This document shows positions 1 to 64,000 of a stretch of DNA of 64,000 bases, piece after piece (within the stretch, counting starts at the first letter, position 1; every line of letters starts with the position of its first letter). Location: NCBI GenBank assembly GCA_012932865.1, contig SAXG01000014.1, forward strand, positions 890,740 through 954,739, written 5' to 3'. The notes under the pieces were generated by a model. That model saw nothing but the letters and a program-made list of their open reading frames with translations, was not told the DNA's origin and made no database searches. Source of the stretch: Amylostereum areolatum. Its lineage: Eukaryota; Basidiomycota; Agaricomycetes; Russulales; Stereaceae. Position numbers and translations under genes: made by a program.

Positions 1-2407
1 ACGATCCTTCTACCATCTATTATTTAGTGTCCTTGTCCCCCTCCGCGCCTCCGCTCGTCTCCTCCCCACCCTTCCCCTCCGCGCGCGAGTCCACGATCAT
101 GTTCGACGATATCCGTATCCTTCCTATTCGATCCCGTCTTTTTTACTCCCCACCGTTATTCTCTTTCTTCTCGTTTGTCTGTGTTTGAGTCGAGTACGTA
201 TATGCCCGCATGCGCCCCTGCCTGCCTCACTTTTCCCCCTCCGTCGCTCCCGCCCCCCTCCGAGAATGGCGCCTTCTGCCCACGCGGTTTCCGCGCGCAC
301 GTCCGCGTCGCCGCTGTTGCTGATGAGATCTTCCTTTTTTTTTCGCGCGGATGAAACGAGCTCTCGAGGGTGGAGTACATATGATACGTGATGGTGTATA
401 TGCGGGCGGGCGGGAGCCTGGAGGGTCGCCGCGCGCGGGCTTCATCTTTTCCGTGTTGGCGCCCGTCCGGATACTAGGTCGAGGCTCGACGGGCGCGCGC
501 GCGGGCTCTTTACTTCTTCCCTTTCGTCTGCTTTTCTTTGGGGGTGCGGTTGGGGTGAGGGGGAATGTTAATACCCGTCTTGAGGCCTTTGAGGTTCGGT
601 TTGATCGTGGAGGGGGCGAGCTCCGACGTGGGATCGCGTGGAAGATATCTTGAGAGATGGGTTCGTTGTTTCTGGTCGTCGTCGCACGTCAGACGGTCAG
701 AGTACTGTATTCATCGCCAGGACCGTGCGAACGGGTCTGCCTGGCGGCGGCTCGAAGGCATATCACGTCTGCAGCACATGCAAGTGGAGGGAGTGCGTCT
801 GCTTTCGAAGTGAGCGTCGGTGATGGCGATAAACGCTGATGTCGATTCGAATTTTTTGTTGTTTCGGAGATGAAGTGCGCACGTTCTATGTTAGGACGGT
901 CGTCATCATGTTACGTGATTGAGTACTGGGGCTGATCCGGGCGTTGAGGCCTGACGTTGAGGCCTGAGGAAGAGGTACTTACTTACATATGAACGATATA
1001 TGAAGTCGACGAAGGAGGGCCGTGTACTCGACGTGTACTTATGGAGGTGTGTTCGGGTCCCGCGGGTGTGGACTTATGATTACTCGGACGCTGCTTCTTT
1101 ACTTAGCAAAGTTTGAACCAGTACCTGGTGGGTTAAGTGAGTCAGACTTATGGCGTCGTGGTCGCTCGGATGGTCTCTACGCTTTACCAACTTACACAAA
1201 GACCGACCAGCCCGAGGAGAGATATCGTTCCACCGGAAATTGGGGGTCTACGCTGTCGGGTCTTGTTCCGCTGATCCTGATAGAGGAAGTGTCCGTGTTC
1301 TGACAACGATTCCACCCTCCTCGAAGTTCGAACTCTGCTCGCTTTTCATGGCCAAGTAAGTTCCAGCTTGCGGGGTTTGGGACTCTTCGTGGAAGTCACG
1401 TGATGCGAATGACGTCAGTGCTTCTGTCACTGTGGGCGTCCACCCATATTTTGTGAGGAGGAATCCTATAAATACAGCCTATTCTGCAAGACTGCATCAG
1501 AGATCATGGTAAAAGAGCAGTACGCACTCGCCGATGCGGACAGTCGGGCGCTCGAGCCATTCAGTCGACAAGGACAGTACCAAGTAAGTAAGCACCGCGT
1601 TTGTGGGACTGCGGGCATGCACTGGCAGCTCGCCAGGAAGGACGGCTGGAAAAGGAGCACTCCACTTGGACTGCGCGTTCTGGTCAGTGCGATCGAGCAG
1701 GCTTTCGTCATCCCGGTGATAGCGTGGCCTTTGTTGCCAGTTCTCATACCAATAGCTGTTCGGTGTCGTCCAGGATGGCGGTGACGAACGCGGAATGGAA
1801 CCTGGAAGGGGGTTGCGAGCTGCAGCTGTTGTTGACACTCTAGCGCCTCTAGCATTCGAAAGCTTGAGAGACGCGTGCTTACCCGAGGCCGACTTATTCA
1901 TGTTCTGCGGAAAGGGTCGTCCGTGCGGTGGGAGCCTGCCCGTGATGGGAATCTTCTTCCGGGTTCGCGATGGACGTAAACGCACGTTGGGGGCTCAGCG
2001 TAAAGTTTGGGGAACAAGATCGTCTTGCGCATGAAGTCATGTTGATGGAGCCGAGACGTTGGCAGACGGATCGGTGACTCCGCCCACCACAGAGGCACGA
2101 GAAGTGGTCCGTAACAGAAAACGTCGAGATCGGGTTTACATCTACGTACATCGCGCCGGGCACCTCGGGCGGAAAGAAGAAAAAGTCTATAGCGATATGC
2201 ATTGTATCGGGGAGTCATAATCCAAGAGAACGTACTCGTACATCGCGCGGGCTGTTGGAACGGGGGAGGGGGGGGGGGGGGGGGTAGAGAGCGAACGGGA
2301 CGACGGCGCGCGCACGGTTGCGCCTACGGGGATCGCATGCCCGCACTGTATCAGTACGTATTGTTGAGTTAGAAATAGGGCGGGGCGGTGAGATGTGGCA
2401 CGAACCT
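1..2407. other. No supported gene (left edge)
   Basis: I find no convincing exon chain here on either strand. A CT-rich stretch runs up to an ATG at about 100, followed by Met-Phe-Asp-Asp-Ile and then a GT. That could be a tiny first exon, but no continuation was found. A TCACGTGA palindrome lies at 1396-1403 and a poly-G run at about 2266-2283. The last part holds the 3' flank of the minus-strand peptide gene that ends at 2408. Confidence 0.4.
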
Positions 2408-2944
2408 CTAGTCCAAGTCGATCTCAGCGTGCGGGGTGACCTCGGGAGCGCGAGCCTTGTATTGCCTGTGAATGCCCCCACGTCATCTCGATGAGCGTCT
2501 GGCGAGGGTCGAAGGCGCAGGAACGGTTACTTAGAGGGCTTAGGCTTGTAGTCGGGCGTGGCCTCGGGGGAACGAGCCTTGTAATGCCTGCAAACAGTCA
2601 GATGGAGGTGAGCGTCTCCGTACGACGCAGACGGAGGAGGCAGCGGCGTCGGGTGTCGGGCTTACTTGGAGGGCTTGGGGTACCAGTCGGGCGTGGCCTC
2701 GGCGTCGCGGGCCTTGTAGTGTCTAGAGGTAGACACAAACATAGAGTGGTCAGCGTGATCGAGAGTGCGCATATATAGAGGGTTACTTGGACGGCTTCGG
2801 GAACTTGAAGTCGGGGTCGTCCTGCCGCTTTCCGACGGGTTCAGCGCGGACGATCTTGGCCTGCTTGAGCTCGCGGGTGGGGACCGCGAGGGCGGTCGCG
2901 GCGAGGGAGACGAAGAGGGCGAGCAGGATGCGAGAGGAGTACAT
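2408..2944 (-). CDS. Small secreted peptide precursor with repeats encoded by duplicated exons
   Basis: Four exons (2944-2787, 2722-2666, 2587-2531, 2465-2408) give 109 aa. The first about 20 residues are a hydrophobic signal peptide (MYSSRILLALFVSLAATALA). A short pro-region ends in Lys-Arg at residues 39-40, a Kex2-type site. The rest is a row of about 19-residue repeats: a shortened first one ending PKPSK, then HYKARDAEATPDWYPKPSK, then a second ending DYKPKPSK, then a divergent last one ending EIDLD. Exons 2 and 3 are both exactly 57 bp, and all three introns (64, 78, 65 bp) split the same AA|G or AA|A lysine codon in phase 2, so each exon is one repeat. No cysteine and no CAAX box, so it is not an ordinary basidiomycete pheromone. 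Its role is unknown. A Kex2-processed peptide or small effector is an inference. The splicing is strongly supported by the repeat register. Confidence 0.82.
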
Positions 2945-3867
2945 GGTAGCTCGGGGGGATGGGCGGAAGCTAGGTGTAGTAGCTGAGGAAAGTTGGAGCG
3001 GTCCCTGGCGTGGTTTATATGGAAGTAGTTGACGCCTGGGCTAGTCAGCACGGTGGATAATTGGGGGAGGGGAGGAGATGGTATGGCTATAAAGTCAGTA
3101 TGAAGAGCACGGATGGGGGTTCGACGGGCGAAAGGAAGGCCTTCCTGAGGCGTTGGCCGTCCACGGTGAGCGCCGGCGTCTGCGCAATTGCCTCCGCAGA
3201 TGCCGAACGGTGCTGGGGGGAAATACGCCGTCGAGGCGGAGATATGTCTGTTTACGACCAGAGGTGGAGCCGGGGGCTGGCGGATTCGGGGCGGTGTCGA
3301 GTAAAGATTGGACAGGAGAATCATCGGGGGTGACGGAATCAGAGAGCGTGGCTGGATGGCCGGCGTCGAGTGCCTTGAGATAGACGACGGTCCCGGCGCT
3401 GGACGTGAACGTTGGACAGTCAGAAAGCAGCTTATCGGAAGCATAACCGTGACCGAGCTCAACCGGGCTCAGAAGTCCTGTCAATGGGAGCTGCACGACT
3501 CGGAGCAGGAGACGGATTCGAGGGTGACAGTGACCGCCTGTGTGACCCAGAACGCGGTCTGCAGACCCTCGGCGTTCTCTTCTCCTGGACCAGCATATCA
3601 GAGTTCGACCAGAGTTGCACGGCGAGAAGTGCGTTCTCTGTTCTACCAGTACCGATTGGAGATGCGTTGAGCAAAGAGGTTGAACGAACGAACGCGACGC
3701 GGACGATTCCTGACGCAAACGCAGACGCGTCGGGCGTCATAAACAGCAGTCAACAACCGCCTCTTGCTCTCTCCCTCACACTTGGACCAACTAAGTACTC
3801 TGACAAGCACTCCACCTTCAAAACGCCCCAGCGCGCGCACTTGTCTTCCTAATTCCCTCGCGCTCAC
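2945..3867. other. Intergenic, divergent promoters
   Basis: Lies between the minus-strand peptide gene and SF3B4. Apart from the TATA box at 3014-3019 and a plus-strand TATAAAG at about 3088, I see no gene. Open frames here have no family resemblance and overlap on both strands. Confidence 0.5.
3014..3019 (-). promoter_or_regulatory. TATA box of the repeat-peptide gene
   Basis: The minus strand reads TATAAA 70 bp upstream of the ATG at 2944. It is followed by a CT-rich stretch, the usual layout of a strongly expressed fungal gene. Confidence 0.6.
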
Positions 3868-5204
3868 ATGTCAAGACCGCAGGATGACAGAAATCAGGAG
3901 GCCACCGTCTATCTGGCGCGTCCTTTCTCTATTCCACCTCCAACGCGTCTCTAACCTTTCCCATCCGGCGTAGGGAAACCTCGATGAGCGGTGTTCGGAT
4001 GCACTCGTATGGGAGCTCATGCTGCAGGCCGGCCCTGTCGGTACGTAACCCTTCGCCTTCAGCCTGGTCGTCTGGTTCAATTGTCGCCGCAACAGTGAAC
4101 GTCCACCTGCCCAAGGACCGGATCTCCATGGCCCACCAAGGCTACGGTTTCTGCGAGTTTCTGACAGAAGACGACGCGGAGTATGCCTGTAAGATCATGA
4201 ACCAAATAAAACTCTGGGGAAAGCCGATAAGAGTTAACAAGGTTCGTTCACAGCATCCTCGTCTGCCTCGCGCACAATCCCCGTCCCCATCCACCTCTCT
4301 CGGCCTCCTTTCGGAACCGCTTTCTTCCCTCCCCCTCGTAATTTTGTATGTATGCTGACGCAATAATTATCCTGTGTTTTTCTTTGCAGGCCTCTTCGGA
4401 TAAGAAGCAACTCGACGTCGGCGCGAACCTGTTCATCGGCAGTCTGGACGAAAACGTGGACGAACGACTGCTCTACGACACCTTCAGCGCGTTCGGCGTG
4501 ATGGCCACCACCGCCAAGGTGTGTGTCTCTATCTCACTCCACACCCACATGTCCCCCCCCCTTCTCCCTACCCCCTACGCTTCTCTCGCCCCCCTCCGTC
4601 CACCCATCCCCTGACGCCCAACCCCCAGATCGCGCGCGACCCCCAATCCGGCCAGTCCAAAGGCTACGGCTTCGTCTCCTACACCGACTTCGAATCCTCC
4701 GACGCCGCCGTCGAGTCCATGAACGGCCAGTTCCTCATGAACAAGGCCATCACCGTCCAGTACGCCTTCAAAAAGGACGGCAAGGGCGAGCGCCACGGCA
4801 CCCCCGCCGAGCGCCTCCTCGCCGCCCAGGCCCGGAAAAACAACGCCCTCCCCGCCGCCGCCCGCCCGCCGCCCGCCCCCGTCGCCTTCGGCGCCCGCCC
4901 GCCGATGCCCGGATACCCCCAGGCGCCGTACCAGGGCCAGTTCGCGGGCGCGCTCGCGCAGCCCCCGCCCCCGCCCGGGTTTACGCCGCAGCAGGCGGGC
5001 GGGATGGGCATGCCGCCGCCGCCGCCGCCGCCGCAGATGATGATGATGGGGATGCCGATGGGGATGCCGATGCAGGGCATGCCGCCCCCGCCTGGCATGC
5101 CCATGTTCAACCCCGCGCAGGGCGGCTACCCGCCGCCGCCGCCGCCGGGGTTCACGCCTCAGGGGATGCCTATGATGCAGACCCCCCCGCCGTTCATGGG
5201 GTGA
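3868..5204 (+). CDS. SF3B4: Splicing factor 3B subunit 4 (U2 snRNP protein Hsh49/SAP49)
   Basis: Five exons (3868-3915, 3974-4040, 4096-4241, 4390-4518, 4629-5204) give 321 aa. There are two RRM domains. The first has GYGFCEF as RNP1 and the second has LFIGSLD as RNP2 and GYGFVSY as RNP1. The segment [20 protein letters not shown] between them and the [18 protein letters not shown] end of RRM2 match the SF3B4 family closely. The tail is rich in proline, glycine and methionine, as in the human protein. SF3B4 is part of the SF3b complex that holds U2 snRNP at the branch site; it binds pre-mRNA near the branch point in the nucleus. The first intron (3916-3973) has no GT donor that keeps frame and RNP2; a GC donor gives the family-perfect join VYL-GNLDE. 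Confidence 0.95.
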
Positions 5205-5742
5205 TGAGCCAGTGCCCGGCGTGCTCCTGTCATTGTAGCTTTTAGCCTTGGGATTCGGGAAGGGGAGCGGGGCCTCTTTCCTGTACGCGTCGGGTATCTC
5301 GGACTGAGTGAATGATAGACGCTTTTGAAGGATGTGTCCGACGTGTGTGTCTGGGCGGGTTGATCGTCGATAAGTGCCCGGGTCAGAGACGGAAGAGCGA
5401 GCGCAGAGCGGGAGTTGCGAAGAACGAATACTTAATTATGATTGTATGTGAGGCGAGGCGACGGCGGAGACGGCGGACGGCTACGGTATGTACAGCCTGT
5501 TCCAGAACGTATACATGCGGGATAGTTGTAGAATTGACAGGGGCACGCAGGAGGCAGGTGGCCCCACAGAGGAGGTCGATGCGGAAGGTGGGGTCCAAGC
5601 GTATGGCAGAGATACTCAGGGACAGGGACAGCTAGGGTGTGTATCGGGAACGGGATTCGCAAGTCCTCGGCGGCGTCGCGCTTGATTCAATGGCCGTTCG
5701 ACTCATCGCGGTCGTCCATTCGCCATCGTGCTACGTCAGACA
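5205..5742. other. Convergent 3' regions
   Basis: Contains the 3' ends of SF3B4 (plus) and of the F-box-like gene (minus). I see no further coding sequence. Confidence 0.5.
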
Positions 5743-7297
5743 TCACGGCGGCTCATCTTCGGCCGTCGCGAGGTGCAGGGCGTGCTCGACCCGTGCGTCG
5801 AAGTGGAGGAATTGGAGGAACAAGGCGTCGAGCGTGCGCTTGCCACACCTGAACTCGGCCCGTAGGGCGTGATGGACGACCTCGTCCAGATGTCGAGGAT
5901 CTTCAGCATCACCTAGGGCATGGTGAGTAACGGTGGAGAGGGACTGGAGCACAGGTTCGCTGAGCACTGCGGCCGCGCGCTCGAGAATGGCATCGCAGAC
6001 CGCTTGAGTTGTCTGCCAAGGACGAAGCAAAAAGCACGTATAACCGAGGTTAGAGATGTGGGCCAGGGATCGGATGTAAATACGCACGGGGTGCTCGCTG
6101 ATGCCCTCCCATTCATCAGGCGTCATCCGGCGCCAAGTCCACAGACGCGCGGAGGGGACGCGCTCGTAGCGGCCGAGATACTCAACTTCGTCCTCATCGT
6201 GCCCCACAAAAAGTTGAAACGGCTGGCCGGGGAGTGGCACGTCCGCATCGACTTCGTGCGTAGGTATGGCTCTCGACGTGTAGGGAGGAGGCTGCAAAGC
6301 CGGGAAAAAATACCCGTGCTCGCCTGCGCGGAGGTGCAGAAGCGGCTCGAAAGCTTCTTGGACGGGGTGTTGTAGACGCAGATGGCGATGTGCGACGCCG
6401 CGAGGGTTGATGAAGTCGCCATGGAGCTGACCGTCCAACACAAAGGCCGGCGTCAGTACCACACACGGTTCCTGTAGACGAGGACAAGAAATAAAAAAAG
6501 ACGGGAAAAGCCGCGGAGTCAAGACGCGGCGATGAGAGCGGAAGGGAACACGGGTACCGGAGTGGTCTGTGCTGCGCGTTGGACTGCAGAATGGGGGTAT
6601 ATGCGCGTTGGAGTCGGCGGTTGGACGAGGGTGTTGAGCGCGTTTAGTCGGCACGCCAACTCGTGCCGACGGAAAAGATCAATGGGTGGAAGGCGGCCTT
6701 GTACTTGAGGGTGCCAATGTAAAGGCGGATGGGTACTGGAGCCGGACACAAAGTATGGCCCCAGGTTGACATCTTGGTCCAGGACGTTATGGTTGATTAC
6801 GATAGCGGTGTGACGCTCCCAAGAAATGACCAGACGGGCCACGCAGCGCCTGGTGTCCCCTGATGGGGTAGTATAGCTTGGCCATGTGCAAACAGTCCTA
6901 GATGCCAGCCTTCGAAGTAGAAACGTATTAGACAGCACAGAAATGGAGTGTGGAGAGGTGGCGTCGTAAGCTATGTGAGGGGCGAAAAACCGGAGTTCAT
7001 GGCCGAGGGTGTCAAGAGCATATAAGCGGCCGTCATAAGCGTACTGAAGACGTTGGGCATCGGTCGAGTCGTCGGGTAGCTGAGGCACGGCAGGCGCATA
7101 ACCAAATATGTTGCCCAGTCGAAAGCAATCGCTGTCGGCAACGTCCTGGCCAAAAAAAGTCTTGAGCCCACAGTACCAAAAAGGGTATGAATACGTACCG
7201 TATCAATCAGGGAGCAGACGATCAAACAAGTGATCTCCGGAGGCAGTTGGAAGTTTGGAAAGAGCGCGGGGTTGGGGTGCGCGGCGAGGGTGGTCAT
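5743..7297 (-). CDS. F-box-like protein of unknown function
   Basis: Three exons (7297-7199, 7145-6558, 6471-5743; introns 53 and 86 bp, all in phase 0) give 471 aa. The start has LPPEITCLIVCSLID at about residues 18-32, the helix signature with which many basidiomycete F-box-like proteins begin. After it there is no repeat domain that I recognise; the long remainder is Leu/His/Pro-rich without membrane segments or a signal peptide. F-box proteins bind Skp1 and recruit targets to SCF ubiquitin ligases, but here only the short N-terminal motif supports this. An upstream ATG at about 7468 is open in the same frame, but the start at 7297 puts the F-box-like motif in its usual position. It shares its promoter with EMC4. 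Confidence 0.7.
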
Positions 7298-7575
7298 GAA
7301 ACTTGGGGATTGAGGAGCATGGCGAGCGGGAGGAGCGGGGGAGGGCGGCCATATAAAGAGTGTGGGAGTGATACGTAGCACGCCCGCCCTAATATCCACC
7401 AAGGTCGGTAGCACATGCTGGTCGGGAGCAAGGAGCGGCGGGCGGTGGAAAGAGTGACTCGGGCGCAACAGCGCTTTGACGGGTCACGTGATCGTACCTC
7501 GTCTCTCCATTGCATTTCCCACCGCTTTGTATTCGCATTACGACCCCAACTACAGCTACTACACTTCCCGCTGCC
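7298..7575. promoter_or_regulatory. Bidirectional promoter with TCACGTGA site
   Basis: The start codons of the minus-strand F-box-like gene (7297) and of EMC4 (7576) are only 278 bp apart. A perfect TCACGTGA palindrome, a core bound by bHLH factors of the Cbf1 type in other fungi, lies at 7484-7491, about 85 bp before the EMC4 start. Confidence 0.5.
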
Positions 7576-8357
7576 ATGTCCGTCGCCCTCAACTACGCCG
7601 CCATGGAGCATCCAAAGTTTGTCTGCTCGGTCTCTATTCGCGGCCTGTGCCCCTAACCGTCGACACCGCCTCAGATGGCGGCATCTCCCTCCTCCGCCAG
7701 GTTTCTCCTCCCTCACTTCCGTCCGTCTTCCATTTCAATATCTCCCTTTTTCGGCGTCCTCTTTTCTCGTGCTCACGCGAGGCTGTGCAGGCGAGGGCAT
7801 CCACCAAGCCCGTCGCGGCTGCCAGCAAGTCCTATGAGGCCCTCAAGGAACGCCGCGCATGGGAGTTTGGCTACGCACCCGCAAAGCAGCTGCCGATGCA
7901 AGCCTTCATGTTGTACATGTCCGGCGGCGGCGTCCAAATCTTCAGCATGGGCATCGTCGCCATGCTCCTCTTCTCCCCATTCAAAAATTTGGCGGCGATG
8001 AACGCAGGTGCGTCGGCGCTGCCCACGCCTATCATCACACCACCGCCCCCCCCCCATCACCGACATGCCCTCCCATGGCGTCTCGTCCCGCATCCGCACC
8101 TATGCTCATTTACACTTACCTTCCGCCGTCCAGCCTTCTCCCAGTTCGCCCCAGGCACTCCGTCGTCCTCATCCTCCGCCAACGCCACTGCGCTCACAAC
8201 ACTTCTCCTGCCCAAACTTCTCTACATCCTGTGCAATGCCCTCACCCTTGGTCTCGGCCTGTGGAAATGCCGTCAGATGGGACTGCTTCCGACAGGCACC
8301 GGCGACTGGCTAGCATTCGAGACTCGAGGACCGCCGCCGGAGATGACGTTGTTTTGA
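7576..8357 (+). CDS. EMC4: ER membrane protein complex subunit 4
   Basis: Four exons (7576-7616, 7675-7720, 7791-8007, 8134-8357) give 175 aa, the usual EMC4 length. The N-terminal half keeps the family PPG-F motif after a tryptophan. The core ALKERRAWEFGYAPAKQLPM leads into FMLYMSGGGVQIFS and a first hydrophobic segment. A second hydrophobic stretch (LTTLLLPKLLYILCNALTLG) is followed by LWKCRQMGLLPT, typical of the family end. EMC4 is a subunit of the ER membrane complex, which inserts tail-anchored and other weakly hydrophobic membrane helices. Exon 2 was chosen because it gives the PPG-F motif in phase; the donor at 7721 (GTCCGT) is the least certain join. The stop lies 216 bp from the converging GST gene. 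Confidence 0.92.
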
Positions 8358-8572
8358 TAGCACGAGGCTCTAATGTGTATCGCCCTCGACGCTCGCGGAT
8401 GAGTTTACATGTGTATGTACCCACTAATACCATTGCTTTCGATCACTCGTATTTTCTGCCGTGGGTCGAGCAGGAACCTCGAACAATGTTCACAGATTGC
8501 GAACCACGGCATATCCGCCAGTACAGTTACAAGTGTTACATCTTCATACTACAGCGCCTTGGCCCCCTCCCT

Positions 8573-9399
8573 TCAAACCACGGTCGCATACTTGTCGAAC
8601 GCATCCACGTATTTCGCCCATCTGCCTTCTTCTACCCCCGCAATCGTCTTCCACACGTCTCCCTGTTCCCCGACCACCTTCTTCGCAAAGATCAAGATCG
8701 AAGCGACGTCCACGTCTGCGTACGACGGCGTCGTATCGTCCCCCGCAATGAATTTGGCGTCTTTCCCATTGGCGTCGATCCACTTCCCGAGCGTGATCAG
8801 CGTCTGCTCGAGCTCCTTGAGCTTCTCCGCCCGTGCCGCGCCCTGCGGAACGACCTGCTCGAGCGGCCGGCCCATCCACCTCTCGCGCGTTTCCGTGAAG
8901 TACGCTTTCGCCTCCTCGGACGAGCACTGGTCGCGGATGTCGGCCACGATGAGCGGGAAGAACACGCCGAGAAGCGGGTTGGCCTCGATGAAGGCGGTCT
9001 GGAGCGCGCGTGTGTGGGGCGGGAAGAGCGAGGGTGCGGAGGGGTACTGGGATTCGAGGTAGAAGACGATTTCCTGCGAGTCCGTGACGGCCTTCTTGGT
9101 GGAAGGGTCGTAGATCGTGGGCACGGTGTAGAAAGGCTGCCCGGCCTTGACGCCAGTGGCGGGCATGCCGAGTTTTTTCATCTCGGCCTCGACAGCCTGG
9201 AATTCGAGCCAGACGGTTTTGTATGGGATCTTTTTGATGTTCAGGACGTAGCTGCCGAACGTCAATCAGCAAGGGATGAGTGGAGGGAGGGGAAGCGGAC
9301 CCACCGTGTCTTCCAAGTGTTAGGCGACCATGCAAGCTCGGTCTCGTCAGATCCCTCCAGCTTGCGGGGGATGTCGTAGAAAGTGAGCACGTCAGTCAT
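8573..9399 (-). CDS. Glutathione S-transferase, fungal FuA-like class
   Basis: Two exons (9399-9305, 9251-8573; intron 53 bp) give 257 aa. The N-terminal thioredoxin-like domain begins with VLTFYDIPRKLEG, continues with AWSPNTWKTRYVLNIKKIPY, and has VPTIYDP with the cis-proline and DSQEIVFYLE, the glutathione gamma-glutamyl site. The C-terminal helical domain ends in GDVWKTIAGVEEG. This arrangement resembles the wood-decay GSTs named GSTFuA, cytosolic enzymes that bind plant phenolics and conjugate or carry toxic compounds. There is no N-terminal catalytic cysteine; a serine or threonine near the N terminus would act instead. Two damaged relatives follow immediately, so the locus has been duplicated. 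Confidence 0.93.
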
Positions 9400-9797
9400 G
9401 ATGATGGTAGTCAGTACGAAACCGTTGCAGGGGCGATCGACTCCTACCCACGGCTGCCTGTGAGTATGCCATTATATACCCAGTGGCGACTGGAGATCGC
9501 AGTTAGTCATCGAATGAACCCCGCTGACATATCTATTGGCATCGATGGGAACGCGGGGGCATACATATCCATCGAGGAAGGTATGTATGGAAATCCGCGG
9601 GCTTTTTTGACAATTGACAATACCTTGCCCGGCCAGTGCCTGATTAGCTTCCCACTCGTTCAGATGTCATGGATATCTCCGGTATGTACATATGTACATG
9701 TACCAATATTGCTTTCAGCAGTTCGTATCTGCAGGCAAACAAGAGTACAGCACCCAAGTTTTACTTCCAAGCTACAACGCTTTCAGCGCCCCTGACT

Positions 9798-10302
9798 TCA
9801 AACCACGGTCGCATACTTGTCGAACTCGTCCACGTATTTCGCCCACCCGCCTCCTTCCACCCCCGCAATCGTCCTCCACACGTCTCCCTGCTCCCCGACC
9901 ACCTTCTTCGTAGATATCACATCTGCGAACGATGGAGTCGGTGTTCCGTTCCCCACGATGAATCTCGCTCCCTTCATCCCATCGGCATCCACCCATCTCC
10001 CGAGCCCGACCGACGTCTGCTCGAGCTCCTTGAGCTTCCCCGCCCGCGCCGCGCCTTCTCGAGCGGCATGCCGAACCACCTCTCGCGCGATTCCGTGAAA
10101 TACGCCCTCGCCTTCTCAGACGAGCACTGATCGCAGATATTGCCCACGACGAGTGGGAAGAACACGTCAAGAAGCGGATTGGCCAAAGAGGAAGGGGGGC
10201 CTACCGTATCTTCCAGGAGTTAGGTGACCAAGCAAACTCGGTCTGGTCGGTCCCCTGTAGCTTGCGAGGGATATCGTAGAAAGTGAGCACGGTGTCCGTC
10301 AT
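9798..10302 (-). pseudogene. Deleted GST copy
   Basis: A second copy of the neighbouring GST on the same strand. Exon 1 is intact (10302 to about 10208, MTDTVLTFYDIPRKLQG). A few bases after the donor the sequence jumps to the ANPLLDVFFPL part of exon 2, so the intron acceptor and about 90 codons, including VPTIYDP and the glutathione site, are gone. Further on, a short deletion after MPLE shifts the frame. The end, from about RAGKLKELEQT to KYATVV, is well kept in the other frame. It cannot make a working enzyme. Confidence 0.85.
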
Positions 10303-10424
10303 GGTGATAAAGGTCAGTATGGCAGATGCGATGGGCTCTAACACACCTATCTGCCATTTGAACAGTTCACTGAACAACGTCTGACTCATCAACAGCTTTG
10401 AGAATTTTGCGGGAGGCTTTGACT

Positions 10425-10600
10425 CTAGGCGCCGATTTCTAGCGTGTTCGTCACCGCGACCTGGGTCGAAGGATCGTAGATCGTGGGCAAGTTGTCTATG
10501 GGAGGCTTCCTGTCTGTAGCGTGCGCGCCGGGCGTACCAGGCTTCATCCCAGCCTCAACGGGAACGCACACAAGCAATCCATCGAATTTTGTATTCGCAA
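10425..10600 (-). pseudogene. Isolated GST middle fragment
   Basis: The minus strand reads VEAGMKPGTPGAHATDRKPP and then LPTIYDPSTQVAVTNTLEI. These match the middle of the intact GST (VEAEMKKLGMPATGVKAGQP, then VPTIYDPSTKKAVTDSQEI), which is the part missing from the copy at 9798-10302. On the minus strand the fragment lies upstream of that copy's first exon, so it is either displaced or the remnant of a third copy. Confidence 0.7.
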
Positions 10601-11336
10601 AGGCCCGCTCCACTTTGGCGGAGCGCTTGTAGGCTCGGCTACACATGCCGTCGTAAGTTTGAAGAGGGGAAGCTTACGACCGCGTTCTTGGCCTGCGACA
10701 GCTTCCGACGCCTTTGCCACCGGGCGGTTGGACTCAGGGATGTTGACGGCGTAGATGTTGAGAGTCAGCCTCAGTCAGGCGGGCGACAAGAGCCGTTCCA
10801 CAAGATAATACCTTGAACGATAATGAAGCTTCTTCGGACGACCAGCTAGAGCGGCGTGGCAAGCGTACAACAGCGATCTTTCGACAATAAAAAACACTCA
10901 GACATACAAACGATACAACGCACAGCAGCAAGGTGCTTCTGTACGCGGATTACTTCTCGACGATCATTCGACGATGCGACGAATGGACCAGTCCTCGGCA
11001 CCAGGTGTAAAGACGCCGCCAACGCAGTCCTTCCAAACCTTCATCGTTTGAATGAAGGACATCAAAATCTGCAAGTTCCTGCAAGTGTACGATGAGTACA
11101 GCTTCGGCGACAGCGCAAAGGGAAACATACCGAGAGAGCTCGGATATCATGAATGGGCACGCAGGCCCAAAAACTTTCCCCACACGCCTTTCCCAGAGTA
11201 CCTCCTCAAACACCGCACTCGTCGCGGCCGCCACCTCGTTCTCAACGCCATCTACCGCACCTGCCACCACCTCGCCCGGCGTATCCCTACCAACGCCATC
11301 CCCAGGCGAGGCTCCATATCGGAGCCAACAATACCG
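10601..11336. other. No supported gene
   Basis: Between the GST fragments and the eRF1 stop. Short open frames exist on both strands, but none shows a family motif or a consistent exon chain. The right end will contain the eRF1 3' UTR. Confidence 0.4.
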
Positions 11337-12924
11337 TCAGATGTCCTCGTCGTCGGACAGGAACTCGTCCTCCTCGTCATCGACCGACGCCAGGTTGCTC
11401 AGATCGACCTTGTACCGGAGGAGCCCACCAATTCCACCGAAGCCCTTGACGAACTGTGCGCCCTCCTGCGACTTGTTCGTGACGAATTCGAGGTTGGCTC
11501 CGAAATCCTTGTACTTTTCCGCGAACCACTCGAGCAGGGCTTGCGGGTCCTCTGACTGCTCCATCTCAAGCCCGGTGGACTTGTCAATGAACTTTTCGCG
11601 GTCCTTTTCCTGCTCTTTGTTGGCGTGGACGATGATCTCCTCTGGAAAGGGAACTAGAATCAGATATCGGAAGTGACGGGTAAGGTAGACTTACCATTGG
11701 CAGCGTTGCGGAGGATGTATCGGGTGATGTCGAGGTTTTCCCAGACAATTAAGGTCTCGACGGCGCCGAGCTCGAGGGCCTTGAGGGTGTCTTCGATACC
11801 GAAGCAGTATTTGCCTGAATCCTGACTGATCTCGTCGAAGTATTTCTGGATGAGTTTCTTCTCCTGAACGAACTTGACGTTGGCTAGGGATTCCCCGGCC
11901 AGTTCAATTGCCTGTATTGTTCACGCTCAGCGAAAGAGCGAGAAGTCGTCCAAAAAAACGCGCACCTGGTTGAAACCGTTTTCACCTCCGTAACTGACAT
12001 CAACAATTTTGATGATCTTGGCAACCAAACGTGGATCAAACATGTCGCTTTGGCTGAGTTCCGTCTTGAAGTCGGCGCTACCAGCAAGAACAAGACCGGT
12101 CACGTTGACCTTATCGTTCGTGATGAAGTGCTGAACCGCCAATTCCGCGACCTTGCGGACGTAGTTGTGCCGCTTTTCGTCTCGCAGACGGGAGAAACGC
12201 AAGGCGGATTGACCACCACGACCGTGCTTCTTGGGAAGGTCAACGGTGAACTTGTGGATGACGTCGCGCGTATTGCCAGCGAGGGTACCGAAAAGAGTTC
12301 CATTACCGTCCATGACGATGAAACCGAAGCGGGAGTCCGACTCCAGCAGCTCCGAAAGCGCCTCCGTGTGAAACTTGTTGTCACAGAGGTAAAGCGATCT
12401 GTCAAAACAGCCATCAACATGTGAGGGACGGAAGGTCGAAAAAAGACGCACGTATTGATGGGCTTGTGAGGTTCAAAGTCAAAGGACACCTTCTTTTCTT
12501 TTCCTTCGTCGGTCAAGATTGTTCCGACGAACAGGACGAGGCCGTTTGGGGGAACACGATTATAGAGCTTTAACCGCTGCTGTGTGCTGGTGATTGCGGC
12601 GAGCACAGAGAGACGATTGACCCGAGACTTGATGTTGGATGCGGTACCATATTCCTGCGTCAACATGGCCGACGCTCGAGAAATTTGATCCTGTATACGC
12701 CCGATGCTCAGTTTTTTTTTCACAGCGCAACACAGGCGATCGGACGCACCTTTGGTGGGATGATGAGAGAAATCATGGAAGTGCCAGCTCTGTTAGCATT
12801 GTGAGCAAAGGGGAGCTGGATCGGGCGGAAGGAAGAGAGCACACCCTCTGGCGGCGTCAAGGCTCTTAATGAGCTTCTTGACCTTCCACATCTGGATATT
12901 CTGCTCCGCCTGATCCTGACTCAT
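11337..12924 (-). CDS. SUP45: Eukaryotic peptide chain release factor 1
   Basis: Six exons (12924-12845, 12789-12750, 12690-12452, 12398-11966, 11911-11695, 11641-11337) give 437 aa, the normal eRF1 size. The N domain carries the stop-codon motif [12 protein letters not shown] at about residues 55-66 and YLCDNKF, the YxCxxxF motif. The middle domain has [14 protein letters not shown], whose GGQ enters the peptidyl transferase centre to release the peptide. The C domain, which binds eRF3, keeps [20 protein letters not shown] and [14 protein letters not shown], and ends in an acidic tail. Works in the cytoplasm with eRF3/Sup35. Five small introns of 53-59 bp each fit the family alignment. The gene shares a 217-bp promoter with POP7. 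Confidence 0.97.
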
Positions 12925-13141
12925 TTTGAGGGATAGAGAGCGCGGAGACTCCTAAGAACCTGAAGATGAAGAGTGAGGACGAAGAAGAGATGGGAGGGGG
13001 AGGTCCGGATGCAGAGCAAGACGAGAGGCAAGAGAGAAAGCTGAAAGTTTTGGGTTGATCGAAGTCCGCGCGTTTCACACGCCTGCTCTCTGCAACCGCT
13101 CATCATCATCTCCCTCGTCGAGCCCCTTCATTTGACTTGCA
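12925..13141. promoter_or_regulatory. Bidirectional promoter of eRF1 and POP7
   Basis: The two start codons face apart across only 217 bp, so both genes must be driven from this stretch. It is CT/GA-rich and has no clear TATA box, as is usual for housekeeping genes. The pairing joins translation termination with tRNA/rRNA processing. Confidence 0.6.
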
Positions 13142-14010
13142 ATGGCCAGCGGACCCGTGAAACGAAAGTCGGACGACGTCCAGGACGATGCATGCACAAA
13201 GCGAGTAAAGACAAACTCAGGCCAGGCCATGGCTACTGTTAATCCTTCGTCTACCAGCGCGAGCGCTGCCCTACTTCCGACATCTTCATCTCTGACTCGA
13301 GGGCAGCCAGCTGTTCCCCTTCAAGATAGTCATGCAACCGGTGATACACCTCCTGTTGCGTCGACTTCTACGACCCCCGAGGTCAAACTGATCCGTCGAG
13401 TCAAAAAACTTGTTCCCCCACGTCCGTTTCCGACCGTCCCTGCGTCCGTGTCTGCCACGGGGCCTCGTTCAGCCCACCACGAGGGGAAGAACTACATCGC
13501 CGTAACGCGTAAAACAGGACTGGGTGCATATCTCAGACGATGCAAGGATCTCGTATTGAAGGATGGGTGTGTTTTACAGTCCGCCACTCACCTGGATGCC
13601 TAACTTACGTTCTGCGCAGGTTTAAAAGCATCCACCTCAATGCCATGGGTGCTGCCATTCCACATCTGACGACGCTTGCATTGTCGATCCCAGCCGTCCT
13701 CCCATTCGCGGCAGACGAGATTTCTACAGAGGTTCTGACTGGGACGGTAGAAGTCCAGGATGAGCTCCTTCCCGACGACGAAGACGAGGACATCAGCTAT
13801 CGTACGCGAGGGAAGTCCACTCTAAGTATCGTCATGACGATTGGAGATGGCATGGATGAGACACCAGCAGGCGGAAGCAAGTGGGGTGCTCGTGGCAAGC
13901 GACGCGGTCAAGGCTTGTCCGTTCCCGGTCCAGAGCCGAAGAAGGGTGCTAATGGCGCGCATAATCGTAATCCAAACTCCACCTCGCAAGAAGCGATGGA
14001 TACTTCGTGA
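13142..14010 (+). CDS. POP7: Ribonuclease P/MRP subunit Pop7 (Rpp20), Alba-type
   Basis: Two exons (13142-13566, 13620-14010; intron 53 bp) give 271 aa, long for the family because of disordered ends. The Alba-like core begins at KNYIAVTRKTGLGAYLRRC and continues across the intron into IHLNAMGAAIPHLTTLAL, matching the family IYIHGLGxAINRAINIAL. The last strands, TGTVEVQDELLPDDED followed by RTRGKSTLSIVM, match VELVDELEP and RNNSAIHI of Rpp20. The N-terminal 110 residues are Ser/Thr/Pro-rich with an early basic KRK stretch that could act as a nuclear signal. With Pop6/Rpp25 it binds the P3 stem of RNase P and MRP RNA, which process tRNA and rRNA in the nucleus. Confidence 0.9.
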
Positions 14011-14846
14011 TCGTGTTCTGGTCGTGTTTGTTGGGCTTTGTCTTCATCTGGTGCGTTACACCCCCTCGTTGCGACGGTTTTTTCCAGTAATACAAGCGAC
14101 AACGTGTACAGATCGTCTCTTCACTTTTCACGAGTAGTCCCGAATGCATTATTTTATCTTCTGATACCCTCCGCCACCTCCGCCAATCTGGTTCACCGTC
14201 TTCACAGTTCAAACGTTCATCAACATCAGCAATCCCCGGAGAACAGATTTCCTAGCCGGTTTACACGAGCGCCTCCACGATCACGGCTGCAGTCAGCTTG
14301 ACAGTCTTGGCTCACACGCATTCCTCCCTACTAATTGCCTGGACTCTTACGCTCCCCACGAAGCAGACCCCGCGGCACGGTCCACCACTAATACAACGAC
14401 GTTTACCCACCTATCGGTCTTCTTCGATCCCGCGAATATCGCACGCTCAACAGCTCCAGGGAATAACTACCACCTCTGTAAGTACCAAACAAGCTGGCAC
14501 CTCCCCTGGTGCGCACTGCGCACGTTTGACTCGGCCATCGATATGTGTAGACACGCAGGTCCTCGTACGTCATCGTAGGCTGATCTATTATCTTATCAGA
14601 TAACAGGGATCGAGGCGCTTAATGGCTCTCGCTTCGACTTCTCATAGTCAGTGGTCACTGAAAATCACCGAACACCCCTCGTTTCCACCCTTCTTTTCAG
14701 CGACACCCGGCGTCATCACCCGATGAGCGGCAAAACCAGGACCAGGAGGATGCCGCCTTCATATAAAAGGATCGCTCGGCCTGACAAAGCCCCCAACATT
14801 CTCCCTTCCTATCCGATTACCTCCCACAGTATCATCAACTGCAACG
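14011..14846. other. Intergenic region
   Basis: No coding segment could be supported between POP7 and the dioxygenase gene. It holds the POP7 3' region and the dioxygenase promoter. Confidence 0.45.
14762..14768 (+). promoter_or_regulatory. TATA box of the TauD-like gene
   Basis: TATAAAA lies 79 bp before the start codon at 14847, and a CT-rich stretch follows. Confidence 0.6.
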
Positions 14847-16194
14847 ATGTCCACCTCCCAGCCCGACATCACGTACCACCCCGATCACAACAAGTATCTT
14901 GCACGAACTGCTCGCCGCCTCCAGGAAGATCCCACACTTCCTCAGCAGCCCCTGCCTGCGGGCTTTCCAGAAAAGGTCGAAGGCCCCATAGTCTGGGAAG
15001 GATCGGACTGGACGGACGAGAAGCAATGGGTGTATGTGCTCAGCAACGTCGAGCTGAAGGAGATCAAGGACGGTGTCGAGCACTTTAAGAGTTCGTCGAT
15101 CCACATACGCTCATCTGACCTTCCCTTATAAACTTTTCATTAGGCTTGAACCTTCCTCTCGGACATATTTCGCAAGAGACGTTCCCACTCCCCACTCTGT
15201 CACCTCTCCTTCATAACTTCTCCAAGGAGCTCTATTCTGGTCGCGGCTTCTTTGTCTTGCGCACGCTTCCAGTCGACTCCTACAACCGCGAAGAGATCGC
15301 CATCCTGTATGCTGGTATCGCGTCTCATGTGGGTTCAGCTCGTGGCAAGCAGGACGGCCAAGGCTCCGTGCTCGCCCACATCAAGGACCTCACGCTCTCT
15401 CATGGTGGTGGCAAGGATGGCAAACCCTTCGGCAATGCCGCGTACACGACGGATGCGCAGGTCTTCCACACCGACGTTGGCGATCTGATCGCGTTGTTTG
15501 CCCTTGCGACTGCGGCGGAGGGTGGAACAAGTCGGATCGCCTCCGGGGCGAAGGTATACAACGAGCTCGCCAAGACGCGTCCAGACCTGATCAAGGTATT
15601 GTCCGAGCCTTGGCCCTTGGACAGGTGCGTCTTACTCTCCCCTGCCATACGATCGAACTCCCTTCTTATCCAATGTGTGTGACAGCTTCGGGGGCAATCC
15701 AGCTTACACTGAGCGCCCCCTCCTCTATTTCTCCGACCCACATGTCATTATTCAATACTCCCGCCGTCACTTTACCGGCTACGGATCCCAGGCGCGCAAC
15801 CCAGATATCCCGCCCATCACAGAGGCTCAGGCCGAAGCACTCGATGCCGTCCATTACCTCGCTGAGAAGTACTCGCTCGGGCTCAACTTCCAGAAGGGCG
15901 ACATACAGTTCATCAACTCGTTGGGTTTGTTGCATGCTAGAGATGCGTTCACAGATTCGACGGAGCAGACGTGCGTTCACCTTTTCCTGTGGTTCGTGTG
16001 CGTTAGATAGGCTGACAATCGTTGTGCGCAGGCGCCACCTCATACGCCTCTGGCTCCGCAACGACGCGTTGGCGTGGAAGACGCCTGAACCGCTCCAACC
16101 CATCTGGCAGCGACTTTATTCGGTTGGGCCGGACCAGCAACGGTTCCCGCTCGAGCCTGAGATCAGGACCAAAGCAGGTGGGATCGCGAAATAG
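14847..16194 (+). CDS. TauD/TfdA-like Fe(II)/2-oxoglutarate dioxygenase
   Basis: Four exons (14847-15090, 15144-15624, 15686-15970, 16032-16194) give 390 aa. The clavaminate synthase-like fold is seen in GRGFFVLRTLPVD, then in the iron-binding FHTDVGD (His-x-Asp, about residues 205-211). Near the end come NSLGLLHARDAFTD, with the second histidine, and RHLIRLWLRND, with the arginine that binds 2-oxoglutarate. Basidiomycete relatives are usually annotated as TauD-domain or clavaminate synthase-like proteins; their substrates are mostly unknown, so I do not name one. There is no signal peptide, so it should be cytosolic. Three phase-matched introns of 53, 61 and 61 bp. Confidence 0.92.
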
Positions 16195-16713
16195 CAGAGG
16201 TGCTGTGCGAGGGCGAGTAAAAGAGCGTCGACTGAGATTCATTGAAGGTGGCGGTAGTTGGATGTCTGAGGGCCGATATGTACTATATATGTCAGTAGCC
16301 ACCATTGTTCACCTAACCAGATAGGAATCGCGCTGTGTCTTGTGCGTGCATTCTTACGACGGGGTGATTGGGCTCATTATCATCGTCACTCATGCGACGC
16401 AGATTGCAGAGGATCCCGAGGTAAGTACGACCATCTGTGTCTGGTTTGGGTCCTGGGAGACTAAATACAGATCGCACGCGGCTAGACGCGGCTCCGTCCG
16501 AACTTCGACACGAGTCTTGTCTGTTCTTCCTCCTGAATCTCACCGTCTGGTCGACAAATCCTTCGATATACGTTGATATAGCGATTTACCTTCATTCTGG
16601 ACCCCATAGGTCTTGTGGACAATTCTTGCAGTGCCGGTTTATCTTGTCTCCTTTGACGGCGGCGTCTAGCCATATGTCCTTTGGCCCAAGTCATCATGTA
16701 GTGTTTGTTATGT
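16195..16713. other. Intergenic flank of the transposon
   Basis: Contains the 3' end of the dioxygenase gene and host DNA up to the TA target site of the Tc1/mariner element. No gene seen. Confidence 0.45.
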
Positions 16714-16715
16714 TA

Positions 16716-16784
16716 CAGCCGTTTGCATAACCGACTGGAATCCGCGCGTCGAGAAACTTGTTTGTCAGAGCCAAACATTGCCTT
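16716..16784 (+). repeat. Left terminal inverted repeat
   Basis: The 69 bp are identical to the reverse complement of 20668-20736. The preceding dinucleotide is TA. Identity ends after CATTGCCTT. Confidence 0.95.
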
Positions 16785-16864
16785 TTCGGGAAATCACGTC
16801 TGCTGCGGGAGTGACAGCTGTGCGTCGCGAGGTCAGCTTTGCAGTGTCTTGAGTCCTGACCGCA

Positions 16865-17956
16865 ATGGCACCTCCCCTTAACCCTCAACTTCGAGAACGC
16901 ATTGTCGAATGGCGGGAGCGTTTTACAGTCTCCGAGATCACTGAACTCGCGCAGTGCTCAAAAAGCACAGTCTATGAAATCCTCCGCCTTTATCGCGAGA
17001 CAGGTTCAGTGCATAGTCCCCATGGACTGTTGTCCCATGGCCGCTCCCGCATCCTTTCATTTGGAGAGCTCACATCCATCAACTCCTGGTTGGTCCAAGA
17101 GCCAGCAATGTTTCTTGACGAGATTCAAGACCGTCTTGACAAGGAGCTCGGAGTGTACGTTTCACTTGCAACCGTCGCCCGCACTGTTCGCAGCCTTGCT
17201 CTCACTCACAAGCGGATATCAAAGGAGGCATTGGAACGAAACGATGCCGTTCGCGCAATGTGGGATGCAGCTTGGGGGGATATACCCATGGAGAGCATAG
17301 TCTGGTTGGATGAATCTGGGGTGGATGATCGGGCACATCAGCGGACAATGGGAAGGGCACCACTGGGATCTGCATGCGTCCGCCGTGACCTGTTCTTCCA
17401 TGGCACACGCCTGACAATGCTCCCAGTGCTCTCCTGTGATGGGATCATTGCTTTGGATCTTCTCGAAGGATCAGTCAACCGTGAGAGGTTCCTCCATTTT
17501 CTGCGGGAGGATGTTGTACGCTTCAATTTCTTCTGGATGTCTGTGTCATGCTTATGCCTGTGTTGTGCTCATATAGGCACCCCTTCTCAACTCATATACT
17601 CCAGACAATCCAAGCCGTAATTCTGTGGTAGTCATGGATAATGTTGCCTTTCATCATGGAGACGAAGTGCGGGAGATCATTGAGAATGACTGTGGTGCGT
17701 TGTGCTGTCTGAAAGCTCCGGCTTCAAGGTATACTAACCAGTTTTAATGACAGGTGCAAAGCTTATATACCTACCACCATACTCCCCCGACATGAATCCC
17801 ATCGAGCAAGCTTTCAGTAGTATCAAAGCCTTCTTGCGCCGTAATGAAAGCCACTTCACTGGACCTCACATGCGCGCTGAACTCATCCATCTTGCTATGG
17901 AAGAAATAACGAATGAAGATGCCATTGGCTGGATTACAAACTGCGGGTATTCGTAA
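16865..17956 (+). CDS. IS630/Tc1-mariner family DDE transposase
   Basis: Three exons (16865-17515, 17577-17694, 17754-17956; introns 61 and 59 bp) give 323 aa. The N terminus is a helix-turn-helix DNA-binding region ([20 protein letters not shown] and then [17 protein letters not shown]). A second winged-helix-like part follows. The catalytic triad is visible: Asp in IVWLDESG, Asp in [11 protein letters not shown], and Glu in [16 protein letters not shown], with 35 residues between the last two. It cuts and joins the element ends at TA sites. No frameshift or stop was found, so it could be active. Confidence 0.95.
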
Positions 17957-18122
17957 AGTAGGTAACGAACGTGGGGTAGATGTATGGACAGAGGTGATTA
18001 TGCGACAGATGAGGGAGTAGTAGGTTAGCGGAAGGTTATGCAGTGTAGTAAAGAGTGGGGGGTCAGGACAGCATGGTGTATGTACAGAAAATATTAGGCA
18101 ACATTATAAAGGTTCGAGAAAC

Positions 18123-20169
18123 TCACTTATCCTCGAAGACATCGTACTCTGAAAAGAGAGACCGTACATAGTCTTTCTTCATGCGTAAACGCCTAGAGAA
18201 TTGCTCTGCGGATGCAACGAGAACTCTCAGGCTATCGCTATCACCCCCGGTGAGTGACACCAAGGTGTCAAGGTCTAGCGAGGGCAAGGTTTCAAGGGTG
18301 ATCTCCGCCGAAACAAGCATGGAGTGGTACTGCAACAGGTCATGTCCATCACGTTCAAGGATAGTGAGGAAAAAGTAATATAACTCATCCTGACGCCGAG
18401 GCATAGGAGAGAAAGGCAGGGCAGGAGGCGGTGCTGGAGATAACATGGAAGCGGGGGTCGCCGATGAACCTGCGGCGGAGGGAAGGGGAGGCGGAGAAAT
18501 GCCGAGAACAGCAGATATCATAGCACTTTGTTGATTGACGAGGCCAGCGATGACGGGGACAAGAGCGGTGGCGGCATCTGTGGGTGCAGCGGGTGTGGCG
18601 GTAGGTGTCATCACAGAATGTGGGCCTGAACGTCCACGGGCCTTGTGCGGGCGCAGACGACCATCGCGCACGCCATCAAACTCCTCAGTATTAGGAGGGT
18701 ACTTGACAGTCGTTTCTTTCGCATCCTATCGAGATAGAGAAGGTCAGTACAGCATTGATCATATTCACAGAGGCTACTCACAACAGCGGATGCCCAACGC
18801 TTCAATCGCTTCCGATTAAGGCCAATGTGTCCATCTTGGGTTGGATAACAGAAGCCTTGCTCGTTGTGCTCGCCGCGATGCTTGTCACACTTGTACATTT
18901 CCTTCAGCTCGAGAATGATAGTACCCTGACGCTTGATCGAGTCAGAGTACGAGTCCGTGTTTGGAACCTGAGAAATACAATAAGTTTGGCAGGTTCATTA
19001 AATATACGTGCAGGCTTACCTCGGTTCCAGCACACGTTGGTCCGAGTTCCTTGTCGTGCTGGAGCACGGCATCAAACGGCTACAAGTCCCAATATTAGTC
19101 AAAGCAGAAGAACAGGGATGAAACCACATACACGCTTGCGCAGCCGGAAAGCCTCCATGGCGTCAAGGTCAAGTTCGATGTAGACATCACGAGGCCGTTT
19201 ACGGAGTAAGGCCTCCCGAATTGCGAACCAGTCTTCATCTGAATCGACACTTGATGCATCACCCTTGCTGCAGGTAACAGAACGTTTAGGTATATGTTTG
19301 TATAACAATAGACGGAACAACTTACTTGACACCAGTCCAACGAATCTTGAAGGGTACGTTGATGGAGAACTGCCCATCCAACCCATGGATACGAAGGCCT
19401 TCAGCTACGAGAGACTCACGCGGAGTACTCGGGGTGATAGCGACAGTGGTGACCTTCGTGTCGTGAGTCCTCTTTGAACTCGCAGAGCTCTTGCCCTTCG
19501 CGGAACGTGGCACAGCCGGGGTGTAATAGACAGTGTAATGTGTGGTGTAGCCTGCAGGTAATTGGTCAGTATGCTCATTGTTAATGAAGAATGGATCAAC
19601 GCACGGTCATTCGATGACGACGCAGCAGATCCTGGGGCGGAGGGTAGAAACCCAATGGCATCGCTTGTGTTCCCAGCCAAGGGAGTGCCGGAGTTAGCCT
19701 GGAGGGCGACTGGTGCCGACTGTTGAGGCATAGGTGGAGGCGGCGGCGGCAACTGTGGGCCTGGAGGTGGTGGTGGTGGCAGCGGCAGGCCTGGGGGCGG
19801 CGGAACTGGGGGCAGCGGAACTCGAGGTAGTGAGGCGAGCGTTGGGGCAACTACTCCGGGGTTGGCAGCCTGCCATCGTGCCGTCAACATATCGAGAACA
19901 CGACGTTGATCTTGAGGCGACAGGCGCGCGAAGCCGGCTTGTCGCGACTCCTCCATCTCATCTTGGGATGTGTAGAATTGAGGAGGATTGACCGCTCCAT
20001 CTAGAGAAAGTCAGCACCGCACACAAACTCTACTGGTACGTAACGTACCAATCCCTCCCGGGTTCACAAGCCAGTGGATCGACACAGGTCGGGGAGCCTG
20101 CGGGTGTCGATAAGGAACGAATCGCGGTGTCAAAGGACGAGACGGTCCACGAGGGTCTGGAGAGGACAT
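18123..20169 (-). CDS. Companion protein of the Tc1/mariner element, unknown function
   Basis: Seven exons (20169-20049, 20000-19605, 19551-19326, 19267-19132, 19079-19020, 18967-18782, 18725-18123), all joining in phase, give 575 aa. In order: a polar N terminus, a long proline run with PPPPPPP blocks (about residues 85-120), a central region after KGKSSASSK, a segment FKIRWTGVK, then a Cys/His cluster (YKCDKHRGEHNEQGFCYPTQ, with a later His) that could bind zinc. The basic stretch NRKRLKRWAS follows. The end contains LVNQQSAMISAVLG, and after a second Pro/Ser-rich linker a helical segment, LDLDTLVSLTGGDSDSLRVL, that resembles a SAM-like fold. I do not recognise a named family. It lies wholly inside the inverted repeats, so it moves with the transposase and may be a helper, a regulator or a captured host gene. 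Confidence 0.85.
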
Positions 20170-20667
20170 GAGGGAGGGAGCGGGAAAAAGATGGGGATGG
20201 AACTCACAAGCTCAAAACCCGAGGCTTTTTATCATCTTCGCCAACTTCACCGCAACTTCGCCGTGCTCCTGTCATCCACCAGAATCCCACCCTCGTTGTT
20301 GCCCTTCAATCATGCGCAGTTTTGGTTTCTAGAGAGATCCAAATTAAGTGTAAGCATCCAAGACCACGAGGGGGACGTCTCCGAGGCTCCCGACTCCTCA
20401 CTCACCGAGTATCCAAGCAACAAGGGTGGTTTGTGCTCGTTGTTGAGGTTTTTCAGGGTATTGAAGGCTTCTAGGCCAGCTATGAGGAGTTTTCATGACT
20501 CCCGAAGCCCGACACGGAGAGTGTTGATCACTCTGGAGAGGTCATTTGGGTGGAAAGTAGATGGAACATGTCGTCAATGGTCATCGCAAAGATCAGGAAG
20601 CCCGCTCCTGAACAGCACGAAGTCACAAATGAGTCACTGCGTGACGAATGTGATAAGCACTCCCAAT

Positions 20668-20736
20668 AAGGCAATGTTTGGCTCTGACAAACAAGTTTCT
20701 CGACGCGCGGATTCCAGTCGGTTATGCAAACGGCTG
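20668..20736 (-). repeat. Right terminal inverted repeat
   Basis: Exact inverted copy of 16716-16784, followed by TA at 20737-20738. Confidence 0.95.
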
Positions 20737-20900
20737 TATGAGTTGTATGTACTCGTACAACGAAGGATTTTATACTCTTATCGCCGATCGCATTTACTTA
20801 CGTATCGTGTAAACCCCGAAGGTTTCATGTAATCCGTATTGTACAAGTACAAGCGGTGTAACTCTGCCCTTCATCGCGATTCGCGACTGCAACCGCTAGT

Positions 20901-22563
20901 ATGTCCTCTTCCTCAGCCGCATCCTCTCCCTCTCCCTCTCCCTCTTCCGTGGACTCGCCTGGGTCCCGAACTGTTTGGTTCGGAAAGTCCCACCTTGGGA
21001 CGCGCTTCGACGCGTTGGACGAAGGCTTTAAAGCATGGTGTCTGCATCCATTGCGGAAGCGGAACCGCTGGGTACGTGTTGTGCAGACGTTTTTGATGGC
21101 ATGAGTTCTCAGTTCCAATTTTATCCTGTCCAAACTACTGTACTCCCATCTGTCGAGCCAGTATTCTGAATTCGCGCAGCTCAACGAGGACTACAAGCGC
21201 TGGCAAGAAGAGAATGGTTGTGCGACCCCTCCTGGAAATGTCATCGTATGGTTTGGACGGTTGAAAGGCCACACGTTCAGAGACATCTATAATCGGCCTC
21301 AGTATATAAGGTGGCTTATGAGCGACGAGAACGAATCCAGACCTTGGGTAGGTTGGCTATCGGCTCATACCCTCACGATACTTATCTCTGCTCAGTATTA
21401 TAGGGTGCGCGAGCTGTACGATCTGTACAAGCTTCACTTGGAAAGCCACAGACGTCCTCATCGTTCGCGACGGCCCACCGAACACATCAGGGATCTTGGC
21501 GACAAGGTCGGATGGAGGGATGACAACGTCCCTGACCAGGAAGACTACGAGCTAGATGGGTTTGTTGTGGCCGATGAAGATCTAGAAGGCGATGATTATT
21601 CAGAGGACGAGGATGAAGAGGGGGAAGATGAGGAAGATGAGGCTCGGGAAACGGGGGAAGATGATTCTCAGCGCTCGACAGTGCGTCTCAATTTTGTCAA
21701 ACATCTGCTCCTTTTCCCGATTCTCACTTATCGCACAGGCCCTCGACGAAGAGACGGGCACCCAAGAGACGACAAGTTCATCATCCTCTTCCGATGCCGA
21801 GAATGCATCGCGCACTCCGCCTCGTACTCGCTCCTTCACATCGCACTTGAAGAACGATACCGACGCGCAATCTACTGAACCATCCGAGGTGCGCCAGCAA
21901 AGTTTATCTTTTTGCTGTCGCGCCGTGGGACATTGCCTTCATAGACACCAAGCAGGAAACACCAATCACTGGGCAGTGATTCAGAAGAGAATACTTCATC
22001 GGAAACGGATACACCGCGTACGCCTGCGCATACCCGTGCCGATAGTTTACATGAATACACTTTGGCGCGATCGAAGCGGAAGACCCTGAGTGCGTCCCGT
22101 TCGTCTGCCGTCAAAAGTCCAAGATCCCCCGGTACCCCAACGCGCAAGTCTACGAGAAGACGATCGGTGAGGGTTTCCCTCCTCAAACCTTTTCGCTATC
22201 GTTTCCCAAAGTACTGATGTGACCGTCTCTCCTGACCACTTATTTCTTACTCAGTCTCCGCATACTGATGACAATCTAGCTCTTGGTTCACCGGCTTACC
22301 ATAGCCCTGAAGCCACCGCTCTGGATTGCTCTACTCATTCCTCCCAGCAAACGGTGTCTGAAGTGGATTCTGACGACCTACCACTAGATCAGCTGGCGAG
22401 GAAGCTTGCCACGTCCAAGGGCTCTGTCGCCGCGAGGGAAGCTGAAACCTTGACGTCCCCAAAGAGACGTTTGTTACGTCGTCTTCCTTCGGATTCGGAA
22501 TGTCTTGAGCCTTCCGGCAAACGTCGGCGCGCAGTCTTGGGCAGCGACGAGGACGATGTTTGA
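20901..22563 (+). CDS. 440-aa protein with two W-F-G modules, unknown function
   Basis: Six exons (20901-21071, 21162-21347, 21396-21680, 21739-21888, 21945-22166, 22255-22563), all phase 0. After a serine-rich start, two similar modules follow. The first is TVWFGKSHLGTRFDALDEGF and then NRWYSEFAQLNEDYKRW. The second is IVWFGRLKGHTFRDIYNRPQ, YIRWLMS and then YYRVRELYDLYKLHL. The second resembles the small FGK-x-K-G..P-xx-YL-x-W fold of DUF3820-type proteins; that link is my inference from the pattern. The rest is highly acidic (a run of Asp/Glu around residues 190-220) and then Ser/Arg/Lys-rich with basic clusters such as KRKTLSASRSS and SGKRRR. A nuclear role is likely. The exon 5 acceptor at 21944 was chosen because it alone keeps the frame. 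Confidence 0.78.
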
Positions 22564-23285
22564 AGTACATACTGTACATCCGCGTCACTTCACTTCCTAC
22601 CTTTCTTCGTACGGCGGACTGCCCAGTCAGCTTCGTACCCCGATTCCCCGAAACATGTCTATCTATGTAACGTATCTGTATCTGCTGCATGTCAATGTTA
22701 TCCCGTTGGGTCACTGTCGCGAATTCACTGTCACCTGACTGGTTCAAACATGACGATCGGAAATGATATACTGTCAGTGTTTCATGTATACACTGTCTTG
22801 ACGGAAGACACGCCGACTCCTGCTGTCGGGTCAACCGAACCTCGCGACTCGTCCCCTCGACGTGATCGCAAACATCAACGTCAACGTACCGTACAGCTCG
22901 ACGAAGTTGATTAGGTACCGAACGCTCCTTGGTCGCGGAGATTGTCCATCGGGACCCACACCAGCCCACCGTGACACCGAATGTCAATTGGACGACCCAG
23001 GACGACGGAGGACGACCCCCTGTCTGCAGATCACACGGAGCCTTCGAAGGCATCGACGCGGCAGACGAGATGGCTTCTATGAAAGGCTGATGCCCAACTT
23101 AACCGTGCATTGCGTGTCCCCTTTTCCCGACGACACCGCGCGACGGGACATAGAAGCTGCCAGGTAACGCCGTGTAGCGCCTGTAACTGTAAGTGTATAA
23201 GTACTTTCACCTCGCCGGGTCGTGCGTCTACCAACCCACAGCAAACTTGTTGCCGTCTACATTTCTCAACTTACAGGAAGATCAA
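22564..23285. other. Intergenic region
   Basis: No supported gene. Long open frames on the minus strand here are shadows without domain content. Confidence 0.45.
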
Positions 23286-24297
23286 ATGGATCCCGAAAAC
23301 CACAGAAGTTACTGGTATGAAGACGGTGATATTGTCATCATTGCGGCAAACACGTTCAAGTTCCGCGTGCACAAGAACAAGCTTGCTATCCATTCAAGCG
23401 TGCTCAAAGCTCGAACGGTCGCCCCTCATCAAGAGGTGATCGACGGATACCCCACGATTCGCCTGGACGACGATGCAGATGATGTCGGCTGTATGCTACA
23501 AGGCATATATGATACGAGGTGCGGCTTACAACTCACTCTCTCTTGTGATCCGTCCCCAATGGATTCACAGAGCCTTCGACGCGGAACAACTCAGCTTTGA
23601 TTTCGTGTCAGCTTCCTTGCGCTTGGGCACCAAGTACAAGATAGGATCCATACGGGTGAATGCGATCGCTCGACTTACCGCCTTCTGGCCGAACACCCTC
23701 GCGGAGTACGACCGCGGTCGCGCTCAGGACTCGACCTGCATCAACATGTGCTACAACGACGCGTATGCGGAAGAATTTGTGGCCGCACAATTGGCACTTA
23801 CGTACGACATCCCCGAACTCCTTCCGGTCGTCCTGTACGGATGCTGCACATGGACCACCGACAACCTCGCAGATGCCCTCAAAAGGACAGAGAAGAAGTT
23901 CGGGCACACCACACCTCTTCCCTCCTTGGATCTACTGTCCATGGTGACGAAGGGCGCAGTCGAATTGACAAAGCTGAGGGGAAAGGTTTTATTTGCCTTC
24001 CTCGATGGCGAGCTCAGTGGCAGGTGCACGACCACAGAAAATTGCGGCCTCGCGATCCACGACGCTCTCCGTAAAGCATTCGAGGGCGAATTGCTTGCAG
24101 ACACCAAGGCGCTGGATGATAGCATCGACACTTTCATCAGGGCCAACTCGAAAAGGGACTGCAAGCATTGTAGGGCACACTGGATAGCGCGATATCGCAA
24201 GGGCAGGGAGGAAGTTTGGGCACGGCTTCCATTTTGTTTTGGACTAGAGCTTTCGAATGAGCAGTGGCCAGCTCAGGATTTGATAAAGGACGATTAG
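23286..24297 (+). CDS. BTB/POZ domain protein
   Basis: Two exons (23286-23518, 23571-24297; intron 52 bp) give 319 aa. The N terminus has the BTB pattern: YWYEDGDIVIIAANTFKFRV, then HKNKLAIHSSVLKAR and the strand YPTIRLDDDADDV ahead of a helix. After the intron comes a helical region (LRLGTKYKIGSIRVNAIARL) typical of the many basidiomycete BTB proteins. The C-terminal part has a Cys/His set (DCKHCRAHW). BTB domains form dimers and often link substrates to Cul3 ubiquitin ligases; the partner of this large fungal group is unknown. No membrane segment or signal peptide. Confidence 0.88.
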
Positions 24298-24466
24298 AAT
24301 GTATGTAACATATTGTATGAACCGCAGAAACGTATACAGGGATTGAAGAAGATCAGTCGGAGTCAAGTTGTTGAACTTGAAGCTTGAAGTCGGGAGGCAG
24401 TGACAGCTAGGTGCTCACTGCTGACCCGGCCTATCGATATGCAAATAGCTGGAATATCGGCCGAGA

Positions 24467-24474
24467 TCACGTGA
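24467..24474. promoter_or_regulatory. TCACGTGA palindrome before the 446-aa gene
   Basis: A perfect TCACGTGA lies 131 bp before the start codon at 24605. The same octamer occurs before EMC4 and before the kinase gene. Confidence 0.4.
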
Positions 24475-24604
24475 CGGTACGCGTCTCCGGCCGGCTTGAC
24501 TCCACAGAGCCCCAACAGAGCCCCTCTACCCACTACCTCCTTCCTTGCTCTTGACCACCACCACGAGCACACCGTCAACCACCCGAATTGTTTGCTAACT
24601 CACG

Positions 24605-25945
24605 ATGCCGTTAGCATCGTCGGGCGCTTGGTCGTCTTTCGGACGACAAGCTGCCCGTTTCGCGTCTCAGCCGCCGAATATATCCTCCCGTGGAATTCAC
24701 ATCTCATCCTTCCTCCCTCGTACTCCACAATCTTCCTCCTCCACTGCACACCATCTTCTCCGACAGACAAGGAACGCCTTACAGGCATTTGTTGGCCATT
24801 TGACCGCCCCGAGCACCCTCAAACCTCATTCTGGTGCCGCGCGATCTCTGCATGCGTTGACGAGGGGCCAGACCATCCAGAACGGTTTGTCGTTCCCAGT
24901 GCGCAATGCTCTCAGCCGACCTCTCGGTGCCCCTAAGCTTCCCCGTGCCCCGGCCGTCCCTCGGAGTGTATTCCAAGTCGGGCTCGGAACTGCGCGCAAC
25001 TTTACCACTGGGAGGCCCATCTTCCAGCACCTGGCCGAGAACGTGCCCGTCGCTGGCCGTGCGTTCTGCGAGGTCGATATCAATACGAGCGTCATGGAGG
25101 AGAAGCAGAGGATGCGGAAGATGATGAAGGCTGAAAAGAAACAGGCGAAGAAGGCGAAGGCGACCAAGATCGAGTGCCATCCCGCTGCCTCGACCTCCAT
25201 CCCTACGTCGGCCCCCTCCACGACCGATTTCGACCATTACTTCTCGGAGCCGTCTCTCCCCAAGGTCACCACCACCTTGCTCATCCCTCTCGCCCCCACC
25301 CCCTCTTCCCGCCTTCCTCTCTCCTCTGTCCCATCCAGCTCCCATCCCCTCCTACCCTTTGCGGAGATGTCCGCGTTGCACTACGACCATATCAAACATC
25401 ATGATCGTGTGGCCGTCCTGTTCGAGCGTCTCGACAAGGCGAAGGTGTGGGACCACAACACCAGATGCGATGTGTACGGCGACGCACGGGGCGGAGCCAA
25501 TACCCTCCGTGTCACCTTCGAAGGCTGGGAGGCCAACGCAGTGCGAGCTGTCATTGGAGAGACAGGCACCGGCTGGTGCGTTCTGGAGGAGGATCGGGAG
25601 TTGGACGACAGCGAGCTCGAGGATGCCATGTCCCAGCTCAGCGGTGGGACAGCCACTCCACCCGACTTCGGCATGCACATCGACATCGACCCGTCCCAAT
25701 CCTTCGTCCTACCAACCTTGGACTTTTCTTCCTCGTTCCACGCGCATACATCTACGGATCGTGTCCCCAGTTCGTCTGCGAGCGAATGGGACGCATTCTC
25801 TGACTCTGGGTCACTCAGTGACGGGTCGGGGAGCTGGATCGAGCCGCCGGATGCCCTGATCGCCTCGCGTACGTCGAGCTGGTTCGGATTTAGTTCTGCA
25901 TTCACGGAAAGGATGGAAGACGGTCCACGGGAGGAGGAGTTCTGA
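24605..25945 (+). CDS. Conserved-looking protein with mitochondrial-type N terminus
   Basis: One exon, 446 aa. The first about 100 residues are rich in Arg, Ser, Ala and Leu and poor in acid, like a mitochondrial presequence (FGRQAARFASQPPN). At about residue 130 a well-ordered piece appears: ARNFTTGRPIFQHLAENVPV followed by AGRAFCEVD. Next is a strongly basic helix (QRMRKMMKAEKKQAKKAKAT), then a Ser/Pro linker. A globular part around residues 255-330 has VAVLFERLDKAKVWD and TLRVTFEGWEANAVRAVIGE. The tail is acidic and serine-rich. I cannot name the family. The coding quality is good and the lack of introns is notable beside its neighbours. Confidence 0.8.
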   Translation: MPLASSGAWSSFGRQAARFASQPPNISSRGIHISSFLPRTPQSSSSTAHHLLRQTRNALQAFVGHLTAPSTLKPHSGAARSLHALTRGQTIQNGLSFPVRNALSRPLGAPKLPRAPAVPRSVFQVGLGTARNFTTGRPIFQHLAENVPVAGRAFCEVDINTSVMEEKQRMRKMMKAEKKQAKKAKATKIECHPAASTSIPTSAPSTTDFDHYFSEPSLPKVTTTLLIPLAPTPSSRLPLSSVPSSSHPLLPFAEMSALHYDHIKHHDRVAVLFERLDKAKVWDHNTRCDVYGDARGGANTLRVTFEGWEANAVRAVIGETGTGWCVLEEDRELDDSELEDAMSQLSGGTATPPDFGMHIDIDPSQSFVLPTLDFSSSFHAHTSTDRVPSSSASEWDAFSDSGSLSDGSGSWIEPPDALIASRTSSWFGFSSAFTERMEDGPREEEF

Positions 25946-26153
25946 TTTTGTATATATGTTCCATCATCGTTTGGCCTTCCTCTTTCCCATCGTGCGGCTA
26001 TTACGACCGCGTGCACGCTCCTTGCTTTTCATGACATGTATGTACTTGTCTTGTTTTCCCACTTTATATGAAAACACGTTCATAGTAGAATAAGATCGAT
26101 AAACCAGTCCTAGCTCTGTGAATAGAGATAAATATCGCTCGCTGTTTTCACCG

Positions 26154-27317
26154 TCATCTCGAGTTTGAAAACCCAGGAAGAAGTTTCTCTCTGTCCGATG
26201 TCGACATGAAGCTTGCGAAACAACGCTCCCACAGCGCGGCCTTGTCAGGAGAACGAGTCTTTAATATCTTGAGCACCCCCGCGATGGCGTTCCAAACGTC
26301 CAGTGGAAACCCGTAGACCTCTGTGGCGACGGGGCGATCGAAGGCACTGAGAGGGAATTGCCACGGCTGCGGTGCGTCGGTCGGAAGATGGTTCATCGTT
26401 TCGACCGTGGACTCGATGATGGACTCATCCATGTGTTCGAGCTGCTCTGGGGGGTCAGTTCATGAAATCGATGGCTGAGATGGAGGACGTACGACGAACG
26501 CTGAGTGGTCGAGAAAGACGACTCCGTCGGTCACTTTTTCAACGACGCTCATGAACAGCCGGAGGTTGAACGCTGTGGAAGGCAGGGCCGATTGTAAATG
26601 AGAAGATGGGAAGACGCGATATATCTCGTACCTCTTGCGCAAGGTATAAGGTACTCGACCGAGAAATCGTACATCGCGGCACCTATGATGTTTCTCGCAG
26701 ACTTCGTCAACATCCGCATTATTAGTACTTCTTCAGCAATGTCACTTTCGGGCGCCAGATAACTCAGGGCGCTGTCCCAATCTAAATGCTTGATTGTCAC
26801 ACGTCTTTTTGGCGTTGACTCCGATAAAATGCCTGAGAAATTTCACAATCGGGACTTTGGATTCTTGAAGCAGGGGATGGCCGACACAGGGTCGTATGGG
26901 CGATCTGACCAGCTCTTCAGGGAATGATTGTGAAACCTCCGAGTAGCGGCGCAGGAGGGACAATGTCTGCTTGATGCTGGAGTAAACTGCAGTCAGGAAG
27001 ACAGCCTAGGTGAGTACAAAGCCGACGTACTTTTCTCCATCTTCAATCAGCTTTCCTCCCCAGAGAGGGTCCATGCATTGAATCGTACCCGATCGAAAGG
27101 CCTGGGTTACCTGTAGCAGCACGATGACCGCGTTTCAGTCCTCCACTTGGGTCGGTTCCATTACGAGATCGCGCCAGAATGTCGCCAGTGTAAATTCAAC
27201 GATGTCATAGATGAGCTCCGTAGGAATATGAGGGCCTGAGGGGGAGGCTTCGTCGAGGAATGGCATTGGGGCAGCGGTCGTTACCTCGCATGAAGTAGGG
27301 AGAGTTTTCTGTGGCAT
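26154..27317 (-). CDS. Multi-exon unknown protein, F-box-like start
   Basis: The first exons can be placed: 27317-27165, 27110 to about 27029, then from 26976. Exon 1 contains IPTELIYDIVEFTLATFWRD at about residue 30, a start common in unnamed basidiomycete protein families. Exon 3 gives TLSLLRRYSEVSQSFPEEL. Later exons give HLDWDSALSYLAPESDIAEE, then SARNIIGAAMYDFSVEYLIP, then AFNLRLFMSVVEKVTDGVVF. The last exon ends in KLLPGFSNSR at 26154. Between VKFLR (about 26850) and HLDWD (about 26790) the frame changes, and I could not find a clean intron, so there may be an unusual splice or a frameshift. Function unknown. Confidence 0.6.
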
Positions 27318-27744
27318 GGTACTAGAAGTCTAGAGAGGGGTAAGCCTGAGTTCGCTGTGTGGAAAAGGTGGGAAACTTACCACGGTGAGGCAGTGGGTCC
27401 TGAGGATCGTGTTATGAGTCGGGTACTAAGGCTGCGAGGAGGACGCGAGGGAAGACAAGGAAATGCTTCATCGCAGGGGAGTATAAGTACACGTTCCCGC
27501 GTGGTATCAGATGGCAATGGAACAATGACAATGGAAAGGTGGCAATTGCATAACGGAGGATAAACGCATAAGTCAACGAGGTTAGAATACGTGCCACAGG
27601 TGCAAACACCCTATTGTCCTCGTCTAATGCAGGAAAGGTCCAAAAGCAGTCAAGTCACTTATCAGTTGCCACACGAACTTTCGCACATCGACGAGTATAA
27701 AGGCAGTGTCCATGGTATGTATTTCAGTTGGAGATAAGAAGAGG
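27318..27744. other. Intergenic region
   Basis: Lies between the kinase stop and the start of the unknown minus-strand gene. No gene seen. Confidence 0.4.
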
Positions 27745-29935
27745 TCATACTGAGGGTAAGAGGAGAGACGAGGAGGGTAGAGATGGCATCTCGACGGTTA
27801 AACCGGGACGGGTCGAGGGTACGTTGTTGATAGAGACGAGGGTGGACGCTGATGCGCCAATGAGCTTCCGCATGAGTCGCCCGATGGGATTTGGCCGCGA
27901 GAAGAACTCGGGGGAAGAAATGGGTTGATCGTCGTGTTCCAGAGGAGTAATACTGAACGCAGATGTGCACGAAAAGAGCGATGCGAACGAGACAGTCTCG
28001 GGAAGCGACCCGTCGGCCTTAGGGGTGGTGGATGATGTATGTCCATAATTGGACGTGAGCACTGTCTTTGGTAAGGTCAGGCTCGACCTTGAGTGGGTGG
28101 CGATAATGTCGGATGAGGCGTCGAAGACGGAGCAGGTCTCCATAACAGGAGAACCGACAGGAGTGGTGGCAGGAGTGGTGGCAGGAGTAGAGACGGTAGA
28201 GTAGCCGGAATCGGATGATACTGTGCTCGAAGAGGCACTGGATGCGAAGGTGGATAGATCCTGGGAAGACGACGATGGAATGATGCCAAAGGATGTAGTG
28301 GCGGCTTCAAAGTTGAAGCCAATGTGGTTATCGACTGGGGATACGATGCCAGAGGAGAGGGCCAAGTCCACGTTCTGGATCCTCGAGTTATGGATATCTT
28401 GTTGGAGGGCCTTGAAGGAAGGTTTCCAAGGCGAAGCGAACTCGCGGTGTGCGAGCATGCCCCAGTTCCTAAACGACGCACGTCAGTTTCTAAGCAACTT
28501 CCCTGCTGCAAAAGGGGGGAAACTCACGTAGACTGGAAGCACAGATGTTTCATCATGCCATCCAGGTCCAGACGATGCTTTGGGTCTTTCTGCAGCGTAT
28601 GCAGGAGAAACAGCTGGATCAGGAATTCTACATCATCCGAAGAGCGGAATGCAACCGGCTCCGTTTGCACGCTGAGCGCGATATCCGCGATGCTCCCCGC
28701 GGACTGAAAGGGAGTACGGCCAGTGATCAGTTCAAAAAAAACGATCGCCGCCGCCCACAAGTCGACGCCAAAGCCATAGGGGAGCTCCTGGAAGACCTCG
28801 GGTGCAATGTATGCGGGCGTTCCACAGAGCGCGCCCGTGGCCGCGACGTCCAAGGAACACGCAAGGCCAAAGTCCCCAAGAACGAGGTGACCTTTGCCGT
28901 CGATCAAGATGTTCTCAGGCTTGATGTCACGGTGAAGGATGCCACGGCTTTGCAGAGCCTTGCAGGCAAGTAGCTGAACGTCGGGGTCAGGCGAAGGACT
29001 ATATTTCAGGAGTTATAGCAAGGACGTACCAACTCCGCCATGCAGTACAGCGCGCGGGAAGGAGAGAACCTCCCGTATTGGTTCAACTGTGCGCGGAGAT
29101 TGCCTCCAGGGCATAATGACTGAACCTTCGTCAGACGACAGCATCCCGAAGACCATTGAGAGACCCACCGTGACAAGGAAGAACGCCTCCGAATCGTGGA
29201 AGCTCGCGTCGAGAGAGATAAAGTGCTCGTCGTCCTGAACTTGACGCAGAATGCTCCGCTCCCTGAGGAGAGCGGGGATGTCTTCGGGAGCAAGTAACGC
29301 TTTCGTGACCTTCTTGATCGCGTGCAGCCCGCCCGACACCTTGGACTCGGCGAGATAGACCGTCCCGTTGCTGCCCGCCCCGAGTTTCTTGATAGCGGTG
29401 TAGGCATTGCAGGTCAGCGTGAACACAGGGGCGATCACAGTGGCTAGAGCGGACTCCTCGATCGAGGTGAGAGAAGGGGTCCACCTCTCGCACTCTTGGG
29501 ACGGTTTGGATGGCTGGCGGTGCCCGGTCGCGAAAGATGAGATGATACGGCGATATTCAAGAGTGTGCTCCGGGTCGGAGAGGTGCTGTATCAGCAACGT
29601 GAGAGAACGTCCTCTGTGCGGGAGCGAGCGGACGTACCACATGGCGGATCTGCCCGGCGCAGATAGAGAGGTTGATGTTCTTGCGGACGTTCAGAACCGA
29701 GGTGTCATGCCAGGCGTCGGATACTTCTTGGATGACAAGTTCATCCTCATCCAAGGTGCGCTCTGCTGTAGGTACGATGTCAGTCTAGGACAGGAGGTTA
29801 GCGTGTACACAAAGGACGAGGAGCCTCCAGACCGACCTCAGAGATAGACAACGCGATGGATGCAGGCCTTGATATTGAAACCTTTATCGACTTGGAGATG
29901 GCAGAGAGTTTCTTGAAACCGAAGGGGAGGAACAT
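27745..29935 (-). CDS. Serine/threonine protein kinase, AGC-like
   Basis: Multi-exon gene starting MFLPFGFKKLSAISKSIKVS at 29935. An N-terminal region without a known domain (TLDEDELVIQEVSD, then RKNINLSICAGQIRHV) precedes the catalytic domain. The glycine loop is KKLGAGSNGTVYLAES and the ATP lysine is in HAIKKV. The catalytic loop GILHRDIKPENILID, the DFGLACSL magnesium motif, and GTPAYIAPEVF of the activation segment are all intact. After the kinase end (DPKHRLDLDGMMKHLCFQST) an intron leads into NWGMLAHREFASPWKP and a Ser/Thr-rich tail of over 200 residues ending at 27745. All key residues are kept, so it should be active. Its pathway is unknown. A TCACGTGA site lies about 200 bp upstream (30133-30140). 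Confidence 0.88.
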
Positions 29936-31767
29936 GGCGGGGACGATGAATAGGAGCTGTTGAGCTTGAGGCTTGAGGCTGGTAGGCGATGATGCTGGTC
30001 CGTCGAACGAAAAGAGGCCCTCTAAACTTCGTTTTTAAGAGACAACCCATGTTGTTTCAGACTGGTAGAAATGGCGGTGAGCGAAGACATCCTGGTCCAA
30101 ATCAGTGGACCAGTCGCGATCGAAATGACACAGTCACGTGATGGCGTGTCGTGCTCAAGGCCGACGTCCTCATCCGTCTCTGGGAGATGTATGGTGTGGC
30201 GGAAAGAGTGGCAAATGCGGGGGGAGAAGAGGGGATTGTGATCGATAACCTACTTGTTCAAGTCCGGTGATATGGTCATCGCTGTCGCCTCCGTCTTCGG
30301 CGTCCGCACGCGAGATACTCTGGGTATTTAAAAGCATCTGGCTTGGTGCATTGGTGTTCCAAGTGTACTATGGCATCATTGAGGGTCGAATCAAGCGTTG
30401 AGAAATGCGAGCGATATACAATGCATGTATGCTGGAATGTGATGGGTGTTTGTCGGGTGTTTGGGACAAGACAATCGCGGCAAACGCCGATATTCACTTT
30501 GCCCTACTTTGCCCGTTTGACTTTCAAGTCGAGTATTCTTCTGTCGGCCAGTTTCTTCATCGGCAACTTTGCGTACTCAAAAATTTACCAACTGGCAACA
30601 GCACATCTTCTGGTCGGTGTGATTTTGATGTCTATGACGATTTTTTTTTCAAGAGTTGTCGTTATCAGAGCGCGATATATTCTGAGGACACTCAAGCTCC
30701 CCACCGTCTGGCACTGCAACCATGTCTTCAGGTCTGTCTGTCTTTCCGACCGCAAACCCGACAGGGCTTCTGAGTCGAATCTTGACACTGTTACTCCCCT
30801 ATTATCAGCTGTTTTAATGCACACCAAAGATTTCCCTCACAGCGATTTTCCAACGGGACTGAGACCTGCCGAGACGTGACGCGAGGCGTTTATCCACAAA
30901 ACTAATGCTGGGGAATCATTAATCAAGCTTCAAGCTTCAAGTCCCACGAATCTCCCACGTTTATTTCTTCCCGATTCTCCGTTCCACCACCATTCACTCC
31001 AAGCGATCCTCGATCCCTCGCGTTCGATACATAAGAGGCCGGCGACAGTGCATTGCGTATGCCGCACGTAACCCAGTATATGCGCGCAAGGCTCCGACAG
31101 ATAACAGGTAGAACTCCTCTGCTGTACTGCTATCACTGTTCGCAAGTAATCTACGTGGCGGTGTCCTCGTGGGCTATGGTCAGGAAGATTCTCATGGAAC
31201 GGTCGACAGTGCCGTGGGACGCCTCCTCCTTGAGATCCTTCGATGGGCTGTCCCTCTCAATCACCCAAGCCTGCCAATATGCAACTCGTGCCGGGGCTCA
31301 AGCATCAAGATCATAAATTCCCAGGAGAGCGTTGTACAGCGGCGCTCTTGCGCCGCAGTGAACCCCGTTGGCGTACGAAGATGCTCACGTCATTCAAAGA
31401 TGGCAAGGAATCTCGTGGATGTTTACAAGGTATGCCTTCTTCACCCTTACGGCGGCCCCCTTCTGACAGGCTTTCGTCACGCATTGGACCGTGTAACTGA
31501 CCCTTGACGTAATGTGCGCCCAACGTATCCTAGTGGCATGACCATAGGACCTTCCTTCAAGCTTCATACCTCGTCACATTGCGGCCCCCACAGATGTTCC
31601 GTTACCCGTTTCTCAACACTCGAGCTCGAAAACTTATCTGACGCCACGACGGCCAAGACCATCGATGTCGAAGCTGCACGAACTAGCTGTTCATTCCGAA
31701 GTCGGGCTTCCAACCAAACCTGCGAACTGCCGTTTAAACGCTTTCTCATCTCGCTGCAACCAGATCC
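29936..31767. other. Intergenic region without supported gene
   Basis: Holds the kinase promoter (TCACGTGA at 30133-30140). I found no exon chain in the rest. A short direct repeat of AGCTTCA lies at about 30928-30941. Confidence 0.4.
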
Positions 31768-34700
31768 ATGTCACCTCTTACCCGCTGTTTCGCCACCCAG
31801 CGCTTTTCACAGGCCTTCTCCCGTTACATTAGCACTATCCGGTCCCCGATCCTTCTAACGCCAAACCCATTCATACATCGCACTCCCAGGATCTCTACCC
31901 CCACGTCCAATACGTCACCCGGCCTATTCGTCGTCGGCTTCTGGTCTTGTGCTTTACCCCGTATTCCTGTCTTTCTTGTAGAGACTTCTCTCCGCTCTGT
32001 GTCCCGCGGCCTCGGGCGCCCCTTTCCTTCATTTCCGTCGTCCTTCTCCGGCGCTCGCAGGTGTCCTCGTTCATCGAACGGGAGTTAAGGGCACCATCGT
32101 TGCGGGACATTCGCTGCTTCTTCCTTTCTTCGCCGGTCAGGTGCGTCTTTCGGTCGTGCGTTCCTCCTCTTCTCTCCAAATCGCAGCGCGCGAGGCCGCC
32201 GGACGTTCTAGCCTCGTGTTTTGCTTTGTTCTACAGGCGAAATCGATGACGGCCCACTGGACGCGTTCCGCGTGCGGTCCTTTGTGACGCGGCCGAACCC
32301 AATGTCTCGTGGTTTCATCTCCCACCGCTCCGACGTCCTACTTACCCGCCCGCGCGACCACACACACCCCGATGGGCCCACAACGCCCGGCGAACACGTT
32401 CCAGACCGGCCAGTTGGCCCCCCCTAGGCTTCCCCCCCTCGCGATTCGCGGGCTCCTCGAACGCGCATCCAATTCATACATCCCGACCGTGCTTATCCTG
32501 ACGGTATCGCTCCACGAAGCCCTCTGAACATGGCGGCCGCTATAGAGGCCTCTCCTCGCCTGCGCAGACTCGTCTCCTTGGCGTCACGCGACCCGCCCCT
32601 CAAGCCTTTTCCAGGCCCGAGAGCTTCGTACCGCCTCGCCCCCCGGCGGCATGCCCCTTCATCTCGCGCGCGCTCTCGCTCTATCTCTCCCTCCCGCCCA
32701 TCTCGCGATGCATCCTCCATCGACATCGATGGGGGGGACCGCATATCGATGCCACGCTCCCGTCCTCCGATCGCCCACGCAGCCTCCCCACCTTCCGAAC
32801 CCACCTGCGCGTCCTGCCAGTGCGCCCCTCCCGGCTCCGGAAGATCCCTCCCACGCGCCGGCCCTCGCTTCCTCGCCTGCTTTGTCCGCTCCACCCCCCG
32901 CAGACCCACAACGCACCGCGCACACAGCGTCCGCGTCCTTCTCGAGGCGTGCTTCGCGGCCCGGTCCCGACGGCTCGCGCCTAAGCCCACGCCGCGGCCT
33001 CGTAACTCGCCGTTTGGCCTCTTCGGTTCTACTTATGGCTCAGATAGGCGAAGAATAGAGAGGACCGTGCCCCTGGGATCCAGCTCGACAAGTTCGCAGT
33101 GGGCCGCGCGCGCCCCGTCCGTCCCGCTCGGCGGCGCATTCTACTTACCTCTGTGCCCCCATGTGGCGCGTTGCCGGACGTTGACGTTGATTCTCGAAGG
33201 GAACCATGGCCGGGAGAGAGAGGCAAGGAAACGAACACCCAACCGTACTTATCTTTCTCCGCCGCCAGGCGGCTCCCTTGCTTTGTTCTGTCCCGTTTCC
33301 TTCGCCAGGAACTCAAGAACGCGCCCCGCGCCGTACTGCCCATCGATGATGATGGACCCCCCGCAACAGATCCTCACCGCCGCATCCGACGAGCCAAGCC
33401 GCACGATACGACGGGATCGCATCTGCGCGCGCGCTTCCCATTCCGCTCCCATCTCATTGTTGCGCATTCGATCATTGTTTGATTCATTCGTTCGCTCGCT
33501 CGCTGTTTTGGGAATATGTAGGACACGAAGAACACCCAGCGAGGCCAATCTCGCCGAAACGCCCGTCCCCCCCCCCCTCCCCGCGATCTCCACGAATCCT
33601 TTTTTCGTTCTTTCTCGCGTCTTCTGACGCGTGGCCCGCGACTGCATCGATGCAAGTACGCACATAGCAAGCGGGAGCGCGCTTGCCGGGCGAGCCCCCC
33701 CCCCCTCCCACGTCAACGCAAGCCTTCCGCGGAAACGACCGTGCCGCGGGGAATCTCCAAGGCCCCTCGTTTCCCAAATTCCACCGCCGCTAGACTCCAC
33801 AACAACAACAACAACAACAACCTCGCGGGTCGGGGGGGTTCCGAGCAAGGACATGCAACATACACCGACGCTCGTGAATCGACCTTCCGCCAGATCCCAC
33901 CCCCACCCCCCCCCCCTCCCACAGGCATCACCCCCCCCCCCTCTCTTCGCGCTCCCCTCGGCGTCCTCGTGTCCACCCGGCGGAAGGCGGCCAGCCACGA
34001 TCGCCCTCCCCCCCCCCCCCCCCCCGAACAAACGCCCGCCCACGCTCGTGCCGACGCGTCGCTCCCACAGTAAGTACTTGGCCTGCGCCCGCGGGCCTCG
34101 CGTCCGCCGTTGACTGTAGCGGGTGATCTACGACGTGCATACACGCCCTCGGGAACGCCCCCGTCCCTTCCTTCCCCCGGGGCGATGCATCGACGACGAC
34201 GCTTCCCCCGCCCTCTCCCCCGCACACTCTCCTCGGCGCCGTCACCGTGTCCGAGTCGCGACCCGAATAAACAAAATAAAATATAAAAAATGAAATCGTC
34301 CGGGGCTCGGCCACTTCCTCCCTCTCCTCTCCCTCCTTCTCCTCTCCGACGCCGCGCGGGTCCGGATGTACACGTACACGTGCACGTGCATGTTATATTT
34401 ACAAGTCGGCCACTGTCGCGCCGTCGACGACGGGCATCCGATCCCTACTTATCCGTCCCCGCCCTTTCCGAAAACGCTGCCTTGCCGTACACAGCACCGC
34501 CCCCTTATGATACCTTCACGACTGTCTTCTGGTAAGGTCTGCGACGGGAGAACAACCGCCCCCTGGGCCTCCATCCTACTTGTCGAAGTCCCCAGCGCGT
34601 GCCACAACAGCACTTCACGCACGTTCGTTCGTTCGTTCGCACCTTAAATAGTGCAGCAGTTCTGCTCCCAAGAAAGAAGGGAGCGGGGAGCGAACGACGT

Positions 34701-36459
34701 CCGAAAGGTGCAGTGTTTTTTTCTCCATTCCATGCCATTCCATCCACGACGAACCGACGAAAAGTGTTGTGTGTGTGAGGGGTGTGTGTGTGTGTGTGAG
34801 GGGGGGAGGGGGAGGGGGAGAGGTGAGGCAGAAACAGGCGAACAAAAAAAAAGGGGGGGGGGAGAACGAGGCGAGGATGGGCAACAAAGAGAGAAAGAGA
34901 GAAAGAGAGATAGAGAGACCACGTATATGTACATCGATACACCCGCGCGATGGAGAAGAGAAGAGGAACGCCGGATCGAGGGACTCGACGAGACGAGACG
35001 GGACGGGACGGGACTCGACGAGGGGCAGAAAAAGGAAACGGAAACACGGACGACGAACGTGGTATATATGTACCGTAAAAGCGGGGGGGCAAGGGCCGCG
35101 TCAGAGATCGTTGCAGAGAAGGGGAGGGGGGGCAGGGGCCAATAAAGGGCGAGCGTCCGCGAGCGCGACAAGGGCCGAAAAAAGGCGAACTATGTGCAGT
35201 GTGTAAGGTAAGCGAGCTCACGACGCGAGACGTACGTGGGGGGAGGAGGGGGGAGGGGGGAGCATTGCAACCGCAGAAGCGTCGGTTGATGTAAGACTAA
35301 GGGAGTGGGAGCGGGAGCGGGGGACGCGAGACGTGGGATAATGTAGGGGAGAGATGTGTGTAGGGGGTTGGGGGGGAAGCGAACGAAGACCAGGAAAACG
35401 AGACGAACGACCGAAAGGGGGAACCAAGAAGCCGGAAGGGGGAAGGGGAGAGCGAAACGATGGTACAGATAAATACGACGATAAGGAACACAAACAACAA
35501 AACAAAGCAGCGCGCGGGGGCGGGGGGGATACCGTCGGCGGCATCGACGAACGGAGATCCCCGATCGAGAGGGCGGAGGGGAGAGGAGAGAGGAGAGAGG
35601 GGGATGGAGCAAGGGGGGTGTTATAATTGGGAGCGCGCGGACGCCCTGGTTCGCCTGGTGGTCGCGAAGGAGGGGGGAAGGGGGGTCTACGATTCCGAGA
35701 CGTTCGCTTTCGCAACGACGTGACAGGAGAAGCAGAAGCACCCCCCCTCCCCCTCCCACATCATCGAATCGGCCGGTCGGGTCGCCGCCGTCCCTGCGGA
35801 GAGGTTGGGTGGAAATGGAACAGACGGGATGGGGAGGGGATGGGGAGAGAGAGAGAGTCCGAGTGAAGAGAGGCAGAAGAGGGCTGCGCAGATGGAGATG
35901 AGCACGCGTGCGGGACGACGGACGGACAGGGAGAGCGCGGCGCACCGGAAACGGAGGGGGGATTATGCACAGGGTCTGCGGGGGGGGTGGTATGGTACTT
36001 CGTGGGGTCCTTGCGCGGGGCCATAGAGCGGCGCGCGGCCCTTGCGGGGGTTGTGAGAGACGGGAGCAGAGACGGGAGACGGGAGACGGAGCGGCGACGG
36101 GAAAGGGGGGCGAGACTGATAAATAGAGCGAGGTGGGAGAGCGGGGTGTGTGGTATGTATATATGTGTGTGTGCGTGCGCGCACGACGGACGACGGACGA
36201 CAGCGACAGGCATGGTGGTGTACAAGGCATGGGACATATGGGGGTGGGGGCAGGTGGATGTATGCGCGTCGGGAGGCGGGTGTATGCGCCGCGTGGGGGC
36301 GCGGGAAGCACACCGGAGGGGGGCCAGCGGACGGGCGTGGGGGCGTCGTGGGGGCGCGCGCTTTAGCGCGCCCGGAACGGGGAAGGGGACGTCCGCAGCG
36401 TACAAGGAGGGGAGCGAGAGAGAAACGGAAGCGCGACGGGGGCGAGGCGGGGCGAGCGA
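31768..36459. other. GC-rich, strand-asymmetric region without supported gene
   Basis: From about 31.7 to 34.6 kb the plus strand is very rich in C and T, and from about 34.7 to 36.4 kb it is very rich in G and A. Microsatellites are frequent: AAC repeats at about 33799-33821, long C runs (33700-34030), TG repeats at about 34776-34798 and GA repeats at about 34886-34916. Several open frames exceed 150 codons on both strands, but they are low-complexity Ser/Pro/Arg text of the kind GC-rich DNA gives by chance. An ATG at 31768 opens a short mitochondrial-like peptide (MSPLTRCFATQRFSQAFSRY), which could be a first exon, but I cannot follow it. Confidence 0.4.
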
Positions 36460-38299
36460 TCACTCCCGATGGCGACTGACGACCTCGACGCCGGCGCCCA
36501 ACGCCGTTTTGCGCGCCAGCTCTTCTTCCTGGTCCTGCGGGGGCAAAAAAAAAAACGGTCCGACGTCAGCTTCGCGAGCCCAGGGAACGAACGACAGGGA
36601 AGGGGGGGGAAAGAGAGCGCACCTCGTCGCCGTCCTCGGGCGAACTCGCGTTCCCGTCCTCGCTCTCGTTGTCCTCCTCCTCGTCTTCCTCGTTGTCGCC
36701 TTCGTCTTCGCTCTCCGAGCCGTCGTTCTCCGGCTGGGCGGGGGGCGCGGCGACGGGCACGGAGACGGCCTCGAGCTTGTCGATCGTGTTCGCGCGGCTG
36801 AGGGTCGGGGTGTGGGTCAAGCTCGAGGTGTGGCTGTGGCCGTGGTGGAGGTGGGGGTGCGGAGCGTGGTAGGGCACGGAGACGATGTCGCGGGGGTGCT
36901 CGTCCTTGTCCTTCTTCTCCTTGGGCTCGTCCTTCTCCATGGGCTCGGGGGCGGGTTTGGGCGGCACGTCGTCCTCGCCTTCGGAGGAGGGGAGGGAGCT
37001 GGAGGGGGTGTCGACGGAGGCGGTCGAGCTCGCGCTGGAGGTGGTGGCTTCGGTCTCGGGCTCGAGCTCCTTGGCCTCGCGCTCGGCTTTCTCCCGGGCC
37101 TCCCTCTCGCGGGCCTCCTTGCGCTTCTTCAACCAGGCCATACCGCTGCCGTCGTCGTCGTCGTCGACGGCGCCGGACCTGGCGGGGGCGCGGCCCCTGC
37201 CGTACTGGGTGTCGGTCTGGAGCTTGGACCAGACGCCGTGGGAGGCGTCCTGGTTCTTGACGCTGCCCATGCCGCCGTAGCCCCACTCGACGAACTCGGG
37301 CTCCTGATCGCGGATGTTGGCGAAGGCGTTGGCGGTGGCGAGGTGGTGCTTGTTGCGGGGGGCGCCGTAGACGCGGCCGTTGAGGAGACGGAGGGGCTGG
37401 GTGCGGCGTTGGGGGAGTTGTTGGGAGGAGGCGGAGGAGGAGGAGAGGGTGCGGGTGAGAGGGACGCCGCCGGCCTTTGCGGGACCTGAGCTGGAGGAGG
37501 ACCAGCGACCGAGGGGAATGCCCCAGGTGGAGTCGTCGCGGGTGCGGCTGCTCTCGCGGGAGGAGGAGTGGTCGTCGGCGGTGGGGCGTCGGGAGCGGCG
37601 GAAGGGCATGAATATTTTTCGGGCGAGGGAGGGAGAGCCGGTGGGGGTCGTGGAGGCGGAGGAGGAGGGGAGGGAGCGGAGGGGGGAGGCGGTGCGTTTG
37701 GAGGAGGCGGGGGAGGGGGGACAGGAAGCGAACAGGGGGAGGGCGGTGGAGGTGGAGGCCGGAGAGCGGTCGGAGGGGGCGGAGGCGAGGAGGAGAGAGG
37801 CGGAGGGGGAGATGGAGGGGGAGGAGGGGGCGGCGGGGGCGAAGGCGGGGGCGGCGGGGGTGGGAGGGATGGACGGGAAGGAGGTGAGGGCGGGGGAGGA
37901 GACGTCTTGGCCAGAGTCGTCGAAGACGCCGGGAAGGGGGAGTTCGATGCCCTGTTCTGTGACGAAGACGGCGCGACGGGGGTCGGGGAGGGGTGCGAAG
38001 CGGATGCGGCGGGGGGTGGGAGGGTGGAGACCGGTGGGAGAAGAAGCGCGGCGGCGACTGTAGGTGTCGCGGGTGGGCGTGGGCGTGGGAAGAGGGAGAG
38101 AGTGGGACATGGTGTCTGGAGGGGTCTGTGCGGGGGAAGTGGAGGTGGAGGTAGGGGCAGAGTCGGAGGAGAGGGCGGGGGAGATGGGCGTGGACTTTGT
38201 GGGACAGTAGAGGGGGAGGAGGAGGGAGGAGGGAGAGGAGTGGAGGAGGATGCCCTTGGAAGGGGCGGGGCTCGGATGGGGGGAATGGACGAGGGCCAT
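36460..38299 (-). CDS. Low-complexity conserved-type protein, 583 aa, unknown function
   Basis: Two exons (38299-36623 and 36534-36460; intron 88 bp) join in phase. After a Ser/Pro-rich start, a distinct motif RRIRFAPLPDPRRAVFVTEQ lies at about residue 85, followed by GIELPLPG. Near the middle are LARKIFMPFRRSRRPTADDH and later ATANAFANIRDQEPEFVEWG, which look structured. A charged helix full of Lys/Glu/Arg (AWLKKRKEAREREAREKAER) follows, then a tail of acidic blocks (DEGDNEEDEEEDNESEDG). Exon 2 ends in VEVVSRHRE. This is the layout of a disordered regulatory or scaffold protein; I do not know its partner. The start MALVHSPHPSPAPSKG was preferred to ATGs further upstream because a TTTATAC promoter element lies just before it. 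Confidence 0.75.
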
Positions 38300-41200
38300 T
38301 GTTCGTGGACGGAGAATGAGTGAAGGAAGGGGGAAGGGAAAGGGATGCGAACGGCTGCGTGCAGTATAAACCCTGCTCGAGGTCGCCTTGGCATATATCC
38401 GCCAACCTCCCGGCTCAGAGCCCACGTGCGAATGACATACCCTAGATCCCTCCTCCCCGATCCCTCCTCCTCCCTCCCCGTTCCACCAGGATCGTGCTTC
38501 GCTGCCCCCCTCCTCGGCAGTTCCCGTCCATCTGCGATCGTCCGCCTTCCCAGCTTTTCCCCGAGTCCGTGTCCGTGTCCGCGATCCTCCAATGTACGGA
38601 CGCCCTTCCTCGCTCTGACCACCACGGCGCTATCACCCTCCCCTCGTTTGCATACTCTAATGTCCCTTCTCCCACTCCACTCCTCGCTTCTCCTTCTCGC
38701 CTCGTCTCCTCTCGCCCGTCGCCGACTCGCCCCCCGTCCCAGACTCCGAGCCCGGACCTTGTTACAGATCCCCCCCCTGCAGGGCGCGTCACCACCTCGC
38801 TTACGCACTTTCCTTCCTCGCCCGTCCACCGTCCCGCTCCTTCTGTCATCGACCAACAGCCCACGTTCTCTTCATCTCGTCCCCGCCGTCCAAACATGTA
38901 CATATCGCCATCCGTGCGCCGCCGTGACCTCTCTCCGTTCGCTATACAATCACTGTTGTTCCCCGCGCGCGGCCACTCGGCGCTCAGCCTCCTTGGCACT
39001 CCCCACCGCGCCCTCCCAAGCCTCCCTTTTCTATCTGTCCCCTTGACAAACCCTTTCCTCCCCCCTTATCACACTGACAACACCGTGACACACACCCCGA
39101 CGTAACGCGTAATCTCCAGACCTTGGCGCTCTGCTCACTCTCAAGCACCACCCGTCCCACCGTTCTACCTACTATAGCGGCCTCTCCACCCCTCTCCAAC
39201 CTCCGCAATCCTCCAATCTTCCCATCTGGCCCGTCGACCGCAACCCCACCTTCCTCACCCGCTCAATCCTCCTTCGACCCCCGCTCCGTGATCGAACACA
39301 CATCTATTCAAACAGACGCGTCCACCCGCACCGCTTTTCATCACCCCGACTCCAACCCAACGCAAATCGGACGTCCGAGCACTCGGCTGACCCCTCCCTC
39401 TTTCGCCACTTTGTTTGCCCCACTTCCAAGCACCGACGTCGGGCGCTCGACGGGGTCACCTGAGGCCGTCCACGTAACTTACTTTGTACGCAGCCCAGCT
39501 CCTTACATAGAGACTGCAATGCGTTCGCTCTCCGGCCTCTCGTCCCGTCTCCCAGTAAGCACTCAATCTAACCAACGCGCGCCGCGCGAAATCAGCTCAA
39601 ACCCGCCACAAGATGGAGTCCGCCTGCCCACGGCGTATTTCCCGCACACTCCCAGCGTCAGCTGGGCCCACGGTACCGACGTAAAATGAAATGCCATCGT
39701 GCACCCTTCGACGTGCACCCGCCCAGTACAACCCCCCACCACCTCGCCGTCGCCCATTTCCTTCCTTCGGATTCGGATTCGCCCAATGCACGTACACGCG
39801 TCTCGCAGCGCAGCACATCGCCCCCCCTGGGTACTTCCTTCGATCACCCGAATGTGCAACCCGCCAAGCGGGGAGGGGGTCTCCTGGGGTCTCAGATCTC
39901 TGTCGAGGCACGCACGTCATCCCCCTGCCGTTGTCATCCAGCATCCGCTTTGTCTCGGTCTCCAAGTGCGGGGTAATTGGCATTTTGAGGGGAGGGCGGT
40001 GGGGGCCAGGCGCAAGGACATGTTCAAATGGATGCTTGTGTTGGTTGGTTGGTTGGGACGACGACCCGTCACGCGGGTGCGGACGCTTGCTTTGTGTCGT
40101 GTTCGAGCTGGAATTTCTGGGAATGCGGGAGGGAAGGAGGGGGCGGAAGGGGTTATTAGGGGCGAGAATGAAGGAAAGGAGAAGGATTGCGTGAAGGACG
40201 GGGCCCCGGGTCTAGATCACCGCCCCACGGTCGACGTTGCGTCCATCTGCCCCAGCCCCAACCGCATTCTGTCCCATTCCGCCTTCTCCCGCCTGCGACG
40301 ACGACGTCCTGGTAACCCCCTCGACGCCTTTTCGTTTCGCTCCTATCGCGCACCGATCGGGTGTGCTGCTACTCAGCTTCGTGTCGTCCCGCGTCCGGAA
40401 CACTACTATTATCAGGTGATTGAGAGAGGGTGCCCCCCAGCTACGATCCTTGGCGAAGACACCCTCCTTATCATTGCTATGCGCTCTACCCGTTCAAGCT
40501 CGCTCAAGGGCGGTGCGCGTCTCTCCCGGCGCAGCCCCCGCCGAGGTGGCCAGGTTCGCCCATACATTCGACGTTCGTCTTGGCCCCGCTCATCCTGACT
40601 CCGTTTCTTCAACAGCTTACGTTCTAGCAGACCGTCGAACGCGCGTGACTACCCACGGAGCCGGACCCGCGTCTGTCCCGTCACGTCGGACGGGGCACGG
40701 AGGCGCAAGGACGCGGTGGGTTCGGGCGCGGGTGGATCTTGGAGTTGGAGGATCCGGAGGGAGGAGGGGAGGGGAGGGGAGGGGGAAGGGTGGCGCGGCG
40801 GGGGCAAGGCGATCATGTGCCCGTGACGCGTCCTTTCCCCTTTCGCCGGAAAACGCGAGGCCGTCCTCGTCCTCGTCCTCGTCCTCGTCTTCAAGCCTCA
40901 AGCTTCGAACACCCACGTACTCTACATGCACGCTATAACCACCGCCACCGACGCACGACAGACAGGATGCACTTCGATCCCAATCACATACGTACACCAT
41001 CCGGGGCCCACCGTGCACCCCCTCGGCCACAGTCGGTCGTGACGGTGCGCGCGCGCGCCTTCCCGCTCTTCTCTCTTCTCTTTCCTTCCTCCCCTTACAC
41101 CTGGGCGAAACGCAGGATCATCCTCGGAAGGACACGTCGGCGCGTGGGGACGCGCGTCCTTCCCGGTCTCGTGCGAGCAGGGGAGGAGGGACGGGCACGG

Positions 41201-44127
41201 GATCCGAACGTCTGCCCACCCCCCCCTCCCTCCCCTCTTTCACCCTGCCTTCCACCTCGCGCGCTCGGCGAGGCTCGCGAAGCCCGGACACGGCGATCGA
41301 CAGCTCGGAGGACGCGGCGGTCGTGCGCCCTGCAGCACCCACGATACGATAAGTACAAGCACCGTGCAGACCGTGTGCACCGTTCCTCCTCACCAGAAAC
41401 GTTTTCCCCCCCTTCCTTCCTTCCTTCCTTTCGCGTGGCGAAGACGCAAGGGTGGGGCGCATCGCGATCCGTGTTCGAAGGATCCCACTGAGAGGTACAC
41501 ACGGTACGGTACGGTGCTACCCACGACGCACAGACCCCCCCGAGCCCGTCGTCCTCTTCGATCGCCGTGCCCGGCGAACCCGGACCCTGCCCAGTGCCCT
41601 GCCACCAGCAGACGGCCCCCGGGCCCGTCCCCTCGTTCTCAGCGACACTTTCTTATCCGGCCCTCGGAATGCGTCCGCGCGCCCCAGGCGCCGCGCACGA
41701 TCTCCCGCTGTCAGTGTCAGTGTCGTCCCTTTGCCGTCGGCATTCCCCGCGACGCGTTCAAGTTCCCGCGCGCCCATTGTCCATCTTATCGGGCGCGGCG
41801 GATCGCGCGTTTCCGATGGTTGATGTATTGGTGTGGTGATTCGTCCCGCGGGTCGTGTCGCGATAATACGATACTTATGTTACTTATGTGACGAGGGCTC
41901 CTCCCCCTGGACCGCCGTCGTCTCGGTTGTTGGAGATGCGCGCGAGCCTGCCGTAACGCCGTGTAAGCACTCGTGGGTGGAGGCCAGGGGCCGCTACATA
42001 ACGCACTCTCTCGCCGATGCGGGTCAGCGGTGTGCGTGGATCCTCGGCCGCGGAGGGCTTCCCATGGTGGATCGAGCGCGTTCTCAGCTGGGCGCGAGCC
42101 TGCGGTCGATGGCGTTCGTGACCGTTCCTCTCGGCCTCCGACAGGCCAGTACAAGTGACTACAACAGTGGTACTGGTCGTGACCGGCGCCGGGGATTCCG
42201 CTCGCTCCGATCGCCAACGCCAACGTGCGTCCCCTCCCCGTTGGAACGCCCACTCCTACCGACAGGCATCCGCACTCATCCTAACCAGGCCGCCGCCCGC
42301 CTCTTCTCCTCCTTTCTTTTCCCACCTTCCCCCTCCCTTCTCCTCCCCTCCCCTTCCGGACGCCCTCCTTCCCACCGGCGACGTAGGCGTGCCCGTGCGT
42401 CGGTCACGATCCCCGGGCTCTTTCCGGCGGCCAATTAAAGCTCATCTCCCCCCGGCTTGGACCCCCGCGCGCGTCGCCGCTTTTGGTCTGCAGCCAACAA
42501 TGGGACGGGATGGGCCGCATCGCGCGGGGTTAATAACTTGCCGTTCTCCCCAGCGCGTGCCCGCGGAGGAGGAGAACTTAAACGCCTTGCATAAGGCGGA
42601 ATATCGGACGCGACGCCACCCCCTCCCCCCCGCGTCCGATGCCGCGCCTCCCGCTCTCCACTGCAGACTCCAGCCCTGGCGAACGTGCGCACGTTCTCCT
42701 CGCGATCGGGCCCCCTCCAGAACGCGAATTTACCTCCCCTTCCGAATCCGCATTGGGCAGCGTTTGGAAGTTTGAAGTTTGACGAAGCGGCGTCGTCGTC
42801 GTCCGGGTCGGCCTTCTATACGAACATGTCTGTTAAGTACATATAAGTTTGATTCCTTTTTATTATTATAATGCACGTCTTCGAATCTTCTGCAGGGCGC
42901 TCAGTGACGCGGAGGATATCATCGAGACACAGCCACGCACACGCTCGATGCCTGATCGTGCCAGCTGATGGATGCCATGCCATGCCACCTTCTCCCTGTT
43001 TCGTTCTGCGCCTGCAGGGGGAGGGCGAGGCGCGCCCGCGCGATGGTGGGTCGGAAAGCCGTGATGTCAGTCGGGCTCGCGAACGGCCGAGGCGCTTCGA
43101 GCTTCGAGCTTCGAGCTTCGAGCTTCCGGGTCGAGTGCGCCGGGGGGTCGGGGTCGGCCGCGACGTGGTCAGGAAGGGATCGGGAAACTCTAATCGGACG
43201 CGACGACGACGACGACGACAGGCGCGATTCGCATGTCGCATGTCGCAGCTCCTTCCCTCCTTCCTTCCTTCCTTCCTTTGCGGCAACGGGCGTGGAACGG
43301 ATTCGATTATTCAATCATATCCAGACGTCCCGCCGGCGCGCCCAGTGCGTCGCATCGATCCGCGCGATCCGCGTCGGGTGCGGTGGTGTTCTGCTTCAGA
43401 GGCGAGAAGTCAAGCCTCCAGTGGAGCCGTGCCGTACTTATTCGGCGGGCGACAGCGCTGAACCTGCGAAAGTAAGTACATAAGGAGGGGCGCCGCCGCC
43501 GCGCCGCGGAGGGACGTGCGCGTCGCGGAGTCGGGCGCCGATGTCAAGGACGAGGAGCGACGCGTTTGTTGCCGGCAATTGGACCCCTCGTATAGACCTC
43601 GAACGGCGTCGAAGAAGGTTCGTTGTGGCTTTTCTGGCCTCGAGCAGCTTCGATGTCGAAGGCTATCTTTTTTTGCTTGACGGCACACGCTGATAAGCGG
43701 GGACGTCGCTGCGCACTCCGGCAGTGGCTCCCACGCACTTTACCGTGTACACAGGCGTCCGCTCCATTGGGGAGTTCAAAGGACACCCTCATATGCGCCT
43801 TTTCTTTCCTTCCAGCGGATCGGAATATGCTCTCGTACACCGACCAAAATCGCGCTCCTTATCGCGAAAGATGTCGTACAGACGGTCCCCCACGTCGAGC
43901 GCCAGGCCCATGGCCATCTCCGAGAACAATGCGCGATATTTCCGTCCTCACCGCGTGGAACTTACTTCGTATGTACTCACCTGCAGGGCTCTCCAGGATG
44001 TACATGCTACTAAGTATAGGCTCATGCGACGTCCCTTCGCTTCTCGCGTACACTGCGCCGAACATGCCTGCGCATCTGAACAAAATCTCGGCGTGCCTGC
44101 ATCACATACAGTCACTGTAATTTTCCA
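38300..44127. other. 5.8-kb GC-rich region without supported gene
   Basis: The plus strand is CT-rich up to about 39.8 kb and from about 42.2 to 42.8 kb. Simple repeats are dense: GTCCTC units at about 40861-40891, TTCC units at about 41411-41430 and 43251-43279, an ACGGT triplet series at about 41498-41515, CGA units at about 43201-43219, and CGAGCTT units at about 43096-43127. Many long open frames exist on all strands without any domain signature. It may contain promoters or non-coding transcripts, but the sequence alone does not show them. Confidence 0.4.
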
Positions 44128-44135
44128 CATACATG

Positions 44136-45381
44136 TAGTGTTGCCGCTGGGCTGGGTTGGGTTGGGCTGGGTTACAAACCCAGATCAACCCAGCTCCACT
44201 GGGTCACGGTGGGCTTCTTCGGCATAGGCACATTGACCCACGGCACACTGGGCTACACAGTAATGCCGTGACTTTGTCAGCGCAGAGTGACCAGTGACGT
44301 GACGCGCAACGCGGCGAACGCGCTGAAGTCTGACTCTGTATTGAGTCTCCCCGTGTCAGCAAGCCTTGTGATGTATTAGCAAGTGTGATGTATTAGCAAG
44401 TCTAATGTACAGTATCCTGAGAGTTTCGAAACAAGTCAGCCAGCTCCTCAAGCTTCTCTGTCTGCCCATGCCTGAGTAGCTCGTTAATTGCATACTACTC
44501 CGTAACTTCCCCTTCGATAGCGTAGTCCTCTGCCTTCGCCGGCTCCTCCATAAACTGAAAGTTATTACCCCACCAATGTTTAAGAGTTTGGAAGATCTCG
44601 ACATTTTGAGGCAAGAGACGGCTTCATCAGTTCCACGTGAGTGCGCATTCTCATCTAGCAAGAAGAAAATAACAGCCTGACAAAGCCTGAACGGGAAGAA
44701 TGTCCATGGCCACCTTATACAGGATCTCATATCGTTTTTGGGAGGTCTGTAACATTAAGATGAGCTGTGTGTTCGAAATGGAAGGGAATATACACATACC
44801 TCCCAAAACTCGAGAATCAGCTGGTTAGAGAGCCCATCTTCCTCGTAGCGTTGCAGTTCACTTTCGACAAGGAGGCGATCCCGCGCAAGCTCTTCAGCCT
44901 CCTGCCGCTCGTCCACTTCGTCGGATGCCGCTGATGGTGGGTTCTCGGTGGCCGATCGACCGTCTGAAACGGCACCAACTACTGTCGGTTTAGAACATCG
45001 AGATTTTCTGGGTTGTTGAGAAGTGGGACACCATCCTGGATTTTAAAGGAACCACGCACCTCTTTTCCGACCGTAGAATGGATCGTTGATGGATGGATTC
45101 CTGCCATGTCGTGGTGGAAGGAAAGCACGGCGCGTACTACGAACGTCGCTGTCGACACGTCAATGCACGTCAACGCGAGCACGTTCCTGAACTTCATAGC
45201 AGTCACCTGATCGATTGAAGCGAAGACGCCCGTCACTCGCCTGTCACGTCCTGAAACAGCAATTTGTCAGCAAATGACGCAATGGCATCAAAGCCCAGCC
45301 AGCCCAGCTCCACTGGGTCGTCAACCCAGCCCAACCCACCGAAATGGGCCTGGGCTTAGCCCGAGCCCAGCGGCAACACTA
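44136..45381 (-). mobile_element. Decayed hAT transposon with 8-bp target duplication
   Basis: The ends are inverted (TAGTGTTGCCGCTGGGCT at 44136 and its complement ending at 45381) and are flanked by CATACATG at 44128-44135 and 45382-45389, the 8-bp duplication of hAT elements. The zones just inside carry repeated GGGTTGGGCTGGG and CCCAGCCCAACC motifs. The minus strand keeps traces of the hAT transposase C terminus: PLYKVAMDILPVQALS and LKHWWGNNFQFMEEP can be read, but with stop codons. It is too short for a full transposase and cannot move by itself. Confidence 0.85.
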
Positions 45382-45389
45382 CATACATG

Positions 45390-45815
45390 CATGCATACAT
45401 TACAGTACGCATGTGGCGTGACATCGCGCTTCCCTCGAATGAGGGCCGCGGCGAACACCCCTGCGCGGGCCCGCCGCCGCATCAATTGCGCGAACTTTGA
45501 TTTTGGGCGAGATCTAGGGTTGGGCGCGCCAATGAGCATCACTCGCCGGCCTTGCGGTGGTTTTCTGGCAGGCGTACGCTTGCAGGTTTTGCTTCTGAAA
45601 TAATCCACGAGATATGCGAGCCTGGGCACGCCGCCCGTTTGGGGAGTGGAGAGGCGAGACTAGAAATGGTATGTGTTAGAAACTGTACCGAGATCCCTCA
45701 GCGTTGTAATCACAGACGGTCTATTATATCAGCGTACCTGTACCGAGATCCTAAAGTATGGTGAGTTTAAGGTACTGGTACGTGATGTGGAAGGTACTCA
45801 CCCTCAGCATTGTAA
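45390..45815. other. Gap between hAT and Copia remnants
   Basis: Two imperfect copies of a short string, CTCAGCGTTGTAATCACAGAC at about 45698 and a close variant at about 45806, flank a piece containing CTGTACCGAGATCC twice. It looks like a local duplication at the truncated end of the Copia element. No gene. Confidence 0.45.
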
Positions 45816-48800
45816 TCACAGACAGTGAGGGGAGAGGAAAGGCGGGAGACGCGTAAGTACGTATCCCACCACGTGATCGTTCGAGCTCCGTTGGACAGCA
45901 GCGAGCCAGTGCTCCGGGCGATAGCAGTCCAGGAAGGTTGCCAAGCGGCTCACAGCAAAAGCAATGTCCGGACGGGTGGCCACGGCGACATACATGAGGT
46001 GGCCAACGAGGGAGCGATAAGGTGTGCGGGCAATCCATTCATCGTCGTCCCGAGAGAGGGGGAGACGCTTGTCGGGGCGTGTGAGTCTGTTGCCCGCAAT
46101 CATAGGTGTGTTGGCCGGGTGGGCGGCCTCTTGCCCAAAGGTGGTGATGATCCTGTCAATGAGCGCAGTCTGAGAGAGGGAAATGGTGCGGTCAGGGCGG
46201 TCGCGGGCGATGGCGATACCAAGGGCGAACTTCGCGGGACCAAGGTCGGAGATATCCCATCGAGAACGAAGGAGGATCTTGAAGCGATCCTGCTCTTTGA
46301 CCGAGCTTGCGGCCGAGATGATGTTGTCAACATGAATGGCGAACATAATCGTACCAGTCGCAGATTCGTGGCGATACACGCACCACTCACAGGGCAGCTG
46401 TCAGAAACGCAGTTTATGAGACCGATGAACCGCCTAAGTCGCGTCGATGGGAGGAGCGAGAAGAAAATAGATTCGAGAGTGCCGGGGTCTAGGGTAGTGC
46501 AATGTGCGCTACAGTACCGTATGACGAGATGGACAGTCTAGGGAAAAGGGAAGAGAAACACTGTCCTTATATACAAGTGGGTACGATGGTGCGATGCGAT
46601 GCAATAGTGGTGCGAGCGGGGGGAACAATAACAAAGGAGTCATGGGGCGGAGGACAAAGGTCCGGAGCAATGATGTCATAGATAAGGATGCGGAACCCCG
46701 CTCGGAAGTCCAGGCAATGACGTCGTTGAAGCATGTGATGCAAGGGAAAGTCATGTGCCGTGACGCGTCGCGTGTACGAGGTCTGCAAACGAAGAGAGAA
46801 ATGGAGCGATCCGTGACAGCAGCCGCTCGAACCCCCATGACGAGAGGGCTTCATGGAACGTCTTGTTCCAGATGCGGCTAGCCTGCTTCATTCCGTAGAT
46901 CCCCTTCATGAGCTTCCAAACCCAGTCCTCTTTTCCGACCTCTGCAAACCCAGGCGGCTGCTCCATGTACATCGTCTCCTCCTCAGGGAGAACACCGTGA
47001 AGGAAGGCGGTCTTGATATCGAACTGCTGAAGATCCCAGTCCTGAGATGCAGCGATGTGCATGATAGCTCGGAAGGACTCAAGTCGGGCGGTTGGGGCGG
47101 ACGTCTTCTCATAGTCGATGCCGTAACATTGCTCGTATCCCTTTGCAACGTACCGGACCTTGTGGCGAGTCACCGTGCCAAGGTCGTCCCGCTTCCGACG
47201 GCAGACAAGCTTCCCCTTCAAAGGGCGCTGCTCACGAGGAACCGCGGTCCGGGGAACGAGAGCAAAAACCTGTAGATCCTGCAGACTCTTGATCTCATCC
47301 CGGCCGCCAGCGATCCAAAGCTCCCGCTCAGGAGACTGCATGGCCTCCCCCCACGTTGGGTCGTCAGAAGTCTCCACATCCAGAGACCCATCATCCAGAG
47401 CAGCCAAGATGTCAAGGACCGGTGAAACCGTCGTCGAGACGTCGAGGGTGAGAGGAAAGAGGTCATGGGTCTCGCGCAGAGGTGCAAACTCAGCAAGGAA
47501 TGCAGTCGCAGTGTCATCCCGGTGCGCATCGCGCTCCTCCTGGCGGCGCAGCGCAGCTGCCGCATTCTCCTCTAGGACCTGCTGCAGTCGAGAGCTGGGC
47601 GCCAACCCGTCCCGGGTGACAACACGGGAGACGACAGTCGGCACGCGTCCAGAGCGGCGAAGCACCGGAGGCGGAGCCGCAGGTGGGGGAGGGGGTGAAA
47701 GTGCCGGCGACGGTAGTGGCAAGAGTGAAGAAAGCGCCGGCGATGGCAGCCGCGAGAGTGAAGTGGTATCGGGGGAAAGCAGAGCGGCAGGCAGGCGAAC
47801 CGGCGACGGACTTGGAGGTCTAGCAGGAATGGGAGAAGACAACGGCTCCAAGCCACAAGGAGCAGGCGACGGGGGTCCCAAAAAGGGGCCGAGAGGGAAT
47901 TCCGCGGGTGGGGGATCGTCGACAGTGTCGGCATTTCCGGGGGTGTCCCAAGATGGCGGAGATGAACCCATGGCCGAACCGGCGGTCTGACCAGGGTAGA
48001 GGCTGAGGGGCAAAGCGTCCAGATGTTCAACAAATGAAACATGAAAGGTAGTGTGGACGCGCCAAGTGGCTGGATCCCATATACGATATGCCTTTGACCG
48101 TGGGGCGTAGCCAATCATGATGCCAGGAATAGAGTGATGGCGAATCTTTGGGTTATGTCCAAGGACGAGCATGAACACCTGGCAACCAATCTCGCGGAGA
48201 TGAGAGAGAGAAGGTTTTCAGCCATGCCACGCCTCAAACGTCGTGTGACCCCCTAGAGACACAGAGGCAGTGAGGGTGGAAAGGTAAGCGGCGGTCTCGG
48301 TGAACTCGTCCCAGAGGTGCATAGGTGCGTTGCACGCGAGACGCATCGCCCGCGCTTTTCCCATGATGGTCCGATGCAGGCGTTCAGCACGACCATTCTG
48401 CGCGGATGTATACGGTGCGGTGAAGACATGATTGATCCCCTGCTCCCGACACCAATCGCGTGTCTGTTGTGAGTTGAGTTCGCCGTTGTCGGTGACGATG
48501 GTCCCGGGTTTTTCTCCGGTCTGTGCAGTGACAGAGAGCACCCACGCTACAAGCGCCTCAAATGCGTCCGACTTCCGTTTCAGGGAGATGCTCCAAGGGT
48601 GACTGGTGCAATCATCTATTATGTTCATGGAGTACAGCTTCCCTGACCGAGACACGACCGACATCGGACCACACAGGTCGATGAACACCCGCTCCAACCG
48701 CTTAGTAGCCCGAGGACCCTCCCGCACTTTTGGTACTGACAAGCGGATCTGTTTCCCAAGAACGCAAGCGTCACATTTAGGGGGCAGATGAGAGAGGTCA

Positions 48801-48994
48801 ACTGGCATACCGTCGGCAACACCGCTGCGTGCCATGCTGACAACAGTCTGAGCACTGGCATGGCCCAGACGGCGGTGCCATGTCTCGACATCAGCGACAT
48901 GGGCGGCGATGAAGGCACGGTGACCGGTGGTGGGAGCCGAGCAAGTGAGGGAGTATAGGTGGCATGTCGGTGAGACACGACCATGCACTGTCAA
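45816..48994 (-). pseudogene. Truncated Copia retrotransposon pol
   Basis: Minus-strand Copia polyprotein pieces. From the 5' side: GAG-pre-integrase (WHRRLGHASAQTVVSMARSG), then the integrase zinc site CDACVLGKQ and the core with Asp in FIDLCGPM and TDNGELNSQQ. After a frame break at about 48220 come QVFMLVLGHNPKIRHHS and the reverse transcriptase (FDIKTAFLHG, MEQPPGF). This is interrupted by a solo LTR at 46399-46818, after which FAIHVDNIISAAS, the catalytic region, continues; the usual motif there is V-D-D, so one aspartate is changed to asparagine. The end of RT/RNase H is missing beyond about 45890, as are gag and protease. No flanking LTR pair of its own was recognised. It is dead. Confidence 0.9.
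46399..46818 (-). mobile_element. Solo LTR (420 bp) inside the Copia pol
   Basis: On the minus strand it begins TGTCACGGATCGC and ends GTTTCTGACA, the TG..CA ends of an LTR, with TGTCA/TGACA inverted termini. The flanks are the same 5 bp, GCAGC on the plus strand, at 46394-46398 and 46819-46823. It has a TATATAAGG promoter box in its own direction near 46565. Skipping it and one copy of the duplication makes the Copia frame continuous. It arose by insertion of a whole element and later recombination between its two LTRs. Confidence 0.92.
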
Positions 48995-49971
48995 GCGAAA
49001 AGGGGGTTAAGGTCTTTTCGAAACTAAGTCAATCGGGTTTTCCTCTTTCCCGGATTTTCCTAGGTGTTCGAGTGAGGTTGTTGTAAGCGTCTACAAGGTT
49101 CGTGGTTGCTCGCACAACGTCAGAAGCCTGAGTACTACGCCTTCAGGGGTGTGTGTGAGGGGGGGGGAGGTAGGAGGAGCAACGCTAGACACCACTCTGG
49201 GTGGTCTAAACGAAACTTATGAGAGAAGCATTGGGGGTTATGCGTTTATTCGTGACACGGAGTAGGTACTACAGTAAGTAGCTACAAGGTGTATGAGAAC
49301 AGTGGGCTGGGGTTTCTAGAGTAAGCTACAGTAAGCTTTACAGTAGGGCGTGTATGTGGGGTCTGTCTCGGTGGCAGTCTCTCTCTTTTCTCTTCCACTC
49401 AGCTCTCCTTAAATACCTCTTTGCCCTTTGTTTGTTCATGCATTGGATCGACTGTGCAATGGACTGTGCGCACAGTCAATGAACTGTGCATTCTGTCTAG
49501 TGACTGTGCATTCTGTCATGGATGACTGAGTGCACAGTCACTTGACTGTGCATTGATCGGATGACTGAGCGCACAGTCAGCACGACTGTGTCACTTTGGG
49601 CTAGGAGGACTTGAGGGACGGATTGCTGTAGCTCTGGATAGAATAGGTAGAGATAACAGGTAAAGAGGGGGATCAACAATCATCATGCAGGTATACGTAC
49701 AGGCAGGCGTTTAGGAACATATCATGGAGAAGGGGGGGTGGTGATAGTAGCGATAGCGGAGACCAAGGGATATCAGAACGGGAAGACAATGGTAAGCAAC
49801 GTGGGGAATGGGAGACAAGCGGCATAGGTAGGACAAAGGTAACGGGTCATTCCGACGGGGCGATACAAGATAACCTGTGACAACATGGAGGGCAATAGAA
49901 AAAGTGAAGTGGAGAATGTGCAGGTAACAGCAGGAAGACGACCGTCTTCCCACTAGCCTAGCTGCTCTCAC
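48995..49971. other. Unassigned sequence between Copia remnant and host-like gene
   Basis: The Copia reading frame stops abruptly near 48990, where plus-strand TGTCAAGCG begins. This could be the edge of another LTR, but I could not find its other end. A CTTAAATACC box lies at about 49416. The rest has no gene. Confidence 0.4.
49446..49600. repeat. Cluster of GACTGTGCA / TGCACAGTC words
   Basis: About ten copies of ACTGTGCA or its complement TGCACAGT, in both orientations, lie within about 150 bp, spaced 10-20 bp apart. Many overlap to form short palindromes such as TGTGCGCACA. This is dense for a random stretch. Confidence 0.7.
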
Positions 49972-51100
49972 TTACTGGCGTAAGTATAACCCTTCACTCC
50001 GCCATTTCTCTATGGCTGCGGCCCTTTCCTGCACCTCGTGCGAGATCTGGTAAGCCGACACCTCGCGCGCCTCCGCAATCAGCTTGTAGAGCGACTGCTC
50101 TACTGCTGAGTAGGAGAACGGATAGATGGCATGGCGCGCGTGGGCCAGATACTCCACCACGTCGCTAAGCGGCCCCCAGGGCTCCTCTGTCAGCATAGGT
50201 GTCAGGTTTCCCCACTCGGGGAATACAAAGACGGAGTAACCTTCATGCCCTACAACATGGTGCAACATGGCAGGAAGGTGGGCGTCCACGATGCGAGCGA
50301 TGTTCTTGGCGACGAGAGAGGGAGGGGCGATGAGGGTGCCGAGGCGGAGGTTGAACACCCAATACCAGTCCGCAGCGATGGAGGAAGAAGTAGGAATTTT
50401 TGGGCTAAGCGGGAGGGCCCAGTTGACGTTGCAGATAATAAAGACTATCATCGCTGTGCGGGTCAGCACGAGTTTGGCACGAGGGGAGGGGTGACGTACG
50501 GGCGTAGGCGTGGTTGCGTACCCATCCCACGTAGATGGTGCTCTGGCCGTCGCTCCCTAGACACTCGCCCACCGTCGCGTAGTAGCGATATCCCGTCTCC
50601 GTTGCCGCCTCCACCAGCATTGAGGGGCCAACCTGTTGCGCCTTCCCTTCAATGATCCATACCCCATTCACCTCCGAGGGACCCTTGAATGGGTCAGGGG
50701 CCCACCCTTGGTTCAGGATCCCGTTGGCCGCCAACCAGTGTGGGTGGGAGACATTGTCCTTGACCAACCTGGCGATCGTCGTGGCACGGACGGGCGCTCT
50801 GGCATCCTGTAGGTCGTATTGCGGCATAGACGGGGTAGCGTTGGAGCGACGGGCTAACTGCAAGGTGACGATAGGGTTGTAGATGATGTCGCTAGTCGGC
50901 GGGTTGTTCAAGCATATGCGGGTGTCGAGGATGCGCGCTGGTGCGTAGGGGTCGGGGTCGCTCGTGAGGGATGTGGCCAGAGGGGGAGAGGGAGAACGTG
51001 ACTGGGCAAGGCATACACCATCGGCGAGTTGCATGCCGCTAGACTCCGTGGAATGGTCAGAGGCATCGAGGTGATTGGTGGGGAGGGAGTCATTATTCAT
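49972..51100 (-). CDS. Unknown 360-aa protein next to the Gypsy LTR
   Basis: Two exons (51100-50500 and 50453-49972; intron 46 bp) join in phase. The protein has no motif that I can name. Ordered-looking parts are ICLNNPPTSDIIYNPIVTLQ, then VNGVWIIEGKAQQVGPSMLV, then YYATVGECLGSDGQSTIYVG. In exon 2 they are AADWYWVFNLRLGTLIAPPS and GHEGYSVFVFPEWGNLTPML. The start codon lies only 11 bp from the Gypsy 5' LTR, so the gene's natural upstream region has been separated from it. The ATG may therefore not be the original start. It may be a host gene or an expanded family of unknown role. Confidence 0.65.
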
Positions 51101-51110
51101 GGTGCGTCGG

Positions 51111-51648
51111 TGTTACAACTTGTCCAAGGTACTTCATTTTCCATTGCCTTATTAGGAAGGACGTCGCTGAACGACGGACTACGACTGTGCCCCAGTTCGT
51201 AACCGTCTCAACGACGCGACGACGACAGTGCCACAGATCGTCACCATCCCGACGACAGTGCCACAGATCGTCACCGTCTCAACGGCATAGCCGCGACGGT
51301 GCCACAGTCTTATCCCCGTAGATACTTGATGCGACCGTCGCCCAATGTACATATATTTACTCGACCTCCTTTCTTATAAAAGGAGGCTCATCGAACGAGC
51401 CATTCCCCAGCTCGTTCTCTTTGTAAATACAGGACTGTTCTAAATAGAACCTCCTCTTAAAACTACTAAAGAGAGCATAAAGTAACTAAGTCGAAAGCTC
51501 GCCTAAGTCTTCTGTGAAGACTTACTGCTTCGCTTATCGACCTCTAACTTCGTATAGCCGAGACGTCTGGATCACCTGATCCCACCTCTCATCCACACGA
51601 GTACTGTAGCCTGAGCCGCTTGTCACGTGATAAGGACCGTCCTTAACA
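51111..51648 (+). repeat. Gypsy 5' LTR
   Basis: 538 bp, TG..CA ends. It has a TATAAAA box at 51375-51381 inside TTCTTATAAAAGGAGG and a tandem repeat of GTGCCACAGATCGTCACC upstream of it. Confidence 0.95.
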
Positions 51649-52459
51649 CTAGAACGAGCTCTCCTCTACACTAGCTCACCCTACAGTTTGGCGCAGAGCG
51701 TCAAACGAAACATCCACCACGGAGTCAGCGGAACAACCCGCTGAAAAAAGACCATCAGATTTTGAGATCCCTCAACTCCAATCAAACTGCAGTCGAGACT
51801 TCCCTAACGGAAACGAAGATCATCGCTGGACATTTGACCCCTATCATCTCCTTTTCTACTACGATGGAACCCTCGTCGCGAAAGAAAGCAAAGGAACATA
51901 CGCATACCAGTGGAACCCGCCCATATACAGATACAACCTTCCTCCAGCAGCAGAATACTTCAAAGATAGATCCAAAAGAGAAAGGGAAGACGGAACCTAC
52001 GACAACTCACATTGGAAGCGCCCAGATTATTCAAGACCTCATATCGGGCCCCTCTCATCAGAAGAACTCTGGAAACACCCGGACGCACAGAAAGTCGAAG
52101 AGAAACCTTACACCGGGAATATTAAGGACTACTGGGAATTTGATCCCGATACCGACACAACCGATACGACAGCCGAACCACAGAACCCTCAAACCGAACT
52201 CCAGCATCCTCAAGAACCCGCAGCAAGTACACAGCCTCCAGAAGAAACCGCGCCAGAACCTAAGAGAACTGTATCAAGCCCCCAAATTAAGTCCGATTCC
52301 GGAGGAAGTCGAGAAAGCAGCCCAGCGAGCGCAACAGAAGCGGAAAAACATACAGAAGAATCAACAAGATCTCCATCAGTTAAATCAGACAAAGATATCT
52401 TCGAAACCAGAAAAGGAAGACAAGGAAATCTATTCGGAAGACCAGGGAACGTCACGACA

Positions 52460-53779
52460 ATGGGAGACGCTACCACCTCGATACCCAACCCCGCCGCCAC
52501 ACTTAGCAATGTCCCCCCTGGAGAAACTAATATACCGCTCCAGACGCCTGCAACTCCAACACCAGCCGATCCCGCGAAACCGGGACATAAGGCTCGATTC
52601 CCCATAGGATTCAGTTTAGGCGAACCAAGAGGATGGAAAGTACCATCGCCGCAACCATCAACACATTCCGACCGATCGGCTGATAATGAGAAAGGAAAAA
52701 AGGTTCAGGACTATGTATTCGGAAGAGGAGCAACCGCAGACCTTCCGGAAGGACCGAGACATCCACCGTGGCATTCACCGCCAGGAGGAACAGGAACAAT
52801 CGGATCTAAACCCGAAGACAAAGACAAAGGATTCAAACTGAACGCACTAGGAGTATACGACGGAAGAGACCGAGCGAAGGCAGCAAAGTTCATCGAACAA
52901 TGCGTACTTCGCTTCATAGCATTCCCCAACGCATACAAAACCAACATGCGTAAGATAACCTTTGTACTCTCGCATCTCACCGATGGACCTGCCCTTCACT
53001 GGGCGTCCCTCTTGATAAGTAAAATCGATAAGATACGAGATCAAGGCATAGATCCGGAAATACATCTTCCATGGACGAGATTCCGCGACTATTTCTTAGA
53101 AACCTTTGGAGAAATAGACCCCGGAAGAGACGCTAGATTCAACATACAGCGCCTGGAACAAGGCACTATGGAAACCAAAGATTACATCACGGTCTTTAGA
53201 GACTATGCTATGGAAGCCGGTTACGATCATAAAGCATTGATCGACCAATTCAAGAGAGGACTGCGCAACGACATAGTAGTCGAGATCCTCAAGAGAGATC
53301 ACATCTCGAACGATATCGACGAATGGTATGCACTTGCACTGCGCATCGATAATAACTGGCGAGAAGCTCAAGCATTCCAACGGCATTATACGAGACCAAT
53401 GAACCCAACTAGCGACCTCACCCTCCTATACAAGAAACCACAGGTGTACGTTCCATTCCGAAGAGGAAACGGGAATAAAGGGAACGTTACCACCGCCAGA
53501 GCCACTCAGACCGGAAACAGCGGCCGAAACTTCAGACGCCTTACCCCGCAAGAACGTACCGAACTCCAGAAGTCAGGATCATGCTTCTACTGCCGGAAGC
53601 CAGGACACATCTCCAGGAACTGCCCAGAGAAACGTACACAAACGACGATCAATGCACGAACGACGAATCTAACAGAAGAAGAATCCCCGATTGATCAGAT
53701 CACCAAGCTTGTGAACAAGATGGACAGTGAAACATTCGCGCGCACTGCCAACATGTTCAAAGACAATCAGGGTTTTTGA
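52460..53779 (+). CDS. Gypsy Gag with CCHC zinc knuckle
   Basis: From the first ATG the protein has 439 aa. It contains the retrotransposon gag core (FIEQCVLRFIAFPNAYKTNM, then GPALHWASLLISK and FRDYFLETFGE) and near the end the zinc knuckle CFYCRKPGHISRNC, which packages element RNA. The same frame is open for 269 more codons upstream, back to 51653, without any ATG. That part reads as ordinary Gag-like text (RWTFDPYHLLFYYDGTLVAK and HWKRPDYSRP), so the true start may be a lost ATG, a non-AUG codon or an upstream spliced exon. The stop TGA follows directly on a frameshift heptamer. Confidence 0.88.
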   Translation: MGDATTSIPNPAATLSNVPPGETNIPLQTPATPTPADPAKPGHKARFPIGFSLGEPRGWKVPSPQPSTHSDRSADNEKGKKVQDYVFGRGATADLPEGPRHPPWHSPPGGTGTIGSKPEDKDKGFKLNALGVYDGRDRAKAAKFIEQCVLRFIAFPNAYKTNMRKITFVLSHLTDGPALHWASLLISKIDKIRDQGIDPEIHLPWTRFRDYFLETFGEIDPGRDARFNIQRLEQGTMETKDYITVFRDYAMEAGYDHKALIDQFKRGLRNDIVVEILKRDHISNDIDEWYALALRIDNNWREAQAFQRHYTRPMNPTSDLTLLYKKPQVYVPFRRGNGNKGNVTTARATQTGNSGRNFRRLTPQERTELQKSGSCFYCRKPGHISRNCPEKRTQTTINARTTNLTEEESPIDQITKLVNKMDSETFARTANMFKDNQGF

Positions 53780-53811
53780 ATTGTCCTTCAACCGCGGCTG
53801 TTGAAAGGACA
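53770..53811 (+). promoter_or_regulatory. Programmed -1 frameshift signal between gag and pol
   Basis: The gag end reads CAG GGT TTT TGA. G-GGT-TTT (53770-53776) is a canonical X-XXY-YYZ slippery heptamer in the zero frame, followed at once by the gag stop. Five bases on, 53782-53792 and 53800-53811 pair as an 11-bp stem (one bulged A) with a 7-nt loop. The -1 frame after the slip is exactly the pol frame, which opens at 53776. Confidence 0.82.
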
Positions 53812-56800
53812 CAGACAATGAACTTTTCAAATCAATCTCCTGTGCAGGAAACAGGAGATGACGTAAATAGAACAGTGTATATAAGGTCGTACCAAGACGG
53901 AGCAACGCACGCTCCATCAATTCATATACCTGTTATGTTTCATGGAAAGTTCCGTAAAGCCGCAGCAAAAGCGCTATTGGATAGCGGAGCAAGCAGCACT
54001 CTGATCCATCCAGATTTCGTACGAAGACACAAGATGAATCTGATCCAACTTAAGAAACCGATACCGATATACAACGTCGACGGATCTCGAAACACTCTGG
54101 GAGAGATCAAACAAAAGGTATACCTTCCGATGACGATGGAAGGAATCAACGGAGAAATTCACCGCGAAAGCCTAGGACTATTTGTCACAGCCCTAGGAGG
54201 AGACGAAGTAATCTTAGGAACCCCTTGGCTTAAAAAACACAACCCTAGCATCGATTGGAGAAAGAGACAGATTACACTGCAGACATGTCCAGGTACGTGC
54301 TCCACTACGAGTAAAACAATGACCGTCCAAGGAAAGGACGAACCCTTTCTACCATCATTCGAAGAACAGAAGGCAAACTATCACACAATGATAGAGGAAC
54401 AAGAAGATTCTGAAATCGATTCCGATCTCATCGAGATCAAGACGATCAGAACGTTCCATGGAAAGACTGACGTAGAAACAATGCCGATTGCAGAAGAAAC
54501 AAACGAACCCGGTATTTGGATAACAGCAAGAGCAACCAAGGCACAAGAACTCGCAGAAAGAGCGGCCATAGGAGAGAAGAAGAAGACACTCGATGAGATG
54601 ATTCCATCTAGTTACAAACAGTATCAGAAGGTGTTCGAAAAGAAAGCGTCGGAACGCTTTCCAATCAGCAGACCTTGGGATCACGCGATAGACCTGACTG
54701 AAGGATGGAAACCTCGAAATTGCAAAGTGTACCCAATGACGGTACCAGAACGGAAGGAACTGGACACATTCATAGATGAACATCTACGAAAAGGGTACAT
54801 CCGAGAATCAAAATCAGAGATATCATCGCCGTTCTTCTTTATCAAGAAGAAAGACGGATCTCTTCGACCAGTGCAGGACTATCGCTATCTTAACTCGATC
54901 ACGGTCAAAAATGAATACCCGATACCGCTCATCTCAGATCTCATCGACAAATTAAAAGGCGCTAAGATCTTCTCAAAGCTCGATCTCCGATGGGGATACA
55001 ACAATGTTCGGATCAAAGAAGGAGACCAATGGAAAGCTGCGTTCAAAACAAATAGAGGCCTTTTCGAACCAATGGTAATGTTCTTCGGACTAACCAACTC
55101 ACCCGCAACATTCCAAGCAATGATGAACGCACTGTTCAAAGAATTAATAGACACAGGAAAAATGGTGGTCTATATGGATGACATATTGATATTTACAGAA
55201 ACACTCGACGAACATAGGAAACTGATGAAAGAAGCCCTCCAACTTCTAGAACGAAACGATCTATTCCTGAAACCAGAGAAGTGCTTCTTCGAACAACCAT
55301 CGATTGAATACCTAGGCGTGATAATCACGCACAACAAGGTACAGATGGACCCGGTCAAAGTCCAAGGGCTAGCCGAATGGCCCACACCGAGGAAAGTAAA
55401 AGAAGTTCAATCATTCCTCGGATTTGGAAATTTCTATCGACGCTTCATCAAAGACTATTCTAAGATCGCCAGACCCCTATTCCAGCTCACAAAGAAAGAC
55501 CACGAATGGAACTGGACGGCCGAATGTGAACGTACCTTCGAAAGACTGAAACGAGAATTCACATCGTCCCCAATCTTAGTCATGCCCGATGAAAATAAAC
55601 CATTCCGCATAGAGAGTGACGCCTCCGATTTTGCGTACGGAGCTATCCTATCGCAGCCAGATGAGATCGAAAGATGGCATCCGGTCGCGTACCTATCCAA
55701 ATCACTATCTCCCGCGGAACAGAATTACGAGATATACGACAAAGAACTCTTAGGAGTAGTGAAAGCCTTAGAACACTGGCGACACTATCTAGAAGGAGCG
55801 AACCACAAAGTCGAAATCTGGACAGATCATAAAAATCTAGAATACTTCACAACAGCTCAGAAACTCAATCGACGACAAGCACGATGGAGCTTGTATCTGT
55901 CCCGTTTCGACTACACCTTGGTACACAAACCAGGAAGTACAAACAAGGCAGATGGACTTTCTAGAAGACCAGATCATAAGGAAGACATTCCAGACAACGA
56001 CGACCGCATCCTGCTTCACCCTTCGGTTTTCAGGGCTAGAGCCACCGGAAGAGGAACAGTCGAAGCAGTCGGAGACAAAGAACTTCTCAAAGAACTAAGA
56101 AACTTCTCACACCTAGATGATGAAGTTTGGACAGCATTAGATACAATCAAAAGATCGGGACCACGCACCCTCGCAAAAGGAATTGAAGATTGGAACTTCG
56201 AGAACGATCTGATCATCAGAAAAGGAAAGATCTATGTGCCACAGAATCTCGAACTTAGACGCATGATCCTAAAATCGCATCATGATCTGGAAACGATTGG
56301 ACATCCAGGCGAAATGAAAACTCTGGAGCTGGTACAAAGAAACTTTTGGTGGCCAAAGATGATTTCCTTCGTAAAAGGTTATGTTCAAGGATGTCCCGTA
56401 TGCCAGTCAACAAAGAATGTCACACATCCGGCAAAACATCCATTACAACCTACGGAAATACCAGAACGACCATGGGAAACAATCACATCAGATTTTATTA
56501 CAGATCTTCCGATCTCCAACGGATTCGATTCGATCAACGTAGTCGTCGACAGGTTCACCAAAACCGCAGTATTCACGCCGTGCCTAAAGACGATCAACGC
56601 AGAAGAAACAGCTGATCTTCTGATCGACAATGTTTACAGACGATTTGGGCTATGGAAAAGAATGATATCGGACAGAGGCCCTCAATTCGCATCCAAAGTA
56701 TTCCAATCCATCTGCGAAAGCCTCGGAGTTATCTCGTCGCTCAGTACAGCGTATCATCCCCAAACGGATGGCGAAACAGAAAGAGTGAATCAAGAATTAG

Positions 56801-57964
56801 AACAATATCTTCGAGCATTCTGCAACGGAGATCAAACGAATTGGGCAAAACTTCTACCAAAAGCAGAATTTGCACACAATATAAGACAACATTCAGCTAC
56901 AAAAGCTTCCCCATTTGAACTCCTACACGGGTATCAACCGGTTTTTAACCCGGCAATACCAACCGATCCGCGAATACCGACAGCCGAAGAAAGAATAAAG
57001 AACTTTAAGGATGTCACGGTTCGCCCTTTTGCTCCGCTTTTCCTTGCTTTCTCACGCTATCTGATCTCACACCTGTGGATCAATCCCCTTTGATGGCATC
57101 GCTGATGTTCCCCTTGGTCTGTGCACATCCCCTCCCTAGTATATATAGCTGGCCTGCATGTATCTAGTTCCTTAGTCTTTCCTCCTAGTCTTTACCGGCT
57201 CAGAGTGCAATGTACTGTTCTCCCTTTGTTCCCTGATTCCCCCTTCCTCTGAGCCACTGCCTGTGTCGCGACTTAGAAGGCTATTGGATGCATTCCTTAG
57301 TCGGTCGTTCTTGACAAAGGACGCATGGGACAACGCAGAAGCAAGTCTGGAAATAGCTGCCAAATTAATGAAAATGCAGCATGATCAAACGTTCACACTG
57401 CGAGATCAACTCAAACAGGGTGACCAAGTATGGTTAGACGGAAAAAATCTTAACACGGTATACCCAAAAACTAAACTAGCACCAAAGCGATTCGGCCCAT
57501 TCAAAATCGAAAAAGTAATAGGACCAGTAACCTATCGCTTAGAACTACCGGCGAAGTGGAAAATACATCCGGTATTTCACGCGGCACTATTAATTCCGTT
57601 CAAAGAAACAGAACAATATGGAGAAGCTTACGAAAAACCGCCTCCGGAACTAGTAAACGATGAAGAACTCTATGAACTAGAAACAATAATAGCCTCGAAA
57701 CTAGACAAACGATATTCCGAACCATTACATTATTTCGTAAATGGAAAGGCTACCCAGATTCCGGTAACACATGGGAACCAGCATCTAATCTCGAAGGATC
57801 AAAAGATGCGATCACAGAGTTCCATCGAAATAACCCCAAGGCACCGAAGTTGCCACCACAGCCAATCAGAGATACCAACACAGAAGCCACTGATCGTGAC
57901 GAAACCGACGCAACACAGCAAGAACAAAGACCAACGAGACGAAAGAAACGCAAGACGAAAGTAA
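53776..57964 (+). pseudogene. Gypsy Pol: protease, RT, RNase H, integrase, chromodomain (disrupted)
   Basis: Domains in order, numbered from the frameshift: aspartic protease with ALLDSGASSTLIHPDF (about residue 68), reverse transcriptase with MVVYMDDILIF (about 465), RNase H with FRIESDASDFAYGAIL (about 612), integrase zinc finger with GHPGEMKTLE and CPVCQ (about 840-875), and the integrase core with DFITDLP, SDRGPQF and ETERVNQE (about 905-1000). At 57012 a solo LTR cuts in; coding continues in the same frame after 57316 to HPVFHAALLIPF. At about 57740 a 1-nt loss shifts the chromodomain: after HYF the expected KWKGYPDSGNTWEP text lies in the next frame, running to about 57970. It normally copies element RNA and integrates the cDNA; this copy cannot. 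Confidence 0.93.
57012..57316 (+). mobile_element. Solo LTR (305 bp) inside the Gypsy pol
   Basis: Begins TGTCACGGTTCGCCC and ends GTTCTTGACA, flanked by the 5-bp duplication AAGGA at 57007-57011 and 57317-57321. A TATATATAGC box lies at about 57139. Skipping it and one duplication copy joins the pol frame exactly. Its first bases resemble the solo LTR at 46399-46818 (TGTCACGG-TCGC), so both may belong to related families. Confidence 0.93.
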
Positions 57965-58115
57965 GACATTAGTGAGACTCAACGGCATTCAGGCGAATGC
58001 ACTGCCAACAAGGGGGGGATAAAAACCCTACGGGTTCAACAAGACAGATCACCAATGTCCACCACCCCAAACGCAGCCAACACTTCCTCCACCAATCCGA
58101 TCGTCTCATCTAGCA

Positions 58116-59858
58116 ATGTCGACCACCTCCGCCTCATCTGCAACCGAGTTCACCACTCTCAACAGGAACGCGCCCTCTGCGGAGACTGCTTCATCGCTCG
58201 ATCAGCAGCAATCCTTGCAATTAAGTCACTACCTTCTCCGCCTAGGTCAGGACCAGACGGAAGAACAGACGGAAGAGCAAGGGGTAAGCCGCTTAGAAGC
58301 ACACAGAAGAACCCTAACTGAAGCACCCGGATTCCTCACAGGTGCTAATGCAATCCCCATGGCCCGGAGCAGCGGAAGCCCCAACGCCCGATTCCCCGAT
58401 ACTCGAGAGTCAGATAGCCCGCATGATAGCCGGAGTAGCACTCGAGCAGGCCAGACAGCGGATCGACGACCTCAGGAGGGAGTCAGCCGACGTCCAGGAC
58501 ATCCTGAAGAACCACATCAAGATGCTCGACGGAGAACTCCGCCAACTAGACTCGAGGTACCTGACGCTCTCGACCGAGATGGAAAAGCGAGAGGTCAAGC
58601 TTCTTCGACGATTCCGGAAGCTAGCGCAGCGGCTGTACTCAACGTCGCAGAGCTCCGGAGATTCCTTACTGAAGTCGGACACAGAGTCAACTGGCTCAAC
58701 TGGGAAAGACACACCTTCCGCGCTGCCTACGAAGGAGAAATCCTCCGCAGACGAATGGAAACTACCGGAGTTCCCCATATGTCGTCACGCGACGGCCCCG
58801 ACATCGACCTCATCTTCCATGGACATCACATCTCCCCGGGCTATACTGTTCGACCCGATCCCATCGCGTCCGCCCTCGCCAGACCCCCGTTCCTTCCTAA
58901 CGCCCCTCCACGACCCGTCACCGCTCCCACCCCGCCGGGATCCATACCCGTCCCCGGCCTCACCCACATTAACCCCATCCAGCCTCCCGTCGCTCGAAAC
59001 GGAGTACCCGGAGAGCTGTTCAGACAGCCCCTGCCAGGAGAGCTATCGGGACAGCCCCTGGTCCTTCCAGAGCTCGGACAACCGACCGGACGACCGACCA
59101 GCAGTCCGCGACCGATACCTAGGACATCTTCTCGGCTGCCCGCCGTGCCTAGACCGCCAACTCCATTCCCACTATCTGCTGGCGACGCTCCCATGCCGTG
59201 GCACGGAAGCCCCGCCCCCTATCCCTCATTCCTACGTCCGCACCCCGACCACGCTCGAGATCCCGTCACCCAAGATCCCCGAGTCACCGCACAGCGACGT
59301 AAACATGATTCTGTCGACCCCGACGGAAGACCGTTCAAGCGAATCAGAGAGCTCAGACTCCCCGATGCATCGGGTGAGGAAGAACTTCAAAGAGCTCCAG
59401 AAGATAGTCGATCGGATGATGGAAGACCGCGCTCGCCGGAGACAGGAACTCAACCTAACGGACGAGTCGGACAGTTCAGCGAACGAATCGGACAGTTCGG
59501 CGGACAAAGCGGAAGAAACGGCCGAGAACCCCTCGGACCAGTGGAGCAACGAGCCGACCACGTGGACGCAAGAGAAGTGGGACGCAATTCCCTCGAAGCC
59601 GCGGAAACGCTGCTGGAAATGTGGCAAGCGAGGCCATCTCCGCCGAGATTGTCCCCGTCGCAAGGACGCTCCCCCTCACTTCCCCCGATCTCGGTCCTGC
59701 TATCCCCTCCAACCACAGACTCCTCTTCCTCACCCTCGCCCGAGCCGTCCGGATATCAGTTACGGTCCAGGAACACTGATGTCCCACCCCCACCTCCGAC
59801 GTACCGACGCTACCGCCCGCGCCCACAGGCAGCTTCTGGGATTCCTCACACGACGTGA
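58116..59858 (+). CDS. Gypsy extra open frame A (580 aa)
   Basis: Starts MSTTSASSATEFTTLNRNAP shortly after pol. Around residues 190-260 it has well-formed protein text: LRRFLTEVGHRVNWLNWERH, then RRRMETTGVPHMSSRDGPDI and LIFHGHHISPGYTVRPDP. Much of the rest is Pro/Arg-rich. It overlaps frame B over 1517 bp in a different frame. A third frame after pol is not part of standard Gypsy elements. It may be the original start of one protein whose later part now lies in frame B. Confidence 0.6.
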   Translation: MSTTSASSATEFTTLNRNAPSAETASSLDQQQSLQLSHYLLRLGQDQTEEQTEEQGVSRLEAHRRTLTEAPGFLTGANAIPMARSSGSPNARFPDTRESDSPHDSRSSTRAGQTADRRPQEGVSRRPGHPEEPHQDARRRTPPTRLEVPDALDRDGKARGQASSTIPEASAAAVLNVAELRRFLTEVGHRVNWLNWERHTFRAAYEGEILRRRMETTGVPHMSSRDGPDIDLIFHGHHISPGYTVRPDPIASALARPPFLPNAPPRPVTAPTPPGSIPVPGLTHINPIQPPVARNGVPGELFRQPLPGELSGQPLVLPELGQPTGRPTSSPRPIPRTSSRLPAVPRPPTPFPLSAGDAPMPWHGSPAPYPSFLRPHPDHARDPVTQDPRVTAQRRKHDSVDPDGRPFKRIRELRLPDASGEEELQRAPEDSRSDDGRPRSPETGTQPNGRVGQFSERIGQFGGQSGRNGREPLGPVEQRADHVDAREVGRNSLEAAETLLEMWQARPSPPRLSPSQGRSPSLPPISVLLSPPTTDSSSSPSPEPSGYQLRSRNTDVPPPPPTYRRYRPRPQAASGIPHTT

Positions 59859-60054
59859 GAGCCTGACGCACGAAGCCGCCCAACACGCCACTGAGCAGTG
59901 GCTGTACTGGGAGGACGCAATGCTCCGCACTCAGCGAGAACCCCCCTCGCGCTTCAATCACTCCTGGCGCGTCGACGATCTCTTCTGGAAGGAAGAAGAT
60001 TGGGACTTACAGGAAGCGGAGGAGTTGAAGGATCACTGGCCGGAACCCTGGTAA
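58342..60054 (+). CDS. Gypsy extra open frame B with coiled coil and CCHC knuckle (570 aa)
   Basis: Lies +1 relative to frame A. Early on it has a long coiled coil: IARMIAGVALEQARQRIDDL, then ADVQDILKNHIKMLDGEL and TEMEKREVKLLRRFRKLAQ. Later it has KNFKELQKIVDRMMEDRARR and a zinc knuckle, CWKCGKRGHLRRDC, at about residue 430. The C terminus is rich in Trp and acidic residues (RVDDLFWKEEDWDLQEAEEL). A coiled coil followed by a knuckle is Gag-like, yet it stands after pol. Either it is an additional RNA-binding protein, or frames A and B are parts of one ancestral frame split by indels. Confidence 0.65.
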   Translation: MLMQSPWPGAAEAPTPDSPILESQIARMIAGVALEQARQRIDDLRRESADVQDILKNHIKMLDGELRQLDSRYLTLSTEMEKREVKLLRRFRKLAQRLYSTSQSSGDSLLKSDTESTGSTGKDTPSALPTKEKSSADEWKLPEFPICRHATAPTSTSSSMDITSPRAILFDPIPSRPPSPDPRSFLTPLHDPSPLPPRRDPYPSPASPTLTPSSLPSLETEYPESCSDSPCQESYRDSPWSFQSSDNRPDDRPAVRDRYLGHLLGCPPCLDRQLHSHYLLATLPCRGTEAPPPIPHSYVRTPTTLEIPSPKIPESPHSDVNMILSTPTEDRSSESESSDSPMHRVRKNFKELQKIVDRMMEDRARRRQELNLTDESDSSANESDSSADKAEETAENPSDQWSNEPTTWTQEKWDAIPSKPRKRCWKCGKRGHLRRDCPRRKDAPPHFPRSRSCYPLQPQTPLPHPRPSRPDISYGPGTLMSHPHLRRTDATARAHRQLLGFLTRRESLTHEAAQHATEQWLYWEDAMLRTQREPPSRFNHSWRVDDLFWKEEDWDLQEAEELKDHWPEPW

Positions 60055-60442
60055 GCGCACGGACAGACTTTACCCATCATCATGCACTCGGACTTTCTCT
60101 CTCCCCCATCGTTACACTCTCGCATCTATTGTCACGATACTTCTCGGACTGATCATGGACTGCGCCCTCATCCGCACGCATATTTTCCTCGGACTTCTCT
60201 ACTATACCGGTTTTCTATCGCTATGAGGAAGGCGAAACGCTTGATATTCTCCCCGCGACGCGCTGGACGCGTCGCCTGCTTACGACTCAGTTTTGATTAT
60301 GTACGAATCATCGCTTACGATTGCTGGCAATGATTACATCATTGCCCCTCCGCATCGTAAGGATAAAAAGGAAAGCTACAAAGACCACAACATCCTCAGA
60401 CATCGTCTAAACAAACCCACTCGCACCACCCACACCAACCAA

Positions 60443-60826
60443 ATGTCTTCCACCCTCACCTCCTCATCGCGCAACCTCTCCACCACCAACCACACTCCCC
60501 CTACCACTCCTCCTCCCTCGCCCGTCCTCTCGCGCACTCCTACGCCCGACCCACAAGACGAAGAACTCCTTCGTCATCTCAAACGAGTCACGGAACTCCT
60601 AAGCCGTCCGGACGTCGCTCACGCCATGAAGAGGCCGAGAAGCCTAGACGAAGAAGCCATGCAGGAGTCGAAGGGAAGATGCGGCATCAAGGGACTCTTC
60701 CGAAAACGCGGGCCTCGGTTCAAGAGCCCGGATCACGCGACGACGGCAAGGATAGGACATCGGTTAGGGGCTACTACGATAGACGAGGAGGACCTGAAAG
60801 TAGTAGAGGCGTTGTTAAAGCGATAG
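60443..60826 (+). CDS. Gypsy small extra frame (127 aa)
   Basis: Starts MSSTLTSSSRNLSTTNHTPP. After a Thr/Pro-rich start comes a helical part, DEELLRHLKRVTELLSRPDV, a basic stretch (MKRPRSLDEEA) and an ordered end DEEDLKVVEALLKR. It lies between frame B and the 3' LTR. Unknown role; it may be a residue of a longer frame. The same frame is open to 60293 upstream. Confidence 0.45.
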   Translation: MSSTLTSSSRNLSTTNHTPPTTPPPSPVLSRTPTPDPQDEELLRHLKRVTELLSRPDVAHAMKRPRSLDEEAMQESKGRCGIKGLFRKRGPRFKSPDHATTARIGHRLGATTIDEEDLKVVEALLKR

Positions 60827-61128
60827 AATAGAATTCTATTGTTGAGGTCCGGGCAAGGATATAAAGAGTGAACATCAGAAAACGACAAACCCAGAAGCAT
60901 GATGCAATCAGCACAATCACCCGATCTCGCGATTTTCGATACGCCCACCCCACGCTGGCTCATCCCCATTCAGCATCATCGTAGGAATCACGATCCTCAC
61001 CTTCGTCGCATCGACTATATTCCTTCTCCAAGGCGAAGAACGAACGATCGACAACACGTTCAAGACATCCCTCTAGAACCTCTTCGATTCAGGAATCTAC
61101 AGGACGTAGATTCTAGAGAGGGGGATAG

Positions 61129-61669
61129 TGTTACAACTTGTCCAAGGTACTCCAGTTTCCATTTCCTTACTAGGAAGGACGTTGCTAAACGACGGGTTAC
61201 GACGGTGCCCCCAGTTCGTAACCGTCTCAACCACACAACGACGACAGTGCCACAGATCGTCACCGTCTCAACAGCAGTGCCACAGATCGTCACCGTCTCA
61301 ACGGCATAGCCCCGACGGTGCCACAGTCTCGTTCCCGTAGATACTCGATACGACCGTTGCTCGATGTACATATATTTACTCGACCTCCTTTCTTATAAAA
61401 GGAGGCCCATCGAACGAGCCATTCCCCAGCTCGTTCTCTTTGTAAATACAGGACTGTTCTAATAAGAACCTCCTCCTCTAAACGCTAAAGAGAATCCCAA
61501 GCAAACTAAGTTGATAAGCTCGCCTAAGTCTTCCGTGAAGACTTACTGCTTCGCTTATCGACCTTCACCTTCGTATAACCGAGACGTCGGGATCACCTGA
61601 TCCCACCTCTCACGCGTAAGAGTACTGTAGCCTGAGCCGCTTGTCACGTGATAAGGACCGTCCTTAACA
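61129..61669 (+). repeat. Gypsy 3' LTR
   Basis: 541 bp, same ends and TATAAAA box as the 5' LTR, with many substitutions and small indels between the two. Confidence 0.95.
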
Positions 61670-61836
61670 GGGGGCAGGAGAGCAAGAAGAGAGGCAGTGA
61701 TGACGAGGGCTTGCAGGAGATTCTGGATGTACTCGAGCTCGGGCATGGAGAAGAAAAATGGTGGTGGGAGTACGTTTGGGAGCGCGGGAGGCGGCTCCGC
61801 ATCGTCGCCCGATGAGGGCACGGGTTTGGTGGGCAT
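61670..61836 (-). pseudogene. 5' coding fragment cut off by the Gypsy LTR
   Basis: From an ATG at 61836 the minus strand reads MPTKPVPSSGDDAEPPPALP, then MPELEYIQNLLQALVITASL and LALLPP, and then runs into the 3' LTR. The helix near the end looks like real protein. The rest is either lost or lies beyond the element; what follows at 51110 does not give an obvious continuation. Confidence 0.45.
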
Positions 61837-61864
61837 AGGGCATGCTGATGAAACACATAAAACC

Positions 61865-61935
61865 TGGTCAGACCAGGATTCGAACCCAGGTCCTCCCTAC
61901 AGTACTGGGATGCCTTACCACTAGGCTATCCAACC
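61865..61935 (-). tRNA. tRNA-like sequence, anticodon read as ACU (uncertain)
   Basis: A 71-nt cloverleaf can be drawn on the minus strand: acceptor GGTTGGA with TCTGACC, D arm GCCT/AGGC around AGTGGTA, T arm CTGGG-TTCGAAT-CCTGG, and discriminator A. Both internal promoter boxes are present (A box TAGCCTAGTGG, B box GGTTCGAATCC). The anticodon stem TCCCA/AGGGA has an A-A mismatch at its end. The loop GTACTGT gives ACT with the invariant T before it. An A-starting AGU-reading serine tRNA with a short variable arm is not normal, so this may be a tRNA pseudogene or tRNA-derived repeat. Confidence 0.55.
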
Positions 61936-62400
61936 GTCTAGAGTGTGAATCTCATATTCAACACATGCGACAGGGGTCGTTGCACCCAGGGCTTGTATAA
62001 GCCGTACGATCCACACGTGATCCCCCGCGTTCGCCACGCCGGAGTAGGGCGTCGCTAGCTGGGCCGTCCACTCGGCGATGATGGCCTTGAGGGATGTCGA
62101 GCGCCACAGGTCGAGTATGAGCGCGCGCTCGCCCTTGCGCACCTGGTCACGGGATGGTCGCCCGCAGCTGCGCCTCGCTCATTGCGCCCATGACGAACTG
62201 GGACAGGTCGTCCTTCACCGCGTCTGCGAGCTAGAGGATGTTGCACACAGTGTTGACGATGAGCTTGGCGAGGTCTGGGAGGGCGCTGGACGGAGGCGGG
62301 TCGGCGAGACGCGCGAGGAGGGCGTTGATGTAGGCGTTGCGCAGGGGGGCACAGCGTTTGCGGAGGGCTGAGAGGATTTTGCGGAAGTGGATGAGGGCGG

Positions 62401-62465
62401 ACGAGGGCGGCGGACGAGGGCGGCGGACGAGGGCGGCGGACGAGGGCGGCGGACGAGGGCGGCGG
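62401..62465. repeat. 13-bp minisatellite
   Basis: Five perfect tandem copies of ACGAGGGCGGCGG, followed by degenerate copies (ACGAGGGTGG, ACGAGGATGG) to about 62600. Confidence 0.9.
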
Positions 62466-62693
62466 ACGAGGGTGGACGAGGATGGAAGCGGGCGGGCGGC
62501 GGATGAGGGTGGAAGCAGGCAGCGGACGAGGGCGGAAGCAGGCAGCAGACAAGGGTGGAAACCAAGGGCGGCGGGGAGCGAACGTAGCGGCGGGAGATGA
62601 GGGCGGAGGACGAGGGCAGGGGACGAGGGTGGGGAAGGGAAAGGACGGGGGTGGATGGAGGACGACAGAAAGTTGGTACGTGGCCATGTATCC

Positions 62694-62867
62694 TTGCACA
62701 GCTGAACCACGGTTCGGGCCGGTTCTGTCGGTTCTTCCCCGGCCCGAACCCGAACCTGAACCGACGGCCGAAAGCCAGAACCAGAACCGGAACCGGACCG
62801 AACTGTCGGTTCGGTTCTGTCGGTTCGGGTTCGGACCGCGGTTCTGAACCGAACTTTGGCAACACTA
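62694..62867 (-). mobile_element. hAT-type terminal sequence or short non-autonomous element
   Basis: The minus strand starts TAGTGTTGCCAAAGTTCGG and goes on with many alternating GGTTC and GAACC words. TAGTGTTGCC is also the end of the hAT element at 44136, and such word-rich zones are typical inside hAT ends. I did not find the opposite end or a clear 8-bp duplication. Confidence 0.55.
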
Positions 62868-63189
62868 GGACAGAGTGTACGCCTGACCATGTCAGATGGT
62901 TGAGGATAGGGATGATTGCATGGGATTGACTGACATATGTACATTGGGGGGTCATGAAGGAATGGCCGATGACCTTCGCGATCATCTCGTCCAGGCTCAT
63001 GCGTTCGCCGTTCGCACGGAGTCGACTAGGTTCAACGTTCATCGGATTCTTCCGTAACTGCCGCGCATCGTGGAGGAGCGAAGTTGAGTAATCGAATTTC
63101 GATGCTCGGAAGATGGCAGAGGGTTTCGGAGGAAGGAAGACGACAAGGTTTTCTTCTGGCACATATGTCGGCGTGTGCAGTGAATTCAA

Positions 63190-64000
63190 AGAGGTTCAGA
63201 ACAAACATATCTCTGTGGTGACTGTGACGGCATTACTCGTCACCGAGCGTCACTTCTCCTGCCAGTAGGTGTGACATCAGACAGACGACCTCCTTCAACT
63301 CATGATGCATGAACCACCCCGACAATGGCAAGCCCAACCTTTACGATATCCTCCGGGACTCATCTCTGACGCCTATGACTCGCACGCGGAGGTTATGTGG
63401 CCATCCAAGACCTCTCGATTCCTTTGGAGTCCCTCCAAGTCGTTCGCATGTCTGGAAGCCGTCTTGTTCAGGTCAAACAGGTATCAGAGCATCCCACAGA
63501 CTCTTCCGCGCGATACCCATGACACCCTCTACTATGATATCCATACATCATCGGTCATCGGCTTTCCAGCAAGCGCACGCACGTCGCACGTGGATCTGGA
63601 TCCCCTGCATGTACCATCCACAGCGGACTCCCGCTATGGCGCACGTACTTAGCGGGTCGGACGAGCACCGGCGCGTCGTGTACTTATCAACCCTACCGTC
63701 CTGATGTCACTCCGAACATCGACGTGCGGTATGCCTCGCGTTCCGGCCGGCGGTACGCTCATGCAAACCGCGATGAGCGGGACGCCGATGTCGTCGTCAT
63801 ACGCGCTGTCACTTAAGGCTCCTCTTCTCACCGTTTAAAGTGATGACGAAACGCACGAACGGTCGGGGTTGACTTCTTGGACGGGTGGTTAACGTAGGCC
63901 GCGTCATGTCCTGTTCTTTCTGCAAGGGCTCACCGGACCTCCCCCCTTCATAGCGGAATAATATGAAGTGGTCGTACTGTCCGCACGCAAATTAATGGAA
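63190..64000. other. No supported gene (right edge)
   Basis: Open frames here are short and overlapping, and none shows a domain or a consistent exon chain. It may be the upstream region of the degenerate gene. Confidence 0.4.

Follow-up and report, generated by a model that had tools for sequence, protein, structure and literature searches.

A predicted secreted peptide precursor of Amylostereum areolatum with introns in register with its repeats

The peptide gene and its predicted product

The window analysed here is a 64,000-nucleotide stretch of the Amylostereum areolatum genome (contig SAXG01000014.1, positions 890,740 to 954,739), and all positions below refer to it unless another contig is named. 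A sequence-derived model places a gene of four exons and three introns on the minus strand at 2944-2408, with the ATG at 2944 and the stop codon ending at 2408 (Table 1). The joined coding sequence of 330 nt encodes 109 amino acids plus the stop. All three introns are of the GT-AG type and of phase 2, each falling within a lysine codon (AA/A or AA/G), and exons 2 and 3 are exactly 57 bp long, both as described by an earlier interpretation made from the DNA letters (hereafter the sequence-only reading). A 23-nt run of almost pure G (2262-2284) lies directly downstream of the stop codon.

Table 1. Features of the peptide gene (positions in the window)
Feature	Position	Strand	Description	Basis
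Exon 1	2787..2944	-	158 nt; residues 1-20, with ALA at their end, resemble a signal peptide; leader at 21-40 terminating in Lys-Arg; then the first core QDDPDFKFPKPSK	model; A. chailletii protein aligned over 1-53
Intron 1	2723..2786	-	64 nt, GTAACC...CTCTAG, phase 2	model
Exon 2	2666..2722	-	57 nt; unit HYKAR-DAEATPDWYPKPSK	model; A. chailletii protein alignment
Intron 2	2588..2665	-	78 nt, GTAAGC...TTGCAG, phase 2	model
Exon 3	2531..2587	-	57 nt; unit HYKAR-SPEATPDYKPKPSK	model; A. chailletii protein alignment
Intron 3	2466..2530	-	65 nt, GTAACC...TCACAG, phase 2	model
Exon 4	2408..2465	-	58 nt with stop; unit QYKAR-APEVTPHAEIDLD	model; A. chailletii protein alignment
Likely promoter and 5' leader	2945..3040	-	leader rich in pyrimidines; CCATATAAACC roughly 75 nt upstream; A at position -3 relative to the ATG	by eye

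As read from the translation, the 109-residue product begins with a hydrophobic stretch ending at residue 20 with ALA at -3 to -1, and K39-R40 is its sole dibasic site, in agreement with the signal peptide and single Lys-Arg proposed previously. The chain that follows Lys-Arg comprises 69 residues with a computed pI of 8.8 and no cysteine. Units 2-4 carry the motif H/Q-YKAR, and units 1-3 carry PKPSK; the full pattern, which the sequence-only reading ascribed to all four peptides, is thus found in two of the four (units 2 and 3), as unit 1 has Lys-Arg instead of YKAR and unit 4 is without PKPSK. The presumed internal sites are monobasic (Tyr-Lys-Ala-Arg, ending at residues 58, 77 and 96), and the 19-residue unit originally put forward is better described as xYKAR followed by a core of 13-14 residues. 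Overall, the product has the appearance of a precursor for several secreted peptides, composed of a putative signal peptide, a leader ending in Lys-Arg and four related units.

Probable growth of the repeat by exon duplication

Exons 2 and 3 are identical at 44 of 57 bases, a score reached by none of 20,000 shuffles of exon 3, and the identity extends to 45 of 58 when one additional acceptor base is included. Nine of the 18 codons compared between units 2 and 3 differ (five synonymous and four nonsynonymous changes), with 3, 2 and 7 base changes at codon positions 1, 2 and 3 respectively, and the motif is retained. The three introns occupy one register of the 57-nt unit, an arrangement that independent placement of the second and third would produce with a chance of 1 in 3,249, and their donors are alike (GTAACC, GTAAGC and GTAACC). 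Similar exons separated by introns of one phase at one position of the unit are a hallmark of exon duplication, and the recurrence of the same codon, the same phase and similar donors three times speaks for joint copying of exon and intron; the precursor very probably grew by tandem duplication of this exon-plus-intron unit. The shared register and phase thereby support the exon-wise growth that the sequence-only reading had proposed. A further mark of exon duplication, similarity of the introns themselves, was not found: for the three pairs of intron bodies 134, 490 and 43 of 1000 shuffles scored as high, indicating no clear likeness. This is expected for an old event and lends the duplication no support, and it implies that the duplication is old or that the introns have since been overwritten or have drifted. 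The dissimilar intron bodies would also suit a history in which the repeat is an older coding sequence and each unit subsequently acquired its intron at the same position, as would those of a second precursor in this genome (described below), for which three of 15 intron pairs fall at or below 15 of 500 shuffles. Such a history would, however, need three hits at one place, in the same codon and phase and with donors alike, and the likeness between small fungal introns should fade fast in any case; we consider it very improbable.

Relatives, copy number and genomic neighbours

A search of a large protein set (28 candidates) returned one match at E <= 10, the hypothetical protein P0001 of Amylostereum chailletii, the comparison being with the protein and not with its gene. 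This protein also has 109 residues, differs from the A. areolatum product at two of them (I6V and H103R) and aligns across all three exon junctions; since its length is maintained through all three joins, its annotators must have arrived at an identical spliced product. The sequence-only reading had named the existence of a related gene in a close genome as a test of its proposal, and this protein represents such a gene. Both products contain four units, and hence no change in copy number is seen in the one comparison available.

The peptide gene was detected at one place in the A. areolatum assembly (182 contigs, 57,130,172 bases): at E <= 0.001 the only matches were its own four exon pieces, with no paralogue among them, and within this search the gene is single-copy. 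Four additional matches to the repeat part, recovered in a search at E <= 10 (27-33% identity, E 1.6-5.2), were rejected as chance. The sole Pfam match, DUF6030, scored 13.2 bits against a cut-off of 26.7 and was discarded, as was the one match from a PDB sequence search (E 0.61). By sequence comparison the gene is an orphan, restricted to Amylostereum as far as searched.

To the right of the peptide gene lie an SF3B4 gene (3868-5201, plus strand) and a gene encoding a DUF6697 domain (5746-7297, minus strand). Of 5638 candidates for the DUF6697 protein, a single relative reached E <= 1e-5, again a protein of A. chailletii, and the two differ at one of 431 residues. The SF3B4 protein shows no substitution relative to its A. 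chailletii counterpart and a single one-residue indel. The first intron of the SF3B4 gene appears to begin with GC (GCGCGT) rather than GT, because the A. chailletii protein continues across this junction without interruption. By these alignments the two Amylostereum genomes have diverged very little, and an almost unchanged peptide gene is therefore weak evidence of constraint. A faster rate of change in the peptide than in its neighbours (2 of 109 residues versus 1 of 751 in the DUF6697 and SF3B4 proteins together; Fisher p 0.044) was considered and dismissed as a post hoc comparison too weak to interpret. The A. chailletii counterparts are divided between two contigs, with the peptide gene on one of 116,520 bases and the SF3B4 and DUF6697 genes together on another of 25,706 bases; the assembly may be broken between them, or the peptide gene may have another location in that genome.

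Predicted processing of the precursor

We lean slightly towards a precursor that functions in the manner of a Kex2-processed repeat protein (KEP) and releases separate peptides. The signal peptide would be removed after ALA20 and Kex2 would cleave after Lys39-Arg40, followed by less efficient cleavage after each Tyr-Lys-Ala-Arg (residues 58, 77 and 96) by Kex2 or another protease that cuts at monobasic sites. A Ste13-type dipeptidyl aminopeptidase may then trim X-Ala and X-Pro pairs from the new N-termini (DA-EA-TP and SP-EA-TP in the second and third units; AP only in the last, where EV would block). The predicted products are short, linear peptides rich in lysine and proline and without cysteine, which the fungus might secrete as signals or to interact with other organisms.

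Several features of the units argue for this scheme. The Lys-Arg of unit 1 aligns with the Ala-Arg of units 2-4, and YKAR is followed by D/S/A, then A/P, then E. Acidic and small residues are over-represented at P1' and P2' of the known Kex2 substrates described in PMC2515848, and the residues predicted to occupy these positions after YKAR fit that preference. Eight of the nine pairs behind YKAR (DA-EA-TP, SP-EA-TP and AP-EV-TP) are XA or XP; DAEATP and SPEATP match an STE13 signature at all three pairs and APEVTP at two of three, but alanine and proline make up 20 of the 69 residues and the units are copies of one another. XA/XP signatures are described for Basidiomycota KEPs (PMC6339444), and cleavage after a single arginine together with removal of XA/XP pairs is reported for Agaricomycete KEPs made in Pichia (PMC9769878). 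The sequence-only reading had regarded KAR and PSK as spacers; the absence of Lys-Arg between the repeats holds, but K-A-R sits where unit 1 has Lys-Arg, and a role as a weak processing site is therefore more probable than one as a spacer. Against release of separate peptides stand the presence of only one dibasic site, a last unit in which both PKPSK and the second XA pair are broken, and the residues of the presumed internal sites themselves: as described in PMC8528282, Kex2 favours lysine at P2, followed by arginine, threonine, proline, glutamate and isoleucine, and leucine or another aliphatic residue at P4, whereas YKAR would present alanine and tyrosine at these positions. The genome has matches to the kexin P domain (contig C161) and to DPPIV_N, the Ste13-type family, the latter in three adjacent pieces on contig C117 that resemble one gene; both families are near-universal and have little bearing on this particular substrate.

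The same observations can be accommodated by one small, secreted, disordered protein in which Kex2 trims the leader only, at Lys-Arg, and the remaining 69 residues stay intact. The single dibasic site, the basic, cysteine-free character of that chain and the poor match of YKAR to published Kex2 preferences all agree with this, and processing of a pro-domain type is described for fungal effectors (PMC8528282). Yet a chain that is never cut there would not be expected to have YKAR in register with the Lys-Arg of unit 1, nor XA/XP pairs directly behind it, and we regard an intact product as doubtful. Similarly doubtful is the function that would go with it, in which a repetitive basic and proline-rich chain acts, for example, at the cell wall or a partner surface, and duplication has lengthened the repeat region instead of raising the number of peptides. 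Release of separate peptides remains our preferred reading.

Comparison with known precursors

KEPs are numerous in fungi and few have known functions, according to PMC6339444, PMC7329392 and PMC9769878. The window gene resembles the Agaricomycete KEPs with STE13 signatures described in these papers in having a signal-peptide-like start, short repeats and a Lys-Arg before the first unit, as well as XA/XP pairs behind the presumed cut sites and a small, linear product with no cysteine. At least three similar repeats are present (H/Q-YKAR in units 2-4, PKPSK in units 1-3). The pipeline published in PMC6339444 requires repeats separated by KR, RR or KK, whereas the separators here are Tyr-Lys-Ala-Arg and the single dibasic site, K39-R40, precedes the first unit; since its repeat separators are not dibasic, the gene is classed as KEP-like and not as a KEP, and the published pipeline would miss it. 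Unlike KEPs as described, the gene also has each repeat as its own exon. The main texts of PMC6339444 and PMC7329392 contain neither the word intron nor exon, and that of PMC9769878 has one mention of an intron-less cDNA and none of exons. More generally, searches of the open PMC literature gave no report of introns in register with KEP repeats, and the passages covered there do not treat how KEP repeats multiply. The known C. cinerea KEP peptide gave no match in the A. areolatum genome, in a search run without a positive control.

With the precursors of UstYa-dependent, dikaritin-type RiPPs the product shares predicted secretion and imperfect tandem repeats. The genome has at least 31 matches to UstYa (PF11807, DUF3328), none of which is on the contig of the window gene among the matches listed, and assignment as a dikaritin precursor was rejected on this ground. 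We also found no tailoring enzyme among the 20 open frames compared with Pfam, a partial sample consisting of 10 of the 22 listed in the 20 kb left of the window (two matched: Ras, and ribonuclease III with Dicer dimerisation) and 10 of the 18 listed in window positions 1-26000 (two matched: homeodomain-like/DDE, and eRF1 domain 1).

Ascomycete alpha-factor precursors consist of a leader and repeated peptides with Kex2 and Ste13 type sites, a layout that the window gene is predicted to share. Alpha-factor precursors with sites of these types are also described in PMC6339444. In contrast to them, the window gene belongs to a basidiomycete and its peptide is unrelated; no STE2 match was found in the A. 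areolatum genome, nor in the control genomes, so that the search does not establish absence of the receptor. A basidiomycete lipopeptide pheromone was likewise rejected: the product ends in EIDLD and has no cysteine in residues 21-109, so there is no CAAX box, confirming the sequence-only reading on this point.

A second predicted precursor with introns in register

A repeat scan of 18 stretches totalling 173,000 bases (14 around UstYa matches, two left of the window and two at the kexin P domain and DPPIV_N matches) identified a second repeat precursor on contig C128 (741707-742832, minus strand), at a single locus. Its predicted model, with exons joined by eye at GT-AG sites, comprises seven exons and encodes 260 residues, including 20 units of approximately 11 residues delimited by 18 Lys-Arg sites. 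All six introns (53-60 nt) are of phase 1 and split the Asp/Glu codon before a unit's Gly, and the internal exons of 168, 69, 102, 135 and 135 nt, all of which exceed a multiple of 33 by 3, hold two to five units apiece; independent placement would yield this register with a chance of about 3 in 10^8. As for the window gene, the intron bodies are mostly unlike. UstYa matches lie 5.6 and 7.1 kb from the gene.

The two genes have in common a small, putatively secreted repeat precursor with all introns at the same place of the repeat. They differ in that the C128 precursor has shorter units, numerous Lys-Arg sites, several units per exon and UstYa nearby, and their sequences are unrelated. The sequence-only reading had set dikaritin-type precursors apart as holding their repeats within one exon, a distinction that the C128 gene, with six in-register introns close to UstYa matches, does not bear out: repeats locked to introns therefore occur outside the window gene as well, and dikaritin-type precursors are not necessarily single-exon. 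Judging from the two gene models, exon-wise growth occurs in two unrelated precursors of this genome. The repeat scan is no census of such precursors, because its filter drops PKPSK as low-complexity and misses the window gene itself; applied to the window and compared with shuffles, it gave three other places and not the peptide gene, an outcome that weighs neither way on the gene. At the far end of the window (62407-62568, plus strand) is a tandem array of a short DNA unit (about 26 bases), read as AADEGGGRGRR in shifting frames.

Splicing and wider implications

Exons 2 and 3 are symmetric (phase 2-2), such that virtual skipping of exon 2, exon 3 or both stays in frame, and virtual retention of intron 1, 2 or 3 would yield Lys-stop exactly where a unit ends, giving products of 53, 72 and 91 residues that each end in PKPSK. 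These clean ends, together with the three in-frame skipping forms, could be taken to mean that splicing sets peptide number, with transcripts carrying one, two, three or four units; in the C128 gene, intron retention would instead add 2 to 18 foreign residues. The Lys-stop, however, stems from one shared GTAA donor type in phase 2 that was inherited by the copies, and therefore counts as one event and not as three observations. A role of splicing in setting peptide number accordingly seems highly improbable.

An exon for each repeat is an unusual design for a known kind of fungal gene. That two unrelated precursors keep their introns in step with the repeat suggests exon-plus-intron duplication as a route by which precursors grow, on the basis of two genes in one genome, and the intron register offers a simple handle for finding precursors with non-dibasic sites. 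A more far-reaching proposal is that in-register introns are general in mushroom-forming fungi as a means of enlarging or trimming secreted precursors, exon and intron forming a cassette that is gained or lost irrespective of monobasic or dibasic sites, and that splicing sets the peptides made per transcript here; we consider this combination improbable. Were the general reading true, KEP surveys based on dibasic sites would miss monobasic members. Amylostereum areolatum is a wood-rotting symbiont of the woodwasp Sirex noctilio, making the peptide a candidate signal in this partnership.

STE3 and UstYa matches elsewhere in the genome

At least 151 matches to STE3 pieces, the pieces being exons, are spread over many contigs, with rows of several genes on contigs C13, C107, C95 and C151; by these matches STE3 forms a large receptor family in this genome. 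The closest STE3 match on the contig of the peptide gene is 776 kb away, among the matches listed. In several contig pairs (C48/C153, C118/C144, C18/C155, C13/C170 and C10/C151) both members have UstYa or STE3 matches with identical or almost identical scores, a pattern suggesting that the assembly partly retains the two haplotypes of a dikaryon.
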